A DNA stretch of 64,000 nucleotides from Atlanticothrix silvestris CENA357 (lineage in GTDB: Bacteria; Cyanobacteriota; Cyanobacteriia; Cyanobacteriales; Nostocaceae): contig NZ_JAECZB010000102.1 in the NCBI RefSeq assembly GCF_016056295.1, positions 1-64,000 of the forward strand, in the 5' to 3' direction. The notes below the pieces were generated by a model that was not told the DNA's origin, did no database searches, and saw nothing but the letters and a program-made list of their open reading frames with translations. A program made the translations under genes and the position numbers. Positions 1-64,000 of the stretch are shown here, piece by piece. Position 1 is the first letter of the stretch, and every line of letters starts with the position of its first letter.

Positions 1-182
1 GTCTTACTACTGGAATACCACTGGTCAATGAAAATAACCAGTTTATTCTTCTTTTTGGCAACCCATTCTAAGATTTGTATAAACTCACCAAAAGCCAAGT
101 CTGATATTTTTCTACCCCAAAGACGCTATTCACCCAATGGAGTGCGTTTTATAGTTAAGGTTTTCACTTTTCCTTCAATCTA
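1..182 (-). pseudogene. TnpB (OrfB) relic of an IS605-type element, internally deleted
   Basis: Read on the minus strand, this edge segment holds two pieces of an IS605-type TnpB. The upstream piece (about 129-182) ends in IKRTPLGE and meets a TAG stop at 126-128. The downstream piece follows in the same frame and contains LWGRKISDLAFGEF and FIDQWYSSSKT, then runs off the left edge. In intact TnpB these blocks are separated by a long stretch that carries the first RuvC catalytic motifs, so the protein is dead whatever lies outside the window. The frame is also closed by a stop just upstream of the first piece. It lies head to head with tnpA, the IS605 arrangement. Family assignment is from recognised motifs and the deletion is read directly. 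Confidence 0.8.
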
Positions 183-193
183 TGTGGATCTAC

Positions 194-595
194 ATGAAAA
201 CTGTATATAATCACTACAATCACGCAGTCGGATTAGCTACTGTTAATTTAGTCTGGATACCATGTAGACGTAGGAGGGTTTTTGCTAACAATGAAAAGTT
301 AAAATTGCGATGTATTGAGATATTTCAGTCTGTTGCTAATGAGAAAAAATGGATTATCAAGGCAGTAGAGATTGCCTCCGACCATATTCATTTATTAGTT
401 GAGTATGACCCGCATCACTCAATATCTCAAATAGTGAAAGCATTTAAAGGCAGGTCATCAAGATATTTACAGCAAGAATTTCCAGAATTAATGAAACTAC
501 CTAGCTTGTGGACACATTCATATATGTTTGACACAACAGAAAAAATCAGCACACAGAAGGTTCTAGAGTATATTAATGACCCACATCACGGCTGA
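194..595 (+). CDS. tnpA: IS200/IS605-family Y1 transposase TnpA
   Basis: About 133 residues, the normal size for the small Y1 (HUH) transposases that cut and rejoin single-stranded IS ends. The HUH motif is seen as DHIHLLVEY, and the likely nucleophile tyrosine lies near the C-terminus in LEYINDPHH. An ATG lies 12 bases upstream at 182, but MKTVYNHYNHAVGLATV gives the usual family N-terminus, so 194 is preferred. The divergent tnpB beside it is a relic, so the element is at most tnpA-only. The sequence looks intact and could be active, but neither IS end was proven. Confidence 0.88.
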   Translation: MKTVYNHYNHAVGLATVNLVWIPCRRRRVFANNEKLKLRCIEIFQSVANEKKWIIKAVEIASDHIHLLVEYDPHHSISQIVKAFKGRSSRYLQQEFPELMKLPSLWTHSYMFDTTEKISTQKVLEYINDPHHG

Positions 596-705
596 ATAAA
601 TGAGCCACTGCGTTGCGGGGGTTCCCCCCGTTGTAGTAAGTGGCGTTCAGCCTGTTCGCTTATATCCCCCGATTAAAAATGCGTGGGCTTTACGCATCAC
701 AACCC
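596..705 (+). other. Probable right-end region of the IS200/IS605 element, with hairpins
   Basis: Directly after tnpA there are two small hairpins: a G-run facing a C-run at about 616-630, and ATGCGT/ACGCAT at 679-697 with a 7-nt loop. Subterminal hairpins are what Y1 transposases recognise, so this is the likely right end. The exact cleavage site cannot be set from one copy. Confidence 0.4.
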
Positions 706-822
706 GTAATTCGTAATACTCGCCAAAGGCGAGAAGCAAGCTACGTAATTCGTAATTAAGAAATTCAGATTTTATCTGGGTTTACGAATTTTAATCTGTC
801 GCCAGATTTGAGAAAATTGGTA
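706..822. repeat. ATACCAATT-family small element (copy 1) with inserted palindromic module
   Basis: GTAATTCGTAAT occurs at 706-717 and GTAATTCGTAATT at 745-757. They flank a short module with the hairpin CTCGCC-AAA-GGCGAG. The right part (CAGATTT, AATCTGTCGCCAGATTT, then AATTGGTAC) closely matches the right part of the element at 41757-41919. The element ends exactly at the stop codon of the neighbouring transporter gene. Confidence 0.55.
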
Positions 823-1725
823 CTACTTCGTTGTAGGTTCAAAGCTAATTTGCTCAGACTCGTATGTTGGTGGCTCGACGTGAATAACAATTCTTACAGG
901 ACTAAAGCGTTCTTCTAGTCGGATTTCTACTTCTTCAGTAATGTGGTGCGCGGTTTCTACGTCTGGTGCATCTACTATTAAATGCATTTCAATGAAGACT
1001 TGGCGACCAAGAAGACCACGAGAGGCGATGTCATGACAGTTAATTACCCCAGGTACAGAAACAGCGATCGCGTGTATTGCTTCCGGTGCGATCGCCATTT
1101 GATCTACAAGCCAAGGTAAATTTTTTTTCAAAACTGACCAGCCACTCCAAAATACCAACAAAGCAACAGGAAAAGCTAACACTACATCCATCCATTGATA
1201 ACCTAGCCAGACTCCTATTAAGCCGACAATGACTGAGATTGTCACCCAAACATCGCTCATAGTATGGGTAGCATCAGCTATTAAAATTGAACTGCCTACC
1301 CGCTTACCTACATAACGTTCGTAAAACGCCACAAAAATATTTATACCCAACACAATTAGTAATAACCACAACTCAGGTGGTGATATTCTGACAATTGCAC
1401 CACCTTTAAGAATCCGTTCGATCGCACCTTGGAGAATTTCAAAACAAGCGATTCCCAAAAAGGCTGCAATACCTAAAGCTCCCACAGCTTCAAATTTTTG
1501 GTGTCCGTAGGGATGTTCGCGATCGGGTTGTGGTGAAGAAAATTTAATCGCAACTAATCCTAAAACATTGTTGGCACTATCTGTCACACTATGCAAGGCA
1601 TCAGCTAGCAAACTTAAAGAACCTGTCCAATACCCCACAACTGCTTTCAATCCCATGACAAACAGGTTGAGAATTAGAGTGATAACTAAAACCTTTCGCA
1701 CTTCGGCGCGGTTATCGTAAGCCAT
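823..1725 (-). CDS. Cation diffusion facilitator (CDF) family transporter
   Basis: This 300-residue inner-membrane protein should export divalent metal ions in exchange for protons. The two-part metal site is visible: H45 and D49 in LLADALHSVTD, and H154 and D158 in IADATHTMSD. This His-Asp/His-Asp pattern is usual for zinc-type CDFs. Other family marks are HPYGHQKFEAVGAL after the second membrane helix and a cytoplasmic ferredoxin-like C-terminal domain (about 215-290) with IVIHVEPP near its end. Length is typical of bacterial members (FieF/ZitB). The actual metal cannot be told from sequence. It stands alone, and its 3' end abuts a small repeat. Confidence 0.93.
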   Translation of the reverse strand: MAYDNRAEVRKVLVITLILNLFVMGLKAVVGYWTGSLSLLADALHSVTDSANNVLGLVAIKFSSPQPDREHPYGHQKFEAVGALGIAAFLGIACFEILQGAIERILKGGAIVRISPPELWLLLIVLGINIFVAFYERYVGKRVGSSILIADATHTMSDVWVTISVIVGLIGVWLGYQWMDVVLAFPVALLVFWSGWSVLKKNLPWLVDQMAIAPEAIHAIAVSVPGVINCHDIASRGLLGRQVFIEMHLIVDAPDVETAHHITEEVEIRLEERFSPVRIVIHVEPPTYESEQISFEPTTK

Positions 1726-2145
1726 AGATAATTTTTGTTTTGAGTTCTATGACTTCTAATGTAAAACCCCTGACATCAATTAAATGTATAAAAGTCTTAC
1801 GCAGTAAGGATTATATATTGCTGTAGGCTCAAAATTTTAGCCTGTTTATTGCGATTATTTTTAACTACCAGTAGCTACAAGGCTGATTGATGTTAGCGAT
1901 CGCCTTGGATACAACAGCATATTTTTAGCATTATATAGTAAGAAAATTTTCATTAATTTTTTGTATCGAAATTTTTTAGTGTTAAAAAATTAGGCGTATA
2001 TATATTTAGATTGATCTGTACCTATCATATCTACGTGTCTACGCGATCGCCTCAACTCGAAATAATATTTTGCTCTGTAGCTCGACCTTAATCCATTCTT
2101 GGTGGAATATAAAGATTGATTAAGAAAAGTGATGTGTAAAAAAAT
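1726..2145. other. AT-rich intergenic region between divergent genes
   Basis: No gene was seen. It must hold the promoters of the transporter (minus) and the desaturase fusion (plus). It has two HIP1-type GCGATCGC sites and long AT runs around 1920-2010. No convincing NtcA-type GTA-N8-TAC site was found. Confidence 0.5.
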
Positions 2146-3402
2146 ATGATAAAAACGTTAACTCAAAGTTTGGCTGGTATTGAGGCTAGGTTACAGATCG
2201 ATTGGGTGCTGGTCAATACTTGCTTGCAGTTTGCGATTTGGGCGTTCATCTCTCTGTTGTTGGCTGAAGTCTTAAGAGATAGCTACCATGCTTTGTGTCA
2301 CCAAGTCAGTTGGCTGGCTACATGGCATAATAAGCATCATGCCGCATATCGCCGAGATTTATCGGTAGTTTCCCTCAAAGCTTACCAAGAGTCTCAGCTA
2401 TACCACGATATTTTAGAGTCGATTCTTTTAGTAGTAGTCTTAACAATAATTGCCTTAGTTGTCCCCCAAATAGGTTTATGGCTGGGAGTAGCCTATGCTT
2501 GCACTTTCTTATTGGGTGCATCTCTGCGGTATTTTCAAGGGAAAATTGATACAGACTACAACCATCTACCAGGGCCTTTACAAACAATTCCATCCGTTTG
2601 GTGGGTGAATCGGTCTTACCATTGGCGGCATCATTTTGATGATGTCAATGCTTATTACAGTGGTGTCTTTCCTCTCGTGGATAAAATACTTGGTACAGGA
2701 CTTTCCCTTAAGGGCAAAACCGTGGCTTTAACTGGAGCATCAGGCGCTCTAGGACAAGCGCTAACGGCTGAACTTCTAAAGCACAATGTTAAAGTGGTTG
2801 CTTTGACGACTAATCCAGAAAAATTAGCAACACACACTCAGTTGAAAGTGGTTCCTTGGCAATTAGGTCACGAAGCAGAACTAAGGGATAGTTTAGAGAA
2901 AGTTGATATTTTGATTATTAACCACGGAGTTAATGTTTACGATAACCGCACACCCCAGGCAATTAATTCTTCTTATGAGGTAAATGCTTTTTCGGCATTA
3001 CGATTAATAGATATATTTTTGACTACTGTAACCGGGTCACAAGCAAAGGCAACTAAAGAAATCTGGGTGAATACTTCTGAGGCTGAGGTGTCCCCGGCGC
3101 TGAGTCCACTTTATGAACTTAGCAAACGGACATTAGGAAATATTGTGACTCTGAAGCGATTGGATGGAGATTGTATAATTCGCAAGTTAATTCTCGGCCC
3201 GTTCAAGAGTCAACTGAATCCCTATGGAGTGATGTCAGCACAGCAGGTGGCTCGTGCCATTTTGTTTTTAGCGCGAAGAGATTACCGCAATATTATTGTG
3301 ACGATCAATCCTCTAACATATCTGCTATTTCCCTTGAAGGAAACTAGTAGCTGGTTATATTACCGAATTTTTAGCAAGACAGCTCAAAAGATAAGGCAAT
3401 AG
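2146..3402 (+). CDS. Bifunctional sterol desaturase/fatty acid hydroxylase-like and short-chain dehydrogenase
   Basis: This 418-residue protein has two fused parts. Residues 1-185 are a membrane di-iron hydroxylase/desaturase module with hydrophobic helices (about 25-42 and 95-125) and three histidine clusters: HALCH (48-52), HNKHH (61-65) and HWRHH (159-163). Residues 188-400 are a Rossmann short-chain dehydrogenase with TGASGALGQ (196-204) and a YELSK motif that fits the catalytic Tyr and Lys. The fusion suggests that a lipid substrate is hydroxylated or desaturated and then reduced or oxidised by one polypeptide; the substrate is unknown. The last two codons and stop (AGG CAA TAG) lie in a heptamer repeat, so the C-terminus may have been redefined by the repeat. 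Confidence 0.85.
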   Translation: MIKTLTQSLAGIEARLQIDWVLVNTCLQFAIWAFISLLLAEVLRDSYHALCHQVSWLATWHNKHHAAYRRDLSVVSLKAYQESQLYHDILESILLVVVLTIIALVVPQIGLWLGVAYACTFLLGASLRYFQGKIDTDYNHLPGPLQTIPSVWWVNRSYHWRHHFDDVNAYYSGVFPLVDKILGTGLSLKGKTVALTGASGALGQALTAELLKHNVKVVALTTNPEKLATHTQLKVVPWQLGHEAELRDSLEKVDILIINHGVNVYDNRTPQAINSSYEVNAFSALRLIDIFLTTVTGSQAKATKEIWVNTSEAEVSPALSPLYELSKRTLGNIVTLKRLDGDCIIRKLILGPFKSQLNPYGVMSAQQVARAILFLARRDYRNIIVTINPLTYLLFPLKETSSWLYYRIFSKTAQKIRQ

Positions 3403-3539
3403 GCAATAGGGCATGGGGAAGAAGGGTAAAGGGAAAGGGGAAAAGGGTTTGTTTCTTCATCCTTTTCCCTTTACCCTTTAACCTTTTCCCAAGATTATTG
3501 TTCATCCCCTGCTCCTCTGCTCCCCTGCTGCCCTGCCCC
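3394..3539. repeat. Short tandem heptamer and purine-rich repeats
   Basis: AATAGGC units at 3394-3412 run into GGGGAAA/GGGTAAA-type purine runs. These are followed by the matching pyrimidine run (CCTTTTCCC, CCCTTTACCC) at about 3460-3490, giving a long imperfect inverted repeat between convergent genes. This could act as a bidirectional terminator, but it is also a typical Nostoc short tandem repeat tract. Confidence 0.6.
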
Positions 3540-4115
3540 TTAGCGGGGATGAAATTCTACCTCTTGTTCTAAAACTGTCAAATTGTAGTTACCAAAGAAA
3601 TCATGACCTAGTAACCCAATACCTGCTTTTGGAGCGATCGCCACTTCAATATTATTAGCTACAACGCCACCTACAGCAATAGAGTTGACTTTACTAGTGG
3701 AAAATTGTACTTGGCTACCATCTGCTATTTGGGCTTTCATCATACCTGTGGGTTCGAGTTTGAGTGTACTCGCCATACCTAGAGTAATCAAAGTACCACT
3801 AGCGCCTGTATCTACAATCATCTCAAAAGTTTGTTTGTCATTGAAGGTGACATCAATGATGGGAGTTCCACCCAGGCGGCGTTTGATTGGAACTCGAAAA
3901 ATTCTTTTGTCTGAAGATACTGAATCTAAAGGTGTTTTTGTCCTGCTACAAAGTTGTGTCAATCTCACAGTTCTTCCAGCAGAGTTAATCATAAAACATG
4001 CTCCTGGATCTTCAGCCGTGGCGCGATGGAGATCTGCTAAAGATATCAACGTTGGTATTGCTGTTATCACAGCTAGATTACTAATTTTAATCCAACGTTT
4101 CCAAGCATTCTTCAT
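3540..4115 (-). CDS. Retropepsin-like aspartic protease domain protein
   Basis: The protein has 191 residues. A hydrophobic N-terminal segment (about 13-28) may be a signal peptide or anchor. The C-terminal half is a single retropepsin-like domain with VDTGASGTLIT, where D102 would be the catalytic Asp. The second hallmark, GLLGHDFFGNY, follows near the C-terminus. A single-lobe domain must dimerise to make an active site. Members of this family (TIGR02281-like, clan AA) are widespread in cyanobacteria and proteobacteria and mostly uncharacterised. It probably acts in the periplasm or at the membrane. The substrate is unknown. Confidence 0.85.
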   Translation of the reverse strand: MKNAWKRWIKISNLAVITAIPTLISLADLHRATAEDPGACFMINSAGRTVRLTQLCSRTKTPLDSVSSDKRIFRVPIKRRLGGTPIIDVTFNDKQTFEMIVDTGASGTLITLGMASTLKLEPTGMMKAQIADGSQVQFSTSKVNSIAVGGVVANNIEVAIAPKAGIGLLGHDFFGNYNLTVLEQEVEFHPR

Positions 4116-4565
4116 CTTATTTTGCTCTCCAATATTTCCTATCTTTGTTGGTCACTAATATTACTAAAACTAGACATTAATAATTTTAAACAATATAAAA
4201 ATATAATACTAATTAATCCTCTGATTCAATAACTAGAGGATAATTAATATTATGTAGATTTTCTTGTTTTGGTTTTATCAGAATATCTATAGAGGTTTTT
4301 TATTTTTTCATGTATTTTTATAAGATGAAATGCCACCTTACTGAATACATACTACCTGTAATTACTAAGGGAAGAATTGAAGATTAGGTAAAGACATGAT
4401 AAAACTACCTAATCTAATTTTAAAGGTATCAGCTTAATAAATGCTTGTGTTGCCAAATCTGGTTTTTCAGTTTTGGAAATGCGTTACGCCAACTGATTTA
4501 ATATGCAGCGTGTTGAACTTCTTAAATGGCTGGTAGCTAAAGCCATAAGAGGCGATCTGATCGCT
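4116..4565. other. Intergenic region with one stem-loop
   Basis: No gene was seen. AGATTAGGTA at 4381-4390 pairs perfectly with TACCTAATCT at 4406-4415 across a 15-nt loop, followed by AATTTTA. It could be a terminator read on the plus strand or part of a small repeat. The rest is AT-rich and holds the promoter of the protease gene. Confidence 0.4.
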
Positions 4566-4757
4566 TTACTGTATTACCTCTCCAACCTCGAAGGTTTGCC
4601 CTTCTACTGTTACTTGATCGCCTGATACTAATTTCCGTCCTCGCCGGATTTCAACTGTATCATTGACTTTGACACCACCATCAAGAATCATCAGTTTAGC
4701 TTGCCCTCCAGTTGAGGCTATACCCACTAACTTTAAAAACTGGTCGAGTTTAATCAT
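4566..4757 (-). CDS. Small S4-domain RNA-binding protein (YbcJ-like)
   Basis: It has 63 residues, almost entirely one S4 domain: MIKLDQFLKLVGIASTGGQA, then the turn VKVNDTVEIRRGRKL, and a last strand GDQVTVEGQTFEV. The S4 fold binds structured RNA. Stand-alone proteins of this size match the YbcJ/RlbA group, whose RNA target is not firmly known. Just upstream of its start lies a 132-bp mobile repeat, so its native promoter may be displaced or supplied by that element. Confidence 0.9.
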   Translation of the reverse strand: MIKLDQFLKLVGIASTGGQAKLMILDGGVKVNDTVEIRRGRKLVSGDQVTVEGQTFEVGEVIQ

Positions 4758-4790
4758 GTTGTCACTTGTCGCAATTAATTCACGCTACAT

Positions 4791-4922
4791 AACGCAATGT
4801 GTAACTTATTCTTGGAACCCCTCTTTAAACCTTTCCCCAAAACGGAGAGAAGTTTTGATTCTGGCTTCCCTTACCTTGTAGGGAAGGGCTGGGGGTTAGG
4901 TTTGAAATAAAGTTGCACACGG
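4791..4922. mobile_element. MITE, 132 bp, with terminal inverted repeats and 8-bp target duplication (copy 1)
   Basis: The left end reads GCAATGTGTAACTTATT. The right end, read on the minus strand, is CCGTGTGCAACTTTATTTC, so the termini are imperfect inverted repeats. CGCTACAT directly flanks it on both sides (4783-4790 and 4923-4930). Inside are GGAACCCCTCT and TTGTAGGGAAGGG, which recur with the same termini at 10209-10777. There is no ORF, so it must be moved by a transposase encoded elsewhere. Confidence 0.8.
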
Positions 4923-4970
4923 CGCTACATCACAACTTAATTTTATGATGCTATCAACTCTTTGTTGCTT

Positions 4971-5147
4971 TTATGGCTCTCTAGGATTAGGGTCACTACC
5001 AATAATTGCTTGAAACACATTTGCTACTAAAAAGAAAAATGCTGCAATTAACAACATGATCATTAAACCTGCAAGACCAGCAAAGGGAGAGACGATAAAC
5101 AAGACTAAGAATGCAAATATCAAAATTGTTAATAATGTTTGATTCAT
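4971..5147 (-). CDS. Small two-helix membrane protein, function unknown
   Basis: About 58 residues starting MNQTLLTILIFAF. Two long hydrophobic stretches (about 4-22 and 25-47) are followed by a short polar tail rich in Pro and Asp. An ATG 12 bases upstream (5159) in the same frame is possible, but 5147 gives a cleaner N-terminus. It lies 14 nt downstream of the secreted SLH-type protein on the same strand, so the two may be co-transcribed. I do not recognise the family. Confidence 0.6.
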   Translation of the reverse strand: MNQTLLTILIFAFLVLFIVSPFAGLAGLMIMLLIAAFFFLVANVFQAIIGSDPNPREP

Positions 5148-5161
5148 ATTTTTCACCATTT

Positions 5162-5536
5162 TTAATTTTTACGTAGGCTGTCAACTCGCTGATTAAGTTC
5201 TTGAACTTGTTCGTTTAATTTCCTCTGCCGTTGCAGCAAAATTTCTAAATCTTCTTTCGTTGCCAAATTTGCTTTATTAGCAGGAGTCAGTTGATTTAAC
5301 TGATTGAGGCACGCATTTAACCCAGCCGCAAATTCGTAGCGCGTAACTGGTTGTGAACCTTGATATGTGTTATCAGGATACCCAGATAAGCAACCTGGTT
5401 GGGAAGTTGCATTTTGCCCGTTAGTTGGTGTTTGTGATAGTGTTTTTGATGGATAGGAAACAATTGTTGTTAGTACCAAGGTAGTGGTAAGTGTAGCTGA
5501 ACTGAACAAATTAGCAATTGATGATATCTTCAACAT
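5162..5536 (-). CDS. Secreted protein with a partial S-layer homology-like motif and coiled coil
   Basis: This 124-residue protein starts with a likely signal peptide (hydrophobic to about residue 30, cut near SKTLSQ). Its core, CLSGYPDNTYQGSQPVTRYE followed by FAAGLNACLNQL, resembles the SLH-motif region found at the N-terminus of cyanobacterial OprB-type porins. The C-terminal 40 residues (LEILLQRQRKLNEQVQELNQ) form a heptad-patterned coiled coil. The large beta-barrel of the porin family is absent. It may be a cell-wall anchored coiled-coil protein in the periplasm, or the conserved N-terminal module of a porin standing alone. Confidence 0.75.
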   Translation of the reverse strand: MLKISSIANLFSSATLTTTLVLTTIVSYPSKTLSQTPTNGQNATSQPGCLSGYPDNTYQGSQPVTRYEFAAGLNACLNQLNQLTPANKANLATKEDLEILLQRQRKLNEQVQELNQRVDSLRKN

Positions 5537-5639
5537 TGGTCGTAACTATCATCTATTTACTCCTTTACCTTATCAAATTAGTTAGGGTAGAAGAATCGGG
5601 AAATAGTCTAGGTGTGATCGCTCTTAAGGTAGAGTTAAT

Positions 5640-6413
5640 TTACTCAAAGTTTGTTGCTACATGTACAGCAGTTATGATCGCATTTTTAATCGCAATATCT
5701 TTCTGGGCTAACATAATATTTTCCGCAACGGTGCGCTGAGCAACTACACCGCAAACAGCAGCGGCCGCAAATTTATACACACCGCCCATTTTAAATAATG
5801 TGCCACATTCCATTTCGTAGTTCAAAATATTCAGCCGCTGATATTCTTCTGTAATACCCTGTAGCGATCGCATTAAATGAGGATTGGCTGAGTCACTGCG
5901 TTCTTGTCCTTCATAAAAAGTATCAACTGATGCTGTTATCCCTATGTAATGTTCAAATTCTAATTCTCGTGCTGCTTTAACTAAGGCGACTGTCAAAAAA
6001 GGATCAGCAGCAGCAGGATACTCCACAGGCGCAATGTCGTTTGCTGCGCCTTGGCGGCACAATGCCGCACTACTAATCACAATACTCCCAACTGGTATAT
6101 GAGGTTGAATCGAACCGCAAGTCCCAATGCGAATAATTTGTTGGATTCCTAGTTGTAGCAATTCATTAACGACAATACTCAACGAAGGCGCACCCATACC
6201 ACTAGTAACAGATAAAATGGGGCGATCGTTGGGTAAGTATCCCATATAGCTATTGAGTCCGCGATTCTCCGATAACAAACGCACATCCTGTAAGTGGGTT
6301 TGAGCAATCGAACGCGCACGTTGAGGATCTCCCGATAATAACGCCATCTTGGGAGGCGATGAACCCAAATCATCTAGCCCAAAACCAATGTGATAGAAGC
6401 GTTTATTGGTCAT
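5640..6413 (-). CDS. udp: Nucleoside phosphorylase, uridine phosphorylase type
   Basis: This 257-residue cytosolic enzyme of the PNP/UDP phosphorylase family would split nucleosides with phosphate into base and ribose-1-phosphate for salvage. Visible marks are LLSGDPQRAR (phosphate-binding N-terminal motif), RIGTCGSIQPHIPVG, and NYEMECGTLFKM near residue 200, the ribose-binding Met-Glu motif. Uridine phosphorylases share this pattern, but purine preference cannot be excluded from motifs alone. It has its own upstream region, shared with the kinase relic on the other strand. Confidence 0.88.
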   Translation of the reverse strand: MTNKRFYHIGFGLDDLGSSPPKMALLSGDPQRARSIAQTHLQDVRLLSENRGLNSYMGYLPNDRPILSVTSGMGAPSLSIVVNELLQLGIQQIIRIGTCGSIQPHIPVGSIVISSAALCRQGAANDIAPVEYPAAADPFLTVALVKAARELEFEHYIGITASVDTFYEGQERSDSANPHLMRSLQGITEEYQRLNILNYEMECGTLFKMGGVYKFAAAAVCGVVAQRTVAENIMLAQKDIAIKNAIITAVHVATNFE

Positions 6414-6562
6414 ATAAGTAAATGCACTACTTAATTCTTGAGTATGCAGTATGCGATCGCAATGTTCAAAATCTTCTACCCACTGGGAATAATTAAACCA
6501 GAACCTCTTTCATCACAGAAGAGGGAAATGATACTAATTTTTGTAAATTATATTCAAAAACG

Positions 6563-8670
6563 ATGCCAAATCATACTGGATACCACATAAACTCTATTCT
6601 CCATGAAGGAATCCAAACGATTATTTATCAAACTCAAACTCCAAAAACGCCACAACGATTTATTCTAAAAGTCTTGAAAAATGAATATCCCACCTTGGAA
6701 GCTTTTACTCGGCTAAAAAATGAGTATCAAATTCAGCAAAACTTAGACCATCCCAATATAGTTAAAGCAATCAGTCTAGAAACTTTTGAAAATCGTGTAG
6801 GGCTATTATTAGAAGATTTTGGGGGCAAATCTTTAGCACAGATACTACAAAACGAAAGCCTAAACTTAATTAACTACTTAAATATTGCTATTCAATTAAC
6901 TAAAGCTTTAGATTATTTACATAAAAACCAAATTATTCATAAAGATATCAAACCTAGTAATATCATTATTAATCCTGAAACAGGTATTGTAAAACTCACA
7001 GATTTTGGTATAGCCTCCTGTCTCAATAAAGAAAACCCACAATTTACTAACCCCAACTCTGTTGAAGGTACACTTGCCTATATGTCTCCCGAACAAACCG
7101 GGAGAATGAATCGCATTCTTGATTACCGTAGTGACTTTTATTCTCTAGGTGTATCTTTATATGAAATGCTCACTGAGCAAATGCCATTTTTTAGCCAAGA
7201 TCCTCTAGAGATAGTTTACAACCACATTGCTGTTCAACCTAAAAAGCCACACTTGATAAATTCTGAAATTCCTAGTGCAGTTTCAGAAATTGTCATGAAG
7301 TTGATGGCAAAAAATGCTGAAGACAGATATCAAAGTGCAACAGGATTATTAGCAGACTTAGAATTATGCCTCAGTCAGCTAAAAACTAAAGGTGAGATTA
7401 CTGACTTTGTACCAGGTCGGTTAGACATTTTAAGTCAGTTACTCATTCCTCAAAAATTATATGGCCGGGAACAACAAGTTAACGAATTATTAGCTGCTTT
7501 TGAGCGTGTTAATTGTGGAACTAGTGAAATGATGCTAGTCTCTGGGTATTCGGGTATCGGTAAATCAGCTTTAGTTAATGAAGTTAATAAACCCAAAATG
7601 ATTTATACGCAGCTTTGCAAGCAGGATTAGTTCTGCCTTTAAACGAAGCTTACCGAATTCCTTTAGTTTTTAATCAAGAAGAAGCTGTTGATTTAAATTT
7701 AGACACATCACGGGTAAGTTATAAATTCTTACATGACAGAGTACAACAGGCTGCTTATTCATTAATCCCAGAAGCCGATAAAAAATCGACTCATCTAAAA
7801 ATAGGTCAATTACTTCTAAAAAATACACCTCAACAAGAAATAGAAGCTAATATTTTTGATATTGTCAATCAATTAAATGTAGGTGTTGATTTTCTCCTTG
7901 AGCAATCTGAGAAAACTGAACTGAAGATGCCATTAACACATCTAAAGCCAACGGTTATCTCCAAGAAGAAGCCTTAGCTTATGAATTAGCAGGGGAATTT
8001 TATTGGTCTTTAGGTAAAGATTTGATTCATCAGACTTATATAACTAAAGCCTATTATGCCTATCTTCGCTGGGGAGCGATCGCAAAAATTAAACACTTAG
8101 AATCAAAATATACTTTTTTAAGAGAACAAACTAGTACTACAGAAACTTCTGCTTTCCAATTAGATGTCACTCACATTGCTACTAAAACTACTACCGTTAA
8201 TGATTTTACAACATCGCTTGAAAGCGAATCATCACCGTCAAGCCATTCAAATAATTAAAGAATATGGAGTTATTCCGGCGGTAAAATGCTATCTGGGGCA
8301 ATTAAATCAAGTATTCATGAATATTTTAGCAAATGCCATTGATGCTTTAGAAGATGCAAATAATAAGCTGAGTTTTGCAGAAATTAAATCAAATCATCCT
8401 AACATTATTACCATCACTACAAAGATGGCTGAAGACCAGCAAAATGTAATGATTAAAATTAAAGACAACGGTAAAGGAATGACAGAAGAAATCAAAACCT
8501 GTATTTTTGATCACCTATTTACGACTAAATCTGTAGGACAAGGTACGGGTTTAGGATTATCTATCAGTCAAAAAATTGTAGTAGAAAATCACGGCGGAAG
8601 TTTGATTTGTGAATCAGCTTTAGGACATGGTACAGAATTTGTGATTTCTATACCTGTCCTAGCTGATTGA
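6563..8670 (+). pseudogene. Relic of a Ser/Thr kinase-ATPase-GAF-histidine kinase, three internal deletions
   Basis: Four collinear pieces match the intact 1812-residue protein at 57922-63360. Piece 1 (6563 to about 7595) has the whole kinase domain (HKDIKPSN, DFG) and the start of the ATPase (GYSGIGKSAL). It then shifts frame into piece 2 (about 7595-7920, LQAGLVLP and FLHDRVQQAAYSLIPEA). Piece 3 (about 7920-8195) begins AINTSKANGYLQEEAL and has YAYLRWGAIAKI. Piece 4 (about 8195-8670) has HRLKANHH and the ATP-binding boxes of the histidine kinase (GTGLGLSISQ) and ends normally. Missing are most of the ATPase, most of the helical middle, and the GAF plus H-box region. About 2.1 kb remains of about 5.4 kb. 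Piece 1 alone (355 codons, ending at 7630) could still yield a free kinase domain. Confidence 0.85.
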
Positions 8671-8680
8671 AATCATTAAA

Positions 8681-8803
8681 AATTATGGCGTTGCTGAGTG
8701 AGAATATGAATTTACCTCACGCAGAGGCGCAGAGTCGCAGAGAGTAAGAGTTGAGAATCCTTGATTTTTGAATTTCATATCTTAATTCAGCAACGCCATA
8801 ATT
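8681..8803. repeat. 123-bp inverted-repeat element
   Basis: AATTATGGCGTTGCTGA at 8681-8697 is perfectly inverted at 8787-8803. Inside lies CGCAGAGGCGCAGAGTCGCAG, then AGAGAGTAAGAGTTG, a motif repeated at about 57675-57710. There is no ORF. It looks like a small non-autonomous element or folded RNA repeat placed between the relic and moaE. Confidence 0.7.
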
Positions 8804-8847
8804 ATTCTTCTTAATTTTTAATTTTACATTTTTAATTTTTAATTCCC

Positions 8848-9339
8848 CTAAGGGGCTGACTGTTCACAAGCATTAATACTTACCCAACTACTAGACAACT
8901 GACCATCTAGTCCGTCATACCATTCCTTTTTCCAAATAGGGGCATTGTGTTTGAGGGTATCAATGGCATATTGGCAAGCTGCAAATGCCTCACCGCGATG
9001 AGGACAACCAACTGCTACTAAAACACTAATTTCTCCAACCTGTAAACGCCCAGTACGATGATAAATTACTACCCGCTGCACATCAGGCCAAGAGGAGCGA
9101 ATATCAGCAGCGATTTGATAAAATACTCGCAATGCCATTGGTTCGTATGCTTGATATTCTAAAGCAACTACAGGTTGTCCATCGGTTTGATTGCGAACCA
9201 TGCCACTCATTACCACTACTGCACCATTGGCTGGGTCATTAGCTTTAGCATAGATTTCTTCAATAGATAATGGCGCAAAGGTAATGGCAAAACTATCTTC
9301 AGTTCTTGGTTTAATTGCAGAATTTAGTGTAGTTGTCAT
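8848..9339 (-). CDS. moaE: Molybdopterin synthase catalytic subunit MoaE
   Basis: MoaE (163 residues) pairs with sulphur-carrying MoaD to insert two thiols into precursor Z, making molybdopterin in the cytosol. Family marks are GAVVVMSGMVRN near 39-50, HRTGRLQVGE (94-103), CPHRGEAF, and the active-site lysines K130 and K137 in LKHNAPIWKKE, spaced as in E. coli K119 and K126. Length is slightly above the E. coli protein because of a 15-residue N-terminal extension. No other molybdenum cofactor gene is nearby. Downstream is only repeat DNA. Confidence 0.95.
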   Translation of the reverse strand: MTTTLNSAIKPRTEDSFAITFAPLSIEEIYAKANDPANGAVVVMSGMVRNQTDGQPVVALEYQAYEPMALRVFYQIAADIRSSWPDVQRVVIYHRTGRLQVGEISVLVAVGCPHRGEAFAACQYAIDTLKHNAPIWKKEWYDGLDGQLSSSWVSINACEQSAP

Positions 9340-9354
9340 ACAAAGATTATTAAG

Positions 9355-10149
9355 CTACATAGGCAAGTTTAAATCAGCAGCGATCGCATCTAAATAAGGT
9401 TGAAAAATCGCCAAATTTTCTAGCTTCTCAAACTTCCCGGTTACAGAACCTGGGTCAAAAGCTGTATTAATTACGTAAAGTGCTGTGCCATCAAAAGCTA
9501 CATGACCGATATGTTGTTCTTGAACTCCACCTTCTTGTTTGAGTCCTACAAACCCATAGCGTAATCCCTGAAGCTTACCGACTGGCACCTGTTGTGGTGG
9601 GTAGGCTGAGAAAACGATTTTGTTGCTATATGTACTTTGACGATCTTTTGCCAAAGTTGTATCTAAGTCTGCAACCCAAATTTTAAGTGCTGCTAATACT
9701 TGGTTTTGGTGCTTGGGACTTTGGTAATCTATTTTAGAACCAAGTGGAATCCCACTTGCTATTAGATTCTTTTGGAAATCAGGATTATTGTTTACTGGAT
9801 AAACTCCAATCTCCACAGTACCGAGAATTTCTCCTTGGGAAGACACACATAATAGAGGAGCATTTCCCTGACAAGGAAAAACTTGCCAGCCATTTGGGGC
9901 TGAAGTTGTCCCTAATATTTTTTTCCAAATATTTTCTTCTACGGGAGTAGGAGTAATCGCAGGAGTTGTTTGAGAAGAATTGCCTACAGCCGGCTTGACT
10001 ACAGGATTAAGTTTTTCTACTTTTGTAGAAAACTGGGGAAGAACAAATTTTGCTCCCAGTGGCATCACAACCAGTAAAATAGCACCAAGCAAAAGATGAT
10101 AAACGCGCAACATTTTTCTTGAAAATCCAAAGCCAGAGTTTGCAGACAT
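9355..10149 (-). CDS. Membrane-anchored protein of unknown function
   Basis: This 264-residue protein has a single N-terminal membrane helix (about 17-36, LLLGAILLVVMPLGAKFVL). A Pro/Thr/Ser linker (about 45-72) and a soluble domain follow, probably on the periplasmic side. The domain has two cysteines close together (PCQGNAPLLC, about 93-102) that could form a disulphide. I do not recognise the family. It ends 15 nt before moaE on the same strand, so the two may be co-transcribed, though a functional link to molybdenum cofactor is not implied. Confidence 0.7.
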   Translation of the reverse strand: MSANSGFGFSRKMLRVYHLLLGAILLVVMPLGAKFVLPQFSTKVEKLNPVVKPAVGNSSQTTPAITPTPVEENIWKKILGTTSAPNGWQVFPCQGNAPLLCVSSQGEILGTVEIGVYPVNNNPDFQKNLIASGIPLGSKIDYQSPKHQNQVLAALKIWVADLDTTLAKDRQSTYSNKIVFSAYPPQQVPVGKLQGLRYGFVGLKQEGGVQEQHIGHVAFDGTALYVINTAFDPGSVTGKFEKLENLAIFQPYLDAIAADLNLPM

Positions 10150-10208
10150 ACCATTACTAAGATAAGGGAAAAGGGGAAAGGGGAAAGGAATGGAAAAGAA
10201 AAAATAAT

Positions 10209-10777
10209 GCGATGTGCGACTTATTCTTGGAACCCCTCTCCAAACCTCTCTCCATTTCGGCTATCCATTACCCGGATCTTTCTTAACATAGCTAAAAGCA
10301 AGTCATGGAGGAGGTTATAAGTAGAAGAAACATTTTTAGTATTGACAAAGATATGGAAATATGTGGTAAAGCTTCTCGAAAAGCTATTGCTTTTAGAGAA
10401 GCTTTAGGATGAACTGTGATTAGTTTTGAGTTCCCAGGTTGCAGCAATATCATATAACCTTCTCAAACCACGCCAAATAGTTTTAACACTAGGCTTGCGG
10501 TACACTACTTGCTGGCTGTGCTGCCAAGTCTTCTACTATACGTATCAGCCGTTTGTTTCGCCTTGTATCTCCTAAATCAGCTTGTTTCAATTCTTCTTCT
10601 GCCCAGTTCAACATCATCCGTTCCCTGCAATTACTCTCACGCTCCAAAACTATACCTGTCAATCCTTTTAGCTTCTTTTAAGTAACTTGTATTTTTGTTG
10701 AGAAAGATCCGGGTAATGGATAGCCCTTGTAGGGAAGGGGTTGGGGGTTAGGTTTGAGATAAAGTTGCACACGGCGT
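10209..10777. mobile_element. MITE copy 2 (same family as 4791-4922), interrupted by an IS4-type remnant
   Basis: The left arm (GCGATGTGCGACTTATT, then GGAACCCCTCT) and right arm (TTGTAGGGAAGGG to GTTGCACACGGCG) match copy 1. AAAATAAT flanks the element at 10201-10208 and 10778-10785, giving another 8-bp target duplication. The middle is replaced by a 467-bp insertion at 10259-10725. The insertion has removed some MITE sequence, because the copy 1 segment around 4835-4870 has no counterpart here. Confidence 0.78.
10259..10725 (-). mobile_element. Deletion derivative of an IS4-family (Tn5-like) insertion sequence
   Basis: Perfect 25-bp inverted ends run from GGCTATCCATTACCCGG at 10259 to its complement ending at 10725. 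On the minus strand an N-terminal transposase fragment starts at 10617 (LNWAEEELKQADLGDTRRNK) and stops at 10489. The next bases, in another frame, encode a C-terminal tail (PSVKTIWRGLRRLYDIAATW) that stops at 10404. The N-terminal piece matches the DNA-binding domain of Tn5-like transposases. The whole DDE catalytic core is missing. No 9-bp target duplication is visible. Confidence 0.75.
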
Positions 10778-10804
10778 AAAATAATAAAACCAAACCCTTC
10801 CCCT

Positions 10805-12502
10805 TTACCCTTTCCCCATTTCCCCTTTCCCGTTCTTCGGTAAGCTAACTATAAATTTAGTTCCTTGACCCACCTGACTGGATAAGGTAATGTTACCGCC
10901 ATGTAAATCTACACAAGCTTTAGAAATTGCCAGTCCTAAGCCTGTTCCAGGAATTGTATCGACGTTACTTCCACGGCTGAAAGATTGAAACAAGTTTTCT
11001 TGATCTGCGATTGGTATACCAATTCCCTGATCTTTGATAGAAAACATCACTTGTGATTCTTTACCGATGAGGTGAAACTCGATCGCACCGCCCTCTGGAG
11101 AGTACTTAATTGCATTAGACATTAAGTTGACAAAGATTTGCTGTAAGAGTCCGCGATCGCCCCAAAAGCCTTTAGTATTACCAGTGATTTTAAAAATCAA
11201 TTCGTGATGTTCCCCGACTGTCTCTCGTTCTTGTTCAATTAACTCAGAGAAAAATTGCAACAAATCGAGTGGAACTGGTTTAAATTTAGTGTTATCCAGT
11301 TCAAATTGGTTAACTAAAAGCATATTATCCACAAGCTTGGACATATATCTTGCTTTATGCTCAATAATTCCCAAAAATCTCTGTTGTCTAGACTCATCTA
11401 GTTGCTGGCTATGTTTTACCAGAGTTGATGCAGCCGCAAGAATTGAAGTTAAAGGTGTTCGACATTCATGGGAAACTGTGCCAATGATTTGGGATCTAAA
11501 AAGGTTGAGTTGCTGTTCTTTTACTAAAGCTGCTTGAGTTTGGGCTAATAATTCAGCTTGTTGGATAGCGATCGCTAATTGTACCGATACTTCATAGAGC
11601 ATTTCCACATCATCATGTTGCCACTGCCGCTCTTCTGAACTGTGGTGAGCCACTAACAAACCCCAAAGCTTGGGAGTTGGGTTGCCGTTGTTACTGATAT
11701 TAATGGGAACTACTATATTTGCTTCAGTGTTAAATTGCTCTTTGAGGGTGACACAATTACTTAAACCAACTTCATAAACGTAAGAAATTGGAATCTGAAT
11801 ATTGGGTAAAGACAAAGCGGACAAGTTAGTAGAAATTTCTGTTTTTCCCCTCGTTCCCAATCCCCAGTTTCCACTCCCGACGCGATTTTCCAGAGCTAAA
11901 GTGCGACGTGATTCTACTGAGGAGGCGACTATTTTACCACTCATATCTGAGGCAAATTTATACACTATGACGCGCTCACATTTGAGAAGTTGTTGTACCT
12001 CCGCTACAGCAGTATTCAAAATTTGCTCTAGGTTCAAAGATTGGCGAATCCGCAGCGCAGTCGTCGCTATAAGGCGCTGTCGCTCTTGAGTTTTGTTGAG
12101 TTGGGCTTGTAAATAAGATTGTTTGATGGCGTTGCGGACTGCTAATTGCAGTACATCTGGTTTAAGGTTTTGCTTGACTAAATAATCTAAAGCACCTCGT
12201 TTCATGGCTTGTACTGCCACTTCTTCATCACCACGCCCAGTTAACATAATCACGGGCACAGCTGTCTTAAATATCTCCTGCTTAAGTTTATCGAAGAGTT
12301 CTAATCCACTCAGATCAGGTAGGCAAAAATCCAGCAAAATGGCATCGCAGTGGATTTTTTGGCACAAGACCAGCGCATCTTCTGCACAGTCAGCCTCCAA
12401 AATATGGTACGACTGGTGCGGATCTCGTAAAAGATGTCGACGATAGATTTTTCGATCTGCTGCACAATCATCGATGATGAGTAGCGTCCGTATGTCCAAC
12501 AT
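10805..12502 (-). CDS. Response regulator receiver-GAF-histidine kinase
   Basis: Order in this 565-residue protein: REC domain (about 5-125, phospho-acceptor D58 in ILLDFCLPDLSG), GAF domain (about 145-320), then histidine kinase with H345 in VSHECRTPL and ATP boxes GIGIPIADQENLF and GTGLGLAISK. The GAF resembles cyanobacteriochrome bilin-binding GAFs (LNLEQILNTAVAEVQQLL, LWGLLVAHHSSEERQWQ). C250 sits where the bilin cysteine should be, but its usual His partner is Val, and the preceding loop holds a glycine-rich low-complexity segment (residues 209-221). It follows the phytochrome and Rcp1-type gene on the same strand after a 287-nt gap. The last residues (GKGEMGKG) come from a purine heptamer repeat. 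Confidence 0.85.
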   Translation of the reverse strand: MLDIRTLLIIDDCAADRKIYRRHLLRDPHQSYHILEADCAEDALVLCQKIHCDAILLDFCLPDLSGLELFDKLKQEIFKTAVPVIMLTGRGDEEVAVQAMKRGALDYLVKQNLKPDVLQLAVRNAIKQSYLQAQLNKTQERQRLIATTALRIRQSLNLEQILNTAVAEVQQLLKCERVIVYKFASDMSGKIVASSVESRRTLALENRVGSGNWGLGTRGKTEISTNLSALSLPNIQIPISYVYEVGLSNCVTLKEQFNTEANIVVPINISNNGNPTPKLWGLLVAHHSSEERQWQHDDVEMLYEVSVQLAIAIQQAELLAQTQAALVKEQQLNLFRSQIIGTVSHECRTPLTSILAAASTLVKHSQQLDESRQQRFLGIIEHKARYMSKLVDNMLLVNQFELDNTKFKPVPLDLLQFFSELIEQERETVGEHHELIFKITGNTKGFWGDRGLLQQIFVNLMSNAIKYSPEGGAIEFHLIGKESQVMFSIKDQGIGIPIADQENLFQSFSRGSNVDTIPGTGLGLAISKACVDLHGGNITLSSQVGQGTKFIVSLPKNGKGEMGKG

Positions 12503-12789
12503 AAGAGTATGAGGATCGGGGAGCTATGTAGATCCCTTTTATCCTGATTGTGTTTTTATTGCATAATTCTAAAAATAATATAAAATAAATATAAATAAAA
12601 TCTAATTTCTTTACTAATCCTAAAGCGATACTCAGTAGGTAGTAGCAAAAGTTAAGAAAATGGGGAAAATAAATCGGGGACAGACAAATAGACGCAGCGA
12701 CTCCCACAGAAAAATGTCTCTGTGTCCTGTAAGTCTTACCCTTTGTTGTCCTGATTTGCCTACTACCTCATCGACAGAAAATCAAAAAA
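12503..12789. other. Spacer between the regulator genes
   Basis: There is an AT-rich stretch (about 12545-12605) and a short GGGGAAAATAAATCGGGGAC tract. No gene was seen. It may hold a separate promoter for the REC-GAF-kinase gene. Confidence 0.4.
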
Positions 12790-13245
12790 TTAATCCAACC
12801 CAGGCGGAGTATTTACCTCTAGCCAGTAGTCTACGAATGCCTGAATTGTTTTTTTTAGTTCCTGAGCATCCATCGGTTTTACCAGATAACCATTTGCCCC
12901 CTTTTGGTAGCATAATTCAATGTCTTTGGGGTTAGATGATGTGGTAAACACCACAATGGGAATTTCTCTGAAACTTTTGTCTTGTTTGAGACGCTCTAGA
13001 ATGTCACGACCATCAATACCAGGTAAGTTGAGGTCGAGCAAAATAACAGAAGGTCTTAGCGCTACTTTAGAGTTGCGTAAGGCATCGCTTTTTTGTTGAT
13101 AGAGGAACTCTAAAACCTCATCTCCATTAGTACAACGGTGTATGGGGTTCTGGACTGCCATGCGCCGCATCAGGCGTTGTAGCATCCGAAAGTCTTCATT
13201 GCTGTCCTCAACAACGAGCAGCGGTTCATGAAGTTTTGTTGTCAT
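12790..13245 (-). CDS. rcp1: Rcp1-type single-domain response regulator
   Basis: This is a 151-residue CheY-like protein with no output domain. The phospho-acceptor is D71 in VILLDLNLPGIDG, with the acidic pair near the N-terminus (VVEDSNEDF) and the conserved Lys in YLVKPMD. The length and the 40-50 region (GDEVLEFLYQQ) match Rcp1, the partner of cyanobacterial phytochrome Cph1. It starts 52 nt after the phytochrome stop on the same strand, as in the known cph1-rcp1 operon, so phosphotransfer from that kinase is very likely. Confidence 0.92.
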   Translation of the reverse strand: MTTKLHEPLLVVEDSNEDFRMLQRLMRRMAVQNPIHRCTNGDEVLEFLYQQKSDALRNSKVALRPSVILLDLNLPGIDGRDILERLKQDKSFREIPIVVFTTSSNPKDIELCYQKGANGYLVKPMDAQELKKTIQAFVDYWLEVNTPPGLD

Positions 13246-13297
13246 TCGTGGTCTTAAATGAGCTTAACAAAAAATAATATTTTGTAATTATCTTAAA

Positions 13298-15565
13298 CTA
13301 TTCCAGCGTAAAGTAGAACGTCGAGCCAACAGTTAAGCTAGATTCGACCCAGATTTGACCTTCATGCAGTTCTATAATCTTCTTAACAATTGCGAGTCCT
13401 GCACCTGCGCCTCCACCGTATTTTTCTTGGGAGTGGAGCCGTTTAAAGAGTCGAAAAATAGTTTCTAGGTGATGTTCTGGAATACCAATACCGTTATCGC
13501 GGATATAAAAAACAGGAGTTACAGAAGTTTGGTCTAAAAGGTGTTGGTCTGCATCCAAGTAACCAATTTCAACCCATCGCTCTACTTTATCGTTGTATTT
13601 GAACGCATTGCCAATGAGGTTACTGAAAACTTCGTTAACAAGAACTTGGTAACACTGCATTGTCGGTAAAGGGCGGGGAACGCGAATATTAATCAGCTGG
13701 GAGTTTTGGCGACTGGCGCGAAAAACTTCAATCACCTGATTGAGCAATTCGTTGAGGTCGGTTATTTCTAGGCGCAGTTGTGCTTGTCCTAACTGCGAAA
13801 GCCTTAGTAAAGCATTAATTAGAGTTTCCATTCGCACAGACAAAGATACCACTGTCTGCAAACACTCGACTCCCTCATCATCTAGGATTTCGGCATAGTC
13901 TTCTAACAGAACTGTCGAGAAGTTATAAATACCCCGCAAAGGCTCCTTAAGATCGTGAGAAGCTGCATAAGCAAAAGAAGCTAGTTCTCGGTTGCTGCGC
14001 TCTAACTCTAAATTAATTTTGGCTAATTCATCGGCTTTTGAGAGGACAATACCCACGATCGCATTTTTGAGAGCAAGGGCACTTTCTAGTTCAGATGGTT
14101 GCCAAGGTAGAGAAGTTAATCGCACTGTCTCTTGCCATTGTTCAAAGGATTTTCGCGGACAAAGGGTAATGCTGCCATCTGCCTCAAATTGTATGGAGTC
14201 GTTGGGATTACCCGCCCAATTGACTATTTGAATAACTTCAGGGCGAAACCAGAGAATGTAATAGCGCCGGACTTGAGAAATTCGCAGTAACAGCAAGCCG
14301 CTGGCTGCATCTTTAAATGCGACAGCCCTAGGGTTAAGCTGCGGTAGAGAATCGGTAGAAAATAGATTATCGCTAACTTGATTGTTTGCCCATTCTACTA
14401 ATGCCCGCACCTGAGCAATATTTGGTGTTTCTCCGACAAGGGTAATTTCATGATCTAAACAAACCGCTGCACCAGAAGCACTGACAAGATCTAGCAAGCG
14501 GATTTCTGGTTTGATAAGAGCATCTATAAAATTGTCTGCCTGCGAAATGGATGCTAATAACTCAGACTGTAGCGATTTGAGTTTTACTTTATAGTCCCAT
14601 TCCGAATGACTAATTTTGTTTGCTAACTCTGATGACACAATCTGTCCCAACAATTCACACATCTTCCGAACTTCATAAGAAATATACTTGGGAGTTTGAT
14701 GATGACAGGATATTAACCCCCAAAGCTGCTGCTCTTGAATTAACGAAATCACTAGCACAGCCGCCACGCCCATATTTTGATGATATTCAGCACAACATGA
14801 ACCAAAACTGCGTAGTACAGAGTAGCTTAAATCAAGAGGCTGATGTGTTATGGGATTTTCAGTTGGAATTAGTTTGACAGATTGAGCAGTTAAATCAGGA
14901 ATGAATCGCAGCCAGCAGCGCTTGTATAATTCTCTCGCTGGTTCTGGAATATCTGTTGCTGGATAGTGGAGTCCTAAATAAGGTGATAAATTATCTCGTT
15001 TGACTTCGGCAATTACAGAACCCGCTTGCTGCTGATCAAATTGGTAGACCATTACCCGGTCAAAACCTGTGATTTTTTGAACTTCTTCAGCTACGAGATG
15101 CAAAAATTCTCTTAGGTTTGATGTGTTTTGCATAGTAGCGATCGCTTCACTCGCCCAAGCCTGGAAACTCAAAAAACTCAACTCAGACCTAGAGTCAATC
15201 AATTCTAGTTCCAAAATTAGAGCATCTGCTGTGCGATGAGCAATACTTTCAAAGTATCGCTCACCAATCAAAGTCATAATTGTTACTTTAACACCAGTAG
15301 TAGTACCAATTTTTTTGGTGAAAGAATGCTTAATTGTTTCTGTTTGCCGAGCATCAAACAAGTAGCTTAAAGGTTGACCCAGCAAATCCTCTGGCTCTCT
15401 ACCCAAGTATTCTTGGGTATTGTGGCTAACTTGCAGGATCTCCAACTCGTTACTAAGTACTAGTAGGACACCGTGAGGTTGAATAGAGCCAGGTAAATGA
15501 ATAGCTTTGCGATCGTGGTTAGTCAGAGAATTAGTTGGGGCTATAGTATCTTCAGACTGGCTCAT
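13298..15565 (-). CDS. Cph1-type phytochrome histidine kinase
   Basis: The order is PAS (about 20-125), GAF (about 140-310), PHY (about 330-505) and histidine kinase (about 520-755), total 755. Marks include IHLPGSIQPHG in PAS, YPATDIPEPAR in GAF (D205), the PHY tongue motif PRKSF (470-474), H537 in AASHDLKEPLRG and the box GGAGAGLAIVKK. The N-terminal cysteine of bacteriophytochromes is absent, so bilin attachment should use the GAF cysteine. That cysteine (C257) is present, but the usual CH.. motif reads CCAEYH: the conserved His after it is a second Cys (C258). It would sense red and far-red light and pass phosphate to the Rcp1-type protein encoded next. Confidence 0.93.
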   Translation of the reverse strand: MSQSEDTIAPTNSLTNHDRKAIHLPGSIQPHGVLLVLSNELEILQVSHNTQEYLGREPEDLLGQPLSYLFDARQTETIKHSFTKKIGTTTGVKVTIMTLIGERYFESIAHRTADALILELELIDSRSELSFLSFQAWASEAIATMQNTSNLREFLHLVAEEVQKITGFDRVMVYQFDQQQAGSVIAEVKRDNLSPYLGLHYPATDIPEPARELYKRCWLRFIPDLTAQSVKLIPTENPITHQPLDLSYSVLRSFGSCCAEYHQNMGVAAVLVISLIQEQQLWGLISCHHQTPKYISYEVRKMCELLGQIVSSELANKISHSEWDYKVKLKSLQSELLASISQADNFIDALIKPEIRLLDLVSASGAAVCLDHEITLVGETPNIAQVRALVEWANNQVSDNLFSTDSLPQLNPRAVAFKDAASGLLLLRISQVRRYYILWFRPEVIQIVNWAGNPNDSIQFEADGSITLCPRKSFEQWQETVRLTSLPWQPSELESALALKNAIVGIVLSKADELAKINLELERSNRELASFAYAASHDLKEPLRGIYNFSTVLLEDYAEILDDEGVECLQTVVSLSVRMETLINALLRLSQLGQAQLRLEITDLNELLNQVIEVFRASRQNSQLINIRVPRPLPTMQCYQVLVNEVFSNLIGNAFKYNDKVERWVEIGYLDADQHLLDQTSVTPVFYIRDNGIGIPEHHLETIFRLFKRLHSQEKYGGGAGAGLAIVKKIIELHEGQIWVESSLTVGSTFYFTLE

Positions 15566-16115
15566 AAATCAACTGATGGAAAGCTGATTTTTACAATGAC
15601 GCAATTAAACGTCACATTTCTTTAAAGTATAAATCATCAGTGCCTTCAGTTAAGACTAATGTGCAACCTGTTCCTTTATGACAATAAGTACTGTTTGCAG
15701 GTAATTCATCCCCTGATACCAATTCGCAATGACGCTCGTTCGCGTAGCGTGTTGTAGACAAGACTCGCGCTTCGCTGCGAAGATCGCAATTCGCAAATAA
15801 AGAACTTAGATGCAGCAAAGTTTTCAGAGTTTACATCTGTATCAGATTTTTCGTGAAATGGTATGATGTGGGTATTGTAACTTTCAGAAAATGGTTAGAC
15901 GAATTTGCTGGCGGTAGTCGTTTGTGTAGTGGCGAATTATATATTTGCCTAAAACTTTTCAAACATCCTCTAATCGGCGTTTATCAGCGTTTATCGGCGG
16001 TTAATTATTCATGACTTTGGACTTCTTGCAAAAAGTCTGAACTATCGCCTGAAAGCTTTGCCATATAAGATTTGAGAAATTAGCGAGAATTTTTTACAGA
16101 TAGGTAAAATGTGAG
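15566..16115. other. Intergenic region upstream of the phytochrome operon
   Basis: It contains the promoter region of the phytochrome gene and a repeat (15716-15864). A short minus-strand open stretch (about 15612-15715) reads VSGDELPANSTYCHKGTGC and continues to a stop. It looks protein-like but has no start codon before the repeat cuts it off, so it may be the 3' end of a broken small gene. From 15865 to 16115 nothing was recognised. Confidence 0.45.
15716..15864. repeat. ATACCAATT-family element (copy 2) with inserted palindromic module
   Basis: It begins ATACCAATTCGCAAT and ends GTGAAATGGTAT. The body (ACTTAGAT, AGCAAAG, TTTACATCTGTATCAGATTTT) matches copy 3 at 35650-35731 almost base for base. 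A GC-rich 58-bp module at 15730-15787 is extra, and AATTCGCAA is duplicated on both sides of it (15721-15729 and 15788-15796). Confidence 0.75.
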
Positions 16116-17888
16116 TCAGATAAAAATCATCACATTTAGTAGTGCAACACTAACATCCAACATCCAAAAACCAAAATTGACTATGGAATTTGGAGTCTTT
16201 TTCACTAAAGTTTGAACTTGATTGAGGTCGGTTTGTGCCAATTCGGTTTTACTCAACGACTGAATCAGACTCAAACCAAGAGATTGACTAGAAATGGTTT
16301 TGGCATAAGCGGCGTTGAGATAAGGAGTATATTGTGAGTTTCCTGCTGTGTAAGTTTGAAAGAAAGGTAAACTCAAAACGTTCATGTAGTAACGCGCTTG
16401 GGAAGCATCGCCAACAACATCCGCAGGTAATGAGACTTGCTGGCTTCCAGGGTTACTATTACCAATCGTGGAGAAGTGAGTTCCACCTAAAAGCATGACG
16501 AGATATTTTGGGGAATTCGCAAACCAAGAGAAAGGTCGAATTTGCTCGTATAAAGCTGGTGCAACGGTATCATCACTACTGCCAACAATCATCACAGGAG
16601 TTTTAATTTGACTTAAACCAGTTTTGCCAAAAATTGAACTAGTAACAGGGTTAACTGCGATCGCAGCTTTTACTCTCTCATCCTGCAAGTTATACTGTTG
16701 ACCAGACTTACTCTTTAATGCCAAAGCACTACATTGAAATAGTAAAGACATATTCCAAGTTGTATCCAGTGTCTTTGGTTTACAGTCTTTTTCTAGTTGC
16801 TCAAAGTTAATCTTCGCACCAGCTAAAGCTAAAGCAGTGTAGCCACCTAATGATTGACCAAAAACTCCGACTTGTTGGAGATTTAATCGACTTTGAAATC
16901 TTGAATCAGACTGGTTACTCTCTTGGAGTTGATTTAATACATATTTGATATCTAAAGGTCGGTCTTTGAATTCGCCTGGTTCTAATACTTCATTAGCTTG
17001 TCCATTCAGTGACAATCGTAGTTGTTTCGCATCACTACCAGGGTGATTGGGAACAACCACAACTAACCCGTATGATGCTAGATGGGTGGCTAAATATTGA
17101 AAGTTACTGCTATCTGAACCTAAACCATGAGAAACCACAATTACGGGTGCAGGACTCTGAACATTGGGAATATAAATATCAGTTAACAATAGCCGCTGGC
17201 GTGTGGAATCGAAAAATTTTAATGTATATTTTTGCGGCTTAAACTTTCCCTGACCCCGTAAATCTGGTAACTGAGCGAGAGATTTTGGAAGGGTAGCAGC
17301 TTCTATATTAGACTTTTGAGTAACTGTGGCGATCGCTTGTTGGGTTTGGTTGACTACTTTCTCTAGTTCCCCAGCAATAGCAAAGCTACGTGCTAAATCA
17401 ATGTGAATACTTTTATTAGGATATTTACGCAACAGATTTAATAGTGTTAAACCTCCTGGTTCAGCAGCAGCAGCAATCAGCGCTGACCGTAAAGCATGAA
17501 ATCCTGATTGTGGTTGATGAGATTTAGTTTTAATCGCTGTTGCCAAACGATTCAGCAGCGATTCTCCTTGGGGTGTATAGAGAAATTGAGCAGCGACTAC
17601 CGGACTAACTTTTACAGGAGTAAGTAAAATTTGTTGTAATTCTTGAAACTGTTTCGGTGGCAAATATTGCTGATAAATTGCCAATTCGTCATCAATTACA
17701 CCATTGTTAGCGTAGTTTTCTAAAGCAGTGACTGAAATTGACAAATCTAAGGCTGAATAAGATGCATAAATTCGTTCTGCTGCCATTACAGAGTTACTAA
17801 TTCCAAATGTTGGCAGCAGCATTGAAAGAACCAGCAAGAGCGAATTTTTTCTCAGGGTGCTAGTCCAATTACTAAACAAACTATTCAT
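16116..17888 (-). CDS. Secreted alpha/beta hydrolase with N-terminal DUF1400 domain
   Basis: The protein has 590 residues. A signal peptide is likely (hydrophobic 15-36, cut after VMAA). Residues 38-170 match the cyanobacterial DUF1400 region (YSALDLSISVTALENYANNG). The hydrolase domain follows, with oxyanion motif SHGLGSDS (253-260), nucleophile S346 in GQSLGGY, an acid at D438 or D439 in GSSDDTVAP, and H470 in GGTHFS. It is probably an exported esterase or lipase with unknown substrate. A hydrophobic C-terminal stretch ends the protein and may anchor it. It is a single gene with no operon partner. Confidence 0.88.
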   Translation of the reverse strand: MNSLFSNWTSTLRKNSLLLVLSMLLPTFGISNSVMAAERIYASYSALDLSISVTALENYANNGVIDDELAIYQQYLPPKQFQELQQILLTPVKVSPVVAAQFLYTPQGESLLNRLATAIKTKSHQPQSGFHALRSALIAAAAEPGGLTLLNLLRKYPNKSIHIDLARSFAIAGELEKVVNQTQQAIATVTQKSNIEAATLPKSLAQLPDLRGQGKFKPQKYTLKFFDSTRQRLLLTDIYIPNVQSPAPVIVVSHGLGSDSSNFQYLATHLASYGLVVVVPNHPGSDAKQLRLSLNGQANEVLEPGEFKDRPLDIKYVLNQLQESNQSDSRFQSRLNLQQVGVFGQSLGGYTALALAGAKINFEQLEKDCKPKTLDTTWNMSLLFQCSALALKSKSGQQYNLQDERVKAAIAVNPVTSSIFGKTGLSQIKTPVMIVGSSDDTVAPALYEQIRPFSWFANSPKYLVMLLGGTHFSTIGNSNPGSQQVSLPADVVGDASQARYYMNVLSLPFFQTYTAGNSQYTPYLNAAYAKTISSQSLGLSLIQSLSKTELAQTDLNQVQTLVKKTPNSIVNFGFWMLDVSVALLNVMIFI

Positions 17889-18204
17889 CGCTCAACTGTT
17901 TCGGTGATGTTGTTTCACGAGGCGTTGGCTTTGGTAGTTATTCAGACACCCTAGTTAACTTAATATTGTTCGCCTCAATACTTGTAGATGGTTTGAGTTT
18001 TTTCTCTTGATTACCAGGTGAAAATTTCAATCAGGTAGAGACACATAAATAAGCAAAGTATTCACCTAGCAAGAGATTAGCTTGCACTCACTGTGAAATC
18101 ATAACAAATGAAAAATTACCCTGCCTCAGTATTTTTTATGTAGCTTTAAATGTACAATCAATAGCCTCGTTTTTGTATCGATTGAAACCGCTGGCTAAAT
18201 TTAA
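17889..18204. other. Intergenic region, nothing recognised
   Basis: It lies between two minus-strand genes. I see no ORF, repeat or clear terminator. It presumably holds the hydrolase promoter. Confidence 0.4.
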
Positions 18205-19128
18205 TTAATTAGACTTTCCTAAGGCGATCGCTACTGAACCACAGACAACTAATAATGCTCCTGTTATGCCAATTAATGTTATATCTTCAGTGGGGATTAA
18301 AGAAGGTATAACCACTGATATTAATTCAACGGAAATTAAAGTAAAAATAGGAGCCAAAGCTAATACTGCGCTCACTTTTGATGCTTCCCAATGCTCTAAT
18401 GATTCTGCAAAAGCACCATAAGCAATTAAAGTATTAAAAGCACAAAAAACTAACGTACCTAAATGTAACCTATTCAGTGTAAAAATAGCTTCTGTTTTGG
18501 CTAATGGGGTGAATAATAAAGCACATCCTCCGTAAATAATTAGCATAATATTAGCGGAAGATAAAGATTGTAGCAATTGCTTTTGGGCCAAAGCATAAAC
18601 AGCCCATGCAACTGCTCCTAACACAACAAAACCACTACCTAAAAGATATGTATTTTGTGCTGTAATTAAGTTAGTAAGTTGGTCATGAAAAAATACCAAA
18701 TAACCACAAGTAAGAACACTGACACCCAGCCATTGATAGAGTGTATAACGTTCTTGAAAAATAACTAAGCCACCTAAACCTAATAAAAGCACAGCTAATT
18801 GAATGAGTACTTCCGCATTAGCAGGAGATGTTAAAGCTAAACCTTGCATGAAAAGGAAGTAGTTAGCTGCCAAAAATAAAGTAGCGATCGCCAACAATTT
18901 CCCAGAGACAGAACGTAATTGTTCTAACTTTGGTAATTGACCGCGTACCCCTAAATACACCGCCAGCAACACAAATGATGCCAAAAAGCGAAACCAAATG
19001 ACGGTATAGACATCAAGTGCTTGCAGCGTTACCTTGAGCGCAACAGGTAAAATTCCCCACAAGAAGACCGTTAATAGCGATAATGCTAGACCTAAACGCC
19101 AGCGACCAGAGCTTTGATGTAGTGACAT
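18205..19128 (-). CDS. EamA/DMT-superfamily transporter
   Basis: This 307-residue protein has about ten hydrophobic helices in two tandem halves, each an EamA domain (about 12-145 and 155-300). Typical marks are WGILPVALKVTLQ in the first helix and GAVAWAVYALAQKQ opening the second half. Members export metabolites, amino acids or drugs. The substrate cannot be inferred. It stands alone on the minus strand, divergent from higBA. Confidence 0.9.
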   Translation of the reverse strand: MSLHQSSGRWRLGLALSLLTVFLWGILPVALKVTLQALDVYTVIWFRFLASFVLLAVYLGVRGQLPKLEQLRSVSGKLLAIATLFLAANYFLFMQGLALTSPANAEVLIQLAVLLLGLGGLVIFQERYTLYQWLGVSVLTCGYLVFFHDQLTNLITAQNTYLLGSGFVVLGAVAWAVYALAQKQLLQSLSSANIMLIIYGGCALLFTPLAKTEAIFTLNRLHLGTLVFCAFNTLIAYGAFAESLEHWEASKVSAVLALAPIFTLISVELISVVIPSLIPTEDITLIGITGALLVVCGSVAIALGKSN

Positions 19129-19311
19129 TTAGCGATCGTACCAAAAGTTTGACTAGTAAGACCTCTCTACTTTATTTGAAGCCAAAATAGTTAGGTTTAA
19201 CAGACTACTACTTCAGTACTGAGTTTTAGCAATATACTTGTGCAACTCCTGTAGAAATGCAGGGCTTTATTTATTTTGCCACTTGTCTAGCCTAAATAAA
19301 TAACACATCTA

Positions 19312-19328
19312 TTTACCAAAATGGTAAA
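19312..19328. promoter_or_regulatory. Putative HigA operator upstream of higB
   Basis: A perfect inverted repeat, TTTACCA-AAA-TGGTAAA, lies 23 nt before the higB start and overlaps a -10-like TAAACT (19325-19330). Type II antitoxins of the HTH class repress their own operon through such palindromes, so HigA binding here is a reasonable inference. Confidence 0.6.
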
Positions 19329-19351
19329 CTTATTATTAGTCCAAATAACAC

Positions 19352-19681
19352 ATGGAAATCACCTTTGCTAACGACAAACTGCAAAACCTGTGCGAGCAAA
19401 AAAACCTAGGGCAAAGAAAATTGGGTGCAAAATGTGCAAAGAAATTGATAACCCGATTGGCTGACCTTGCAGCTGTTAGCTGTGTTAAGGAATTATTTGC
19501 AGGTCGTCCCCATCCCTTAAAAGGAGATCGGGCAGGTGAATTTGCAGTAGACCTAGAAGGTGGTAAACGACTTGTATTTAAGCCAGACAACGACCCCATC
19601 CCCCTTGCCGAGGATGGAAGCATTGATTGGTCAAAAGTTACTGCTGTTTGTATTGTTTTCATTGGAGATTACCATGATTGA
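19352..19681 (+). CDS. higB: HigB-like type II toxin (RelE/ParE superfamily)
   Basis: The 109 residues have the layout of HigB-type killer proteins: GAKCAKKLITRLADL, then ELFAGRPHPLKGDRAGEFAV, and a C-terminal strand VTAVCIVFIGDYHD. These toxins are ribosome-associated mRNA endonucleases. The gene order is toxin first, as in hig loci. The stop codon overlaps the antitoxin start by 8 nt, which suggests translational coupling. Confidence 0.87.
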   Translation: MEITFANDKLQNLCEQKNLGQRKLGAKCAKKLITRLADLAAVSCVKELFAGRPHPLKGDRAGEFAVDLEGGKRLVFKPDNDPIPLAEDGSIDWSKVTAVCIVFIGDYHD

Positions 19682-19964
19682 GACAACCCGAACATTCACT
19701 CCAGATTGGGTATCTCCTCCCGGTGATACCATCGCTGATATCTTAGAAGAGCGTGATTGGACACAAGTACAGTTAGCAGAGCGATTAGGCTACACTACCA
19801 AACATATCAGCCTACTCATCAACGGCAAAGCACCTATCAATGAAGAAACAGCTCTGAAGTTAGAACAAGTTTTAGGCAGTACAACAGCATTTTGGTTAAA
19901 TCGTGAAGCCAAATATCGTGCTGGTTTAGCACGGATAGAAGAAGAAAACCGCTTAAAAAAGTAA
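19674..19964 (+). CDS. higA: HigA-like antitoxin, XRE-type helix-turn-helix
   Basis: It has 96 residues starting at the ATG that overlaps the higB stop. The helix-turn-helix is at about 26-55 (WTQVQLAERLGYTTKHISLL), preceded by the HigA signature PPGDTIADILEER. The C-terminal half (ETALKLEQVLGSTTAFWLNR) is the usual HigA dimer region. It neutralises HigB and should repress the operon through the palindrome upstream. An in-frame start further upstream inside higB is unlikely. Confidence 0.9.
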   Translation: MIETTRTFTPDWVSPPGDTIADILEERDWTQVQLAERLGYTTKHISLLINGKAPINEETALKLEQVLGSTTAFWLNREAKYRAGLARIEEENRLKK

Positions 19965-20004
19965 GCCATAAATGCAAAAGACCAGAAATATGGTTTATCA
20001 TGCC

Positions 20005-21183
20005 TTAAAAGAAATTAGCCATCCAAGGGGAGTCACCTGCAAATATTTGTGTAGCTGCTACTAGCGCTGTTTCCGTAGCTTCCAGTTTGCCTGTTAACTG
20101 TAAATGGTAGGGGGTAAACAAACTTGTGTACAAAGGTGCTAAGTGTCTAATGTTTAACTGCAACTCACCTTTGCCACCTCTTGTAACTTCACCTTGTCCA
20201 TTAGCGACAGACAAAACAAATTTACCATTGTTGCCAGTCAATAAGTCATCTTGAACTGACAAATGTAGTTCAGATTGCACTCTTGGTGGATAACCGCGCA
20301 TCTCTAGGGCTTTGCAGACATTAATCACGCGCAACATCCAGCGCTCGTGACTGCGGATTTTAGCAGTTTGTTCTGGTAGCAGCAACGTTAAATGATCAGT
20401 TACCGAACTCTTCCATTGCACTTGTTTGATTTGGGAGCGATGATTGGCTAGAAAAGACCAAAAAGTTTGTGCAGCAGCATTTGTAAGAATTACCCAATCT
20501 TTCACTCGTAGAATTGTGTTATCTTCTGTGGAATGTTGGCTAAAGATGATGTAGCCTTGGGGTTGTTCTGGGGAACCTATAAAGTAGCCATAAACAGTTT
20601 CTTGACCATTCGGTCGGATTAATCCTTTCCAAATTGCTTGATTGCGATCTAAATATCCATGAGTAATTTTGGCCTGCTGTTGATATAGGTCATGAAAGAC
20701 TTCATGATTGAGTGGAATTACAGGTTGTATTGGTAGCAGTTGTTCTCGTATCTGAATACTCTCAGTGGGAACTTCCCAAATACAAAAGTTACCACCTTGT
20801 TCATACCCGGCTTTGCGATATAAGCGCTGAGTTGCTGGATAGAGTACAGAAATAGGTACTTCCTGGGTATGAAGTTCCTTCAGGGTATGCTGCATCAGTG
20901 CGATCGCAACTCCATCTCCACGATATTCTGGAGCAATGCCTACTCCCGCAATTCCAATCATTGGTACACGCTGTCCACCCCACCACTGACCCATCGGTAA
21001 AGTTGCCAGTCCACCTACAATTTGTTGATTTTGATGAATAATGCGAAAGTTTTCTAAGCCAATGCGGTTCAAGAAAATTTCGCTGTCACCAGATGACATC
21101 ACATAACACTGCTCTAGGATATACCCTAGTTGCTGAACATCTTCTGTATGGGTAAGAGTCGTGTATTTAAATTGAGGGAGCAT
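20005..21183 (-). CDS. GNAT acetyltransferase with Eis-like C-terminal SCP2 domain
   Basis: About 392 residues from MLPQFKYTTL. Residues about 10-140 form a GNAT fold with the acetyl-CoA loop VGIAPEYRGDGVAIALM. A second degenerate GNAT-like region follows, and the last 100 residues (LHLSVQDDLLTGNNGKF onwards) match the sterol-carrier-like domain of Eis-family proteins. Eis enzymes acetylate amines, including aminoglycosides; the substrate here is unknown. The frame is open to an ATG at 21204, but those seven extra residues (PHAPCP) are encoded by the CATGGGG repeat, so the start is doubtful. Confidence 0.85.
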   Translation of the reverse strand: MLPQFKYTTLTHTEDVQQLGYILEQCYVMSSGDSEIFLNRIGLENFRIIHQNQQIVGGLATLPMGQWWGGQRVPMIGIAGVGIAPEYRGDGVAIALMQHTLKELHTQEVPISVLYPATQRLYRKAGYEQGGNFCIWEVPTESIQIREQLLPIQPVIPLNHEVFHDLYQQQAKITHGYLDRNQAIWKGLIRPNGQETVYGYFIGSPEQPQGYIIFSQHSTEDNTILRVKDWVILTNAAAQTFWSFLANHRSQIKQVQWKSSVTDHLTLLLPEQTAKIRSHERWMLRVINVCKALEMRGYPPRVQSELHLSVQDDLLTGNNGKFVLSVANGQGEVTRGGKGELQLNIRHLAPLYTSLFTPYHLQLTGKLEATETALVAATQIFAGDSPWMANFF

Positions 21184-21212
21184 GGGGCATGGGGCATGGG
21201 GCATGGGGCATG
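21181..21212. repeat. CATGGGG tandem repeat at the 5' end of the acetyltransferase gene
   Basis: Four CATGGGG units and a fifth partial CATG sit exactly at the start region of the minus-strand gene, creating several in-phase and out-of-phase ATG codons. The native ribosome-binding site has probably been displaced. Confidence 0.75.
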
Positions 21213-21269
21213 AGATGAAGTCTTACTTCACTGGTCTTTTGCCTTTCATGCTGAGGCTGAGATAAAATT

Positions 21270-23348
<2,079 letters not shown>

Positions 23349-23371
23349 TTATAAAAACTAGGCAATTAATT

Positions 23372-23605
23372 CTATATTATCTGTAAGTCCAAAACAAACT
23401 CTGGTAATATATCCTCTCTAGACAAGCTTGTGGGGGAATCTAATATTTCTTTTGGTTGCCCTTGTCGATAAATTTCCACACGGCGAGCTTTTTTATCAAT
23501 TAGCCAACCCAATTTTACGCCTGCATTCACATATTCTTGCATTTTGGTTTGGGTTTCATTATTGATGAACCAAAGAAATGTATGGGTATCGATTATAAAT
23601 TTCAT
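23372..23605 (-). pseudogene. Chimeric relic: VapC (PIN) N-terminus fused to Uma2-type C-terminus
   Basis: An unbroken 77-codon frame. Residues 1-18 (MKFIIDTHTFLWFINNET) are the start of a PIN-domain toxin with its first acidic residue. From about residue 21 it reads as the tail of a Uma2-family (PD-D/EXK-like) protein: QEYVNAGVKLGWLIDKKARR, then VEIYRQGQP and PTSLSREDILPEFVLDLQII. Nearly all of the PIN fold and the N-terminal half of Uma2 are missing, so neither activity is expected. Its ATG overlaps the stop of the antitoxin relic (ATGA), showing the vapC end is in its original operon position. Confidence 0.78.
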
Positions 23606-23820
23606 TCCATGTACTCACGAAAACCTTCTAGAGGCTCATCAAAATCAGGTGACATAAAAATTAAACCTTGAGCGCTCCCACTCTGGCGACGTTTTTTAGG
23701 TTGATTAATACGCAGTATTTTGAAAATAGGTTGATTATTCTGCATGATGATTATTTCATCTTCTTCTAGCGCCGCTTGGAATAAGCTTTCTGGTTGATTT
23801 GTTGCTTGAGAAATATCAAT
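23602..23820 (-). pseudogene. Phd/YefM-type antitoxin relic lacking its start codon
   Basis: Seventy-two codons are open, reading IDISQATNQPESLFQAALEE onward to FDEPLEGFREYME, a recognisable Phd/YefM-type antitoxin. A TAA stop sits directly before the first codon (ATT), and the first in-frame ATG is only at about residue 26, so the normal start is lost. The bases upstream (23821 on) look unrelated. Translation from ATT cannot be excluded. It pairs with the chimeric toxin relic through a 4-nt overlap. Confidence 0.7.
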
Positions 23821-24030
23821 TTATGAAGTTATCCATAAGCCTAGCGCAAAGTATAAGTTTGCGATCCGCCTGAAGGCGGTGTTTCTCCATCGCACCTCAC
23901 AAATTATGTGATGTCGAAACTAGCCATGGTTTTGAGCAAAAGTGGCAACGTAATTTTCCAAAACAAGCAATGCAACTACTAAAAAAGCAAATCTCTAGAC
24001 AGCAGCATTGCTAATATTAAAAGCAGTTGC
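23821..24030. other. Spacer with a short perfect hairpin
   Basis: CCGCCT-GA-AGGCGG at about 23866-23879 is a perfect palindrome of the kind scattered in Nostoc genomes. No gene was recognised. This DNA abuts the point where the antitoxin lost its start. Confidence 0.4.
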
Positions 24031-25095
24031 TTAACGATCCCAATCTTCAACTTCATATAAAAATCGGGTTTTACCAATCAGTTTACGATTAGCAGAGGTA
24101 CTTTGGACAAACACAACATACTTTTCTAGGTTACTCGGTTTAATCCGAATCGTGGCATCCATCGGTAGACCTAACATTTCCCGTGCTGCACCTCCGGCAA
24201 ATAAATCACCAGTTACCCGATCCATTAAAATAATTTCTTTATGAGCTTGGATGGTTTCCGTTTTCGTAAATTCGTAAAAACCTCGCCCAACTTTGAAACT
24301 TAAACCATTTTCCAAAACCAGAGCTTTAATAGAAATGTCTTGCTCAACCTCTAAAACCTGAAAACGTCCCGGAGAAACTGCCCGTAAATCAGCCGATTCG
24401 TAATAAGATGTTTCTGCTCGGTTCATCATGGTGTTAAATATTTTATTTAGCCCACGGCTCATCCGTCCTTGATCAATTACTTCTTGTTCATAAGCTTGTA
24501 ACTGTTCATTAGAAGATTGTTGATAACAAACTGCTAAAAATAAATCAGTAATATACGAAAATTGGTCTAAATTAATATGAAAACCGCCAGATTTTTCAGC
24601 TAGTTCTTGATAAAAAGGAATCGCATGGGAGCGATTGAGTGCTTGAACTCCATAAACTGTAATTTCTGCCTCGGTTAATTTATCTAACTCTTTGCGCCAA
24701 TTCAGTTTTTGAGGGTTGTGTGCCGGGGGATGGGGAATATCATCACCAATCAAAACCAGTGATTTTGATGCTGACTTTGACCAAGATAATGATTGGGATT
24801 CATGTAACACTAATTCGTAACATTCTGGTGCATCTCCGCCACCAGTAGGTTCTACATTTTGTACAAAATCACAAATAGCATCAACATCACCGGATAGGTT
24901 GAAGATTTTGGTGACATAAGTTGAGCCTGCATCACAATAGTCTCCGTGCGCGATAATACCAATACGAATTAAAGGAATCTCATCTATTAGTCTAGTAACA
25001 GTATTTTTAATTTTCCGCCGTACCTGGGTAAGGCATGGGTACATACTTCCGGTCGTATCAAAACTAAAAGCAATCTCAATGTTATTACTTGTCAT
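24031..25095 (-). CDS. VWA-domain protein (stand-alone)
   Basis: About 354 residues, starting MTSNNIEIAFSFD. The von Willebrand A domain fills about 5-190 and has a complete metal-ion adhesion motif (FDTTGSM), a downstream Thr in VEPTGGGD and an Asp in LIGDDIPH. The C-terminal half (about 230-354) is of unknown type, rich in beta strands. An in-frame ATG at 25149 is possible but adds an atypical leader. No signal peptide is seen, so it should be cytosolic. There is no associated AAA ATPase or phosphatase here. The function is unknown. Confidence 0.82.
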   Translation of the reverse strand: MTSNNIEIAFSFDTTGSMYPCLTQVRRKIKNTVTRLIDEIPLIRIGIIAHGDYCDAGSTYVTKIFNLSGDVDAICDFVQNVEPTGGGDAPECYELVLHESQSLSWSKSASKSLVLIGDDIPHPPAHNPQKLNWRKELDKLTEAEITVYGVQALNRSHAIPFYQELAEKSGGFHINLDQFSYITDLFLAVCYQQSSNEQLQAYEQEVIDQGRMSRGLNKIFNTMMNRAETSYYESADLRAVSPGRFQVLEVEQDISIKALVLENGLSFKVGRGFYEFTKTETIQAHKEIILMDRVTGDLFAGGAAREMLGLPMDATIRIKPSNLEKYVVFVQSTSANRKLIGKTRFLYEVEDWDR

Positions 25096-25344
25096 GGGCT
25101 TATTTAAATACGATGTCTTTATTTTAACTCCTGAAATGAAAGTAAGCAAATATACATTATTTAATAATTGCTTATATAGCTTTAAATTTTAGTGATGAAA
25201 CATAAAAAAATCCATTTTTAATGAACATCACGAAGAGTTATATGATTGCTAAAAAACCATAAATATGGATGTAAGCCATACATCCAACTAAAAACAAATG
25301 TTCATTGAATTTTTAACTTATAAAATCAAAAATGGCACGCGCTC

Positions 25345-26331
25345 ATGACTAAAACTTTCACAGATAAACTCCCAATTATAATTGCTCATCGAGGCGCTAG
25401 TGGCTACCGTCCAGAGCATACTTTGGCTGCTTATGAATTAGCGATCGCTCTCGGCGCTGACTATATTGAACCAGATTTAGTTTCAACCAAAGATGGTGTT
25501 TTAATTGCTCGTCACGAAAACGAAATTTCGGAAACCACCAACGTTGCTAACCACATAGAATTTGCTAATCGTAAAACTACTAAACTCATTGACGGAGAAC
25601 TCAAAGTTGGCTGGTTTACTGAAGACTTTACCCTTGCAGAAATAAAAACTCTACGAGCTAAAGAGCGAATCCCCCAAATCCGACCCCAAAATACTATCTA
25701 TGATGAATTATTTACAATTCCCACACTGCAAGAAATCGTTGATTTAGCCAAAGCTAAAAGCGCCGAAATTAATCGTGCGATCGGTATTTATCCTGAAACT
25801 AAACACCCGACTTACTTTCAATCTATAGGTTTATCACTAGAAGATCCTCTGCTAGCAAATTTAGCAGCCAATAATTATCAAGATGCCAATGCACCTGTTT
25901 TTATCCAGTCTTTTGAAGTGAGTAATTTACAATATTTGTCTACCAAAACCGATTTACCTTTGGTGCAGTTGCTCAACGCCACTGGCAAACCTTACGATTT
26001 TGTAGCCAGTGGTGATGTTCGCACCTATGCAGATTTAGCCACAGCATTAGGTTTAAGAGAAATTGCCAAATATGCACAAGCAGTTGGCATTCATAAAAAT
26101 TTGCTTATTCCTAAAGATAGTACAGGGAAGTTGCGATCGCCTACATCTATAGTTAAAAATGCTCATGCAGCTGCTTTGCTATTTCATGTGTGGACTTTTC
26201 GTAATGAAGACTGCTTTTTACCACTAGACTTTCAGGGAAATCCTCAAGGTGAATATGAACTGTTTTTCAGTTTAGGCATTGATGGCGTATTTAGTGATTA
26301 TCCAGATACCGCTAAAACCAAACTCCGTTAA
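25345..26331 (+). CDS. glpQ: Glycerophosphodiester phosphodiesterase
   Basis: This 328-residue GDPD-family TIM barrel hydrolyses glycerophosphodiesters to glycerol-3-phosphate and an alcohol. Catalytic and metal residues are visible: HRG at 15-17, E24 and H25 in YRPEHT, E42 and D44 in YIEPDL, and H57 in ARHENE. Insertions such as IRPQNTIYDELFTIPTLQEI are typical of GlpQ-type enzymes rather than UgpQ. No signal peptide is visible, unlike periplasmic E. coli GlpQ, so it is probably cytosolic. It converges on vapC with a 31-nt gap. Confidence 0.93.
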   Translation: MTKTFTDKLPIIIAHRGASGYRPEHTLAAYELAIALGADYIEPDLVSTKDGVLIARHENEISETTNVANHIEFANRKTTKLIDGELKVGWFTEDFTLAEIKTLRAKERIPQIRPQNTIYDELFTIPTLQEIVDLAKAKSAEINRAIGIYPETKHPTYFQSIGLSLEDPLLANLAANNYQDANAPVFIQSFEVSNLQYLSTKTDLPLVQLLNATGKPYDFVASGDVRTYADLATALGLREIAKYAQAVGIHKNLLIPKDSTGKLRSPTSIVKNAHAAALLFHVWTFRNEDCFLPLDFQGNPQGEYELFFSLGIDGVFSDYPDTAKTKLR

Positions 26332-26362
26332 AACCATGACAATTCATTTTTCTCTCTGCGTC

Positions 26363-26791
26363 TCAGTCACTCTGGGTGAAATCTTCTATGCATTTAACCA
26401 ACTTTATGGGAATATGTTGATTAAAATTATCAAAATCTTTGTTTGTAGTCAGGATACTATAATTTCTCCGAACAGCTACGGCACAAATAAGAAAATCCGT
26501 GTTTGTACCTTTAATACCCTGATGTAAGCAAGTATTATAAAACTCAGCAGCAAGCTCGTAGTCTTTAATATCTAACTCCAGATTAGGAAACCCGCTGAGA
26601 TAATTTTTTAGTTGATTGTATTGGTTAGGCTGACGAATTCCCGAAAGTATCTCTTGGCGAACAGCACCTAGCAAAACAACTCGACCATCTGTAATTAGTT
26701 CTCGAAACAATGCAACATGGTGTGAGTTATTCATCTTTTCATCGCGTCTCAGAGCCAAAGACCAGACGGAGGTATCAACAATAACTTTCAT
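26363..26791 (-). CDS. vapC: VapC-like PIN-domain toxin
   Basis: A complete PIN domain of 142 residues with the four acidic positions in place: D6 in VDTSVWSLAL, E in RQEILSGI, D in NTDFLICAVAV, and TTNKDFDNF near the C-terminus. VapC toxins are ribonucleases that cut specific tRNAs or rRNA. The start overlaps the upstream vapB stop by 4 nt (ATGA). Confidence 0.92.
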   Translation of the reverse strand: MKVIVDTSVWSLALRRDEKMNNSHHVALFRELITDGRVVLLGAVRQEILSGIRQPNQYNQLKNYLSGFPNLELDIKDYELAAEFYNTCLHQGIKGTNTDFLICAVAVRRNYSILTTNKDFDNFNQHIPIKLVKCIEDFTQSD

Positions 26792-26988
26792 TCTTTCTGG
26801 CGCTGTTGTTGATAGTCATAATTATCTTCGTATTCAATTGTACCGAATAGGTCTAAAACTTTTAGTTGCTTTCTACGCTGTACATACTCTCTTAAAGCCT
26901 CTTCAATAACGGCACGCTTACTGATATGACCGCCAAGTTCGAGGGCTTCTTGAATTAAATTGTTGACCAACTCTATATTAGTATCCAT
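26788..26988 (-). CDS. vapB: VapB-like antitoxin
   Basis: About 66 residues from MDTNIELVNN. The N-terminal half looks like a ribbon-helix-helix DNA-binding unit (LVNNLIQEALELGGHISKRA), and the acidic C-terminal tail (LFGTIEYEDNYDYQQQ) would wrap the toxin. A longer start at 27012 is possible but adds an unusual leader. It is translationally coupled to vapC by a 4-nt overlap. Confidence 0.88.
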   Translation of the reverse strand: MDTNIELVNNLIQEALELGGHISKRAVIEEALREYVQRRKQLKVLDLFGTIEYEDNYDYQQQRQKE

Positions 26989-27012
26989 GTGGATATTGTT
27001 GCACAAAACCAT

Positions 27013-27313
27013 GTGCAGATAAAAGAATAATTATAGGCTGGGTAGAACAACAGCGAAACCCAGCAAATAAACTAATCGTTATGGATTTTTACAGGATAAT
27101 TCGCTTGTAGTAAGCGGCTCCAGCACTAACTCTATGCAAATTAAATACTCATTAGCTGACCTTTGTCAATTTAGGTTACTCTTTCTTTCAATAAGGTCTG
27201 CAAGCTACAAAATACAAGACTTCTACGCCCCTAAAATAAAGCTTCATAACTTTTAGATAAGCAAAATTATTGAGAGGTATTAAAATTACCATTTTAATTT
27301 GAATTATACGTAA
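27013..27313. other. Intergenic region, nothing recognised
   Basis: It lies between vapB and the PatA-like gene, both on the minus strand. It is AT-rich, with no ORF or clear hairpin. It should hold the vapBC promoter. Confidence 0.4.
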
Positions 27314-28720
27314 TTATGTCAAATGCATAAAGACAATTTTAAGCAATTCTGCACGAGTAAAAGGTTTAGTTAAATATCCAGATGCACCAACTAATCTAGC
27401 CTTTACTTTATCAACTATTCCTTTATATCCTGTGACAAAAATAATCGGAGTATGTTTGAACATTGAGTTATTACGTATCACCCGACACAATTCATATCCA
27501 TCAATTCCTGCCATATTGAGATCCAATAAAATTAAGTCAGGTTTGTGCCTAATTATTGACATCACAGCTTTTAGTGGATCGTCAATGGCGACTACAGTAA
27601 AATTTTCGCTTTCTAAAAAACGGCTAATTTCTTGAAGAATTGTAGGACTATCATCTACAGAAACGATTTTATAAGTCTTTTTGGCGGTTACAGTAGCAGC
27701 CGTTACTCTTTCAACTGGAGAATTTATGTTATTTGGTATTGGTAATTCCTGAAAATGTTCTTTGAGAGGGGCAGATACTTGTGATAATTCCTCTACAGAG
27801 GCTATGTTTTCTACAGGAAGCTCAGCGTGAATTTGGGTGATCTCGCTACTTACCTCTACTACTGCTGTATCAACAAATTCTCTGTTAATTAATGCTGTTA
27901 TATATCTAGATGATGATGACAATTCTGCCACAGTCTTAGGCAATTTATCAAATGGTGGGTCTGGTTCATGCAAGATAATCCCTCCTTGAAGGATGTAAGG
28001 ATATAAATTTTTAGCCAGTTGAATTTCATCTTGATTCATAATTACAGCAAGATGACGCAGACTAAAACCCTTCATCCAAGTAGTTAAATTTGGCTGAATG
28101 TCTAGAGAAATTTTGCTGTGGAGTTCACTATTAAGTAACAGATATGGACGCTGATAGGGAGAAGAAATTTGGGGAAATAAAGACTGCCAGCGCTGTAATT
28201 GCATTTGGCAGCGTTCGATAATTTTTTCTACATCCAGCCTACAAATTTTTAGTACTTTCTGTTGGGAATCGCTTAACTTATAAGTACCTGTTTTGATTAA
28301 TAAAAATGATTCCATCACTTCTTTAATCAATTCTTGAATGAGCATTGTGGCTTGTGCAGCATCCAGATATCCTTGATTGATCAACCAGTGAATAGCTTGA
28401 TAATCAGGAGGTTGGTTTTCATGATCACTGTGATCTTCTATGAACTGGCTTTGGGAATCAGTTTCAAATATCAAGCGCAATTGCACACGAGTTTCACTAT
28501 CCAACTGTGGAATTTGTTGACTGAAGCGACGCAGATGACGTTCTAATCGATCAAAAGGTTCTACTGAATGAGTAGCATAAGTTATTGTCCCCTGCTCTAA
28601 ATAAATCGTCCAGGTGACTGAGTTGCTAAAGACTTGCAAACAAGCAGTTTCAGAACAATTAGATAGCTGTCGTAACAAACTCTGGGGACGTAGTACTGTA
28701 AATGTACCGAAATTCTTCAT
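27314..28720 (-). CDS. PatA-type response regulator (PATAN/DUF4388 plus receiver domain)
   Basis: This is a 468-residue protein. The N-terminal PATAN-type region (about 1-240) includes FGTFTVLRPQSLLRQLSNC and LEQGTITYATH. A linker (about 270-345) follows, then a C-terminal receiver domain with D400 in LILLDLNMAGIDG and K in YLTKPFTR. This layout is that of PatA, PixG and PilG-type regulators, which act in heterocyst patterning or in phototaxis and pilus control. The sequence alone does not say which. No pil or che genes are adjacent. Upstream and divergent is the VWA-PP2C-kinase operon. Confidence 0.88.
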   Translation of the reverse strand: MKNFGTFTVLRPQSLLRQLSNCSETACLQVFSNSVTWTIYLEQGTITYATHSVEPFDRLERHLRRFSQQIPQLDSETRVQLRLIFETDSQSQFIEDHSDHENQPPDYQAIHWLINQGYLDAAQATMLIQELIKEVMESFLLIKTGTYKLSDSQQKVLKICRLDVEKIIERCQMQLQRWQSLFPQISSPYQRPYLLLNSELHSKISLDIQPNLTTWMKGFSLRHLAVIMNQDEIQLAKNLYPYILQGGIILHEPDPPFDKLPKTVAELSSSSRYITALINREFVDTAVVEVSSEITQIHAELPVENIASVEELSQVSAPLKEHFQELPIPNNINSPVERVTAATVTAKKTYKIVSVDDSPTILQEISRFLESENFTVVAIDDPLKAVMSIIRHKPDLILLDLNMAGIDGYELCRVIRNNSMFKHTPIIFVTGYKGIVDKVKARLVGASGYLTKPFTRAELLKIVFMHLT

Positions 28721-29305
28721 ATTTAGGAGTTTCTGGAAAAATTATCCGAAAGATAAGTATGTCCATGGGACATTTTATTAGTTTTAATATTTCTTTTTAA
28801 AAAAAATATTATTATTTGGAGAATATGTACATATATTAAAAGTCTGACTAGTTCGTTACGTTTTTTTGCACAATCTCCTTATGACTAACATTTTTCCTGC
28901 AACTTTAAGTTTCAGTTACACAGGTAGAGTTTTCATGCTGACAAAGTTAATTATAATTAGTTTTTTATAGAAAAAATAAACTTCCTACACAGAATCTTTA
29001 AAGTTTTCGGTCAGTAAATCTGCGTATTATTTATTATAATTCGTGTTTTGTCTATAATAAATATTAGTAGATTTACTAATGCAAGCAATGTTGATCCCTG
29101 GTGAATTACCTTTTACTTAACTAGACCATGATGAAGATTCTCTTAAATCTTGTAAAGAATTTGGTAAGAACAATCTTCTATTTAATAAAGATTGAACTAA
29201 ATACCATTAAACATCTACCTTTAGTCTCGTAGACTCCGGAAATTAAACTATATACTTTGAACAAAGGAAAATAAAGCTTTGGACTATAACATAACACAAA
29301 AAGTT
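28721..29305. other. Divergent promoter region, AT-rich
   Basis: It separates the PatA-like gene (minus) and the VWA/PP2C/kinase operon (plus). A -10-like TATAAT lies at 29053-29058 on the plus strand. No clear -35 box or operator was identified, and no small ORF is supported. Confidence 0.45.
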
Positions 29306-29980
29306 ATGCACGATACCTTAAGTCTTGATGAAGTAGTGGAGTTTGCTGAAAACCCAGAACCACGTTGTCCTTGTGTGTTGTTACTAGATACATCTGGTTC
29401 CATGCAAGGAGAGGCGATAGAAGCTTTAAATCAAGGCTTGCTGAGTTTGAAGGATGAACTGGTAAGAAATTCCTTAGCAGCCAGGCGGGTAGAAGTGGCG
29501 ATCGTGACGTTTGATAGTCATGTCAACGTGGTGCAAGACTTCGTGACTGCGGATCAATTCAATCCGCCAATCTTGACAGCGCAGGGATTAACGACTATGG
29601 GTTCGGGAATTCATAAAGCGTTGGACATGGTTCAAGAGCGCAAATCTCTGTATCGTGCTAATGGTATTGCTTATTATCGACCTTGGGTATTCATGATTAC
29701 TGATGGAGAGCCACAAGGTGAACTAGACCAAGTAGTAGAGCAAGCAGCGCAGCGCCTACAAGGAGATGAAACAAATAAACGTGTAGCTTTCTTCTCAGTG
29801 GGTGTAGAAAACGCTAATATGGTGCGCTTAAATCAAATAGCTGTGCGTACTCCGCTAAAACTCAAAGGACTTAACTTTATTGAGATGTTTGTTTGGCTCT
29901 CAGCTAGTATGTCAGCTGTTTCGCATTCGCAAGTAGACGAACAAGTAGCACTACCGCCGATTGGCTGGGGGACGATCTAA
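29306..29980 (+). CDS. TerY-type VWA-domain protein
   Basis: About 225 residues from MHDTLSLDEVVEFAENPEPR. One VWA domain with a full metal site (LLDTSGSM, a Thr in GLTTMGSGI, MITDGEP) fills the protein, as in TerY-like proteins. The frame continues upstream to a TTG at 29279 that has AAAGGA in front of it, so a slightly longer form is possible. It is the first gene of a set with a PP2C phosphatase and a kinase, a partnership described for TerY-P stress-response systems. It is probably a cytosolic, metal-dependent scaffold or target of the pair. Confidence 0.87.
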   Translation: MHDTLSLDEVVEFAENPEPRCPCVLLLDTSGSMQGEAIEALNQGLLSLKDELVRNSLAARRVEVAIVTFDSHVNVVQDFVTADQFNPPILTAQGLTTMGSGIHKALDMVQERKSLYRANGIAYYRPWVFMITDGEPQGELDQVVEQAAQRLQGDETNKRVAFFSVGVENANMVRLNQIAVRTPLKLKGLNFIEMFVWLSASMSAVSHSQVDEQVALPPIGWGTI

Positions 29981-30039
29981 TTGCGCTTCCAATCGCAGCT
30001 TAATATGCACACAGCTAGCTGATAGAAAACACCTATTCT

Positions 30040-30822
30040 ATGAAAACATCAAAACTGATCACTCATTGGCGGGTAGTCGCCGCATCTATATGTGGTACTA
30101 GCCACATCAAAAATAAGCAGCTGTGTCAGGATGCCCACCACTGGCAGCTATTGCCTGGCAATGTGTTAGTGGCGGCGGCTGCGGATGGTGCGGGTTCTGC
30201 CAGTCAGGGAAAAGTGGGAGCGATGGTGGCTGTAGAAGCAGCGGTAGAAAGCCTCTCAATCAAAGAAATCACCAGAGACTCCCTTGCCGATGATGAAATT
30301 GTCCAAGGGCTGTTAAATGAGGCTTTATTAGCTGCTAAAAAGGCTGTGGAAGATGAAGCCGCAGCCACTAAAAAACAGCCCCAAGATTTAGCAACTACCT
30401 TAATTTTAACGATCGCCACACCAGAAATGGCGGCAGCAGTTCAGGTAGGTGATGGTTTGGCAGTGGCAAAAGATCATCAAGGCAACTTACTAGCACTAAC
30501 CTTGCCTGACAACGGTGAATACATCAACGAAACAACTTTTTTGACTTCACCCGGTGCTTTAGATACAGCCCAGATGAGATTGTGGCGTGAAACAATAGTT
30601 AATGTTGCACTCCTCACCGATGGGCTACAAATGTTGGCTTTGAATATGGTTGTTGGGGAACCTCACAAACCGTTCTTTTTTCCTTTATTCGACTTTGTAA
30701 AGAATGCTGAGGATAAGACAGCTGCCAAAGAACAATTAGTCAGATTTCTAGGTTCTGAGCGAATTACGCAACGTACTGATGATGATTTAACGCTAATTAT
30801 CGCTGCCTTCAACAACATATAA
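30040..30822 (+). CDS. PP2C-type Ser/Thr protein phosphatase
   Basis: At 260 residues it shows the metal-binding aspartates of PP2C enzymes: CQDAHHW (D31), AAADGAGSASQGK (DGxG), VGDGLAV, LLTDGLQM and RTDDDLTLII near the C-terminus. It would remove phosphate from Ser or Thr, most likely reversing the action of the kinase encoded 56 nt downstream. It is the middle gene of the VWA-PP2C-kinase triad, with short spacers on both sides that support an operon. Confidence 0.92.
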   Translation: MKTSKLITHWRVVAASICGTSHIKNKQLCQDAHHWQLLPGNVLVAAAADGAGSASQGKVGAMVAVEAAVESLSIKEITRDSLADDEIVQGLLNEALLAAKKAVEDEAAATKKQPQDLATTLILTIATPEMAAAVQVGDGLAVAKDHQGNLLALTLPDNGEYINETTFLTSPGALDTAQMRLWRETIVNVALLTDGLQMLALNMVVGEPHKPFFFPLFDFVKNAEDKTAAKEQLVRFLGSERITQRTDDDLTLIIAAFNNI

Positions 30823-30878
30823 GCCAGGATTTTGCAAGTTTGGTATTTTGAATAACCCCCGTTAACCGTGATTCCATC

Positions 30879-33086
30879 ATGCAGGTACTACGTTGTCTTC
30901 CCAACCCAGAAATCATCAACCTCAGCGTCAGTTTAGGCCGTGGTGGTGAAGCTTGTATCTATGCTCTGCCATCTGATAGTGAGTTAGTAGCAAAGATATA
31001 TCACAAGCCCACCGTCGCTCACGCCTACAAACTCCAGGCGATGTTGACTAACCCGCCAGAAAATCCTACGGCTAGCTTAGGGCATATTTCTATTGCTTGG
31101 CCTCTTGATTTACTCCGGGCGGCAGATGTCAGTGATGACTTTGCCAGTGGTAGTGGCGATCGCATTATTGGCTTTCTCATGCCGCGGATTCGCGGGATGC
31201 GTCCTGTAATCGACTTTTATAACCCCAGAACTCGCCGTCAACATTGTCCTTTATTTAACTATCAATACCTACTCCGCACTGCTCGTAATCTAGCAGCCGC
31301 TTTTGCAGCTTTGCACAGTAGTGGATATTGTGTAGGTGATGTGAATGAGTCTAATATCTTGGTCAGTGACACAGCACTTGTTACCTTGGTAGATACAGAC
31401 TCCTTCCAAGTGCGCGATTTAGACAATAATGTTGTTTACCGTTGCCCAGTGGGGAAACCAGAATTTACCCCGCCGGAACTTCAGAACAAAATCTTCGCTC
31501 AACACGATCGCGAAATTGCCCACGACTTATTTGGCTTAGGGGTGCTAATCTTTCAACTTTTAATGGAAGGTACGCACCCATTTTCGGGAATATTTCAAGG
31601 TATTCCTGAACCACCCCCTTACGAAGCCAGGATTGCAGCGGGACATTTTACTTACAGTCGTAAGCGGCAAGTTCCTTACCTGCCTACCCCCATTGCCCCA
31701 GCTTGGGAAATTCTGCATCCTAAGTTGCAAGAACTGTTTTTGCGTTGTTTTGAAGATGGCCACAGCGACACACAGCTGCGTCCCAGTGCCCAAAATTGGT
31801 TGTCGGTATTAGCAGAAGCAGAAGATAGTCTAATCACTTGTACCACCAATCCTCAGCATCGTTATAACAACCACCTGCACGATTGCCCTTGGTGTGAGCG
31901 TACTTTACGATTGGGTGGACGTGATCCATTCCCATCGCCTCAAGCGATCGCCAATAGAGAACACCTGCGGCCGCGAAGAATACCAAAAAGGCGCTATGCT
32001 AACCAGCCTGCGCGTTTACCACAGCCAGTCATGCCATTGCAACACTGGAATTATTGGCAAACAGCAAATAATGCTAACTATGCTCCTTCTAAGCGTTCTC
32101 GCAGAGCAAAGTTTTATCCGGCTATTTTTTGCTTGCTAGGTTTTGGGATGTTGGGCTATTTAGACGTAATGGTTAAATTTACTCGTCCATTTGTTTCCCA
32201 AAATGCATACACGCAGCAGACCTTGATGGCTCGTCCTAAAATTAAGACTCCTACTCTCACCTTCGCAGATTATTATAAGCAGGGTCATGCTGCTTATCAA
32301 ATACGCGACTATGAGCAAGCAGTAGAAAGTTTTAGCCAAGCCATCAAACAGCAGCCGACCAATTCCAAAGCTTTTGTAAATCGAGGTAATTCCCGTTACA
32401 ACCTCAAAGACTATGAAGGCGCACTTGCAGATTATAACCAAGCCCTGCAAATCAATCCTCAAGAGATCAAAGCTTTTGTGAATCGAGGTAATTCTCGCTA
32501 CATGCTTGCTGAATATAGCAACGATCCTGATCGAGAATACAAACAAGCGATCGCTGATTTTAATAATGCTCTGCGCCTGAACAATCAAGAAGCAGAAGCC
32601 TATATCAGAAGGGGTGTTGTGCGTTCGCAAATGGCTAAATACAGCAGCGAATCTCTGGAAGATTACAAATTAGCAGTTGCTGATTTTACGAAGGCGATTC
32701 AACTCAATTCAGCTAAAACCGAAGCTTATTTTCAACGCGGTTCTGTACGCCATCAAATGGCTCAATATAGTAGCGAATACACTCAAGAATACCAAAGAGC
32801 GATCGCTGACTTTGACCAAGCATTAATGCTCAATAATAAACTGGCCAAAGTTTATCTCAAACGTGGAATGCTTCGCTATGAACTTGCACAATATGGTGGT
32901 AATGAATCAGACCAAAATAGTCGCAAAGCCATCGAAGATTTACAGTTAGCTGCCAAGCTTTCTCTAGAACAAGAAGATACAGACAATTACCAACAAGCAC
33001 TTAGTAGTATGTGTGTAATGGTAGAAACTAGATGTAGTGCTTTATTCCCCAACTCTAGTATCTGGAACAATACAGGAACTAATTAA
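30879..33086 (+). CDS. Membrane-anchored protein kinase with C-terminal TPR repeats
   Basis: It has 735 residues. The kinase domain spans about 15-310: glycine loop LGRGGEACIY (19-28), VAK lysine K39, catalytic D154 in GDVNESN (the usual HRD reads VGD) and D172 in LVDTDSF in place of DFG. HDCPWCERT at about 337 may be half of a zinc site. One membrane helix follows (about 411-433, AIFCLLGFGMLGYL). The rest is TPR: two normal 34-residue repeats and then repeats of about 43 residues with inserted AEYSNDPDREY-like turns. It should sit in the membrane with the TPR on the other side. It is the kinase partner of the VWA/PP2C genes. Confidence 0.88.
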   Translation: MQVLRCLPNPEIINLSVSLGRGGEACIYALPSDSELVAKIYHKPTVAHAYKLQAMLTNPPENPTASLGHISIAWPLDLLRAADVSDDFASGSGDRIIGFLMPRIRGMRPVIDFYNPRTRRQHCPLFNYQYLLRTARNLAAAFAALHSSGYCVGDVNESNILVSDTALVTLVDTDSFQVRDLDNNVVYRCPVGKPEFTPPELQNKIFAQHDREIAHDLFGLGVLIFQLLMEGTHPFSGIFQGIPEPPPYEARIAAGHFTYSRKRQVPYLPTPIAPAWEILHPKLQELFLRCFEDGHSDTQLRPSAQNWLSVLAEAEDSLITCTTNPQHRYNNHLHDCPWCERTLRLGGRDPFPSPQAIANREHLRPRRIPKRRYANQPARLPQPVMPLQHWNYWQTANNANYAPSKRSRRAKFYPAIFCLLGFGMLGYLDVMVKFTRPFVSQNAYTQQTLMARPKIKTPTLTFADYYKQGHAAYQIRDYEQAVESFSQAIKQQPTNSKAFVNRGNSRYNLKDYEGALADYNQALQINPQEIKAFVNRGNSRYMLAEYSNDPDREYKQAIADFNNALRLNNQEAEAYIRRGVVRSQMAKYSSESLEDYKLAVADFTKAIQLNSAKTEAYFQRGSVRHQMAQYSSEYTQEYQRAIADFDQALMLNNKLAKVYLKRGMLRYELAQYGGNESDQNSRKAIEDLQLAAKLSLEQEDTDNYQQALSSMCVMVETRCSALFPNSSIWNNTGTN

Positions 33087-33088
33087 TG

Positions 33089-33205
33089 TTCAGTTGTCAG
33101 TTGTCAGTTGTTTTTGATTTGGTTTAATACCCCATATTCTTCTTGCTGATCTTAAAACATCTTCAAAACTGGCTTGACTTTACTACTAACAACTGACCAC
33201 TGACC
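33089..33205. repeat. CAGTTGT heptamer tracts with inverted partner
   Basis: CAGTTGT units at 33091-33110 face AACAACTGACCACTGACC at about 33188-33205. Between them lies TTGATTTGGTTTAATACCCC, which occurs inverted at about 49188-49210. This is one of five such heptamer pairs in the 33-54 kb region. Confidence 0.65.
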
Positions 33206-33238
33206 AAACTCTATCCATAAGGGGATAGAGTTTTTATT
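33206..33238 (+). terminator. Rho-independent terminator of the VWA/PP2C/kinase operon
   Basis: A perfect 11-bp stem, AAACTCTATCC with GGATAGAGTTT, has a 6-nt loop (ATAAGG) and is followed by a T-rich run. It lies 120 nt after the kinase-TPR stop and before the polysaccharide island. Confidence 0.85.
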
Positions 33239-33479
33239 TTTTTAGGTAATATTTAGATTGATTTAATTTAGAAAATTTTAGATTGATAGATATTCATAAA
33301 TCTTTTACACATAAAAGACTTATATTTATCCGTGCTTCATAAAACTACTAATAATTTCCGTTAGATTTATGTACGAAGAAAACTAAATTAAATATCTAGT
33401 TTTCGCTAATCCATGTGCATCCTCTTCATCCCGATTAATTCAAAGTAATAATTTACCTGCAAATCTCCGAGGTACTTGC

Positions 33480-34253
33480 ATGAAAGCGGTGATTTTGGCT
33501 GGAGGTCTTGGTACACGCCTCAGTGAAGAAACTAGTATCAGACCAAAGCCGATGGTGGAAATTGGCGGTAAGCCAGTTTTATGGCACATAATGAAAATTT
33601 ATTCTGCCCACGGCATTAATGACTTCATTATCTGTTGCGGTTACAAAGGTTACATTATTAAAGAGTACTTTGCTAATTATTTTTTACACATGTCAGATGT
33701 CACATTTGATATGCGGTTTAACCAAATGAATGTGCATTCTGGATATGCCGAACCCTGGCGTGTCACCTTAGTAAATACAGGTGATAATACTATGACAGGT
33801 GGGCGTTTAAAGCGTGTCTTGGAGCATGTTGGCAACGACACCTTTTGCTTTACCTACGGTGATGGTGTGAGTGATGTCAACATTACAGAGCTAATCAACT
33901 TCCATAAAGAACAAAAGTCTTTAGCAACACTCACAGCAGTTCAACCAGCAGGCAGATTTGGTGCGATTTCTTTAGGAGAAGAACAAACAAAAATCCACAG
34001 CTTTCGAGAAAAACCTGAAGGTGATGGAGCTTGGATTAATGGTGGTTATTTTGTCCTAGAACCGGAAGTCATTAATTTAATTGCTGATGACTCCACAATT
34101 TGGGAAAAAGAACCATTAGAAAAGCTCGCTGATATGGAGCAGCTAGCCGCATTCAAACATCAAGGTTTCTGGCAACCAATGGATACTTTAAGAGATAAAA
34201 ATTATTTAGAAGATCTCTGGAAAAACGAACAGGCTCCTTGGAAAGTATGGTAG
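33480..34253 (+). CDS. rfbF: Glucose-1-phosphate cytidylyltransferase
   Basis: The 257 residues carry the nucleotidyltransferase signature [18 protein letters not shown] and the RfbF-specific stretches [12 protein letters not shown] and [18 protein letters not shown]. It makes CDP-glucose from CTP and glucose-1-phosphate, the entry to CDP-linked deoxysugars. It is the first gene of the polysaccharide island. No rfbG-type CDP-glucose 4,6-dehydratase is adjacent; the epimerase-like gene at 36566 or a distant gene may supply that step. A 393-nt upstream region with a terminator separates it from the preceding operon. Confidence 0.95.
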
Positions 34254-34345
34254 AAAGAAAGTTATGAATTAAATATTATATTTAATTTATAACTTCTCTT
34301 TTCTAACTCCTAACTTTTTTGTAATTTATAAGTTCAATAATACCA

Positions 34346-35563
34346 ATGTTTGATTTTGCTATTGTCGGTGGGGGAATTGTTGGACTATCTACAGGACTAG
34401 CTTTGGGTAAACGCTATCCTCATGCACGCATTTTAGTACTTGAAAAAGAAAGCCAATGGGCATTTCACCAAACCGGCAACAATAGCGGAGTAATTCACTC
34501 TGGTATTTACTACAAACCAGGGAGTTTTAAAGCTAAATTCTGCCGTGACGGTAGTCGCTCAATGGTAGAGTTTTGCCAAGAACATGGTATTGACCATGAA
34601 GTTTGCGGCAAAGTAATTGTGGCAACTGAAGAACAAGAATTACCACGTTTAGAAAACCTTTATAAACGCGGTTTAGAGAATGGTATTAAAGTTCAAAAAA
34701 TTAGCCCAGAAGCAGTTAAAGAAATTGAGCCTCATGTCAAGTGTGTAGGTGGGATTCGGGTTTTTTCAACTGGCATTGTTAATTACAAGCAAGTTTGTCT
34801 CAAATACGCTGAATTAATTCAACAACAAGGAGGAGAATTACGCCTAAATACAAAGGTGCTAAAAATTTCTCCTAGTGGTCAAAATCAGGTATTAGAAACC
34901 AACAACGGCAGCTTTGAAACCCGCTTTGTGATCAATTGTGCCGGATTGCATAGCGATCGCATTGCTAAATTAGGTAGGGTAGAACCACAGGCAAAAATCG
35001 TTCCCTTCCGCGGAGAATACTACGAACTCACCCCAGAAAAACGCTATTTGGTCAAAACTCTAATTTATCCGGTTCCTAACCCAGATTTTCCTTTTTTGGG
35101 TGTCCACTTTACCCGGATGATTGACAACAGCGTTCATGCAGGGCCAAACGCGGTTCTCAGCCTCAAACGCGAAGGTTATAAAAAAACCGACTTTAATTTA
35201 GGAGATTTTGCCGAAGTTATCACTTACCCAGGTTTTTGGAAACTAGCTGCAAAGCACGCTGACGAAGGTATTCAAGAAATCATTCGTTCTTTTAGTAAAG
35301 CAGCCTTCACCAGAAGCTTGCAAAAACTAATTCCCGAAGTCCAAGCGCAAGATTTAGTACCCACTCATGCGGGAGTTCGCGCTCAAGCTTTAATGAATGA
35401 TGGCTCTTTGGTAGACGACTTTTTGATCGTTCCCGGCCACAATTCTATCCATGTTTGCAATGCTCCTTCTCCAGCTGCTACCTCTTCTCTAGAAATTGGC
35501 ACAGCAATTGTTGCTCAAATTCCTCAACAGTCACATCTTGAGACTGTAGTAACTACAATGTGA
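34346..35563 (+). CDS. lhgO: L-2-hydroxyglutarate oxidase (LhgO family)
   Basis: This 405-residue FAD-dependent oxidoreductase of the DAO family has a dinucleotide-binding N-terminus (FAIVGGGIVGLSTGLAL), the LhgO motif NNSGVIHSGIYYKPGS, and a C-terminal FAD segment VHVCNAPSPAATSSL-like. Family members oxidise L-2-hydroxyglutarate to 2-oxoglutarate. Its place inside the sugar island is notable. It may supply or recycle 2-oxoglutarate, for example for the PhyH-type dioxygenase encoded downstream, or act on a different hydroxy acid. The start has no strong Shine-Dalgarno. Confidence 0.9.
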   Translation: MFDFAIVGGGIVGLSTGLALGKRYPHARILVLEKESQWAFHQTGNNSGVIHSGIYYKPGSFKAKFCRDGSRSMVEFCQEHGIDHEVCGKVIVATEEQELPRLENLYKRGLENGIKVQKISPEAVKEIEPHVKCVGGIRVFSTGIVNYKQVCLKYAELIQQQGGELRLNTKVLKISPSGQNQVLETNNGSFETRFVINCAGLHSDRIAKLGRVEPQAKIVPFRGEYYELTPEKRYLVKTLIYPVPNPDFPFLGVHFTRMIDNSVHAGPNAVLSLKREGYKKTDFNLGDFAEVITYPGFWKLAAKHADEGIQEIIRSFSKAAFTRSLQKLIPEVQAQDLVPTHAGVRAQALMNDGSLVDDFLIVPGHNSIHVCNAPSPAATSSLEIGTAIVAQIPQQSHLETVVTTM

Positions 35564-35611
35564 GTCTGATGGTTGAAAAAACCCCGCTTCCATTCCTCTC
35601 CCCTGCAAGGA

Positions 35612-35964
35612 CTACGGTGTACACACATCTCTAAAAATGAGAAGGAATAATACCAATTCGCAATTAAATAACTTAGATATAGCAAAGCTTTCAGGCTTTA
35701 CATCTGTATCAGATTTTGCGTGAAATGGTATAACTCTGGAAACTCTTTACTCTGCGTTCTCTGTCTTGAAAAGTTTCCTACGGAGGAGCCAGTACGGTAA
35801 GGCAGCGCGGTCTTCTTCCAAAGGGAGAGGCTAGCGCCAAGGGGGTTTCCACGCCACTTGCTACAAGTCGGCATAGCCGCCCAACGCAGTGGCTCCTTAG
35901 GAGCAACTGGCGCGACGCAGAAGGCACAGAGAGGAAAATATGAAGACTTGTGTGTACACCGTAG
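35612..35964. mobile_element. 353-bp non-autonomous element, 16-bp perfect TIRs, 10-bp target duplication
   Basis: CTACGGTGTACACACA at 35612-35627 is perfectly inverted at 35949-35964. CCTGCAAGGA lies directly outside both ends (35602-35611 and 35965-35974). There is no transposase ORF. It carries a nested ATACCAATT-type repeat and a GC-rich palindrome-rich block at about 35755-35935. Confidence 0.85.
35650..35731. repeat. ATACCAATT-family element (copy 3, without the extra module)
   Basis: It starts ATACCAATTCGCAAT and ends GTGAAATGGTAT, and matches the element at 15716-15864 except for the missing 58-bp module. It gives the simple 82-bp form of the family. It is nested in the 353-bp element. 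Confidence 0.72.
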
Positions 35965-35974
35965 CCTGCAAGGA

Positions 35975-36300
35975 GGAATCACTACGTTGGGCGAGCAATG
36001 CCCGACTTGTACCGCTAAAGCGGAACCCGTAGGGTAGCATGTGGCATCAGAAGCTTTAAAACCTTAATTTTTCCTTCGTGGTTTAAGCTATTTAAGCCCC
36101 TCTCCGCGTCGGAGAGGGGTTGGGGTGAGGTTCATCGAAATCACGTTAACTACATAGATAGCATCACTGCTAGGGGTACATATTATGAATAGCGTAGCAG
36201 GAAAATAGAATCGTGATTTATTGATGATTCCTGCCAAATTGGCACTCCTAAAAGAAGTCTTTGTAACTAAACTATTAGGATATCTACCACATAAAGAATT
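35975..36300. other. Intergenic DNA with palindromic repeats
   Basis: It contains GGGC-GAGCAAT-GCCC near 35999 and CCCCTCTCCG-CGT-CGGAGAGGGG at 36097-36119, a 10-bp perfect stem. The second is a common Nostoc-type palindrome and may also act as terminator for lhgO. No gene was recognised. Confidence 0.5.
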
Positions 36301-36468
36301 GTTATCGAGGATGTTTGTTGGCTGGGTCATGAAGTCACAGTCATAGATGGTGTCACTATTGGTCGCGGTAGTGTCATTGGTGTCGGAGCAGTTGTCAATA
36401 AAAATATTCCTCCTTACTCCATAGCAGTTGGTGTGCCTGCTAAAGTAATTGGTCAACGAAATCAGTAA
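36301..36468 (+). pseudogene. Relic of a hexapeptide-repeat acyltransferase (C-terminal 55 codons)
   Basis: Fifty-five codons are open, with no start, reading [20 protein letters not shown] and [15 protein letters not shown], then [20 protein letters not shown] and a TAA. This is the left-handed beta-helix end of a sugar O- or N-acetyltransferase, including the PxxxxVGNPAK-type tail. A stop sits just upstream in this frame and no N-terminal part was found. It lies between lhgO and the epimerase, so the ancestral island probably had an acetyltransferase here. Confidence 0.8.
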
Positions 36469-36541
36469 ACAGTAAACAGTCAACAGTCAACAGTTATCAA
36501 GTGTTTTTTGATTGATGACTGATAACTGATGACTGATACTT
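36463..36541. repeat. CAGTCAA/GATGACT heptamer tracts
   Basis: AACAGTC-type units (36466-36494) face GATGACTGATAACTGATGAC from 36513. They form an imperfect inverted repeat just before the epimerase gene. Confidence 0.6.
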
Positions 36542-36565
36542 ATCACCATACAAAAAGTCACAAGC

Positions 36566-37594
36566 ATGAAAATTTTAGTCACTGGCACAGAAGGCTATTT
36601 AGGTTCCTTATTACCTCCTCTGTTAATCGCACGAGGACATGAAGTTATTGGTGTGGATACTGGTTTCTACAAAGTTGGTTGGCTGTACAACGGCACTGAA
36701 GTGACAGCTAAAACTCTCAACAAAGATATCCGCCACATTGCTCCTGAAGAGTTGGCAGGTGTAGAAGCAGTAGTACACATGGCCGAACTTTCCAACGACC
36801 CCACCGGACAATTAGCACCTAATATCACATACGAAATTAATCATCTAGGTTCAGTGCGTCTGGCAAACCTAGCTAAAACAATGGGTGTGCGTCGCTTCAT
36901 ATATATGTCTTCGTGCAGTGTCTACGGTGTTGCTACCGCAGGTGATGTCACAGAAGCATCCCCGATTAACCCTCAAACAGCTTACGCAGACTGTAAAACT
37001 CTAGTAGAACGAGATGTCAAACTTTTAGCTGATGATGACTTCTCTCCTACCTTTATGCGGAATGCAACTGCCTTTGGTGCTTCCCCCAGGATGCGGTTTG
37101 ATATTGTTTTAAACAACTTGGCAGGGTTGGCATGGACTACTAAAGAAATCGCAATGACCAGTGATGGTACACCTTGGCGGCCTTTAGTCCATGCACTAGA
37201 TATTTGCAAGGCAATCGTCTGTGCGGTTGAAGCTCCTCGTGACATCGTACACAACCAAATCTTCAATGTGGGAGATACGGCGAACAACTATCGCGTGAAA
37301 GAAATTGCCGAAATTATTGCCAATAGTTTCCCTGGTTGTAAATTGTCTTTTGGAGATAACGGTGCAGACAATCGCAGTTATCGGGTATCCTTCGAGAAAA
37401 TCAACACTATCCTACCTGGATTCAAGTGTGATTGGAATGCTCAGCTTGGTGCCCAACAACTATTTGAGTTGTTCAATCAAATTGATATGACTGAGGATAC
37501 TTTCTTATTTAGAGGTTTCACACGATTAAAGCAGCTAGAGTATCTGATTCGGACTCAGCAAATTGACCAAGATTTTTTCTGGAATAAAAAGTAA
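36566..37594 (+). CDS. NAD-dependent epimerase/dehydratase (extended SDR)
   Basis: This is a 342-residue extended short-chain dehydrogenase. The NAD-binding loop is TGTEGYLGSLL (7-17), an active-site Ser/Thr lies in YMSSCSVYG, and the catalytic Tyr and Lys are in AYADCKTLVE. It acts on a nucleotide sugar as a 4-epimerase, 4,6-dehydratase or reductase. With rfbF upstream, a CDP-sugar substrate is likely. The substrate loop near 170-190 (ATAFGASPRMRFD) is intact. It belongs to the polysaccharide island and is followed by a glycosyltransferase. Confidence 0.9.
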   Translation: MKILVTGTEGYLGSLLPPLLIARGHEVIGVDTGFYKVGWLYNGTEVTAKTLNKDIRHIAPEELAGVEAVVHMAELSNDPTGQLAPNITYEINHLGSVRLANLAKTMGVRRFIYMSSCSVYGVATAGDVTEASPINPQTAYADCKTLVERDVKLLADDDFSPTFMRNATAFGASPRMRFDIVLNNLAGLAWTTKEIAMTSDGTPWRPLVHALDICKAIVCAVEAPRDIVHNQIFNVGDTANNYRVKEIAEIIANSFPGCKLSFGDNGADNRSYRVSFEKINTILPGFKCDWNAQLGAQQLFELFNQIDMTEDTFLFRGFTRLKQLEYLIRTQQIDQDFFWNKK

Positions 37595-37603
37595 TACACA
37601 ATA

Positions 37604-37624
37604 GGGCACAGCAGTGCTGTGCCC
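37604..37624. repeat. GC-rich palindrome after the epimerase gene
   Basis: GGGCACAGCA-G-TGCTGTGCCC is a perfect 10-bp inverted repeat 9 nt after the stop codon. There is no T run, so it is more likely a dispersed palindromic repeat than a classical terminator. Confidence 0.6.
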
Positions 37625-37743
37625 CTACGAAGGGTCTGTATTTTATACAATTGAAAACCGTTATATAGCAGGTAATAGAGGACAGATAAGACAAGGTGTG
37701 TAATTAATTCTGTTTAGTTACTTAATAAGATATTAGTTTAAAA

Positions 37744-38787
37744 ATGAACAAATTACTGACTATTGCTATACCTACTTATAATCGTGCCGACTTACTTGAT
37801 AAACAGTTGGCATGGCTAGCTCAAGCTATCAAAGGCTTTGAATCTAATTGTGAAATTTTAGTTTCTGATAATTGTTCTACTGATCACACTCAAGACATTA
37901 TTAACAAGTGGGAACAACATCTTAACAAAATCACCTTTAAAGTCAATAAAAATCCGGAAAATTTAGGTGTAATGAGAAATATTATGTACTGCCTAAATTC
38001 CGCAACTACAAAATACGTTTGGACAATTGGTGATGATGACCCTATTCAGGATAGAGCCGTTGCTTATGTGATCAATAAACTCCAAGAAAATGAGGATTTA
38101 TCATTATTGTTCCTCAATTTTTCTGGTAGAAATAAAATTACTGGTGAAGCAGTACATCCACCAAAAATAATCGGTAATCGCTGGTTTGATGCTGATATTG
38201 AAAATGCTTCTAGTGATGGTAAAACTATATTTGAACACTGTTTTGCTAAAAGTGTCGGTGCTGTCATTTTTCTAACTGCTACTATCTATCGTACTGACTT
38301 AGTAAAACGCGCTCTACAATTTTGGCCAGACGCTGCAAATAATTGGATATCTTTAGCATATTTAGCTGGTTATTGTGCTGCTAATGGTAAAGTAATTGTC
38401 ACAAAAGAGACTTATTTAGAATGTATTGTTGGTGTGAGTTATTGGCAAAAAGAGCCAAAATCTGCACTGTTAATGCAATACCAACACATCCCTGAAGTTA
38501 TTTTGAAACTCGAAGAGGCTGGATATTCTAAGCAATTTTGTAGGCGGATGCTTTTACATAATTCTAGAGAAGTTAGTCTAAAGGTATTTTTAGGCGCTTT
38601 GAGAAGATGGCCTGTTTCTGCGATCAAGACATTAGTTCCTTTTTTAGCTTTAGTCAGTCTTTCGGTTTTTGAAATTGTGGCTTTTAAAGAATTTCAAATT
38701 TCTGAAAATACTGAGCCATCACCCCAAGAAATGCAAATTAATCATAGGCGATCGCCTCATACTAAATCGATCATCAAAACAAGGTAG
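37744..38787 (+). CDS. Glycosyltransferase family 2
   Basis: This 347-residue protein has a GT-A fold at the N-terminus: IAIPTYNRADLLDKQL, then VSDNCSTDHTQDI and the metal-binding WTIGDDDP. The C-terminal part (about 290-320) has a hydrophobic stretch that may associate with the membrane. It would add one sugar to the envelope polysaccharide repeat unit; donor and acceptor are unknown. It is followed after 7 nt by the PhyH-type gene, so the two are probably co-translated. Confidence 0.9.
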   Translation: MNKLLTIAIPTYNRADLLDKQLAWLAQAIKGFESNCEILVSDNCSTDHTQDIINKWEQHLNKITFKVNKNPENLGVMRNIMYCLNSATTKYVWTIGDDDPIQDRAVAYVINKLQENEDLSLLFLNFSGRNKITGEAVHPPKIIGNRWFDADIENASSDGKTIFEHCFAKSVGAVIFLTATIYRTDLVKRALQFWPDAANNWISLAYLAGYCAANGKVIVTKETYLECIVGVSYWQKEPKSALLMQYQHIPEVILKLEEAGYSKQFCRRMLLHNSREVSLKVFLGALRRWPVSAIKTLVPFLALVSLSVFEIVAFKEFQISENTEPSPQEMQINHRRSPHTKSIIKTR

Positions 38788-38794
38788 TTATGCC

Positions 38795-39646
38795 ATGCTG
38801 AATACTATTAAGAATAAAATATCTGCCCTATCTTCTGATTTTAATTCTGAGCTAGCACGCTTAAAACATAGAAAAAATTTACCTGTGCTGGAAGAACGCG
38901 ATCGCCTAATTCTTGATACTCTTAAAAAAGATGGCGTTTATGTGACAACACTTACAGATTTGGGATTAAGCTCTACTTCAGAACTGCTCAAGGCTTCTTA
39001 CTATCAATTGTCCCGGATGGAAAAGGCTAATAACCAACATCTAGAGGAAAAGTGGCCGCAAATTCACACGGTTATGGGCTTACCAGAATTTTCTACCTGG
39101 GGAAAAGAGCAAAGACTATTTAACATCATCGAAAATTATATTGGTCTTCCTATTACTTTTCATGGTGTACATTTACGCAAAGATTTTCCTAGTAACAATC
39201 AGTTCGGTACACTGCTATGGCATAGCGATGCAGAAGACCGCCGCATTATTAAAATCTTTGTTTACTTGAATGATGTAACCGAGCAAACTGGCCCTTTTGA
39301 ATATATTCCACGTTCTTTAACTCCCTTATTGAGTTGGAATTATTATCAGCTTTACTACAAACTTTGGCAATCGAGGTATCTGGGTATCAACGATGAAGAG
39401 GTAAAAAGAGTTATTCCCAAATCAGCTTGGAAATCCTGTCCAGGCCCAGCAGGTACAGTCATTTTTGTAGATACAAAAAATACTTTGCATCACGGTACAG
39501 TACGCACCGAAGAACGGCCATCACTATTCTTTTGTTATACTGCTAACCCTCCCGAAAGACCAGAACTTTGCACCCAATATTGGGATGATACTTATCCCAG
39601 AGCAGAATTAATTTCTTCATCTGATATAGAGAAAGTTTCGGTTTAA
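38795..39646 (+). CDS. PhyH-like Fe(II)/2-oxoglutarate dioxygenase
   Basis: About 283 residues from MLNTIKNKISALSSDF. The iron site is visible as H and D in LLWHSDAEDRR and a distal His in LHHGTVR, with the following Arg (TEERPSLFF) placed to bind 2-oxoglutarate. PhyH-family enzymes hydroxylate lipids, and some modify sugars or secondary metabolites. The frame is open into the preceding glycosyltransferase, but the ATG at 38795 gives the expected start. Its island context suggests action on a nucleotide sugar or glycan. A 2-oxoglutarate-linked lhgO lies in the same cluster. Confidence 0.85.
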   Translation: MLNTIKNKISALSSDFNSELARLKHRKNLPVLEERDRLILDTLKKDGVYVTTLTDLGLSSTSELLKASYYQLSRMEKANNQHLEEKWPQIHTVMGLPEFSTWGKEQRLFNIIENYIGLPITFHGVHLRKDFPSNNQFGTLLWHSDAEDRRIIKIFVYLNDVTEQTGPFEYIPRSLTPLLSWNYYQLYYKLWQSRYLGINDEEVKRVIPKSAWKSCPGPAGTVIFVDTKNTLHHGTVRTEERPSLFFCYTANPPERPELCTQYWDDTYPRAELISSSDIEKVSV

Positions 39647-39717
39647 TATCAGTTCATAAAACCTCTTTCTCCTAATCTATAATCAGACTTTTTGCCCATT
39701 TATAATCTAGGAAATCC

Positions 39718-40287
39718 ATGATTTTCACCGCAACAGAACTCCAAGACGCATTCATCATTGACTTAGAAGAAAAACCAGACCACCGTGGTTTTTTTGCCCG
39801 TGCGTTCTGCGCTCAAGAATTTGAAGCACACGGGCTAAAACCAATAGTTGCCCAATGTAATTTGTCTTTTAACTACAAAAAAGGCACACTGCGAGGAATG
39901 CACTATCAACTTACCCCAGCCGCAGAAACAAAATTGATTCGCTGTACTAAAGGCGCTATCTATGACGTAATTATTGATATGCGTCCAGAGTCGCCTACCT
40001 TTTTATCACATATTGGCGTAGAACTAACCGCAGACAACCGCCGCGCTTTGTATGTTCCAGAAATGTTCGCTCATGGGTATCAAGCACTCACAGATGAAAC
40101 TGAAGTTGTCTATCAAGTGGGTGAATTTTACACCCCAGGATATGAACGGGGTCTACGTTATGACGACCCATTTTTTAATATTGAATGGCCTTTAGAAGTA
40201 ACGGTTATTTCCGAGAAAGATTTGAATTGGCCACTGTTAGAAATGATGCCTGTTGGTAGTTCTGACCCCTTAGAAGTAACTGTTTAA
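39718..40287 (+). CDS. rfbC: dTDP-4-dehydrorhamnose 3,5-epimerase family protein
   Basis: The cupin-fold epimerase has 189 residues. Marks are HRGFFARAF near the N-terminus, the catalytic His in TLRGMHYQL, CTKGAIYDVIIDMR, and the active-site Tyr in EFYTPGYERGLRYDDP. It epimerises C3 and C5 of 4-keto-6-deoxy sugars. With rfbF nearby the natural substrate might be CDP-linked rather than dTDP-linked. The C-terminal residues LEVTV appear twice (about 161-165 and 185-189), a small internal duplication. Confidence 0.93.
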   Translation: MIFTATELQDAFIIDLEEKPDHRGFFARAFCAQEFEAHGLKPIVAQCNLSFNYKKGTLRGMHYQLTPAAETKLIRCTKGAIYDVIIDMRPESPTFLSHIGVELTADNRRALYVPEMFAHGYQALTDETEVVYQVGEFYTPGYERGLRYDDPFFNIEWPLEVTVISEKDLNWPLLEMMPVGSSDPLEVTV

Positions 40288-40293
40288 TAAAAT

Positions 40294-40359
40294 GGTCAGT
40301 GGTCAGTGGCCAGTAGTTAATAGTCAGTAGCAACTAACAACTGACAACTGACAACTAAC
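40294..40359. repeat. GTCAGTG heptamer tract with inverted CAACTGA partner
   Basis: GGTCAGTGGTCAGTGGCC is followed within 20 nt by AACTAACAACTGACAACTGA. It lies in the 102-nt gap between rfbC and the oxidoreductase gene. Confidence 0.65.
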
Positions 40360-40389
40360 CCACATAGCGTAAATAAAGGAATTTAAACA

Positions 40390-41703
40390 ATGATTATTAT
40401 TGATCGCGCCTTACAAGCACGCGCCGCAGCAGGTAATCCCATCAAAGTGGGAATGATTGGTGCTGGTTTTATGGGTAGAGGTATTGCCAATCAAATTATC
40501 AATTCCGTTCCGGGGATGGAATTAGTGGCAATCTTCAACCGTCAGATAGATGCAGCTAAACGAGCTTATGCAGAGGCGGGAATCGAAGATATACAAATCG
40601 TATCCACTCGCAGCGAATTAGAAGACGCGATCGCCAATGACAAATATGCAGTCACCGAAGATGCAATGTTATTGTGCCAAGCCGCAGGCATCGAAGCAAT
40701 CATTGAAGTTACAGGCGCAATAGAATTTGGCGCTCATGTTGTCATGGAAGCGATCGCCCATCGCAAACATGTAATTATGATGAACGCCGAACTTGATGGC
40801 ACAATTGGCCCCATCCTCAAAGTCTATGCCGATAAAGCCGGCGTGATTCTCAGCGCCTGTGATGGCGACCAGCCAGGGGTAGAAATGAATCTTTACCGAT
40901 TTGTGAAAAGCATTGGTCTGACTCCGCTGTTGTGCGGTAACATTAAAGGACTCCAAGACCCTTATCGTAATCCTACAACCCAAGAAGGATTTGCCAAGCG
41001 TTGGGGTCAAAAAGCCCACATGGTGACAAGCTTTGCCGACGGGACAAAAATTTCCTTCGAGCAGGCGATCGTTGCTAATGCCACAGGAATGCAAGTTGCC
41101 AAGCGAGGAATGTTGGGATACGACTTTAACGGTCATGTCGATGAGATGACCCAAATGTATGATGTAGAACAACTCCAGCAACTAGGTGGCATCGTCGATT
41201 ATGTAGTAGGAGCAAAACCAGGCCCCGGTGTATTTGTATATGCTACTCACGATGACCCCAAGCAACGCCATTATCTCAACTTGTACAAATTAGGTGAAGG
41301 CCCTCTTTACAGCTTCTATACTCCTTATCATCTTTGTCATTTTGAAGTCCCACTCTCTGTTGCTCGTGCTGTCTTATTTAGTGATGCTGTTCTATCTCCC
41401 CTAGCTGGCCCGCTAGTAGATGTAGTCACCACAGCCAAAATTGACCTTAAAGCCGGAGAAACCCTTGATGGAATCGGCTATTACATGACTTATGGTCAAT
41501 GTGAAAATTCCCCCATCGCTCAAGAGCAACAACTTTTACCAATGGGTTTAGCTGAAGGATGTCGCTTGAAACGAGATATTTCTCAAGATCAAGTCTTAAC
41601 TTACGATGATGTAGAGTTGCCTGAAGGTAGACTTTGCGACCAACTACGAGCTGAGCAAAACGCTTATTTTGTCCCAGCCAAAATTTTAGCAACAGTTGGT
41701 TAG
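40390..41703 (+). CDS. NAD(P)-dependent oxidoreductase with SAF domain (COG4091-like)
   Basis: It has 437 residues. The N-terminal Rossmann domain has GMIGAGFMGRGIANQI (20-35). The middle resembles homoserine dehydrogenase-type proteins (SACDGDQPGVEMNLYRF, GNIKGLQDPYRNPTTQ), and the C-terminal 90 residues form a SAF-like domain (IDLKAGETLDGIGYY). Proteins of this type occur in deoxysugar and branched-sugar clusters and may reduce a keto-sugar. The exact reaction is not known. A GAATTTAA-rich leader with AAAGGA lies just before the ATG. A stem-loop follows the stop. Confidence 0.85.
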   Translation: MIIIDRALQARAAAGNPIKVGMIGAGFMGRGIANQIINSVPGMELVAIFNRQIDAAKRAYAEAGIEDIQIVSTRSELEDAIANDKYAVTEDAMLLCQAAGIEAIIEVTGAIEFGAHVVMEAIAHRKHVIMMNAELDGTIGPILKVYADKAGVILSACDGDQPGVEMNLYRFVKSIGLTPLLCGNIKGLQDPYRNPTTQEGFAKRWGQKAHMVTSFADGTKISFEQAIVANATGMQVAKRGMLGYDFNGHVDEMTQMYDVEQLQQLGGIVDYVVGAKPGPGVFVYATHDDPKQRHYLNLYKLGEGPLYSFYTPYHLCHFEVPLSVARAVLFSDAVLSPLAGPLVDVVTTAKIDLKAGETLDGIGYYMTYGQCENSPIAQEQQLLPMGLAEGCRLKRDISQDQVLTYDDVELPEGRLCDQLRAEQNAYFVPAKILATVG

Positions 41704-41716
41704 TAGCAAATAATAG

Positions 41717-41747
41717 GGTGCGTTATGGACATTAGTCCTAACGCACC
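41717..41747 (+). terminator. Stem-loop after the oxidoreductase gene
   Basis: GGTGCGTTA (41717-41725) pairs with TAACGCACC (41739-41747) around a 13-nt loop, 14 nt past the stop codon. There is no strong T run. It could be a terminator or a common Nostoc palindrome. Confidence 0.5.
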
Positions 41748-41756
41748 ACAAATCTG

Positions 41757-41919
41757 ATACTAATTCGTAATTCGCTATGACGCGACGCTCCTGCGTCGCT
41801 ACCGCTTCGCTACCGCGGACTCGCTAACGCTGCGCTAACGTAATTCGTAATTGAAAAAGCCAGACTTAATTTAGCTTTACTGGTTTGAATCTGTTGCCGA
41901 ATTTTAGAGAAATTGGTAT
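41757..41919. repeat. ATACCAATT-family element (copy 4) with GC-rich palindromic module
   Basis: It starts ATACTAATTCGTAATTCG and ends AGAGAAATTGGTAT. A GC-rich module (GACGCGACGCTCCTGCGTCG and GCTAACGCTGCGCTAACG) is flanked by GTAATTCG-type repeats. The right half (CAGACTT, GAATCTGTTGCCGAATTTTAG) matches copy 1 at 706-822. The rest of the gap to 42146 is AT-rich without a gene. Confidence 0.65.
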
Positions 41920-42146
41920 GACATTTCATCATTGCGGCATGAACATAATAAATACAAATACTGATAGTAAATAGCATATAAATTAGAAAAACTCTCAAGT
42001 TTAAATACCAGAAACAAGAATCTTTTTATTTATTAATTACGAATTACGAATTAATATAAGTGGTTCTTAAATGAACACTAAAGTTGTTGATAGCAGCTTG
42101 CTGGGAAGTGTTCACACAAAATTCAGATAAACTGTGGTTCAAGCTT

Positions 42147-43235
42147 ATGAAAATTGCTCTAGTCCATGATTACTTAACCCAGCGCGGTGGAGCTGAGCGC
42201 GTATTTGAATTGCTTTGTAAGCGTTACCCCCAAGCGGATGTTTTCACTTCTTTATATAATCCGCAAAAAACTATTGAGATGGGTGAGCGCATAGTCAAAA
42301 CAACTTATTTGCAAAAAATTCCTGGTGCAGTCAAGTATTTTCGATTGATGGCTCCCTTTTATTTTCCTGCTTTTCGGGCGCTAGATTTGCAAGACTACGA
42401 TTTGATTATTAGTAGTAGCACTAGCTTCGCCAAAGCAGTACGAAAACGCCCAGATGCACGGCATATTTGCTTTTGCCATAATGTGACTCGTTTCTTGTGG
42501 GATACAGAAACTTATTTAAGGGAATATGGAGACTATAGATATTTTGCTCCTTTAATCGAACACATTTTCCAGTTGATGAGAAATGTAGATCTGAAATATG
42601 CTCAGGAACCTGACCTTTATATTGCCAATTCCAGTGTTGTTGCCCGTCGTATTCAAAGTGTTTATGGTAAACAAGCAATTGTAGTTAATTATCCAATTGA
42701 TACCAGTAACTTTGTTTTTTCCGATCAAAAAGACGAATATTATCTGGCCTCAGCCAGAATGATTAGCTATAAACGTCTTGATATTATAGTTGAGGCTTTT
42801 AATTGGTTGGGTTGGCGATTATTAATCTCAGGCGATGGGCCAGAAAAAGAACGGTTAAAATCCAAAGCACTAAAGAATGTTGAATTTTTAGGACATGTGA
42901 GCGATCGCCAACGCAAAGACTTGTTTTCTAAAGCAAAATCTATCATAGTCGCAGCTTTAGAAGACTATGGATTAGTACCAGTTGAAGCAAATGCTAGTGG
43001 TACACCAGTCATCGCCTACGGAGCAGGTGGAGTATTAGATACTCAAATACACGGAAAAACAGGTGTCTTTTTTAAGAGACAAACACCCGAATCTTTGCAA
43101 GCTGCATTACTACAGTCCGGACAAATCGATTGGAATTATGAAAATATTCGTAATCATGCAGTAAACAATTTTTCGGAACCAGTTTTTTTTAATAAGGTTG
43201 AGCGAGTTATTAATCAACCTTGTAATGTCAATTAA
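42147..43235 (+). CDS. Glycosyltransferase family 4
   Basis: About 362 residues from MKIALVHDYLTQRGGAERVF. The GT-B fold is recognised from that N-terminal glycine loop, the middle SARMISYKRLDIIVEAF, and the donor-binding motif ALEDYGLVPVEANASGTPVI with two acidic residues. The frame extends 63 nt upstream to another ATG, but the chosen start gives the canonical N-terminus. It transfers a sugar from a nucleotide donor during polysaccharide assembly on the cytosolic face. It lies 20 nt before the Wzc-like gene, so they are likely one transcript. Confidence 0.92.
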   Translation: MKIALVHDYLTQRGGAERVFELLCKRYPQADVFTSLYNPQKTIEMGERIVKTTYLQKIPGAVKYFRLMAPFYFPAFRALDLQDYDLIISSSTSFAKAVRKRPDARHICFCHNVTRFLWDTETYLREYGDYRYFAPLIEHIFQLMRNVDLKYAQEPDLYIANSSVVARRIQSVYGKQAIVVNYPIDTSNFVFSDQKDEYYLASARMISYKRLDIIVEAFNWLGWRLLISGDGPEKERLKSKALKNVEFLGHVSDRQRKDLFSKAKSIIVAALEDYGLVPVEANASGTPVIAYGAGGVLDTQIHGKTGVFFKRQTPESLQAALLQSGQIDWNYENIRNHAVNNFSEPVFFNKVERVINQPCNVN

Positions 43236-43255
43236 TCGGCTAAAGGATAATAAAC

Positions 43256-45487
43256 GTGGTTCAAACTAGTCTAAATCCTCATATAAATTCCGTTTCTGAT
43301 TCAGAGCCGAGCTATGGGCAAATGCTTTCGGTGTTGGTTCGGAGATTTCCTTGGTTTGTAGCAGCATTTATTTTTTCAATTGCGATCGCAGCTTTTGTCA
43401 CTGCTAGAACCAAACCTACTTACAGAAGCTCAATGCAGTTGTTAGTAGAACCTAACTATCAAGGCAAACAAGAAGGAGCTGCTTTAGAAAATCAGTTTAC
43501 AGAGCCTGATATTCAAATAGACACTGCAACTCAACTTAATCTGATGCAGAGTTCGGGACTCATTCAAAAAGCTGTTGATTTACTTAAGTCTGACTATCCC
43601 GACATGACTGTGGCTGATATTAAAAATACTTTGGTCTTAAATCAATTAAGAACAAAACAAGATGATGTAGCCACAAAAATTTTCCAAGTAGACTATACCG
43701 ATAGAGATCCAGAAAAGACGCAAAAAGTTCTGACTGCCATTCGCCAAGTTTATGTAGACTACAACAAGCAGCAGCAAGATTCGCGTTTACAAAAAGGTCT
43801 GCAAGTAATTAGAGAACAATTAAGTAAGGCTAGTGAAGAAGTTAACGCTTCTGAGACTAACTTACAACGGTTCCGCAGAAACCAAAATTTAATCGATCCG
43901 GTGTCACAAGCAAAAGCGCTTGAGGATGCTTTGAACAATATTGAGCAGGAGCGCCGTACAACTCGTTCTCTATATGAAGAAGCTTTAGCGCGTCAGAAGT
44001 CTTTGCAAGAACAACTTAACCGTTCTCCAAAAAATGCTCTGGTTGCTTCTCGTTTGAGTCAATCGACTCGCTATCAAGGCTTACTAAACGAAATTCAAAA
44101 AACAGAGTTGTTACTAGCTCAAGAACGTCTACGCTTCACAGATGCAACTCCGAGCGTACAAAAGCTCGGAGAACAACTCCAAAGTCAAAAAGAATTATTG
44201 CAACAAGAGGTAGGTAGGACTTTAGGTATCCAATCTGCTGGTGTATTCGCTTCTAAAATACCTCTTTTAGAACAAGGACAGTTCGGTGAAATCGACCTTA
44301 ACCTTGCTGGTCAGTTAGTAGAAACCCAGACAACCATAGTTGCTTTAGGTGCACGTGATCAAACTTTAGCTCAGAAAGAAAATCAGCTACGTTTTGAAAT
44401 CAAACGCTTTCCACCCCTGTTGGCTTACTACAACCGCATCATGCCACAGTTACAATTTAGCCGTGAACGGTTAGAGCAATTGTTGAGAGCAGAACAGCAA
44501 TTGCGCCAAGAACTAGCCAAAGGTGGATTTAATTGGGAAGTTGTAGAAGAACCTCAAAAAGGCGAACAGTTGGGGCCTAATCTTCAACAGAACCTCTTAT
44601 TAGGCGCAGTAGTCGGGTTAATGTTGGGAGGCGTTGCTGCCTTCATTCGAGAAGCGTCTGATGATTCTGTTCATACCACTGCTGAATTAGAGAAGCAGTT
44701 TGCTTTACCTTTGTTGGGAACAACTCCTAAACTGCCACCTGCTAAAACCAGAGAATCAGTTATCCAGTTGCCTTTTGGTAAGCCAGAAGTGCTGGCTCCC
44801 TGGACAATTGAAGTATTGCAATCTCCACCGCGTTGGGAATCACTGGATCTGATTTACAAAAATATTGAGTTGCTAAATTCTGTTGCTAGCTTAAAATCTT
44901 TGATGATTACCTCGGCTTTAACCGATGATGGTAAGTCAGCTTTGGCATTGGGTTTAGCCATGAGTGCGGCGCGTTTACACAAAAAGGTACTATTGATTGA
45001 TGCCAATTTACGCGATCCCAGTCTCCATGAACAGCTCAATTTGCCTAATGAGCAGGGGCTTTCAACTCTTTTGGCAAGTGATATTACCCTCCCCAATCAA
45101 ATCGGGGTTCAATCTTCCGGCTCAGCCTACATCGATATTTTGACCGCTGGGCCTAAGCCTGCTGACCCAGCAAATCTTTTGAGTTCCCCACGCATGATGC
45201 AATTGATGGCAGCATTTGAAGAGAACTATGATTTGGTACTCATCGATGCTTCTCCAGTTCTCGGTTTGGTAGATGCGATGCTCACTGCCTCCTCTTGCCG
45301 GAGTGTGGTTATGGTCGCCAGCATTGGTATAGTGACTCGCACCCAGCTTTCCCAAGCTACAGCCATGCTCAGCAAGTTAAATTTAATTGGGGTTGTGGCT
45401 AACGGAGTTTCAAACTCTAGTAGTACTTATGTACCATACCCTAAGAAGCAATACCAATTAGCTCTACAACAAGCAGTGGAAAAGTAA
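43256..45487 (+). CDS. Wzc-like polysaccharide co-polymerase with C-terminal P-loop domain
   Basis: This 743-residue protein starts at GTG with AAAGGA upstream. The N-terminal Wzz domain has membrane helices at about 33-51 and about 447-467, with a long periplasmic coiled coil between (about 170-440). The cytosolic domain (about 520-720) is related to CpsD/BY-kinases, with the second Walker box VLLIDANLRDPS and Walker B DLVLIDASPV. The first P-loop is degenerate: ALTDDGKS instead of PGxGKS. The C-terminal tail has only a few Tyr, not a long cluster. It should set chain length and couple polymerisation to export of the envelope polysaccharide. Confidence 0.9.
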   Translation: MVQTSLNPHINSVSDSEPSYGQMLSVLVRRFPWFVAAFIFSIAIAAFVTARTKPTYRSSMQLLVEPNYQGKQEGAALENQFTEPDIQIDTATQLNLMQSSGLIQKAVDLLKSDYPDMTVADIKNTLVLNQLRTKQDDVATKIFQVDYTDRDPEKTQKVLTAIRQVYVDYNKQQQDSRLQKGLQVIREQLSKASEEVNASETNLQRFRRNQNLIDPVSQAKALEDALNNIEQERRTTRSLYEEALARQKSLQEQLNRSPKNALVASRLSQSTRYQGLLNEIQKTELLLAQERLRFTDATPSVQKLGEQLQSQKELLQQEVGRTLGIQSAGVFASKIPLLEQGQFGEIDLNLAGQLVETQTTIVALGARDQTLAQKENQLRFEIKRFPPLLAYYNRIMPQLQFSRERLEQLLRAEQQLRQELAKGGFNWEVVEEPQKGEQLGPNLQQNLLLGAVVGLMLGGVAAFIREASDDSVHTTAELEKQFALPLLGTTPKLPPAKTRESVIQLPFGKPEVLAPWTIEVLQSPPRWESLDLIYKNIELLNSVASLKSLMITSALTDDGKSALALGLAMSAARLHKKVLLIDANLRDPSLHEQLNLPNEQGLSTLLASDITLPNQIGVQSSGSAYIDILTAGPKPADPANLLSSPRMMQLMAAFEENYDLVLIDASPVLGLVDAMLTASSCRSVVMVASIGIVTRTQLSQATAMLSKLNLIGVVANGVSNSSSTYVPYPKKQYQLALQQAVEK

Positions 45488-46304
45488 GTAGATTTTTACC
45501 ATCAGACTCTCAATTTGGATTGTGCGATCGCATTTTAACGAGTGCGATCGCACATATATTTTATAGAGGAATTTTCCAGTAACAATCTATAGAGATAGAA
45601 TTGCCTCAAAAATTATGAATTTTAGTTAGATAAAATACATAGTTGCGTTTGATTTAAATCATGTGCTTTTGAGAAAAAAATTAGTTAATTGAGTTGGCAA
45701 AAATGTTTGTAATAATTAAACTTTTTTATGGTTAAAATTAATTGTGCAATCACCCTTTATAATTAAGTATGTTCACGAGACCTTTATAATTAGCTAGTAA
45801 AAGCCACGGCTCTTTAAAGAGTAAATAAAGAATCTATTTCAGCATATAGTCACTTCTACAGAGTCTTATATCCTAGATATTGAAACTCCTCCCAAACAGT
45901 TAAACAACAAGAGTGGACTGGTTCTATTAGTTTTATCTAAACAAGAAGTAGGCAGGCGCAATTAAACATAGACATGGAGTTACCAAGTAATAGAGTAATG
46001 GGGCGACTTGACTCTGCATCTCCCCACTATTACTGACTCCTTCAGAGAAACCCCCTGTTTCCCCACAAGTTTTCCATAAATGTTAATTGCTACCCATCTA
46101 CTCATTATTTTTGTCGTTGCTACATCTTGAAACAACAGAAACTCCAAAGATGTGTACTTGCCATTTAGGCAGGTTAAAAAGGTATATTTGGGCACGCAAT
46201 TATCTACAGTTTTTGGAAACCAAACAGGATTCAAAACGGAGTCTTTGGCATTAATAGGCTTTGATATCAACCAGCAATTTCCTATTGTGTAAATCTCAAG
46301 GAAT
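45488..46304. other. 817-nt regulatory-size gap before hepC
   Basis: No supported gene. It begins with a terminator-like hairpin (45521-45554). CCTTTATAATTA occurs twice, at 45754-45765 and 45781-45792, each holding a TATAAT. An imperfect hairpin with GTAAT.GGGG and CCCC..ATTAC arms lies at about 45990-46035. This long gap within a gene-dense island is the best place for a developmentally regulated hepC promoter. Confidence 0.5.
45521..45554 (+). terminator. Hairpin built from two HIP1 sites after the Wzc-like gene
   Basis: TGTGCGATCGCA and TGCGATCGCACA form a perfect 12-bp stem with a 10-nt loop (TTTTAACGAG), 33 nt after the stop codon, followed by TATATTTTAT. It probably ends or attenuates the upstream transcript. 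Confidence 0.65.
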
Positions 46305-47069
46305 ATGACAATTTCAATAATTCGCACTCTACAGAATTACTATACAGCGCCCCAACAACCCCAAGATCATCGTTCTCCATATTGCACACTCCAGTGGCGG
46401 CGGGGTCAGTTGTTGGTGAAGTCTACAACTCAAGCAAAACAGCCATATTTACCTTCTGTAGATAACGAGCAATTGTTAATAGAATGTTTGAAACATTCAC
46501 CTGTAACTTTAGTAAGTATAGATCCAAAACTTGGTGAGGCTTGGTTGCGGTTTTGGGCTGACGCATGTGAACAAGCTCATAAACCAATGTTCCTCCGCAT
46601 ACCTTCAGGTAAAAAATTGCCCAAACAAGGTAGCCAATCTTTGAGGTGGTTGCAAAGATTAATTGATTTGATTTTAGCTTTCGTGTTGTTGCTGTTAATG
46701 AGTCCAATAATCCTGGGATTAATGATGCTGATGCAAATTAAATCATCAGGATCAATGTTCTCCCGTGACTGGCATGTAGGCGAACGAGGTAGACTCTTTC
46801 GAGCAATCAAGTTTAATACAAAAGCGAAGCACAATATCACACCCCTAGGGCGTTGGATGCGTAAATATGGCTTGGACAATTTACCACAGCTATTCAATGT
46901 GCTACGGGGTGAAATGAGTTTGATCAGTTCTTGTTGTTGGACTTTAGAAGATGCAATACATCTTGGCTTAGTCGGACAAAGACAACTCAATAAACTACCA
47001 GTAATTACAAGTTCATGGGATGTACAAACAGATGCTAATCTGTTGCATTTGGATAGCCAAACACTATAA
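46305..47069 (+). CDS. hepC: Heterocyst envelope sugar transferase HepC
   Basis: This 254-residue protein resembles HepC of Nostoc sp. PCC 7120, needed for the heterocyst envelope polysaccharide. After a ~110-residue N-terminal part it has one hydrophobic hairpin (about 116-145) and a cytosolic tail typical of polyprenyl-phosphate sugar-1-phosphate transferases: GERGRLFRAIKF, GRWMRKYGLDNLPQLFNVL, then MSLISSCCWT. It would prime glycan synthesis on a lipid carrier. Two residues differ from the classical enzymes: the catalytic Asp-Glu pair reads Asp-Asn (D191, N192), and the GPRP-type loop reads SSCC. hepA follows 180 nt downstream. Confidence 0.88.
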   Translation: MTISIIRTLQNYYTAPQQPQDHRSPYCTLQWRRGQLLVKSTTQAKQPYLPSVDNEQLLIECLKHSPVTLVSIDPKLGEAWLRFWADACEQAHKPMFLRIPSGKKLPKQGSQSLRWLQRLIDLILAFVLLLLMSPIILGLMMLMQIKSSGSMFSRDWHVGERGRLFRAIKFNTKAKHNITPLGRWMRKYGLDNLPQLFNVLRGEMSLISSCCWTLEDAIHLGLVGQRQLNKLPVITSSWDVQTDANLLHLDSQTL

Positions 47070-47135
47070 TCTACCGCCGAGATATTGCATTTTTTGTGAG
47101 GGATGTCATCTAAATTTCGAAGGATAAAGGATAAA

Positions 47136-47164
47136 ATCATTTGTATTTCATAAATACAAATGAT
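47136..47164. promoter_or_regulatory. Long perfect hairpin between hepC and hepA
   Basis: A 13-bp arm, ATCATTTGTATTT, pairs perfectly with AAATACAAATGAT around CAT, and outer AGGAT/ATCCT arms extend the symmetry (about 47128-47169). There is no T run after it on the plus strand. It could be a protein-binding palindrome, an attenuator or an RNA processing site upstream of hepA. Confidence 0.6.
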
Positions 47165-47249
47165 CATCCTAACTAGCTAACTTTATTTGTAGTCAGCTAA
47201 TTATCTGTAGCCACTTACCTGAATTACCTAAGCTTGTTAAAGAATACCC

Positions 47250-49100
47250 ATGAATTTTCAAATTTCTCAACCACTCCGTAATCAATTTAGAGCTACTAAT
47301 TTTTGGCAAAAAAACTATTTGATATTGCGAGAATTTAAGCATTTCCGAAAAGTTACTATTTTAGCATTAATATTTTCATTTTTAGCAGCAACTTTTGAAG
47401 GTTTTAGTATCGGTTTTTTACTGTCATTTTTACAAAGCTTAACTAATCCTGATGCTGCACCCGTTCGGACAGGATTAGAGTGGTTTGATGTTTTGATTTT
47501 AGCCGCTAATACTTCAGCAATTAATCGATTATACCGTATATCTTTTTTAATTTTATTGAGTACCTGGATGCGTGCTGGTTTCAACTATTTAGCCCAGGTA
47601 TACACAGAAATAACTCAATTACATTTAGCCGATCGCCTGCGTAAACAAATTTTTGAACAGTTGCAATCACTACCACTCAGCTACTTTATTCAAACTCGTT
47701 CTGGCGAACTGATTAATACGATTACTACAGAAATTGAAAGAATTAAGCAGTGGTTTAGCGGCACAGCCTTTTTAATGACTAGAGCCATGACAGCTACTGT
47801 CTATTTTATCTCAATGTTCTTGCTATCATGGCAGCTTTCAATTGCTTCTTTATTACTATTTACCCTTGTAGGAGTAGGATTATCAACACTAAATTCTAGA
47901 GCTAGAGAAACAAGTTTTAGTACTTCCATTGCTAATGGTCACTTTACCTCAACAGCAATAGAATTTATTAATAGCATCAGAACAGTACAAGCATTCGGTA
48001 CTCAAGACTTTGAACGGCAGCGTTTTTATAATGCTAGTGATAAAGTAGTTAGCACTTCTACTAAGGTTGTATTAACATGGGCACTGGTCAGACCTCTAGC
48101 TGAAGCTATAGCTAGTACGATTTTGATTGGTATGATTGTTTTTGCGTTTACTGTTTTTGTAGTCAATGGAACATTACAAGTAGCTTCTTTATTGACATTC
48201 TTCTTTGTACTATTTCGGGTCGTCCCAATCGTCCAAGATATTAATGGTACTAGGGCGCACTTGAGTACACTACAAGGAGCAGCCGATAATATTAAGGAAT
48301 TGGTGAGAACTGATAACAAATATTATTTACCAAACGGTAGACTTCAATTTACAGGATTCAAACATTCAATTGATATAGTATCTGTAGATTTTGGTTACAA
48401 TGCCAGTAATTTAGTCTTAAATAACATTACCCTGAGCATTGAAAATGGTAAGACAACAGCGCTAGTCGGAGCAACTGGTGCAGGTAAAAGTACACTCATA
48501 GATTTAATTCCCCGCTTTTACGATCCTATAGAAGGTAATGTTTTAATTGATGGATTTGATGTGCGGGAATTTGAAATCAGCTCACTACGAAGCAAAATTG
48601 CTGTTGTTAGTCAAGATACATTTATTTTCAACACTTCCGTTTGGAATAATATTGCTTACGGTACACCAGGGGCACATGGATCGGCAATTCGAGAAGCTGC
48701 TCGATTAGCAAATGCCCTAGAATTTATTCAAGAAATGCCCGAAGGCTTTAATACACAACTCGGAGATCGGGGTATGCGGTTATCTGGAGGACAACGCCAG
48801 CGGATTGCGATCGCTCGTGCTTTGCTACGTGATCCAGAAATTCTGATTTTGGATGAAGCCACCAGCGCCTTAGATTCTGTAACTGAGCGTTTAATTCAAG
48901 AGTCTTTAGAAAAACTAGCTGTAGGTCGGACAGTAATTGCGATCGCTCACCGTCTTTCTACCATTGCCAAAGCAGATAAAGTTGTAGTTCTAGAACAGGG
49001 ACGGATAGTAGAACAAGGTAACTATCAAGAACTATTGGAATTGCAAGGGAAGCTTTGGAAATATCACCAAATGCAATACGAAATGGGTCAAGCAGGATAA
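47250..49100 (+). CDS. hepA: HepA, ABC exporter for heterocyst envelope polysaccharide
   Basis: This 616-residue half-transporter has about six membrane helices in residues 35-330 and a C-terminal ATPase (about 365-605). ATPase motifs are complete: Walker A GATGAGKST, Q-loop VVSQDTFIFN, signature LSGGQRQRIAIARALL, Walker B LILDEATSALD and switch IAHRLSTI. It matches HepA (HetA) of Nostoc, which is needed to deposit the polysaccharide layer around heterocysts. It works as a homodimer in the cytoplasmic membrane. In the island it follows hepC. Its upstream DNA holds a long palindrome. Confidence 0.93.
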   Translation: MNFQISQPLRNQFRATNFWQKNYLILREFKHFRKVTILALIFSFLAATFEGFSIGFLLSFLQSLTNPDAAPVRTGLEWFDVLILAANTSAINRLYRISFLILLSTWMRAGFNYLAQVYTEITQLHLADRLRKQIFEQLQSLPLSYFIQTRSGELINTITTEIERIKQWFSGTAFLMTRAMTATVYFISMFLLSWQLSIASLLLFTLVGVGLSTLNSRARETSFSTSIANGHFTSTAIEFINSIRTVQAFGTQDFERQRFYNASDKVVSTSTKVVLTWALVRPLAEAIASTILIGMIVFAFTVFVVNGTLQVASLLTFFFVLFRVVPIVQDINGTRAHLSTLQGAADNIKELVRTDNKYYLPNGRLQFTGFKHSIDIVSVDFGYNASNLVLNNITLSIENGKTTALVGATGAGKSTLIDLIPRFYDPIEGNVLIDGFDVREFEISSLRSKIAVVSQDTFIFNTSVWNNIAYGTPGAHGSAIREAARLANALEFIQEMPEGFNTQLGDRGMRLSGGQRQRIAIARALLRDPEILILDEATSALDSVTERLIQESLEKLAVGRTVIAIAHRLSTIAKADKVVVLEQGRIVEQGNYQELLELQGKLWKYHQMQYEMGQAG

Positions 49101-49411
49101 AAACTCTATCCACAAGTGAGTTTTGTTAGTGGTTAGTGGTCAGTAGTTAGTGGTTAGTAGTGAGAAAGCGCGGTGCTTATGGCATTGGGGTATTAAACCA
49201 GATCAAAAAGAACACTTCTCTTCTCTACGAGAGGCTACGCCCTAAGCGTAGCTATGCCGCAGGCTTTACGAGACGCTCCGCGAACGACAAGCTCAGTGCA
49301 TCGCTGATACTAACAACTGACAACTGACAACTAACAACTGACAACTGACAACTGACAACTGACAACTAACAACTAACAACTAACAAATTTATAATTTTTG
49401 AGGAAAAATCA
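49101..49411. repeat. Heptamer tracts flanking a palindromic module, between hepA and the next gene
   Basis: GTTAGTG/GTCAGTA units (49125-49162) face about ten CAACTGA/CAACTAA units (49311-49386). Between them are GGGGTATTAAACCAGATCAA (an inverted copy of part of 33110-33135) and a GC-rich palindromic module (about 49221-49300, CTCTACGAGAGGCTACGCCC). No gene. Confidence 0.75.
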
Positions 49412-50251
49412 ATGGTAAATGTAGGCTACCATACCGCCAAAATCCAAGGAAAAGCTAATCGTCATATATACAAAGCAGCGCTGAACCAAATAGTTAGTTT
49501 TCCTATCAAAGCAACTCAAAAAATTCCAATAAGCGTCTATGCTTTATCTTGTGAGCGTGACTTACCAGAACAAGTAGCAAGTATTCGTTCATTTATTCGT
49601 CACGTTGGCATTCCCAAAACATTTACTGTCATCTCTGATGGTAGCTACACCGAATCCAGCTGTAATTTATTGCGCCGTATTCATCCTTGTGTTGAAGTGA
49701 TACCTTTAACAAAAATGCTGAGGGCGGATTTGCCTCAATGCGTTTGGGATTATGCCCAGCTACATCCAATGGGTAAAAAATTATCTGCATTAATGTCAAT
49801 TCCTGTGAATGGTGCAACTATCTACACAGACTCAGATATTTTATTTTTTCCCGGAGGACTTGACTTAGTTGGTGTAAGTAGTTCAGATGATAAATACTCT
49901 CGTTATCTACCTGATTGTTCTATTTCCCTTGATCAACGTCTGATTTACAACGACTCTGAAAAGTTGAATCCAGTCAACGGAGGATTTATTTTATTTAAGC
50001 AAGAACTAGATTGGAGTTTTGCGATAGAACGTTTGGCTAATCTTCAAGAACCTCCGATTTATTTTACAGAGCAAACAATTGTACATTTAACAATTCACCA
50101 CAATCATGGTGTACCTCTGTGTTCTCATAAATATGTTCTTAGTGTAGAAGATCAGTTTATTTATCTAGATAAACTTGCCAAAAAAGAAATCAGTTTAAGA
50201 CATTATGTCAGTGACGTTAGGCATAAATTTTGGTTGAGTGTAGGTAAATAA
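49412..50251 (+). CDS. Glycosyltransferase-like protein of the HEP island
   Basis: This 279-residue protein has a GT-A style core: VYALSCERDLPEQVASIRSF, then a metal-binding DxD in TIYTDSDILFF (about 131-141), and NPVNGGFILFKQEL. I do not recognise a specific GT family, but the DxD and the NGGF segment resemble family 8 or family 32-type enzymes. No membrane helix is seen. It is 30 nt upstream of the next glycosyltransferase and probably co-transcribed. Its role would be one sugar addition in repeat-unit assembly. Confidence 0.75.
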   Translation: MVNVGYHTAKIQGKANRHIYKAALNQIVSFPIKATQKIPISVYALSCERDLPEQVASIRSFIRHVGIPKTFTVISDGSYTESSCNLLRRIHPCVEVIPLTKMLRADLPQCVWDYAQLHPMGKKLSALMSIPVNGATIYTDSDILFFPGGLDLVGVSSSDDKYSRYLPDCSISLDQRLIYNDSEKLNPVNGGFILFKQELDWSFAIERLANLQEPPIYFTEQTIVHLTIHHNHGVPLCSHKYVLSVEDQFIYLDKLAKKEISLRHYVSDVRHKFWLSVGK

Positions 50252-50281
50252 ATCATAAAGAAGCAAAAAATTAAGTTAAAT

Positions 50282-51445
50282 ATGAATAATTCAGTAGTTG
50301 ATACAAAAATGATCTATCACTGTTCTCAAGCTGACATTACAGGAGGTGGCGGCATTGAAACTTATGTAGCTTCTTTAGTGCTTTCGCATATTCCTGGCGT
50401 GAGCAATCGCATCATTACTGATTTGAAAAGTGTCGATCAAAGTCAGTTTCAGTTGCTTCACCTCCACGATTTAGAAATGTTAATGGATTTGCGTTCAGAG
50501 TGTCCGGCAATATTTACTCTGCACAATCACTCTATTTACTGCCCTAGTGGCACAAAATATTTAGCAGATCGCGGTAAACTTTGCGATCGCTCAATGAATC
50601 TTCTAGGATGTGCTTGGGGACATTTAATAGACGGCTGTGGTAGTCGCCGTCCACAAAATATTCTTCAAAATTGGGAGAATGCTTCCCATCCTCTAGAGAC
50701 ACTCAAAAAACTGCAAATTCCGGTGATTGCTAATAGTGATTATGTGCGTCAGCAAATTATTAGTAGTGGTCTATCACCTGAACGGGTGGTAACACTCCGC
50801 TGTGGCGTTCAACCACCAAAAAGCGCTACTGCACCTTTAAATCGGGAAATTCATCAAAATCAGCGAATTTTGTTTGCTGGTCGCATTGTTCCTTACAAAG
50901 GCATTGAATGGCTAATCAAAGCCTTAGCAAAAACCGACCCACGAATCCATCTCGATATTGCTGGCGATGGTTGGGGTAAACCCAACATGGAAAAATTAGC
51001 ACATCAGATGGGGTTAAGCGATCGCATTACTTGGCATGGTTGGTGCGATGGTGACAAATTAGCTGCACTTTATCAACAGTGCTTGGCGGTAGTGTTTCCT
51101 AGCCTTTGGCCTGAACCCGCAGGTCTTGTAACTCTAGAAGCCTATGCTCACTATCGACCAATAATTGCTAGCGCAGTCGGCGGTATTCCTGAACATGTGC
51201 GAGATGGTGAAACAGGCATTTTAGTCCCCCTTAATAGTATTCAAAAGCTAGCTGCTGCCATCAACGAATTAGCAAAAAATTATCAAAAAAGCCGACTGAT
51301 GGGTGAACAAGCTCAAGCTTGGTTCCAGCAAGAGTTTACTATTGATGTTCACGTCCAACGGCTGGAAAAAATTTACGCTAAAACTATCGCAGATTTTCAT
51401 GGTAAAACTTCTGATGCTAGTTATTTAAATTCTTGCTTTAGATAG
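50282..51445 (+). CDS. Glycosyltransferase family 4
   Basis: A 387-residue GT-B enzyme. The N-terminal half has ITGGGGIETYVASLVL. The donor-binding half has FAGRIVPYKGIEWLIKAL (about 200-217), HGWCDGDKLAALYQQC and PSLWPEPAGLVTLEAYAHYR with the two conserved Glu, and a terminal helix. A cysteine-containing stretch (NHSIYCPSGTKYL, LCDRSMNLLGCAW) is typical of one cyanobacterial subgroup and may bind metal. It belongs to the polysaccharide assembly genes. Confidence 0.92.
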   Translation: MNNSVVDTKMIYHCSQADITGGGGIETYVASLVLSHIPGVSNRIITDLKSVDQSQFQLLHLHDLEMLMDLRSECPAIFTLHNHSIYCPSGTKYLADRGKLCDRSMNLLGCAWGHLIDGCGSRRPQNILQNWENASHPLETLKKLQIPVIANSDYVRQQIISSGLSPERVVTLRCGVQPPKSATAPLNREIHQNQRILFAGRIVPYKGIEWLIKALAKTDPRIHLDIAGDGWGKPNMEKLAHQMGLSDRITWHGWCDGDKLAALYQQCLAVVFPSLWPEPAGLVTLEAYAHYRPIIASAVGGIPEHVRDGETGILVPLNSIQKLAAAINELAKNYQKSRLMGEQAQAWFQQEFTIDVHVQRLEKIYAKTIADFHGKTSDASYLNSCFR

Positions 51446-51534
51446 CAATTTCAATGCATCCATGAAATTCATACCTGATTTTATTGGTTTAATTAATAGT
51501 TCGTATATTCCAGAAAAATACTAAATTCAAAAAT

Positions 51535-52689
51535 ATGATTACTGATTGGAATGACACAATATATTTTTATTGTGACCCCAGAATAGGAATACCCCAAGGA
51601 GATAAATTTCAACATTTATTAATTTGTTTAGTAGAAGGTTTCCGGGAACTTGGAATACCATTTTTTTCAAATGTCAATTACTGGCAGGAGTCACCTGAAA
51701 AAACAGAATATCTTTTTAATCACCATCCTGATATCACTGCTGATGATTGTTCTATCGTAGTATTAACTAATAATTGGTTTAATATAAAATACCCTTTACC
51801 ACCTACCTTATTTCATCCCCAACGTCAATATAAAACTGTATACCTAGATGGAGATGACAGTGATAAAACATACATTGAAAAACCAGAATTTAGACAATTT
51901 GATTTCATTTTTAGAAATCATTTTAATAAAAAATTAAATTATGGTAATAACTTCTACCCTTGGTCTTTTGGTCTGAGCAATCGTATATTGCAAGAAGTTA
52001 ATGCTGCACCAAATTTTCAACAGAGAAAAAGACAAATATTGATTAATTTCCGACATTGGAAATCTGGTCATCCAGTCAGAAATATTAGTTGTAGCTCATT
52101 TATGCCTCACATTAGTAAAATACTACAAATCGATAATAGTGTAGATAATCCTCATAACCTTTCAACAGATTCTTATCATTATCTACAATGGTTGCAAACA
52201 GGCGGTCGCCACTACCCGACCTATTATAAACGTCTCCAAGATTCAATGGCATGTGCTTGCTTTGGAGGATTTTTTGTTCCTTCTTGGCCTAATAACCCAG
52301 GTAATTTAATTAATCGGAGTGGCAAACATCTTTTGAGTCGTCTGAGATTAAAGACCAAAACAATTGTGCAATGGGATAGTTGGCGATTTTGGGAGTCATT
52401 AGCAGCTGGATGCGCTACCTTTCATGTAGATTTTGAGAAATATGGTATCTCTCTACCTGTAATGCCACAGAATTGGCAGCATTATATCGGCATAGATTTA
52501 GATAATGTCCAAGCAGCCATAGATAAAATAGCTGATGACCCAGAAATTTTAGAAAGAGTTGCTATTCAAGGTAGACTTTGGGCACTAGAACACTACAGTC
52601 CTGTACCTACAGCATTACGCTTTTTAGAGACGATTTCTCAAGCGAAAATTACTGATGCTTCCAAAGTAGAAACTGTGAGTAAAGTGTAA
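51535..52689 (+). CDS. Putative glycosyltransferase (GT-B C-terminal fold), unassigned
   Basis: The first half of this 384-residue protein is not recognised, though it has YLDGDDSDKTYIEKPEFRQF. The second half has WDSWRFWESLAAGCATFHVD (about 280-300) and IADDPEILERVAIQGRLWAL, resembling the donor-binding half and C-terminal helix of group 1 glycosyltransferases or exostosin-like proteins. There is no signal peptide. It is in line with the other island glycosyltransferases and likely adds a sugar, but the family is uncertain. Confidence 0.68.
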   Translation: MITDWNDTIYFYCDPRIGIPQGDKFQHLLICLVEGFRELGIPFFSNVNYWQESPEKTEYLFNHHPDITADDCSIVVLTNNWFNIKYPLPPTLFHPQRQYKTVYLDGDDSDKTYIEKPEFRQFDFIFRNHFNKKLNYGNNFYPWSFGLSNRILQEVNAAPNFQQRKRQILINFRHWKSGHPVRNISCSSFMPHISKILQIDNSVDNPHNLSTDSYHYLQWLQTGGRHYPTYYKRLQDSMACACFGGFFVPSWPNNPGNLINRSGKHLLSRLRLKTKTIVQWDSWRFWESLAAGCATFHVDFEKYGISLPVMPQNWQHYIGIDLDNVQAAIDKIADDPEILERVAIQGRLWALEHYSPVPTALRFLETISQAKITDASKVETVSKV

Positions 52690-52735
52690 AAAACATCTGC
52701 CAAATTCTCTACCAATCAATCTCAAAATATAATTA

Positions 52736-53743
52736 ATGGTATCTATGTCAAACAACGTACAATTATCAGAGCCACTAGTCAGTGTTGTTATACCTACTTA
52801 TAATCGACCAGAGTATCTCAAGCAGGCGATCGCTAGCGCTGTTAAACAAACTTATCAAAATATTGAAATTATTGTTTCTGATAACTGTAGTCTGGAAAAT
52901 CCTCAAGCAATTGTCGAATCTTTCCAAGATCCACGCATCAAATTTTGGCGACAACAGCAAAATATTGGGATGCTTGCTAATCAAATGTCCGCTTTTAATA
53001 TGGCACAGGGTAAATACCTTGCCAGTCTCCATGATGATGATATGTGGAACGAGGATTTTTTAGCTAAGCTTGTACCACATTTAGAAGCAGATTCTAGATT
53101 AATTTTAGCTTTTTGTGACCAGTACATCATTGATGCAAAGAGCAAAATTAATTATGCCGCAACTGAAGAAAATACACGATCTTACAAGCGAGATACACTT
53201 GCACAAGGAATTTATCAAAATTTTTGCCAAATAGGTTTAGTTGATAAAAGCATACCAGCCGCAGCAGCTTGTGTGATTCGTAATGATTTTATTGATTGGG
53301 ATAGTATTCCTTCAGAAGTTGGTGGCATGTGGGATTTATATTTAACCTACCTATGTTGTGTATCTGGCCGCGGCGCTTACTATTATCCCGAAAGATTAAC
53401 GCGTTATCGCAATCATGAACAAACTGATACCATGCTCAGTGGTAGCCGTAATGTTCAAGCAAAAATTCGCAAAGCTAAAAGTGAAATGTTTTGCTACCAA
53501 ATATTTGCTGAGGATCTACGTTTAAGAAAATTTAGACCATATTTTCAGCAAAAGTATTTGGAAGCTCATACAACTTTAGGAATTGGTTTACTACGCAATA
53601 AACAAATAGCAGCAGCACGCCCTTATCTTTGGCAAGCATTAAGTCAACAAAAATTTAATTTACGAACTTTAGTGGCTCTGACTATTAGTTTTACACCGCA
53701 ACTATTAGCCAATCAATTTCTGGGAGTATCAAAAAATATATAG
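52736..53743 (+). CDS. Glycosyltransferase family 2
   Basis: A 335-residue GT-A enzyme with VSVVIPTYNRPEYLKQAI, IVSDNCSLENPQAI and the metal-binding LHDDDMW. A Cys-rich middle and the motif YLTYLCCVSGRGAYYYPERL follow. The start could be ATG 52736 or the ATG at 52745 (MSNNVQ), a difference of three residues. It is one of several sugar transferases of the island. A long heptamer repeat tract follows its stop. Confidence 0.92.
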   Translation: MVSMSNNVQLSEPLVSVVIPTYNRPEYLKQAIASAVKQTYQNIEIIVSDNCSLENPQAIVESFQDPRIKFWRQQQNIGMLANQMSAFNMAQGKYLASLHDDDMWNEDFLAKLVPHLEADSRLILAFCDQYIIDAKSKINYAATEENTRSYKRDTLAQGIYQNFCQIGLVDKSIPAAAACVIRNDFIDWDSIPSEVGGMWDLYLTYLCCVSGRGAYYYPERLTRYRNHEQTDTMLSGSRNVQAKIRKAKSEMFCYQIFAEDLRLRKFRPYFQQKYLEAHTTLGIGLLRNKQIAAARPYLWQALSQQKFNLRTLVALTISFTPQLLANQFLGVSKNI

Positions 53744-53750
53744 AGTTTTG

Positions 53751-53972
53751 TCAGTGGTTAGTGGTTAGTGGTTAGTGGTCAGTGGTTAGTGGTTAGTGGT
53801 TAGTGGTTAGTGGTTAGTGGTTAGTGGTCAGTGGTTAGTGGTTAGTGGTCAGTAGCAAAAATTTTTTAAGATTACACATAAAAAATTATGAAATTTTTGA
53901 AGGTTTTTAATTTGGAAGTCTCTTAAAACAACTGACAACTAACAACTGACAACTAACAACTGACAACTAACC
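53751..53972. repeat. TTAGTGG tandem array with inverted CAACTGA partner
   Basis: About fifteen TTAGTGG/TCAGTGG heptamers occupy 53751-53853, the longest tandem array in the window. About six CAACTGA/CAACTAA units lie at 53929-53972. The 75 nt between them is AT-rich. It separates two glycosyltransferase genes. This is not a CRISPR: there are no spacers. Confidence 0.9.
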
Positions 53973-54013
53973 CGCGTAGCGTTCAACCCTAAGATATTTA
54001 AGGTAGGTGATGT

Positions 54014-55243
54014 GTGAAACTTTGTATTGTTACCCATAAAGTTCAAAAAGGCGATGGTCAAGGTAGAGTTAACTATGAAGTTGCTCAAGAAGCAATTCGT
54101 CGCGGTCATCATCTCACATTAATAGCAAGTAATGTAGCACCAGAGTTAGAACAAAATAGTCAGATGAACTGGATTAAAATTCCAGTTCAAGGTTATCCTA
54201 CTGAATTTATTCGTAACTTTGTATTTGCTCAAAAAAGTACCAATTGGTTACATCAACATTGCTCTGAGTTTGATTTAGTAAAAGTCAACGGAGCAATTAC
54301 TACAGTGGCTGCCGATGTCAACGCTGTACATTTTGTTCATAGTTCTTGGCTGCGATGTCTGACGACAAGCCGCTTTACGTCTACGCCTGCTCATATTTCC
54401 CACCTCCACCGCGAGGTTTACGGTTTTTACCAGTGGATATATACAGTTTTAAATGCTCATTGGGAAAAACGAGCTTTCCAAAAAGCAAAAATCGTTGTGG
54501 CGGTATCTGAAAAAGTTGCCGAAGAATTAGTCAACATTGGTGTGCCTCGTTCTGGCATTCGCGTGATTGTCAATGGTGTTGATTTACAAGAATTTACCCC
54601 TGGTTTAGCCGATCGCCAAAAGTTAGGTCTACCGGAAGATGTAACTTTAGCTTTATTTGCCGGAGATATCCGTACACCGAGGAAGAACTTAGATACGGTG
54701 TTACACGCCTTGGCGAAAGTTCCCCATTTACATTTAGCAGTAGTCGGGAGTACTGAAGACAGCACCTTTCCCCAATTAGCAGCCTCTCTGGGGTTAAGCG
54801 ATCGCGTGCATTTTTTAGGATATCGTCGTGATATTGCCGAGATTATGCGAGCAAGCGATTTATTTGTCTTTCCATCGCGTTATGAACCTTTTGGACTAGT
54901 GGTGATAGAAGCGATGGCTTCAGGTTTACCAGTTATTACTGCTACAACGACGGGTGCTGCTGATATTGTGACTCCAGCGTGTGGCATTGTTTTACCTGAC
55001 TGTAACAATGTTGATACTTTGGCACAGGCGCTCAAATTATTAAACAGCGATCGCTCACTAATGCAACAAATGGGTAAAGCAGCGCGCTTAGTTGCAGAAC
55101 AGTATAGCTGGAAAACTATGGCACAAACTTATATGGATCTATTTGAGGAGTTAATCAAGCATGAGAAACACTGTGCTAATACCAACTTATCGCCGTCCTC
55201 TAGATCTATCACGCTGCCTTTTGGCGCTACAGGTACAAACTAA
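54014..55243 (+). CDS. Glycosyltransferase family 4
   Basis: A 409-residue GT-B enzyme starting at GTG, with AGGTAGGTG just upstream. Marks are KVQKGDGQGRVNYEVAQEA, then VNGVDLQEFTPGLADRQKLG and the donor motif RYEPFGLVVIEAMASGLPVI. The last 28 codons overlap the start of the next gene by 83 nt in another frame (HCANTNLSPSSRSITLP). That tail is compositionally unlike a normal C-terminus, so the original stop may have been lost. It is probably translated together with the following family 2 enzyme. Confidence 0.9.
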   Translation: MKLCIVTHKVQKGDGQGRVNYEVAQEAIRRGHHLTLIASNVAPELEQNSQMNWIKIPVQGYPTEFIRNFVFAQKSTNWLHQHCSEFDLVKVNGAITTVAADVNAVHFVHSSWLRCLTTSRFTSTPAHISHLHREVYGFYQWIYTVLNAHWEKRAFQKAKIVVAVSEKVAEELVNIGVPRSGIRVIVNGVDLQEFTPGLADRQKLGLPEDVTLALFAGDIRTPRKNLDTVLHALAKVPHLHLAVVGSTEDSTFPQLAASLGLSDRVHFLGYRRDIAEIMRASDLFVFPSRYEPFGLVVIEAMASGLPVITATTTGAADIVTPACGIVLPDCNNVDTLAQALKLLNSDRSLMQQMGKAARLVAEQYSWKTMAQTYMDLFEELIKHEKHCANTNLSPSSRSITLPFGATGTN

Positions 55244-56117
55244 ACCTGTTGATCAGGTGATAGTGGTTGTCCGCGATACAGATATTGAAACTTGGCAATT
55301 CCTTGACCAATTCAAATCACACAATCTGCCACTGCATACTGTCAAGGTGACACAACCGGGAGTTGTCGCCGCCCTTAACGCTGGACTATCAGCAGTAAAA
55401 GGAGATATCGTTTCGATTACCGATGATGATGCTGCACCCCATCCTGATTGGTTAGAAAAAATTACTGCTCACTTTCATTCTGATAGTTGCATTGGTGGAG
55501 TGGGTGGACGCGATTGGATATACCAAAGCAATAAATTAGAAAACGGCTCCTGTCAGGTAGTAGGTAAGTTGCAGTGGTTTGGCCGCGTGATTGGCAACCA
55601 TCACCTAGGAATAGGAGAACCTCGCGAAGTCGATGTTCTTAAAGGCGTGAACATGAGTTTTCGTACCCAGGCGTTGGCAAAACCTGCCCAAAACATCGGA
55701 CAATTACGCTTTGATGAGCGAATGCGGGGTACAGGAGCGCAAGTACACTTTGAAATGGCATTTACTTTGCTTTTGAAACGATCTGGCTGGAAGATGATTT
55801 ATGATCCCAGCGTTGCTGTCGATCACTATCCAGCACAACGTTTCGATGAAGATCAGCGTCATAATTTTAATGAAATTGCCTTTATTAATTTAGTTCATAA
55901 TGAAACTCTAGCTTTACTAGAGTATCTGCCACCTTTACGTCGGTTTGTATTTTTGCTCTGGGCCATATTAGTAGGAACAAGAGATAGTTTTGGCTTAGTA
56001 CAATGGCTGAGACTTTTACCCAGCCAAGGCCAACTAGCAACTAAAAAATGTCTAGCATCTTGGCGTGGGCGTTGGCAAGGATGGCAGACATATAAACAAT
56101 TAAAAATTCAAAATTAG
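55161..56117 (+). CDS. Glycosyltransferase family 2
   Basis: This 318-residue protein starts MRNTVLIPTYRRPLDLSRCL. The metal-binding acidic cluster is ITDDDAAPHPDWLEKI, followed by CIGGVGGRDWI and later VLKGVNMSFR and DERMRGTGAQVHFE, typical of bacterial family 2 enzymes. The C-terminus has a short hydrophobic segment (RRFVFLLWAILVG). The start lies inside the preceding gene, and the stop is 1 nt before the Wzy-like gene, showing tight coupling. Confidence 0.92.
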   Translation: MRNTVLIPTYRRPLDLSRCLLALQVQTKPVDQVIVVVRDTDIETWQFLDQFKSHNLPLHTVKVTQPGVVAALNAGLSAVKGDIVSITDDDAAPHPDWLEKITAHFHSDSCIGGVGGRDWIYQSNKLENGSCQVVGKLQWFGRVIGNHHLGIGEPREVDVLKGVNMSFRTQALAKPAQNIGQLRFDERMRGTGAQVHFEMAFTLLLKRSGWKMIYDPSVAVDHYPAQRFDEDQRHNFNEIAFINLVHNETLALLEYLPPLRRFVFLLWAILVGTRDSFGLVQWLRLLPSQGQLATKKCLASWRGRWQGWQTYKQLKIQN

Positions 56118-56118
56118 T

Positions 56119-57552
56119 ATGATTTCTAATCAGATACTTTTTAATAGTTTTTCGCAAACACATTTTTCTCCTAAAGAGCGATCGCTACAGGGTTGGATAG
56201 CTATTCTAGGCTTTCTGCTGCTGACTATGGTTTTCTATTTTGCAGGGGCGGCTGCCATACTGCGATTAGTTTATCCAGTAACAGCTTTGGTTGTAGCTGT
56301 GTTTTTATACTTGCGCCATCCCATTCTCTATATCGGCTTTACTTGGTGGGTATGGTTTCTCACGCCTTTTGCCACCCGCCTAGTTGATTATCGAGTTGGT
56401 TGGGATCCTACCCGTCAGATGCTCATAACACCTTATTTAGTGGTGTTTGTGACTATAGTAACTTTCTTAAAACACTTTCCTCGCACTGTGCATCAGGGTG
56501 GGCTGCCATTCATTTTGGCGTTTTTCGGAGTGTTCTATGGCTTTCTAGTGGGTTTAGTTTATAACACACCGATACCCGTAGCACGCGGCTTTTTAGACTG
56601 GCTCAGTCCCATCATCTTTGCTTTTCACTTATTTGTGAATTGGCGAGATTATCCCAGCTATCGCCAAAACCTTCAGCGCATATTCCTGTGGGGTGTGTTG
56701 CTCATGGGGGCTTACGGAATATATCAATTTGTGGTGGCACCTGAGTGGGATAGGTACTGGCTGACAGAATCAAAAATGTTCACTAGTTCTGGAGATCCTG
56801 AACCTTTTGGGATGCGCGTGTGGAGTACTCTGCATTCAGCTGGCCCCTTTGGTTCTGTCATGCAAACGGGTCTCCTGTTACTATTTACCAGTTCCGGAAC
56901 TTTAATTTTTCCGGCTTCAGCAGTTGGTTATCTGTCATTTTTATTGGCACAAGTACGTAGTAGTTGGGGCGGCTGGTTATTAGGAATAATTATGATTTTT
57001 GGCTCGGTAAAGCCCCGTATTCAAATGCGTTTAATTACCATAATTGTAGTCATGGCAATGTGTGTCGTGCCATTGGTGAACATCGAGCCTATTTCTACGG
57101 TTGTTACAGAACGTTTGGAAAGTTTTTCTAATCTGCAAGAAGATACTAGCTTTAAAGATAGATCGGGTAACTATGACCGAAATCTCAGTTTGGCCTTAAC
57201 TAGTGGTCTTGGTAGCGGTTTAGGAAATACTTGGAAAGTCAACGAAAAAACTGGTCAAATCGAAGTATTTGTGGTTGACAGTGGAATTTTAGATATGTTT
57301 TTCACCCTCGGCTGGTTTGGAGCCATTCCATATATGGGTGGATTAATTTTGTTGCTTGTCAGCGTGAGTAAGCATACTGAAGCTCGTTTTGATAGTTTTG
57401 TCAGTGCTGCCCGTGCTATTGGTATTAGTTCTTGTGCCCAATTAATCATTAGTAGTGGAATGCTTAGTATCTCTGGCATGATTCTTTGGGGATTTTTGGC
57501 GATGGCGATGGCAGCTCATAAATATTATCAACATCAAGAAATGACTAGATAG
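56119..57552 (+). CDS. O-antigen polymerase/ligase-like (Wzy-type) membrane protein
   Basis: A 477-residue integral membrane protein with about ten to twelve hydrophobic helices, a large loop at about 200-250 (LTESKMFTSSGDPEPFGMRV) and a second at about 335-385 (RSGNYDRNLSLALTSGLGSG). This pattern is seen in Wzy polymerases and WaaL-type ligases. It would join lipid-linked repeat units on the outer face of the membrane, working with the Wzc-like protein. It closes the island, 1 nt after the family 2 gene. Individual catalytic residues were not assigned. Confidence 0.82.
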   Translation: MISNQILFNSFSQTHFSPKERSLQGWIAILGFLLLTMVFYFAGAAAILRLVYPVTALVVAVFLYLRHPILYIGFTWWVWFLTPFATRLVDYRVGWDPTRQMLITPYLVVFVTIVTFLKHFPRTVHQGGLPFILAFFGVFYGFLVGLVYNTPIPVARGFLDWLSPIIFAFHLFVNWRDYPSYRQNLQRIFLWGVLLMGAYGIYQFVVAPEWDRYWLTESKMFTSSGDPEPFGMRVWSTLHSAGPFGSVMQTGLLLLFTSSGTLIFPASAVGYLSFLLAQVRSSWGGWLLGIIMIFGSVKPRIQMRLITIIVVMAMCVVPLVNIEPISTVVTERLESFSNLQEDTSFKDRSGNYDRNLSLALTSGLGSGLGNTWKVNEKTGQIEVFVVDSGILDMFFTLGWFGAIPYMGGLILLLVSVSKHTEARFDSFVSAARAIGISSCAQLIISSGMLSISGMILWGFLAMAMAAHKYYQHQEMTR

Positions 57553-57921
57553 GGCTTGCTGAAAAAGTCCTTTGGTGTGGGTAGGGAACAGGGAACAGGG
57601 AACGGGCAACAGGGGATAAGCGTAGCGAGACGAAGTAACGGCTTTAAACTTTGCTTCTCCAACTTGAGCAACTGCCGCGCAGAACCGCAGAGAGTAAGAG
57701 TTGCTTTTTTAATTTCATATCCTAATTCAGCAACGCCAAATTTTGTCCTTACTGCTGGACTTGAGCAACAGCATCTAAAGAAATTTGGTTGTCACCGAGT
57801 CTTATCAAAAGCCTAGGAATTCAAATCTAAATTTAAACCACAGTAATGTTTACCAATAGACATTAAACAGACGTTACTGATTCGGGAACAATAAATTTAG
57901 AAATCACTAGGATTTAGCAGT
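57553..57921. repeat. Intergenic repeats including a decayed copy of the 8681-8803 element
   Basis: GGGAACA units lie at about 57585-57605, then ATAAGCGTAGCGAGACG. Next comes CGCAGAACCGCAGAGAGTAA, then AATTTCATATCCTAATTCAG and CAACGCC (about 57700-57738), matching the right half of the element at 8681-8803. The left end is only weakly preserved (CTTGCTGA at 57554). No gene was seen. The promoter of the giant kinase lies at its right end. Confidence 0.65.
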
Positions 57922-60900
57922 ATGCTCAACACTCGTGTTAGTATTCCCGGACACCAAATAACTGAAGAAATCTACAATGGTTCAAGAACCTTAGTTTATC
58001 GAGGGTATCGAGAAGTTGACTCATTACCTGTAGTGATCAAACTGCTGAAAAATCCATATCCTACTTTCAGTGAATTGGTGCAGTTTCGCAATCAGTACAC
58101 CATTGCCAAAAATCTCAACTCACCCCTAATCATCCAAACTTACAGCCTGGAAGCCTATCAAAATGGCTACGTATTGGTGATGGAAGATTTTGGGGGCATT
58201 TCCCTCAAAGATTATTTTGCTCATGACCAGACGCGAGATATAGAGTCTTTACAAGAGTTTTTACAAATAGCGATCGCCCTGTGTAATACTTTAGAGATAC
58301 TCTATAGTCAGCGCATCATTCATAAAGATATTAAACCGAGCAATATTTTAATCAACCCTCATTCCAAACAAGTTAAATTAATCGACTTTAGTATTGCATC
58401 ACTATTACCAAGGGAAACACAAACGCTAATCAGCCCCAATGTGTTAGAAGGAACACTAGCTTATATTTCTCCAGAGCAAACAGGGAGAATGAATCGGGGT
58501 ATTGACTACCGGACTGATTTTTATTCACTTGGTGTAACTTTCTACGAGTTACTCGCAAACGAGTTACCCTTTCAATCAAATGACCCAATGGAGTTGGTGC
58601 ATTCCCATATTGCTAAAGCAGCCCCTTCAGTACATGAAATTAACTCACAAATACCATCTGTAATTTCGGAAATCGTCAGCAAATTGATGGCAAAAAATGC
58701 TGAAAACCGCTATCAGAGTGTATTAGGATTGAAGCATGATTTAGAAATTTGTTTTGCTCAGCTGAAGACAACAGGCCAAATTGAGAATTTTCCAATTGCT
58801 CAAAGGGATGTATCCGACAGATTTATTATCCCTGATAAACTCTATGGACGAGAATTAGAAGTAAAAACCCTATTAGAAGCCTTTAAAAAAGTTAGCCTGG
58901 GTTCAACAGAAATAACATTGGTAGCTGGATTTTCAGGAATTGGTAAAACTGCGGTTGTTAACGAAATTCATAAGCCAATAGTTAAACAACGTGGTTATTT
59001 TATTAAAGGCAAATTTGACCAATTTAATCGAAATATTCCTTTTTCGGCATTTGTTCAAGCTTTCCGTAATTTCATGGAGCAATTACTAGCAGAAAGTGAT
59101 GGTCAAATACAAAAATGGAAAAATAAAATTGTTCAAGCATTAGGTGAAGATGGACAGGTAATTATTGAAGTCGTTCCTGAATTAGAAAAAATCATTGGCA
59201 ATCAACCACCCGCACCAGAATTATCAGGTAACGCAGCACAAAATCGATTTAATTTATTATTTCAGAAATTTGTTCAGGTATTTACAACTAAAGACCATCC
59301 CTTAGTAATATTCTTAGATGACTTGCAATGGGTGGATTCGGCTTCATTGAAACTTATGCAATTATTAATGAATGAAGCTAATCAGGGATATTTATTGTTA
59401 ATTGGTGCATATCGAGACAATGAAGTTTTTCCAGCACATCCATTGATGGTGATGTTGGATGAAATTCGCAAAATAGGTGTAACAGTAAATAGTCTTATCC
59501 TGAAGCCACTTAATCAATTACATTTGAATCAACTTGTAGCCGATACGTTAAATTGTGCAGAAAGTGTAGCATTATCTCTTTCACAATTAGTTGATCGTAA
59601 AGTTCAAGGAAATCCCTTCTTTGCAACTCAGCTTCTCAAATCATTACATCAAGACCAACTGATTCAATTCAATTATATAGAAGGATGTTGGCAATGTGAC
59701 ATTTCTCAAATCAATCAGCAAACTCTAGCAGACAATGTTGTTGATTTTATGGTTTTTCAATTACGAAGACTACCAGAATCAACTCAACACCAATTGAAGC
59801 TAGCCGCTTGTATTGGGAATCAGTTCGATTTAAAAACATTAGCAATTGTTTCCAAACAATCGGAGGTGGAAACCGCAGATTGCTTGTGGAAGGCTTTGCA
59901 AGAAGGGTTGATTTTGCCGCAAAGTGAAGTTTATAAGTTTTTTGTTGGTTCTGAAAATCAAACAGCTACTCAAGAACACTCTGAGACGGTTATATATAAA
60001 TTTTTACACGATCGCGTCCAACAAGCTGCCTATTCACTGATTCCACAAGCACAAAAACAGTCAACACATCTGCAAATTGGGCGATTATTATTACATAATA
60101 CACATAAAGACCAGCAAGAGTCTGGAATTTTTGCGATCGCTAACCAATTCAATTACGGATTGGAGTTATTAGAGGAACCTGGCGAACGAGAACATCTGGC
60201 TCGGTTAAATCTCATAGCTGGTTGTAAAGCCAAGAACTCGACTGCTTATGCGACAGCAGTGGAGTATTTAAAAGTTGCGATGCTTCTGTTACCGATAAAT
60301 GCTTGGCAAAGCAGCTATGATTTGGCCCTTGCTGTTTATGAATCTGCGGCTGAGGCAGAATATCTCAATACAAACTTTGAATCATCAAAATTATTAGTAG
60401 AGATTATTCTCAAAAATGCTAAATCTCCATTAGAAAAAGTTCGTACTTATGAGATTCAAATCCAATCTTATACGGCACAAAATAAATTTATTGAAGCAAT
60501 AGCCACAGGTAGAGAAGCACTCCAATTACTAGATTTGACGTTACCTGAAGATGGTAGCACTCAAATGATTTTTGATGAACATGATCAGTTGCAAAAAATG
60601 TTTGTTCATCAATCGATTGCAGCATTGGCAGATTTGCCCGAAATAACTAATCCCAACCAATTAGTTGCACTCCGCATTTTATCAGGTTTGTTTGCCCCGG
60701 TTTATATAGCCAAACCGATGTTGTTGCCGCTGAAAATTTTTACAATGATCAAAATTTGTATCCAGCATGGCAACTCACCACAGGCAGCTGTTGCTTATAG
60801 CCTCTATGGGTTATTTTTGTGTAGTGTAGGTGCAATTGAAGATGGATATAACTTTGGAAAACTGGCAGTACAACTTTTAGATAAATTTCAAACTAAAGAA

Positions 60901-63360
60901 CTTAAAAGCAGAGTTTATCTAACATTCAGCTTATTCATTAAGCACTGGAAAGATTCAATTAAATCCACGTTAAGTTTATTTTTAGATGGATTACAAAGTG
61001 GTTTAGAAACCGGAAATTTAGAATATGTAGGCTATTGCGCCAATTGCTATTGTCAGTTTCTCTTTTGGAGTGGAGAAAACCTAGAAAATGCTGTGCTGGA
61101 GGCAGATAAATATTGTGACCTCATGCAGCAAATTAAACAAGAGGTATCTCTAATTTGGGGAAATATCTGGCGGCAAACGGTTCTAAATTTACAAGGAGAA
61201 GTGGCTAACCCCTGCTGCTTAAATGGTAAGCATTTTCACGAAATAGAAATGTTACCAACTTTGATTGAAACTAACAATATCAATGGTATTTGTTATGTCT
61301 ATTTAGCAAAAATACTACTGTCTTATCTTTTTGGTGAATACGAATCTGCTTGGGAATATTCCCAAAAATTTGAGCAGTATGAACAGGGAGCAGCAGGCTT
61401 ATTAATTGTTCCTTTAAGAAATTTCTATCAATCTTTAAGTTTATTAGCTCTTTGTTCTCAGGTAAGTGAAGCGCAGCAACAGCTTTATCTTAATAAAGTA
61501 GCCCAAAATCAAGCAAAAATGCAAGAATGGGCAGATCATGCACCAGTCAATTATCAGCATAAGTACAATTTAATTTTAGCTGAACAAGCTCGTGTAACTG
61601 GCGATCGCCTACAAGCCGCAGATTATTATGAAATCGCTATCCAACAAGCAATCGCCAATGACTATATTCAAGAAGCAGCGATCGCTAACGAACTTGCTGC
61701 CAAATTTTACTTAGAATGGGGTAAAGAAAAAGCCGCAGAAGGATATCTGCAACAAGCATATTACAGCTATGCCCGTTGGGGAGCAAAAGCCAAAACTGAT
61801 GACTTGGAAAGACGCTATCCCAAATCACTCAAACCCATTCTGCAACAGCAAGAATTCAACTTCTATCCCTTAGAAACCATAGCCAGCATTTCCCGTACAT
61901 CAGCTTCTACATCTACTTACACCACCAGCAGTACTAATATTTCTGATGCTCTAGATTTAACTTGCATTCTCAAAGCTGCTCAAACAATCTCTAGTTGTAT
62001 AGAATTAGACGAACTTATCAGCAGTCTGACTCGAATTATTCTAGAAAATTCTGGTGCAAAAAAATCTGTATTAATTCTTCCTCAAGAAGATACTTGGCAA
62101 GTGCGGGCAATTAACTTTATTGATCAACAGTCCAATTCTCAAACTGATGTCAAAACTATTCTTGATTCACAACTATTAGATGCTTGTGAAAATATTCCTA
62201 GAAAACTGATCAATTACGTTAAAAATACTCAAGAAACCGTCATCATAGACAACTGTAAAACAAATATTCCTGGTGTGATTGGGGAATATATGCTCTTACA
62301 TCAACCTCAAAGTGTATTATGTACACCCATTATTAACCAAGGTCATTTGGTAGGGATTCTCTACCTAGAAAATCAACTTAATCAAGGGGTATTTACTAGT
62401 CAGCGTCTACGAGTGATTAACCTACTGTCCTCCCAAGCAGCAATCGCCTTAGAAAATGCTCGACTTTATCAGCAAGCTGGGCAAGCTTTACAAGATTTAC
62501 AACAAGCTCAATTACAAATTGTTCAGAGTGAAAAGATGTCTGCATTGGGTAACTTAGTTGCTGGAGTAGCTCATGAAATGAATAATCCTCTCGGTTTTAT
62601 TGCTGCCAGTCTCAAACAAGCTAAACCAATATTTACTGATGTTATCCAACACTTGAAATTATATGAAAAAAGGTTTCCTACTCCCGGAGATGAAATTCTG
62701 ATTCATGCCGAAAAAATCGACTTGGAATATAGCTTAGAAGATTTTCCTAAGATGATTGATTCGATGACTATGGCGTGTGACAGGCTCAAAAATATCAGTA
62801 CCAGTCTCCGCACTTTTTCTCGTGCCGATAGAGATTACAAAGTACCGTTTAATATTCATGAAGGCATTGATAGCACAATTTTAATTTTAAAACATCGTCT
62901 CAAAGCCAATGATATTCGTCCGGCAATTGCTGTAGTGACTGAGTATAGTAACTTACCCCAAATTGAATGCTTTCCTGGTCAATTAAATCAAGTATTTATG
63001 AATATCTTAGCGAACGCTATTGATGCATTGGATGAAGCAAATATAGGTCGGAGTTTTGAGGAAATAAAAACCAATCCTAATCGGATTACAATTACCACCT
63101 CTTTAAAAGATAAACAGGTTGAGGTGAAGATTGCTGATAATGGTCAAGGCATGAGTGAATCAATCAAGCAAAAAGTTTTTGACCACTTATTTACTACCAA
63201 AGCAGTTGGGAAAGGTACGGGATTAGGATTAGCGATCGCTCAGTCTCTTGTTGTAGAAAAACATGGCGGAACTTTGGATGTCAATTCTACTCCAGGTGAG
63301 GGAACAGAATTTGTCATTAGCTTACCGATTCTGTCTCAAACTCAGAGCGAAAGGCAATAG
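57922..63360 (+). CDS. Trifunctional Ser/Thr kinase, ATPase and sensor histidine kinase
   Basis: The domains in this 1812-residue protein are: Ser/Thr kinase (about 10-275; VIK lysine, HKDIKPSN at 134-141, and DFS at 155-157 where DFG is usual), AAA-type ATPase (about 305-600; GFSGIGKT at 336-343, VIFLDDLQWVD), a long helical TPR-like middle (about 600-1310), GAF (about 1357-1515), and histidine kinase with H1551 in GVAHEMNNPLG and ATP boxes ADNGQGMSES and GTGLGLAIAQ. Such proteins integrate Ser/Thr and His-Asp signalling in filamentous cyanobacteria. No receiver is adjacent. The last codons and stop (AGG CAA TAG) fall in an AATAGGC repeat. A broken paralogue lies at 6563-8670. Confidence 0.93.
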   Translation: MLNTRVSIPGHQITEEIYNGSRTLVYRGYREVDSLPVVIKLLKNPYPTFSELVQFRNQYTIAKNLNSPLIIQTYSLEAYQNGYVLVMEDFGGISLKDYFAHDQTRDIESLQEFLQIAIALCNTLEILYSQRIIHKDIKPSNILINPHSKQVKLIDFSIASLLPRETQTLISPNVLEGTLAYISPEQTGRMNRGIDYRTDFYSLGVTFYELLANELPFQSNDPMELVHSHIAKAAPSVHEINSQIPSVISEIVSKLMAKNAENRYQSVLGLKHDLEICFAQLKTTGQIENFPIAQRDVSDRFIIPDKLYGRELEVKTLLEAFKKVSLGSTEITLVAGFSGIGKTAVVNEIHKPIVKQRGYFIKGKFDQFNRNIPFSAFVQAFRNFMEQLLAESDGQIQKWKNKIVQALGEDGQVIIEVVPELEKIIGNQPPAPELSGNAAQNRFNLLFQKFVQVFTTKDHPLVIFLDDLQWVDSASLKLMQLLMNEANQGYLLLIGAYRDNEVFPAHPLMVMLDEIRKIGVTVNSLILKPLNQLHLNQLVADTLNCAESVALSLSQLVDRKVQGNPFFATQLLKSLHQDQLIQFNYIEGCWQCDISQINQQTLADNVVDFMVFQLRRLPESTQHQLKLAACIGNQFDLKTLAIVSKQSEVETADCLWKALQEGLILPQSEVYKFFVGSENQTATQEHSETVIYKFLHDRVQQAAYSLIPQAQKQSTHLQIGRLLLHNTHKDQQESGIFAIANQFNYGLELLEEPGEREHLARLNLIAGCKAKNSTAYATAVEYLKVAMLLLPINAWQSSYDLALAVYESAAEAEYLNTNFESSKLLVEIILKNAKSPLEKVRTYEIQIQSYTAQNKFIEAIATGREALQLLDLTLPEDGSTQMIFDEHDQLQKMFVHQSIAALADLPEITNPNQLVALRILSGLFAPVYIAKPMLLPLKIFTMIKICIQHGNSPQAAVAYSLYGLFLCSVGAIEDGYNFGKLAVQLLDKFQTKELKSRVYLTFSLFIKHWKDSIKSTLSLFLDGLQSGLETGNLEYVGYCANCYCQFLFWSGENLENAVLEADKYCDLMQQIKQEVSLIWGNIWRQTVLNLQGEVANPCCLNGKHFHEIEMLPTLIETNNINGICYVYLAKILLSYLFGEYESAWEYSQKFEQYEQGAAGLLIVPLRNFYQSLSLLALCSQVSEAQQQLYLNKVAQNQAKMQEWADHAPVNYQHKYNLILAEQARVTGDRLQAADYYEIAIQQAIANDYIQEAAIANELAAKFYLEWGKEKAAEGYLQQAYYSYARWGAKAKTDDLERRYPKSLKPILQQQEFNFYPLETIASISRTSASTSTYTTSSTNISDALDLTCILKAAQTISSCIELDELISSLTRIILENSGAKKSVLILPQEDTWQVRAINFIDQQSNSQTDVKTILDSQLLDACENIPRKLINYVKNTQETVIIDNCKTNIPGVIGEYMLLHQPQSVLCTPIINQGHLVGILYLENQLNQGVFTSQRLRVINLLSSQAAIALENARLYQQAGQALQDLQQAQLQIVQSEKMSALGNLVAGVAHEMNNPLGFIAASLKQAKPIFTDVIQHLKLYEKRFPTPGDEILIHAEKIDLEYSLEDFPKMIDSMTMACDRLKNISTSLRTFSRADRDYKVPFNIHEGIDSTILILKHRLKANDIRPAIAVVTEYSNLPQIECFPGQLNQVFMNILANAIDALDEANIGRSFEEIKTNPNRITITTSLKDKQVEVKIADNGQGMSESIKQKVFDHLFTTKAVGKGTGLGLAIAQSLVVEKHGGTLDVNSTPGEGTEFVISLPILSQTQSERQ

Positions 63361-63479
63361 GCAATAGAAAAGAGACACCGGGCGATTGGAAATCGCGCCT
63401 ATACAAACAAAACCCCTGACGCTCGTTCCTCTCTACGAGACGCTGCGCGAGCGTCGGAGGGTTCCCCTACACTCTGCTT
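63361..63479. other. Convergent intergenic repeat
   Basis: It starts with AATAGGCAATAG heptamers, then GGCGATT-GGA-AATCGC and GACGCTCGTTCCTCTCTACG facing GCGCGAGCGTC, a GC-rich palindrome module like those at 15730 and 49221. It separates the giant kinase from the convergent nblS-like gene. Confidence 0.55.
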
Positions 63480-64000
63480 CTAGGCTGCGGAAATTTTGGG
63501 TGCTTCAGCCTTAGGTTCTACGATTTTTTTTAGTGTTTCCTCATCAAAAACGTTTAAGTCAAACCAAAAAGTGGTTCCCACCCCAACTTCACTGACCAGA
63601 TGCACCTTGCTACGATGCCTTTCCATGATGTTTCTCACAATTGATAGACCCAAGCCAGTACCTTCTAAAGTGTGAACTCGATTTTCTACACGGAAGAAGC
63701 GGTCAAAAATTGCTTGTTGGTCTTCTGAGGCAATACCAATGCCAGTATCAGAGATTTCCACCCGCACTTGAGAAGACAGAGTATGAGAAGTGGGCTTGGA
63801 ATCTAATTGGTAAGTACGGATGGCCACCTTGCCACCTGCCTGAGTGAATTTCAAAGCATTGCCAACTAAATTAGCTAAAACTTGCAGCAACAAATCATAA
63901 TTACCCACGACTAATGGTAAATTGGGAGCGACTTCTTGAATTAGTTCAATGCCTTTATCTCTAGCATTGAGTTGGTAAGTACGTAGCGTTTGTTCGATCG
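63480..64000 (-). CDS. nblS: Sensor histidine kinase, NblS-type, C-terminal part
   Basis: The 3' 173 codons are present, and the gene runs off the right edge. Visible are the N box VLANLVGNALKFTQAGG, a G box SDTGIGIASEDQQAIFDRFF, and VENRVHTLEGTGLGLSIVRN followed by LVSEVGVGTTFWFDLNVF. The VENRVHTLEGTGLG and VHLVSEVGVGTTFWFDL-type stretches match NblS (Hik33/DspA), the conserved cyanobacterial kinase for high light, cold and nutrient stress. The H box and sensor domains lie outside the window, so the assignment rests on the C-terminus. Confidence 0.8.
   Translation of the reverse strand, partial: IEQTLRTYQLNARDKGIELIQEVAPNLPLVVGNYDLLLQVLANLVGNALKFTQAGGKVAIRTYQLDSKPTSHTLSSQVRVEISDTGIGIASEDQQAIFDRFFRVENRVHTLEGTGLGLSIVRNIMERHRSKVHLVSEVGVGTTFWFDLNVFDEETLKKIVEPKAEAPKISAA

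Follow-up and report, generated by a model that had tools for sequence, protein, structure and literature searches.

What kind of light sensor results when the histidine that follows the bilin-attachment cysteine of a phytochrome is replaced by a second cysteine? The question is raised by a 755-residue open reading frame on the (-) strand of a contig from the cyanobacterium Atlanticothrix silvestris CENA357, at 13298–15565 of the window (the whole 64,000-nucleotide stretch analysed here). A sequence-only reading had treated this substitution as possibly unusual, and suggested that the additional thiol might change the tuning, allow a different adduct, or reduce photoconversion. From its sequence and by analogy with related photoreceptors, the protein is, at a probability of roughly 0.87, a tandem-cysteine cyanobacterial phytochrome (TCCP), a class whose first member was NpTP1 of Nostoc punctiforme, in which Cys258 would form an adduct with the C10 bridge of the chromophore and give a violet/blue dark state.

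The tandem cysteine and its domain context

The protein is composed of PAS_2 (residues 18–121), GAF (150–315), PHY (330–510), HisKA (530–593) and HATPase_c (643–754) domains, all five exceeding their Pfam cut-offs. The GAF domain contains the motif LRSFGSCCAEYHQNMGV, in which Cys257 and Cys258 are encoded by TGT TGT at 14797–14792 (14795–14797 and 14792–14794 respectively; all positions given for this gene are on the (-) strand). In gapless phmmer alignments these residues pair with the bilin cysteine and the following histidine of both Cph1 (2vea; Cys259, the canonical attachment residue, and His260) and the Fischerella protein FiDCB (9jry), confirming that Cys-Cys stands where Cph1 has Cys-His. 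An AlphaFold2 model of the protein (mean pLDDT 81.3, pTM 0.62, 14 sequences), whose fold matches Cph1 and others in Foldseek, places the motif in a GAF helix spanning residues 256–264, with a mean pLDDT of 83 for residues 251–260 and 89 for residues 261–270. On the gapless alignment and the predicted helix, a position for the second cysteine outside the chromophore pocket was rejected.

Three further pocket residues differ from Cph1. The reported change of leucine to histidine after the tyrosine is real, with His262 (14780–14782) occupying the position of Cph1 Leu264, four residues beyond Cys258 in the same predicted helix, and Val270 (14756–14758) and Val272 (14750–14752) replace Cph1 Ser272 and Thr274. 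The N-terminal attachment cysteine is absent, as had been stated, its position in bacteriophytochromes being taken by His17 (15515–15517). The motifs said to be intact are all present, namely DIP (residues 205–207; 14945–14953), the PRxSF of the PHY tongue, here PRKSF (residues 470–474; 14144–14158), and the HisKA phospho-acceptor His537 (13955–13957); His288 (14702–14704) corresponds to Cph1 His290.

A single lineage with a shared pocket

The distribution of the tandem cysteine (CC) was assessed in a set of photosensory modules from three sources. A species-genome scan gave 77 loci from the best 80 stretches; its six peptides included CAEYHQNM and NHDRKAIH, so these loci are biased towards CC, and a first alignment had CC in 66 of 73 rows, with the window entered twice (the second time as L003). 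As a contrast, a PHY family search of 120 genomes of the order found matches in 86, summing to 141, of which 112 were examined (30 loci, 80 fetched, the paralogue L002 and the window) and the 29 lowest-scoring left out. Lastly, a loose DNA pattern, CC..Y/F..NM, matched 123 of 386 genomes of the phylum; among the matches listed, 12 besides the window look like phytochromes by eye and the others like chance, and these 12 are all CC, with three repeating species-scan loci (duplicates removed). From 207 open reading frame pieces with a match, 18 were removed (nine duplicates, nine partial or odd), leaving 189 and the window.

The resulting 190 rows comprise 76 CC, 72 Cys-His (CH) and 42 others. 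By source, CC occurs in 61/66 species-scan loci, 2/79 fetched PHY-search loci, 0/32 other PHY-search loci and paralogue loci of the window's own genome (L005, one of these 32, is a doubtful row with a tree branch of 6.14), and 12/12 pattern-derived places, plus the window. A chance variant of one strain was rejected on these counts, and the suspicion that CC might be unusual did not hold; it is common to Nostocales and some Leptolyngbyaceae. Nor is a sequencing or assembly error at 14790–14800 a credible explanation. No point in its favour was found, and it is refuted by the occurrence of the motif in other genomes with both synonymous codons: TGT 57 and TGC 21 for Cys257, and TGT 71 and TGC 7 for Cys258, in 78 motif occurrences that include a few loci fetched twice and were retrieved by a pattern itself demanding Cys codons.

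A quick tree of 96 rows (27 of them CC) retained after identity thinning, with the signature columns masked, has the CC rows filling one side of a single branch (one change; SH-aLRT 91), so the tandem cysteine marks a lineage and was probably gained once. FastTree applied to all 190 rows again recovered one CC clade, with a support of only 0.633; both trees were built from sequences none of which is known by name as a published TCCP. L221, a long-branched CH row, joins just below the CC rows in the 96-row tree. Some genomes hold two CC phytochromes (L038/L048, L050/L055, L054/L076 and L223/L224), which differ in motif context within a genome, for example LRSTHPCC and LRGVDPCC, and L223 and L224 lie in separate parts of the clade in the 96-row tree.

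The clade shares more of its pocket than the cysteine. At Cph1 position 260, Cys is found in none of the 114 non-CC rows. Position 264 is His in 73 and Tyr in three of the 76 CC rows, as against Leu in 107, Met in six and Cys in one of the others, none of which has His or Tyr. Position 272 is hydrophobic in every CC row (Leu, Ile, Val, Phe or Met, and never Ser or Thr), compared with Ser 101, Thr 11, Cys 1 and Gly 1 elsewhere; position 274 is Val in 73, Ala in two and Ile in one, compared with mostly Ser (48) or Thr (48), and Val in 13, of the non-CC rows. Given the single origin on the tree, the joint occurrence of C260 and H/Y264 counts as one inherited event rather than many independent ones. 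Moreover, another thirteen columns satisfy the same strict between-group difference test, eight of them within PHY, and part of the signature is therefore plain shared descent. The combination of C260, H264, L/I272 and V274 is, at the level of sequence, a possible addition to the described class, part of which may already have been treated in the TCCP paper. Rare residues were also seen outside the clade: L204 (G436), a CH phytochrome, carries Cys at 264, and L069, a proteobacterial sequence from Noviherbaspirillum that is non-CC, has Ile-Tyr at 259–260.

The loss of the usual His260, Ser272 and Thr274 might suggest a decaying or light-insensitive phytochrome-like kinase whose pocket function has gone, yet the rest of the pocket makes this very improbable. 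Y176, D207, P209, R222 and R254 are kept in 76/76 CC rows, H290 in 75/76, and R472, S474 and F475 in 75/76, with a gap in the remaining row; the ring-A cysteine is kept by definition of CC. Both Cys codons show the synonymous changes noted above, within a set selected for Cys codons, and the gene cassette described below is mostly retained. As these other photochemical residues are conserved in the clade, the proposal of reduced photoconversion also became less likely, while that of a different adduct or changed tuning fits the known class.

Gene neighbourhood and the kinase loop

The TCCP candidate lies in a conserved gene order. A single-domain response regulator of 151 amino acids (12790–13245, (-) strand) lies 52 bases downstream, followed by a conserved third gene encoding a response regulator-GAF-histidine kinase hybrid of 565 amino acids (10805–12502, (-) strand). 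Among the 64 CC loci of the species scan, 59 have at least 700 bases downstream, and in 54 of these the regulator lies within 200 bases. It is further off in L024, L033 and L070; at L063 it is 56 bases downstream of the CC phytochrome, a case outside the 54/59 count; and at L041 no regulator open reading frame of at least 120 amino acids was found within the 5 kb examined. Of the 56 CC loci with at least 1.5 kb, 50 have the hybrid kinase (at least 50% identity) starting within 2.5 kb; it is also present at L063, about 4 kb away at L038, and absent from the stretch examined at L040, L041, L050 and L072. This phytochrome/response regulator/hybrid kinase cassette is a second possible addition to the described class. 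At L024 an insertion seems to have divided the cassette, as a 198-residue open reading frame (7340–7936) separates the phytochrome from the regulator (8541–9020).

Two repetitive features were observed in this region. At the 3′ end of the hybrid kinase open reading frame lies a 7-base tandem repeat, TTCCCCT, of 4.7 copies (window 10798–10831). Within the HATPase_c domain of the phytochrome, a loop following WVEIGYL (residues 673–685; 13511–13549) has a counterpart in other CC loci and is hypervariable, with lengths of 6 to 78 residues among rows matching the pattern. It contains repeated low-complexity stretches, among them GAGGAGG, GDEGDEG and PMPHAPC, which are perhaps translated heptanucleotide repeats, and the contigs of L034, L035, L036 and L039 terminate within or close to it.

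Proposed photochemistry and relation to known systems

In canonical phytochromes the histidine at this position lies over the A–C ring nitrogens and is joined to them via the pyrrole water (PMC5928327, PMC11264168). Substituting Cph1 His260 can cost chromophorylation, and the H260Q variant has a shifted apparent pKa in each photostate (PMC12420706). A thiol at this position lies near the bilin. Among cyanobacteriochromes of the dual-Cys kind, addition of the second cysteine to C10 interrupts the conjugation and shifts the absorption of the pigment to the blue (PMC5240096; the second thioether at C10 and the blue shift also in PMC5578081), and in most of them photoconversion involves breaking and re-forming this bond (PMC5240096).

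In the window protein, Cys257, aligned with Cph1 Cys259, would bind phycocyanobilin (PCB) at ring A, and Cys258, in place of the pyrrole-water histidine, would in the dark add reversibly to the C10 bridge, splitting the conjugated system to give a violet/blue-absorbing 15Z state. Light would flip the D ring, the second bond would break and a longer-wavelength 15E product would form; the histidine kinase would presumably receive the signal via the PHY tongue and hand it on to the neighbouring response regulator. The genome has four bilin reductases, three of them named, and can make PCB, since one is PcyA, scoring 375.7 bits against an NCBIfam cut-off of 206. TCCPs reportedly have violet-blue dark states with doubly thioether-linked PCB, and are said to form yellow-orange and red photoproducts in which PCB is singly linked.

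An improbable alternative is a red/far-red phytochrome whose proton chemistry has changed, with Cys258 forming no adduct and His262 assuming the pyrrole-water role of His260. Consistent with this, Cph1 H260Q still yields relatively normal Pfr (PMC12420706). His262 also lies one turn on from Cys258 in the predicted helix, and the His/Tyr at 264 is exclusive to the CC rows, as above. Nevertheless, a thiol so placed within a PCB pocket may well form an adduct, as happens in dual-Cys relatives, and the known TCCPs reportedly absorb violet/blue light in their dark state. His264 and the changes at 272 and 274 could still produce a different photochemical outcome in the window protein. Within the TCCP assignment, a tentative and rather doubtful extension is that the polar side of the pocket has been rebuilt, with the histidine shifted from 260 to 264 (Tyr in three of 76) and the 272/274 hydroxyls lost, so that His264, as the acid/base that protonates and deprotonates the Cys260 thiol, may tune with it the making and breaking of the adduct, and the class, signalling via the three-gene relay, would feed violet light into a multistep phosphorelay.

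Among solved structures, the best sequence matches listed are the full-length bacteriophytochromes 8uph and 9ys3, followed by FiDCB and Cph1; no structure named as a TCCP is among the matches listed from the sequence and fold searches. Cph1, the Synechocystis red/far-red phytochrome, shares the photosensory domain order, attachment cysteine, DIP and PRxSF (41–44% identity in Foldseek alignments), but its His260, Leu264, Ser272 and Thr274 are all replaced, and a Cph1-type phytochrome was rejected for want of Cys-His at 259–260. FiDCB, a dual-Cys phytochrome, is the top solved photosensory-module construct by sequence among the matches listed (E 3.2e-150, residues 6–513) and likewise has the GAF cysteine; it combines CH with an N-terminal Cys, whereas the window protein has CC and an N-terminal His. 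A bacteriophytochrome with biliverdin on the N-terminal Cys was rejected on His17, and a cyanobacteriochrome, with a bilin GAF lacking PAS and PHY, on the presence of PAS_2 and PHY. Two more phytochromes with complete PHY matches are encoded in the same genome, the CphA-like L001 (CH) and the CphB-like L002. L002, of the CphB/bacteriophytochrome type, is alike in its PAS-GAF-PHY region (49% identity), and unlike the window protein has an N-terminal Cys and Leu-His at 259–260.

PMC12420706 (2025) counts violet responders among cyanobacterial phytochromes (its refs 5–8, including papers on a two-cysteine photocycle, ref. 5, and on TCCPs, ref. 7), and cites the latter class to Song et al. 2020, J Biol Chem 295:6754; the portions available of PMC3546692, PMC4525182, PMC9705869, PMC6121604 and PMC13193486 hold nothing on it. 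The outcome is mainly a confirmation: raw sequence had sufficed to recognise the hallmark of a phytochrome class already known. The pocket signature and cassette offer targets for understanding how a red/far-red pocket was converted to violet sensing, and bear on what the sensor controls in Nostocales. Compared with TCCPs by their described features, the window protein showed no difference. It has CC at Cph1 259 and 260, the PAS-GAF-PHY-histidine kinase layout, membership of the one CC lineage and a Nostocales host, and is a well-conserved, ordinary member of the class already described rather than a novelty.
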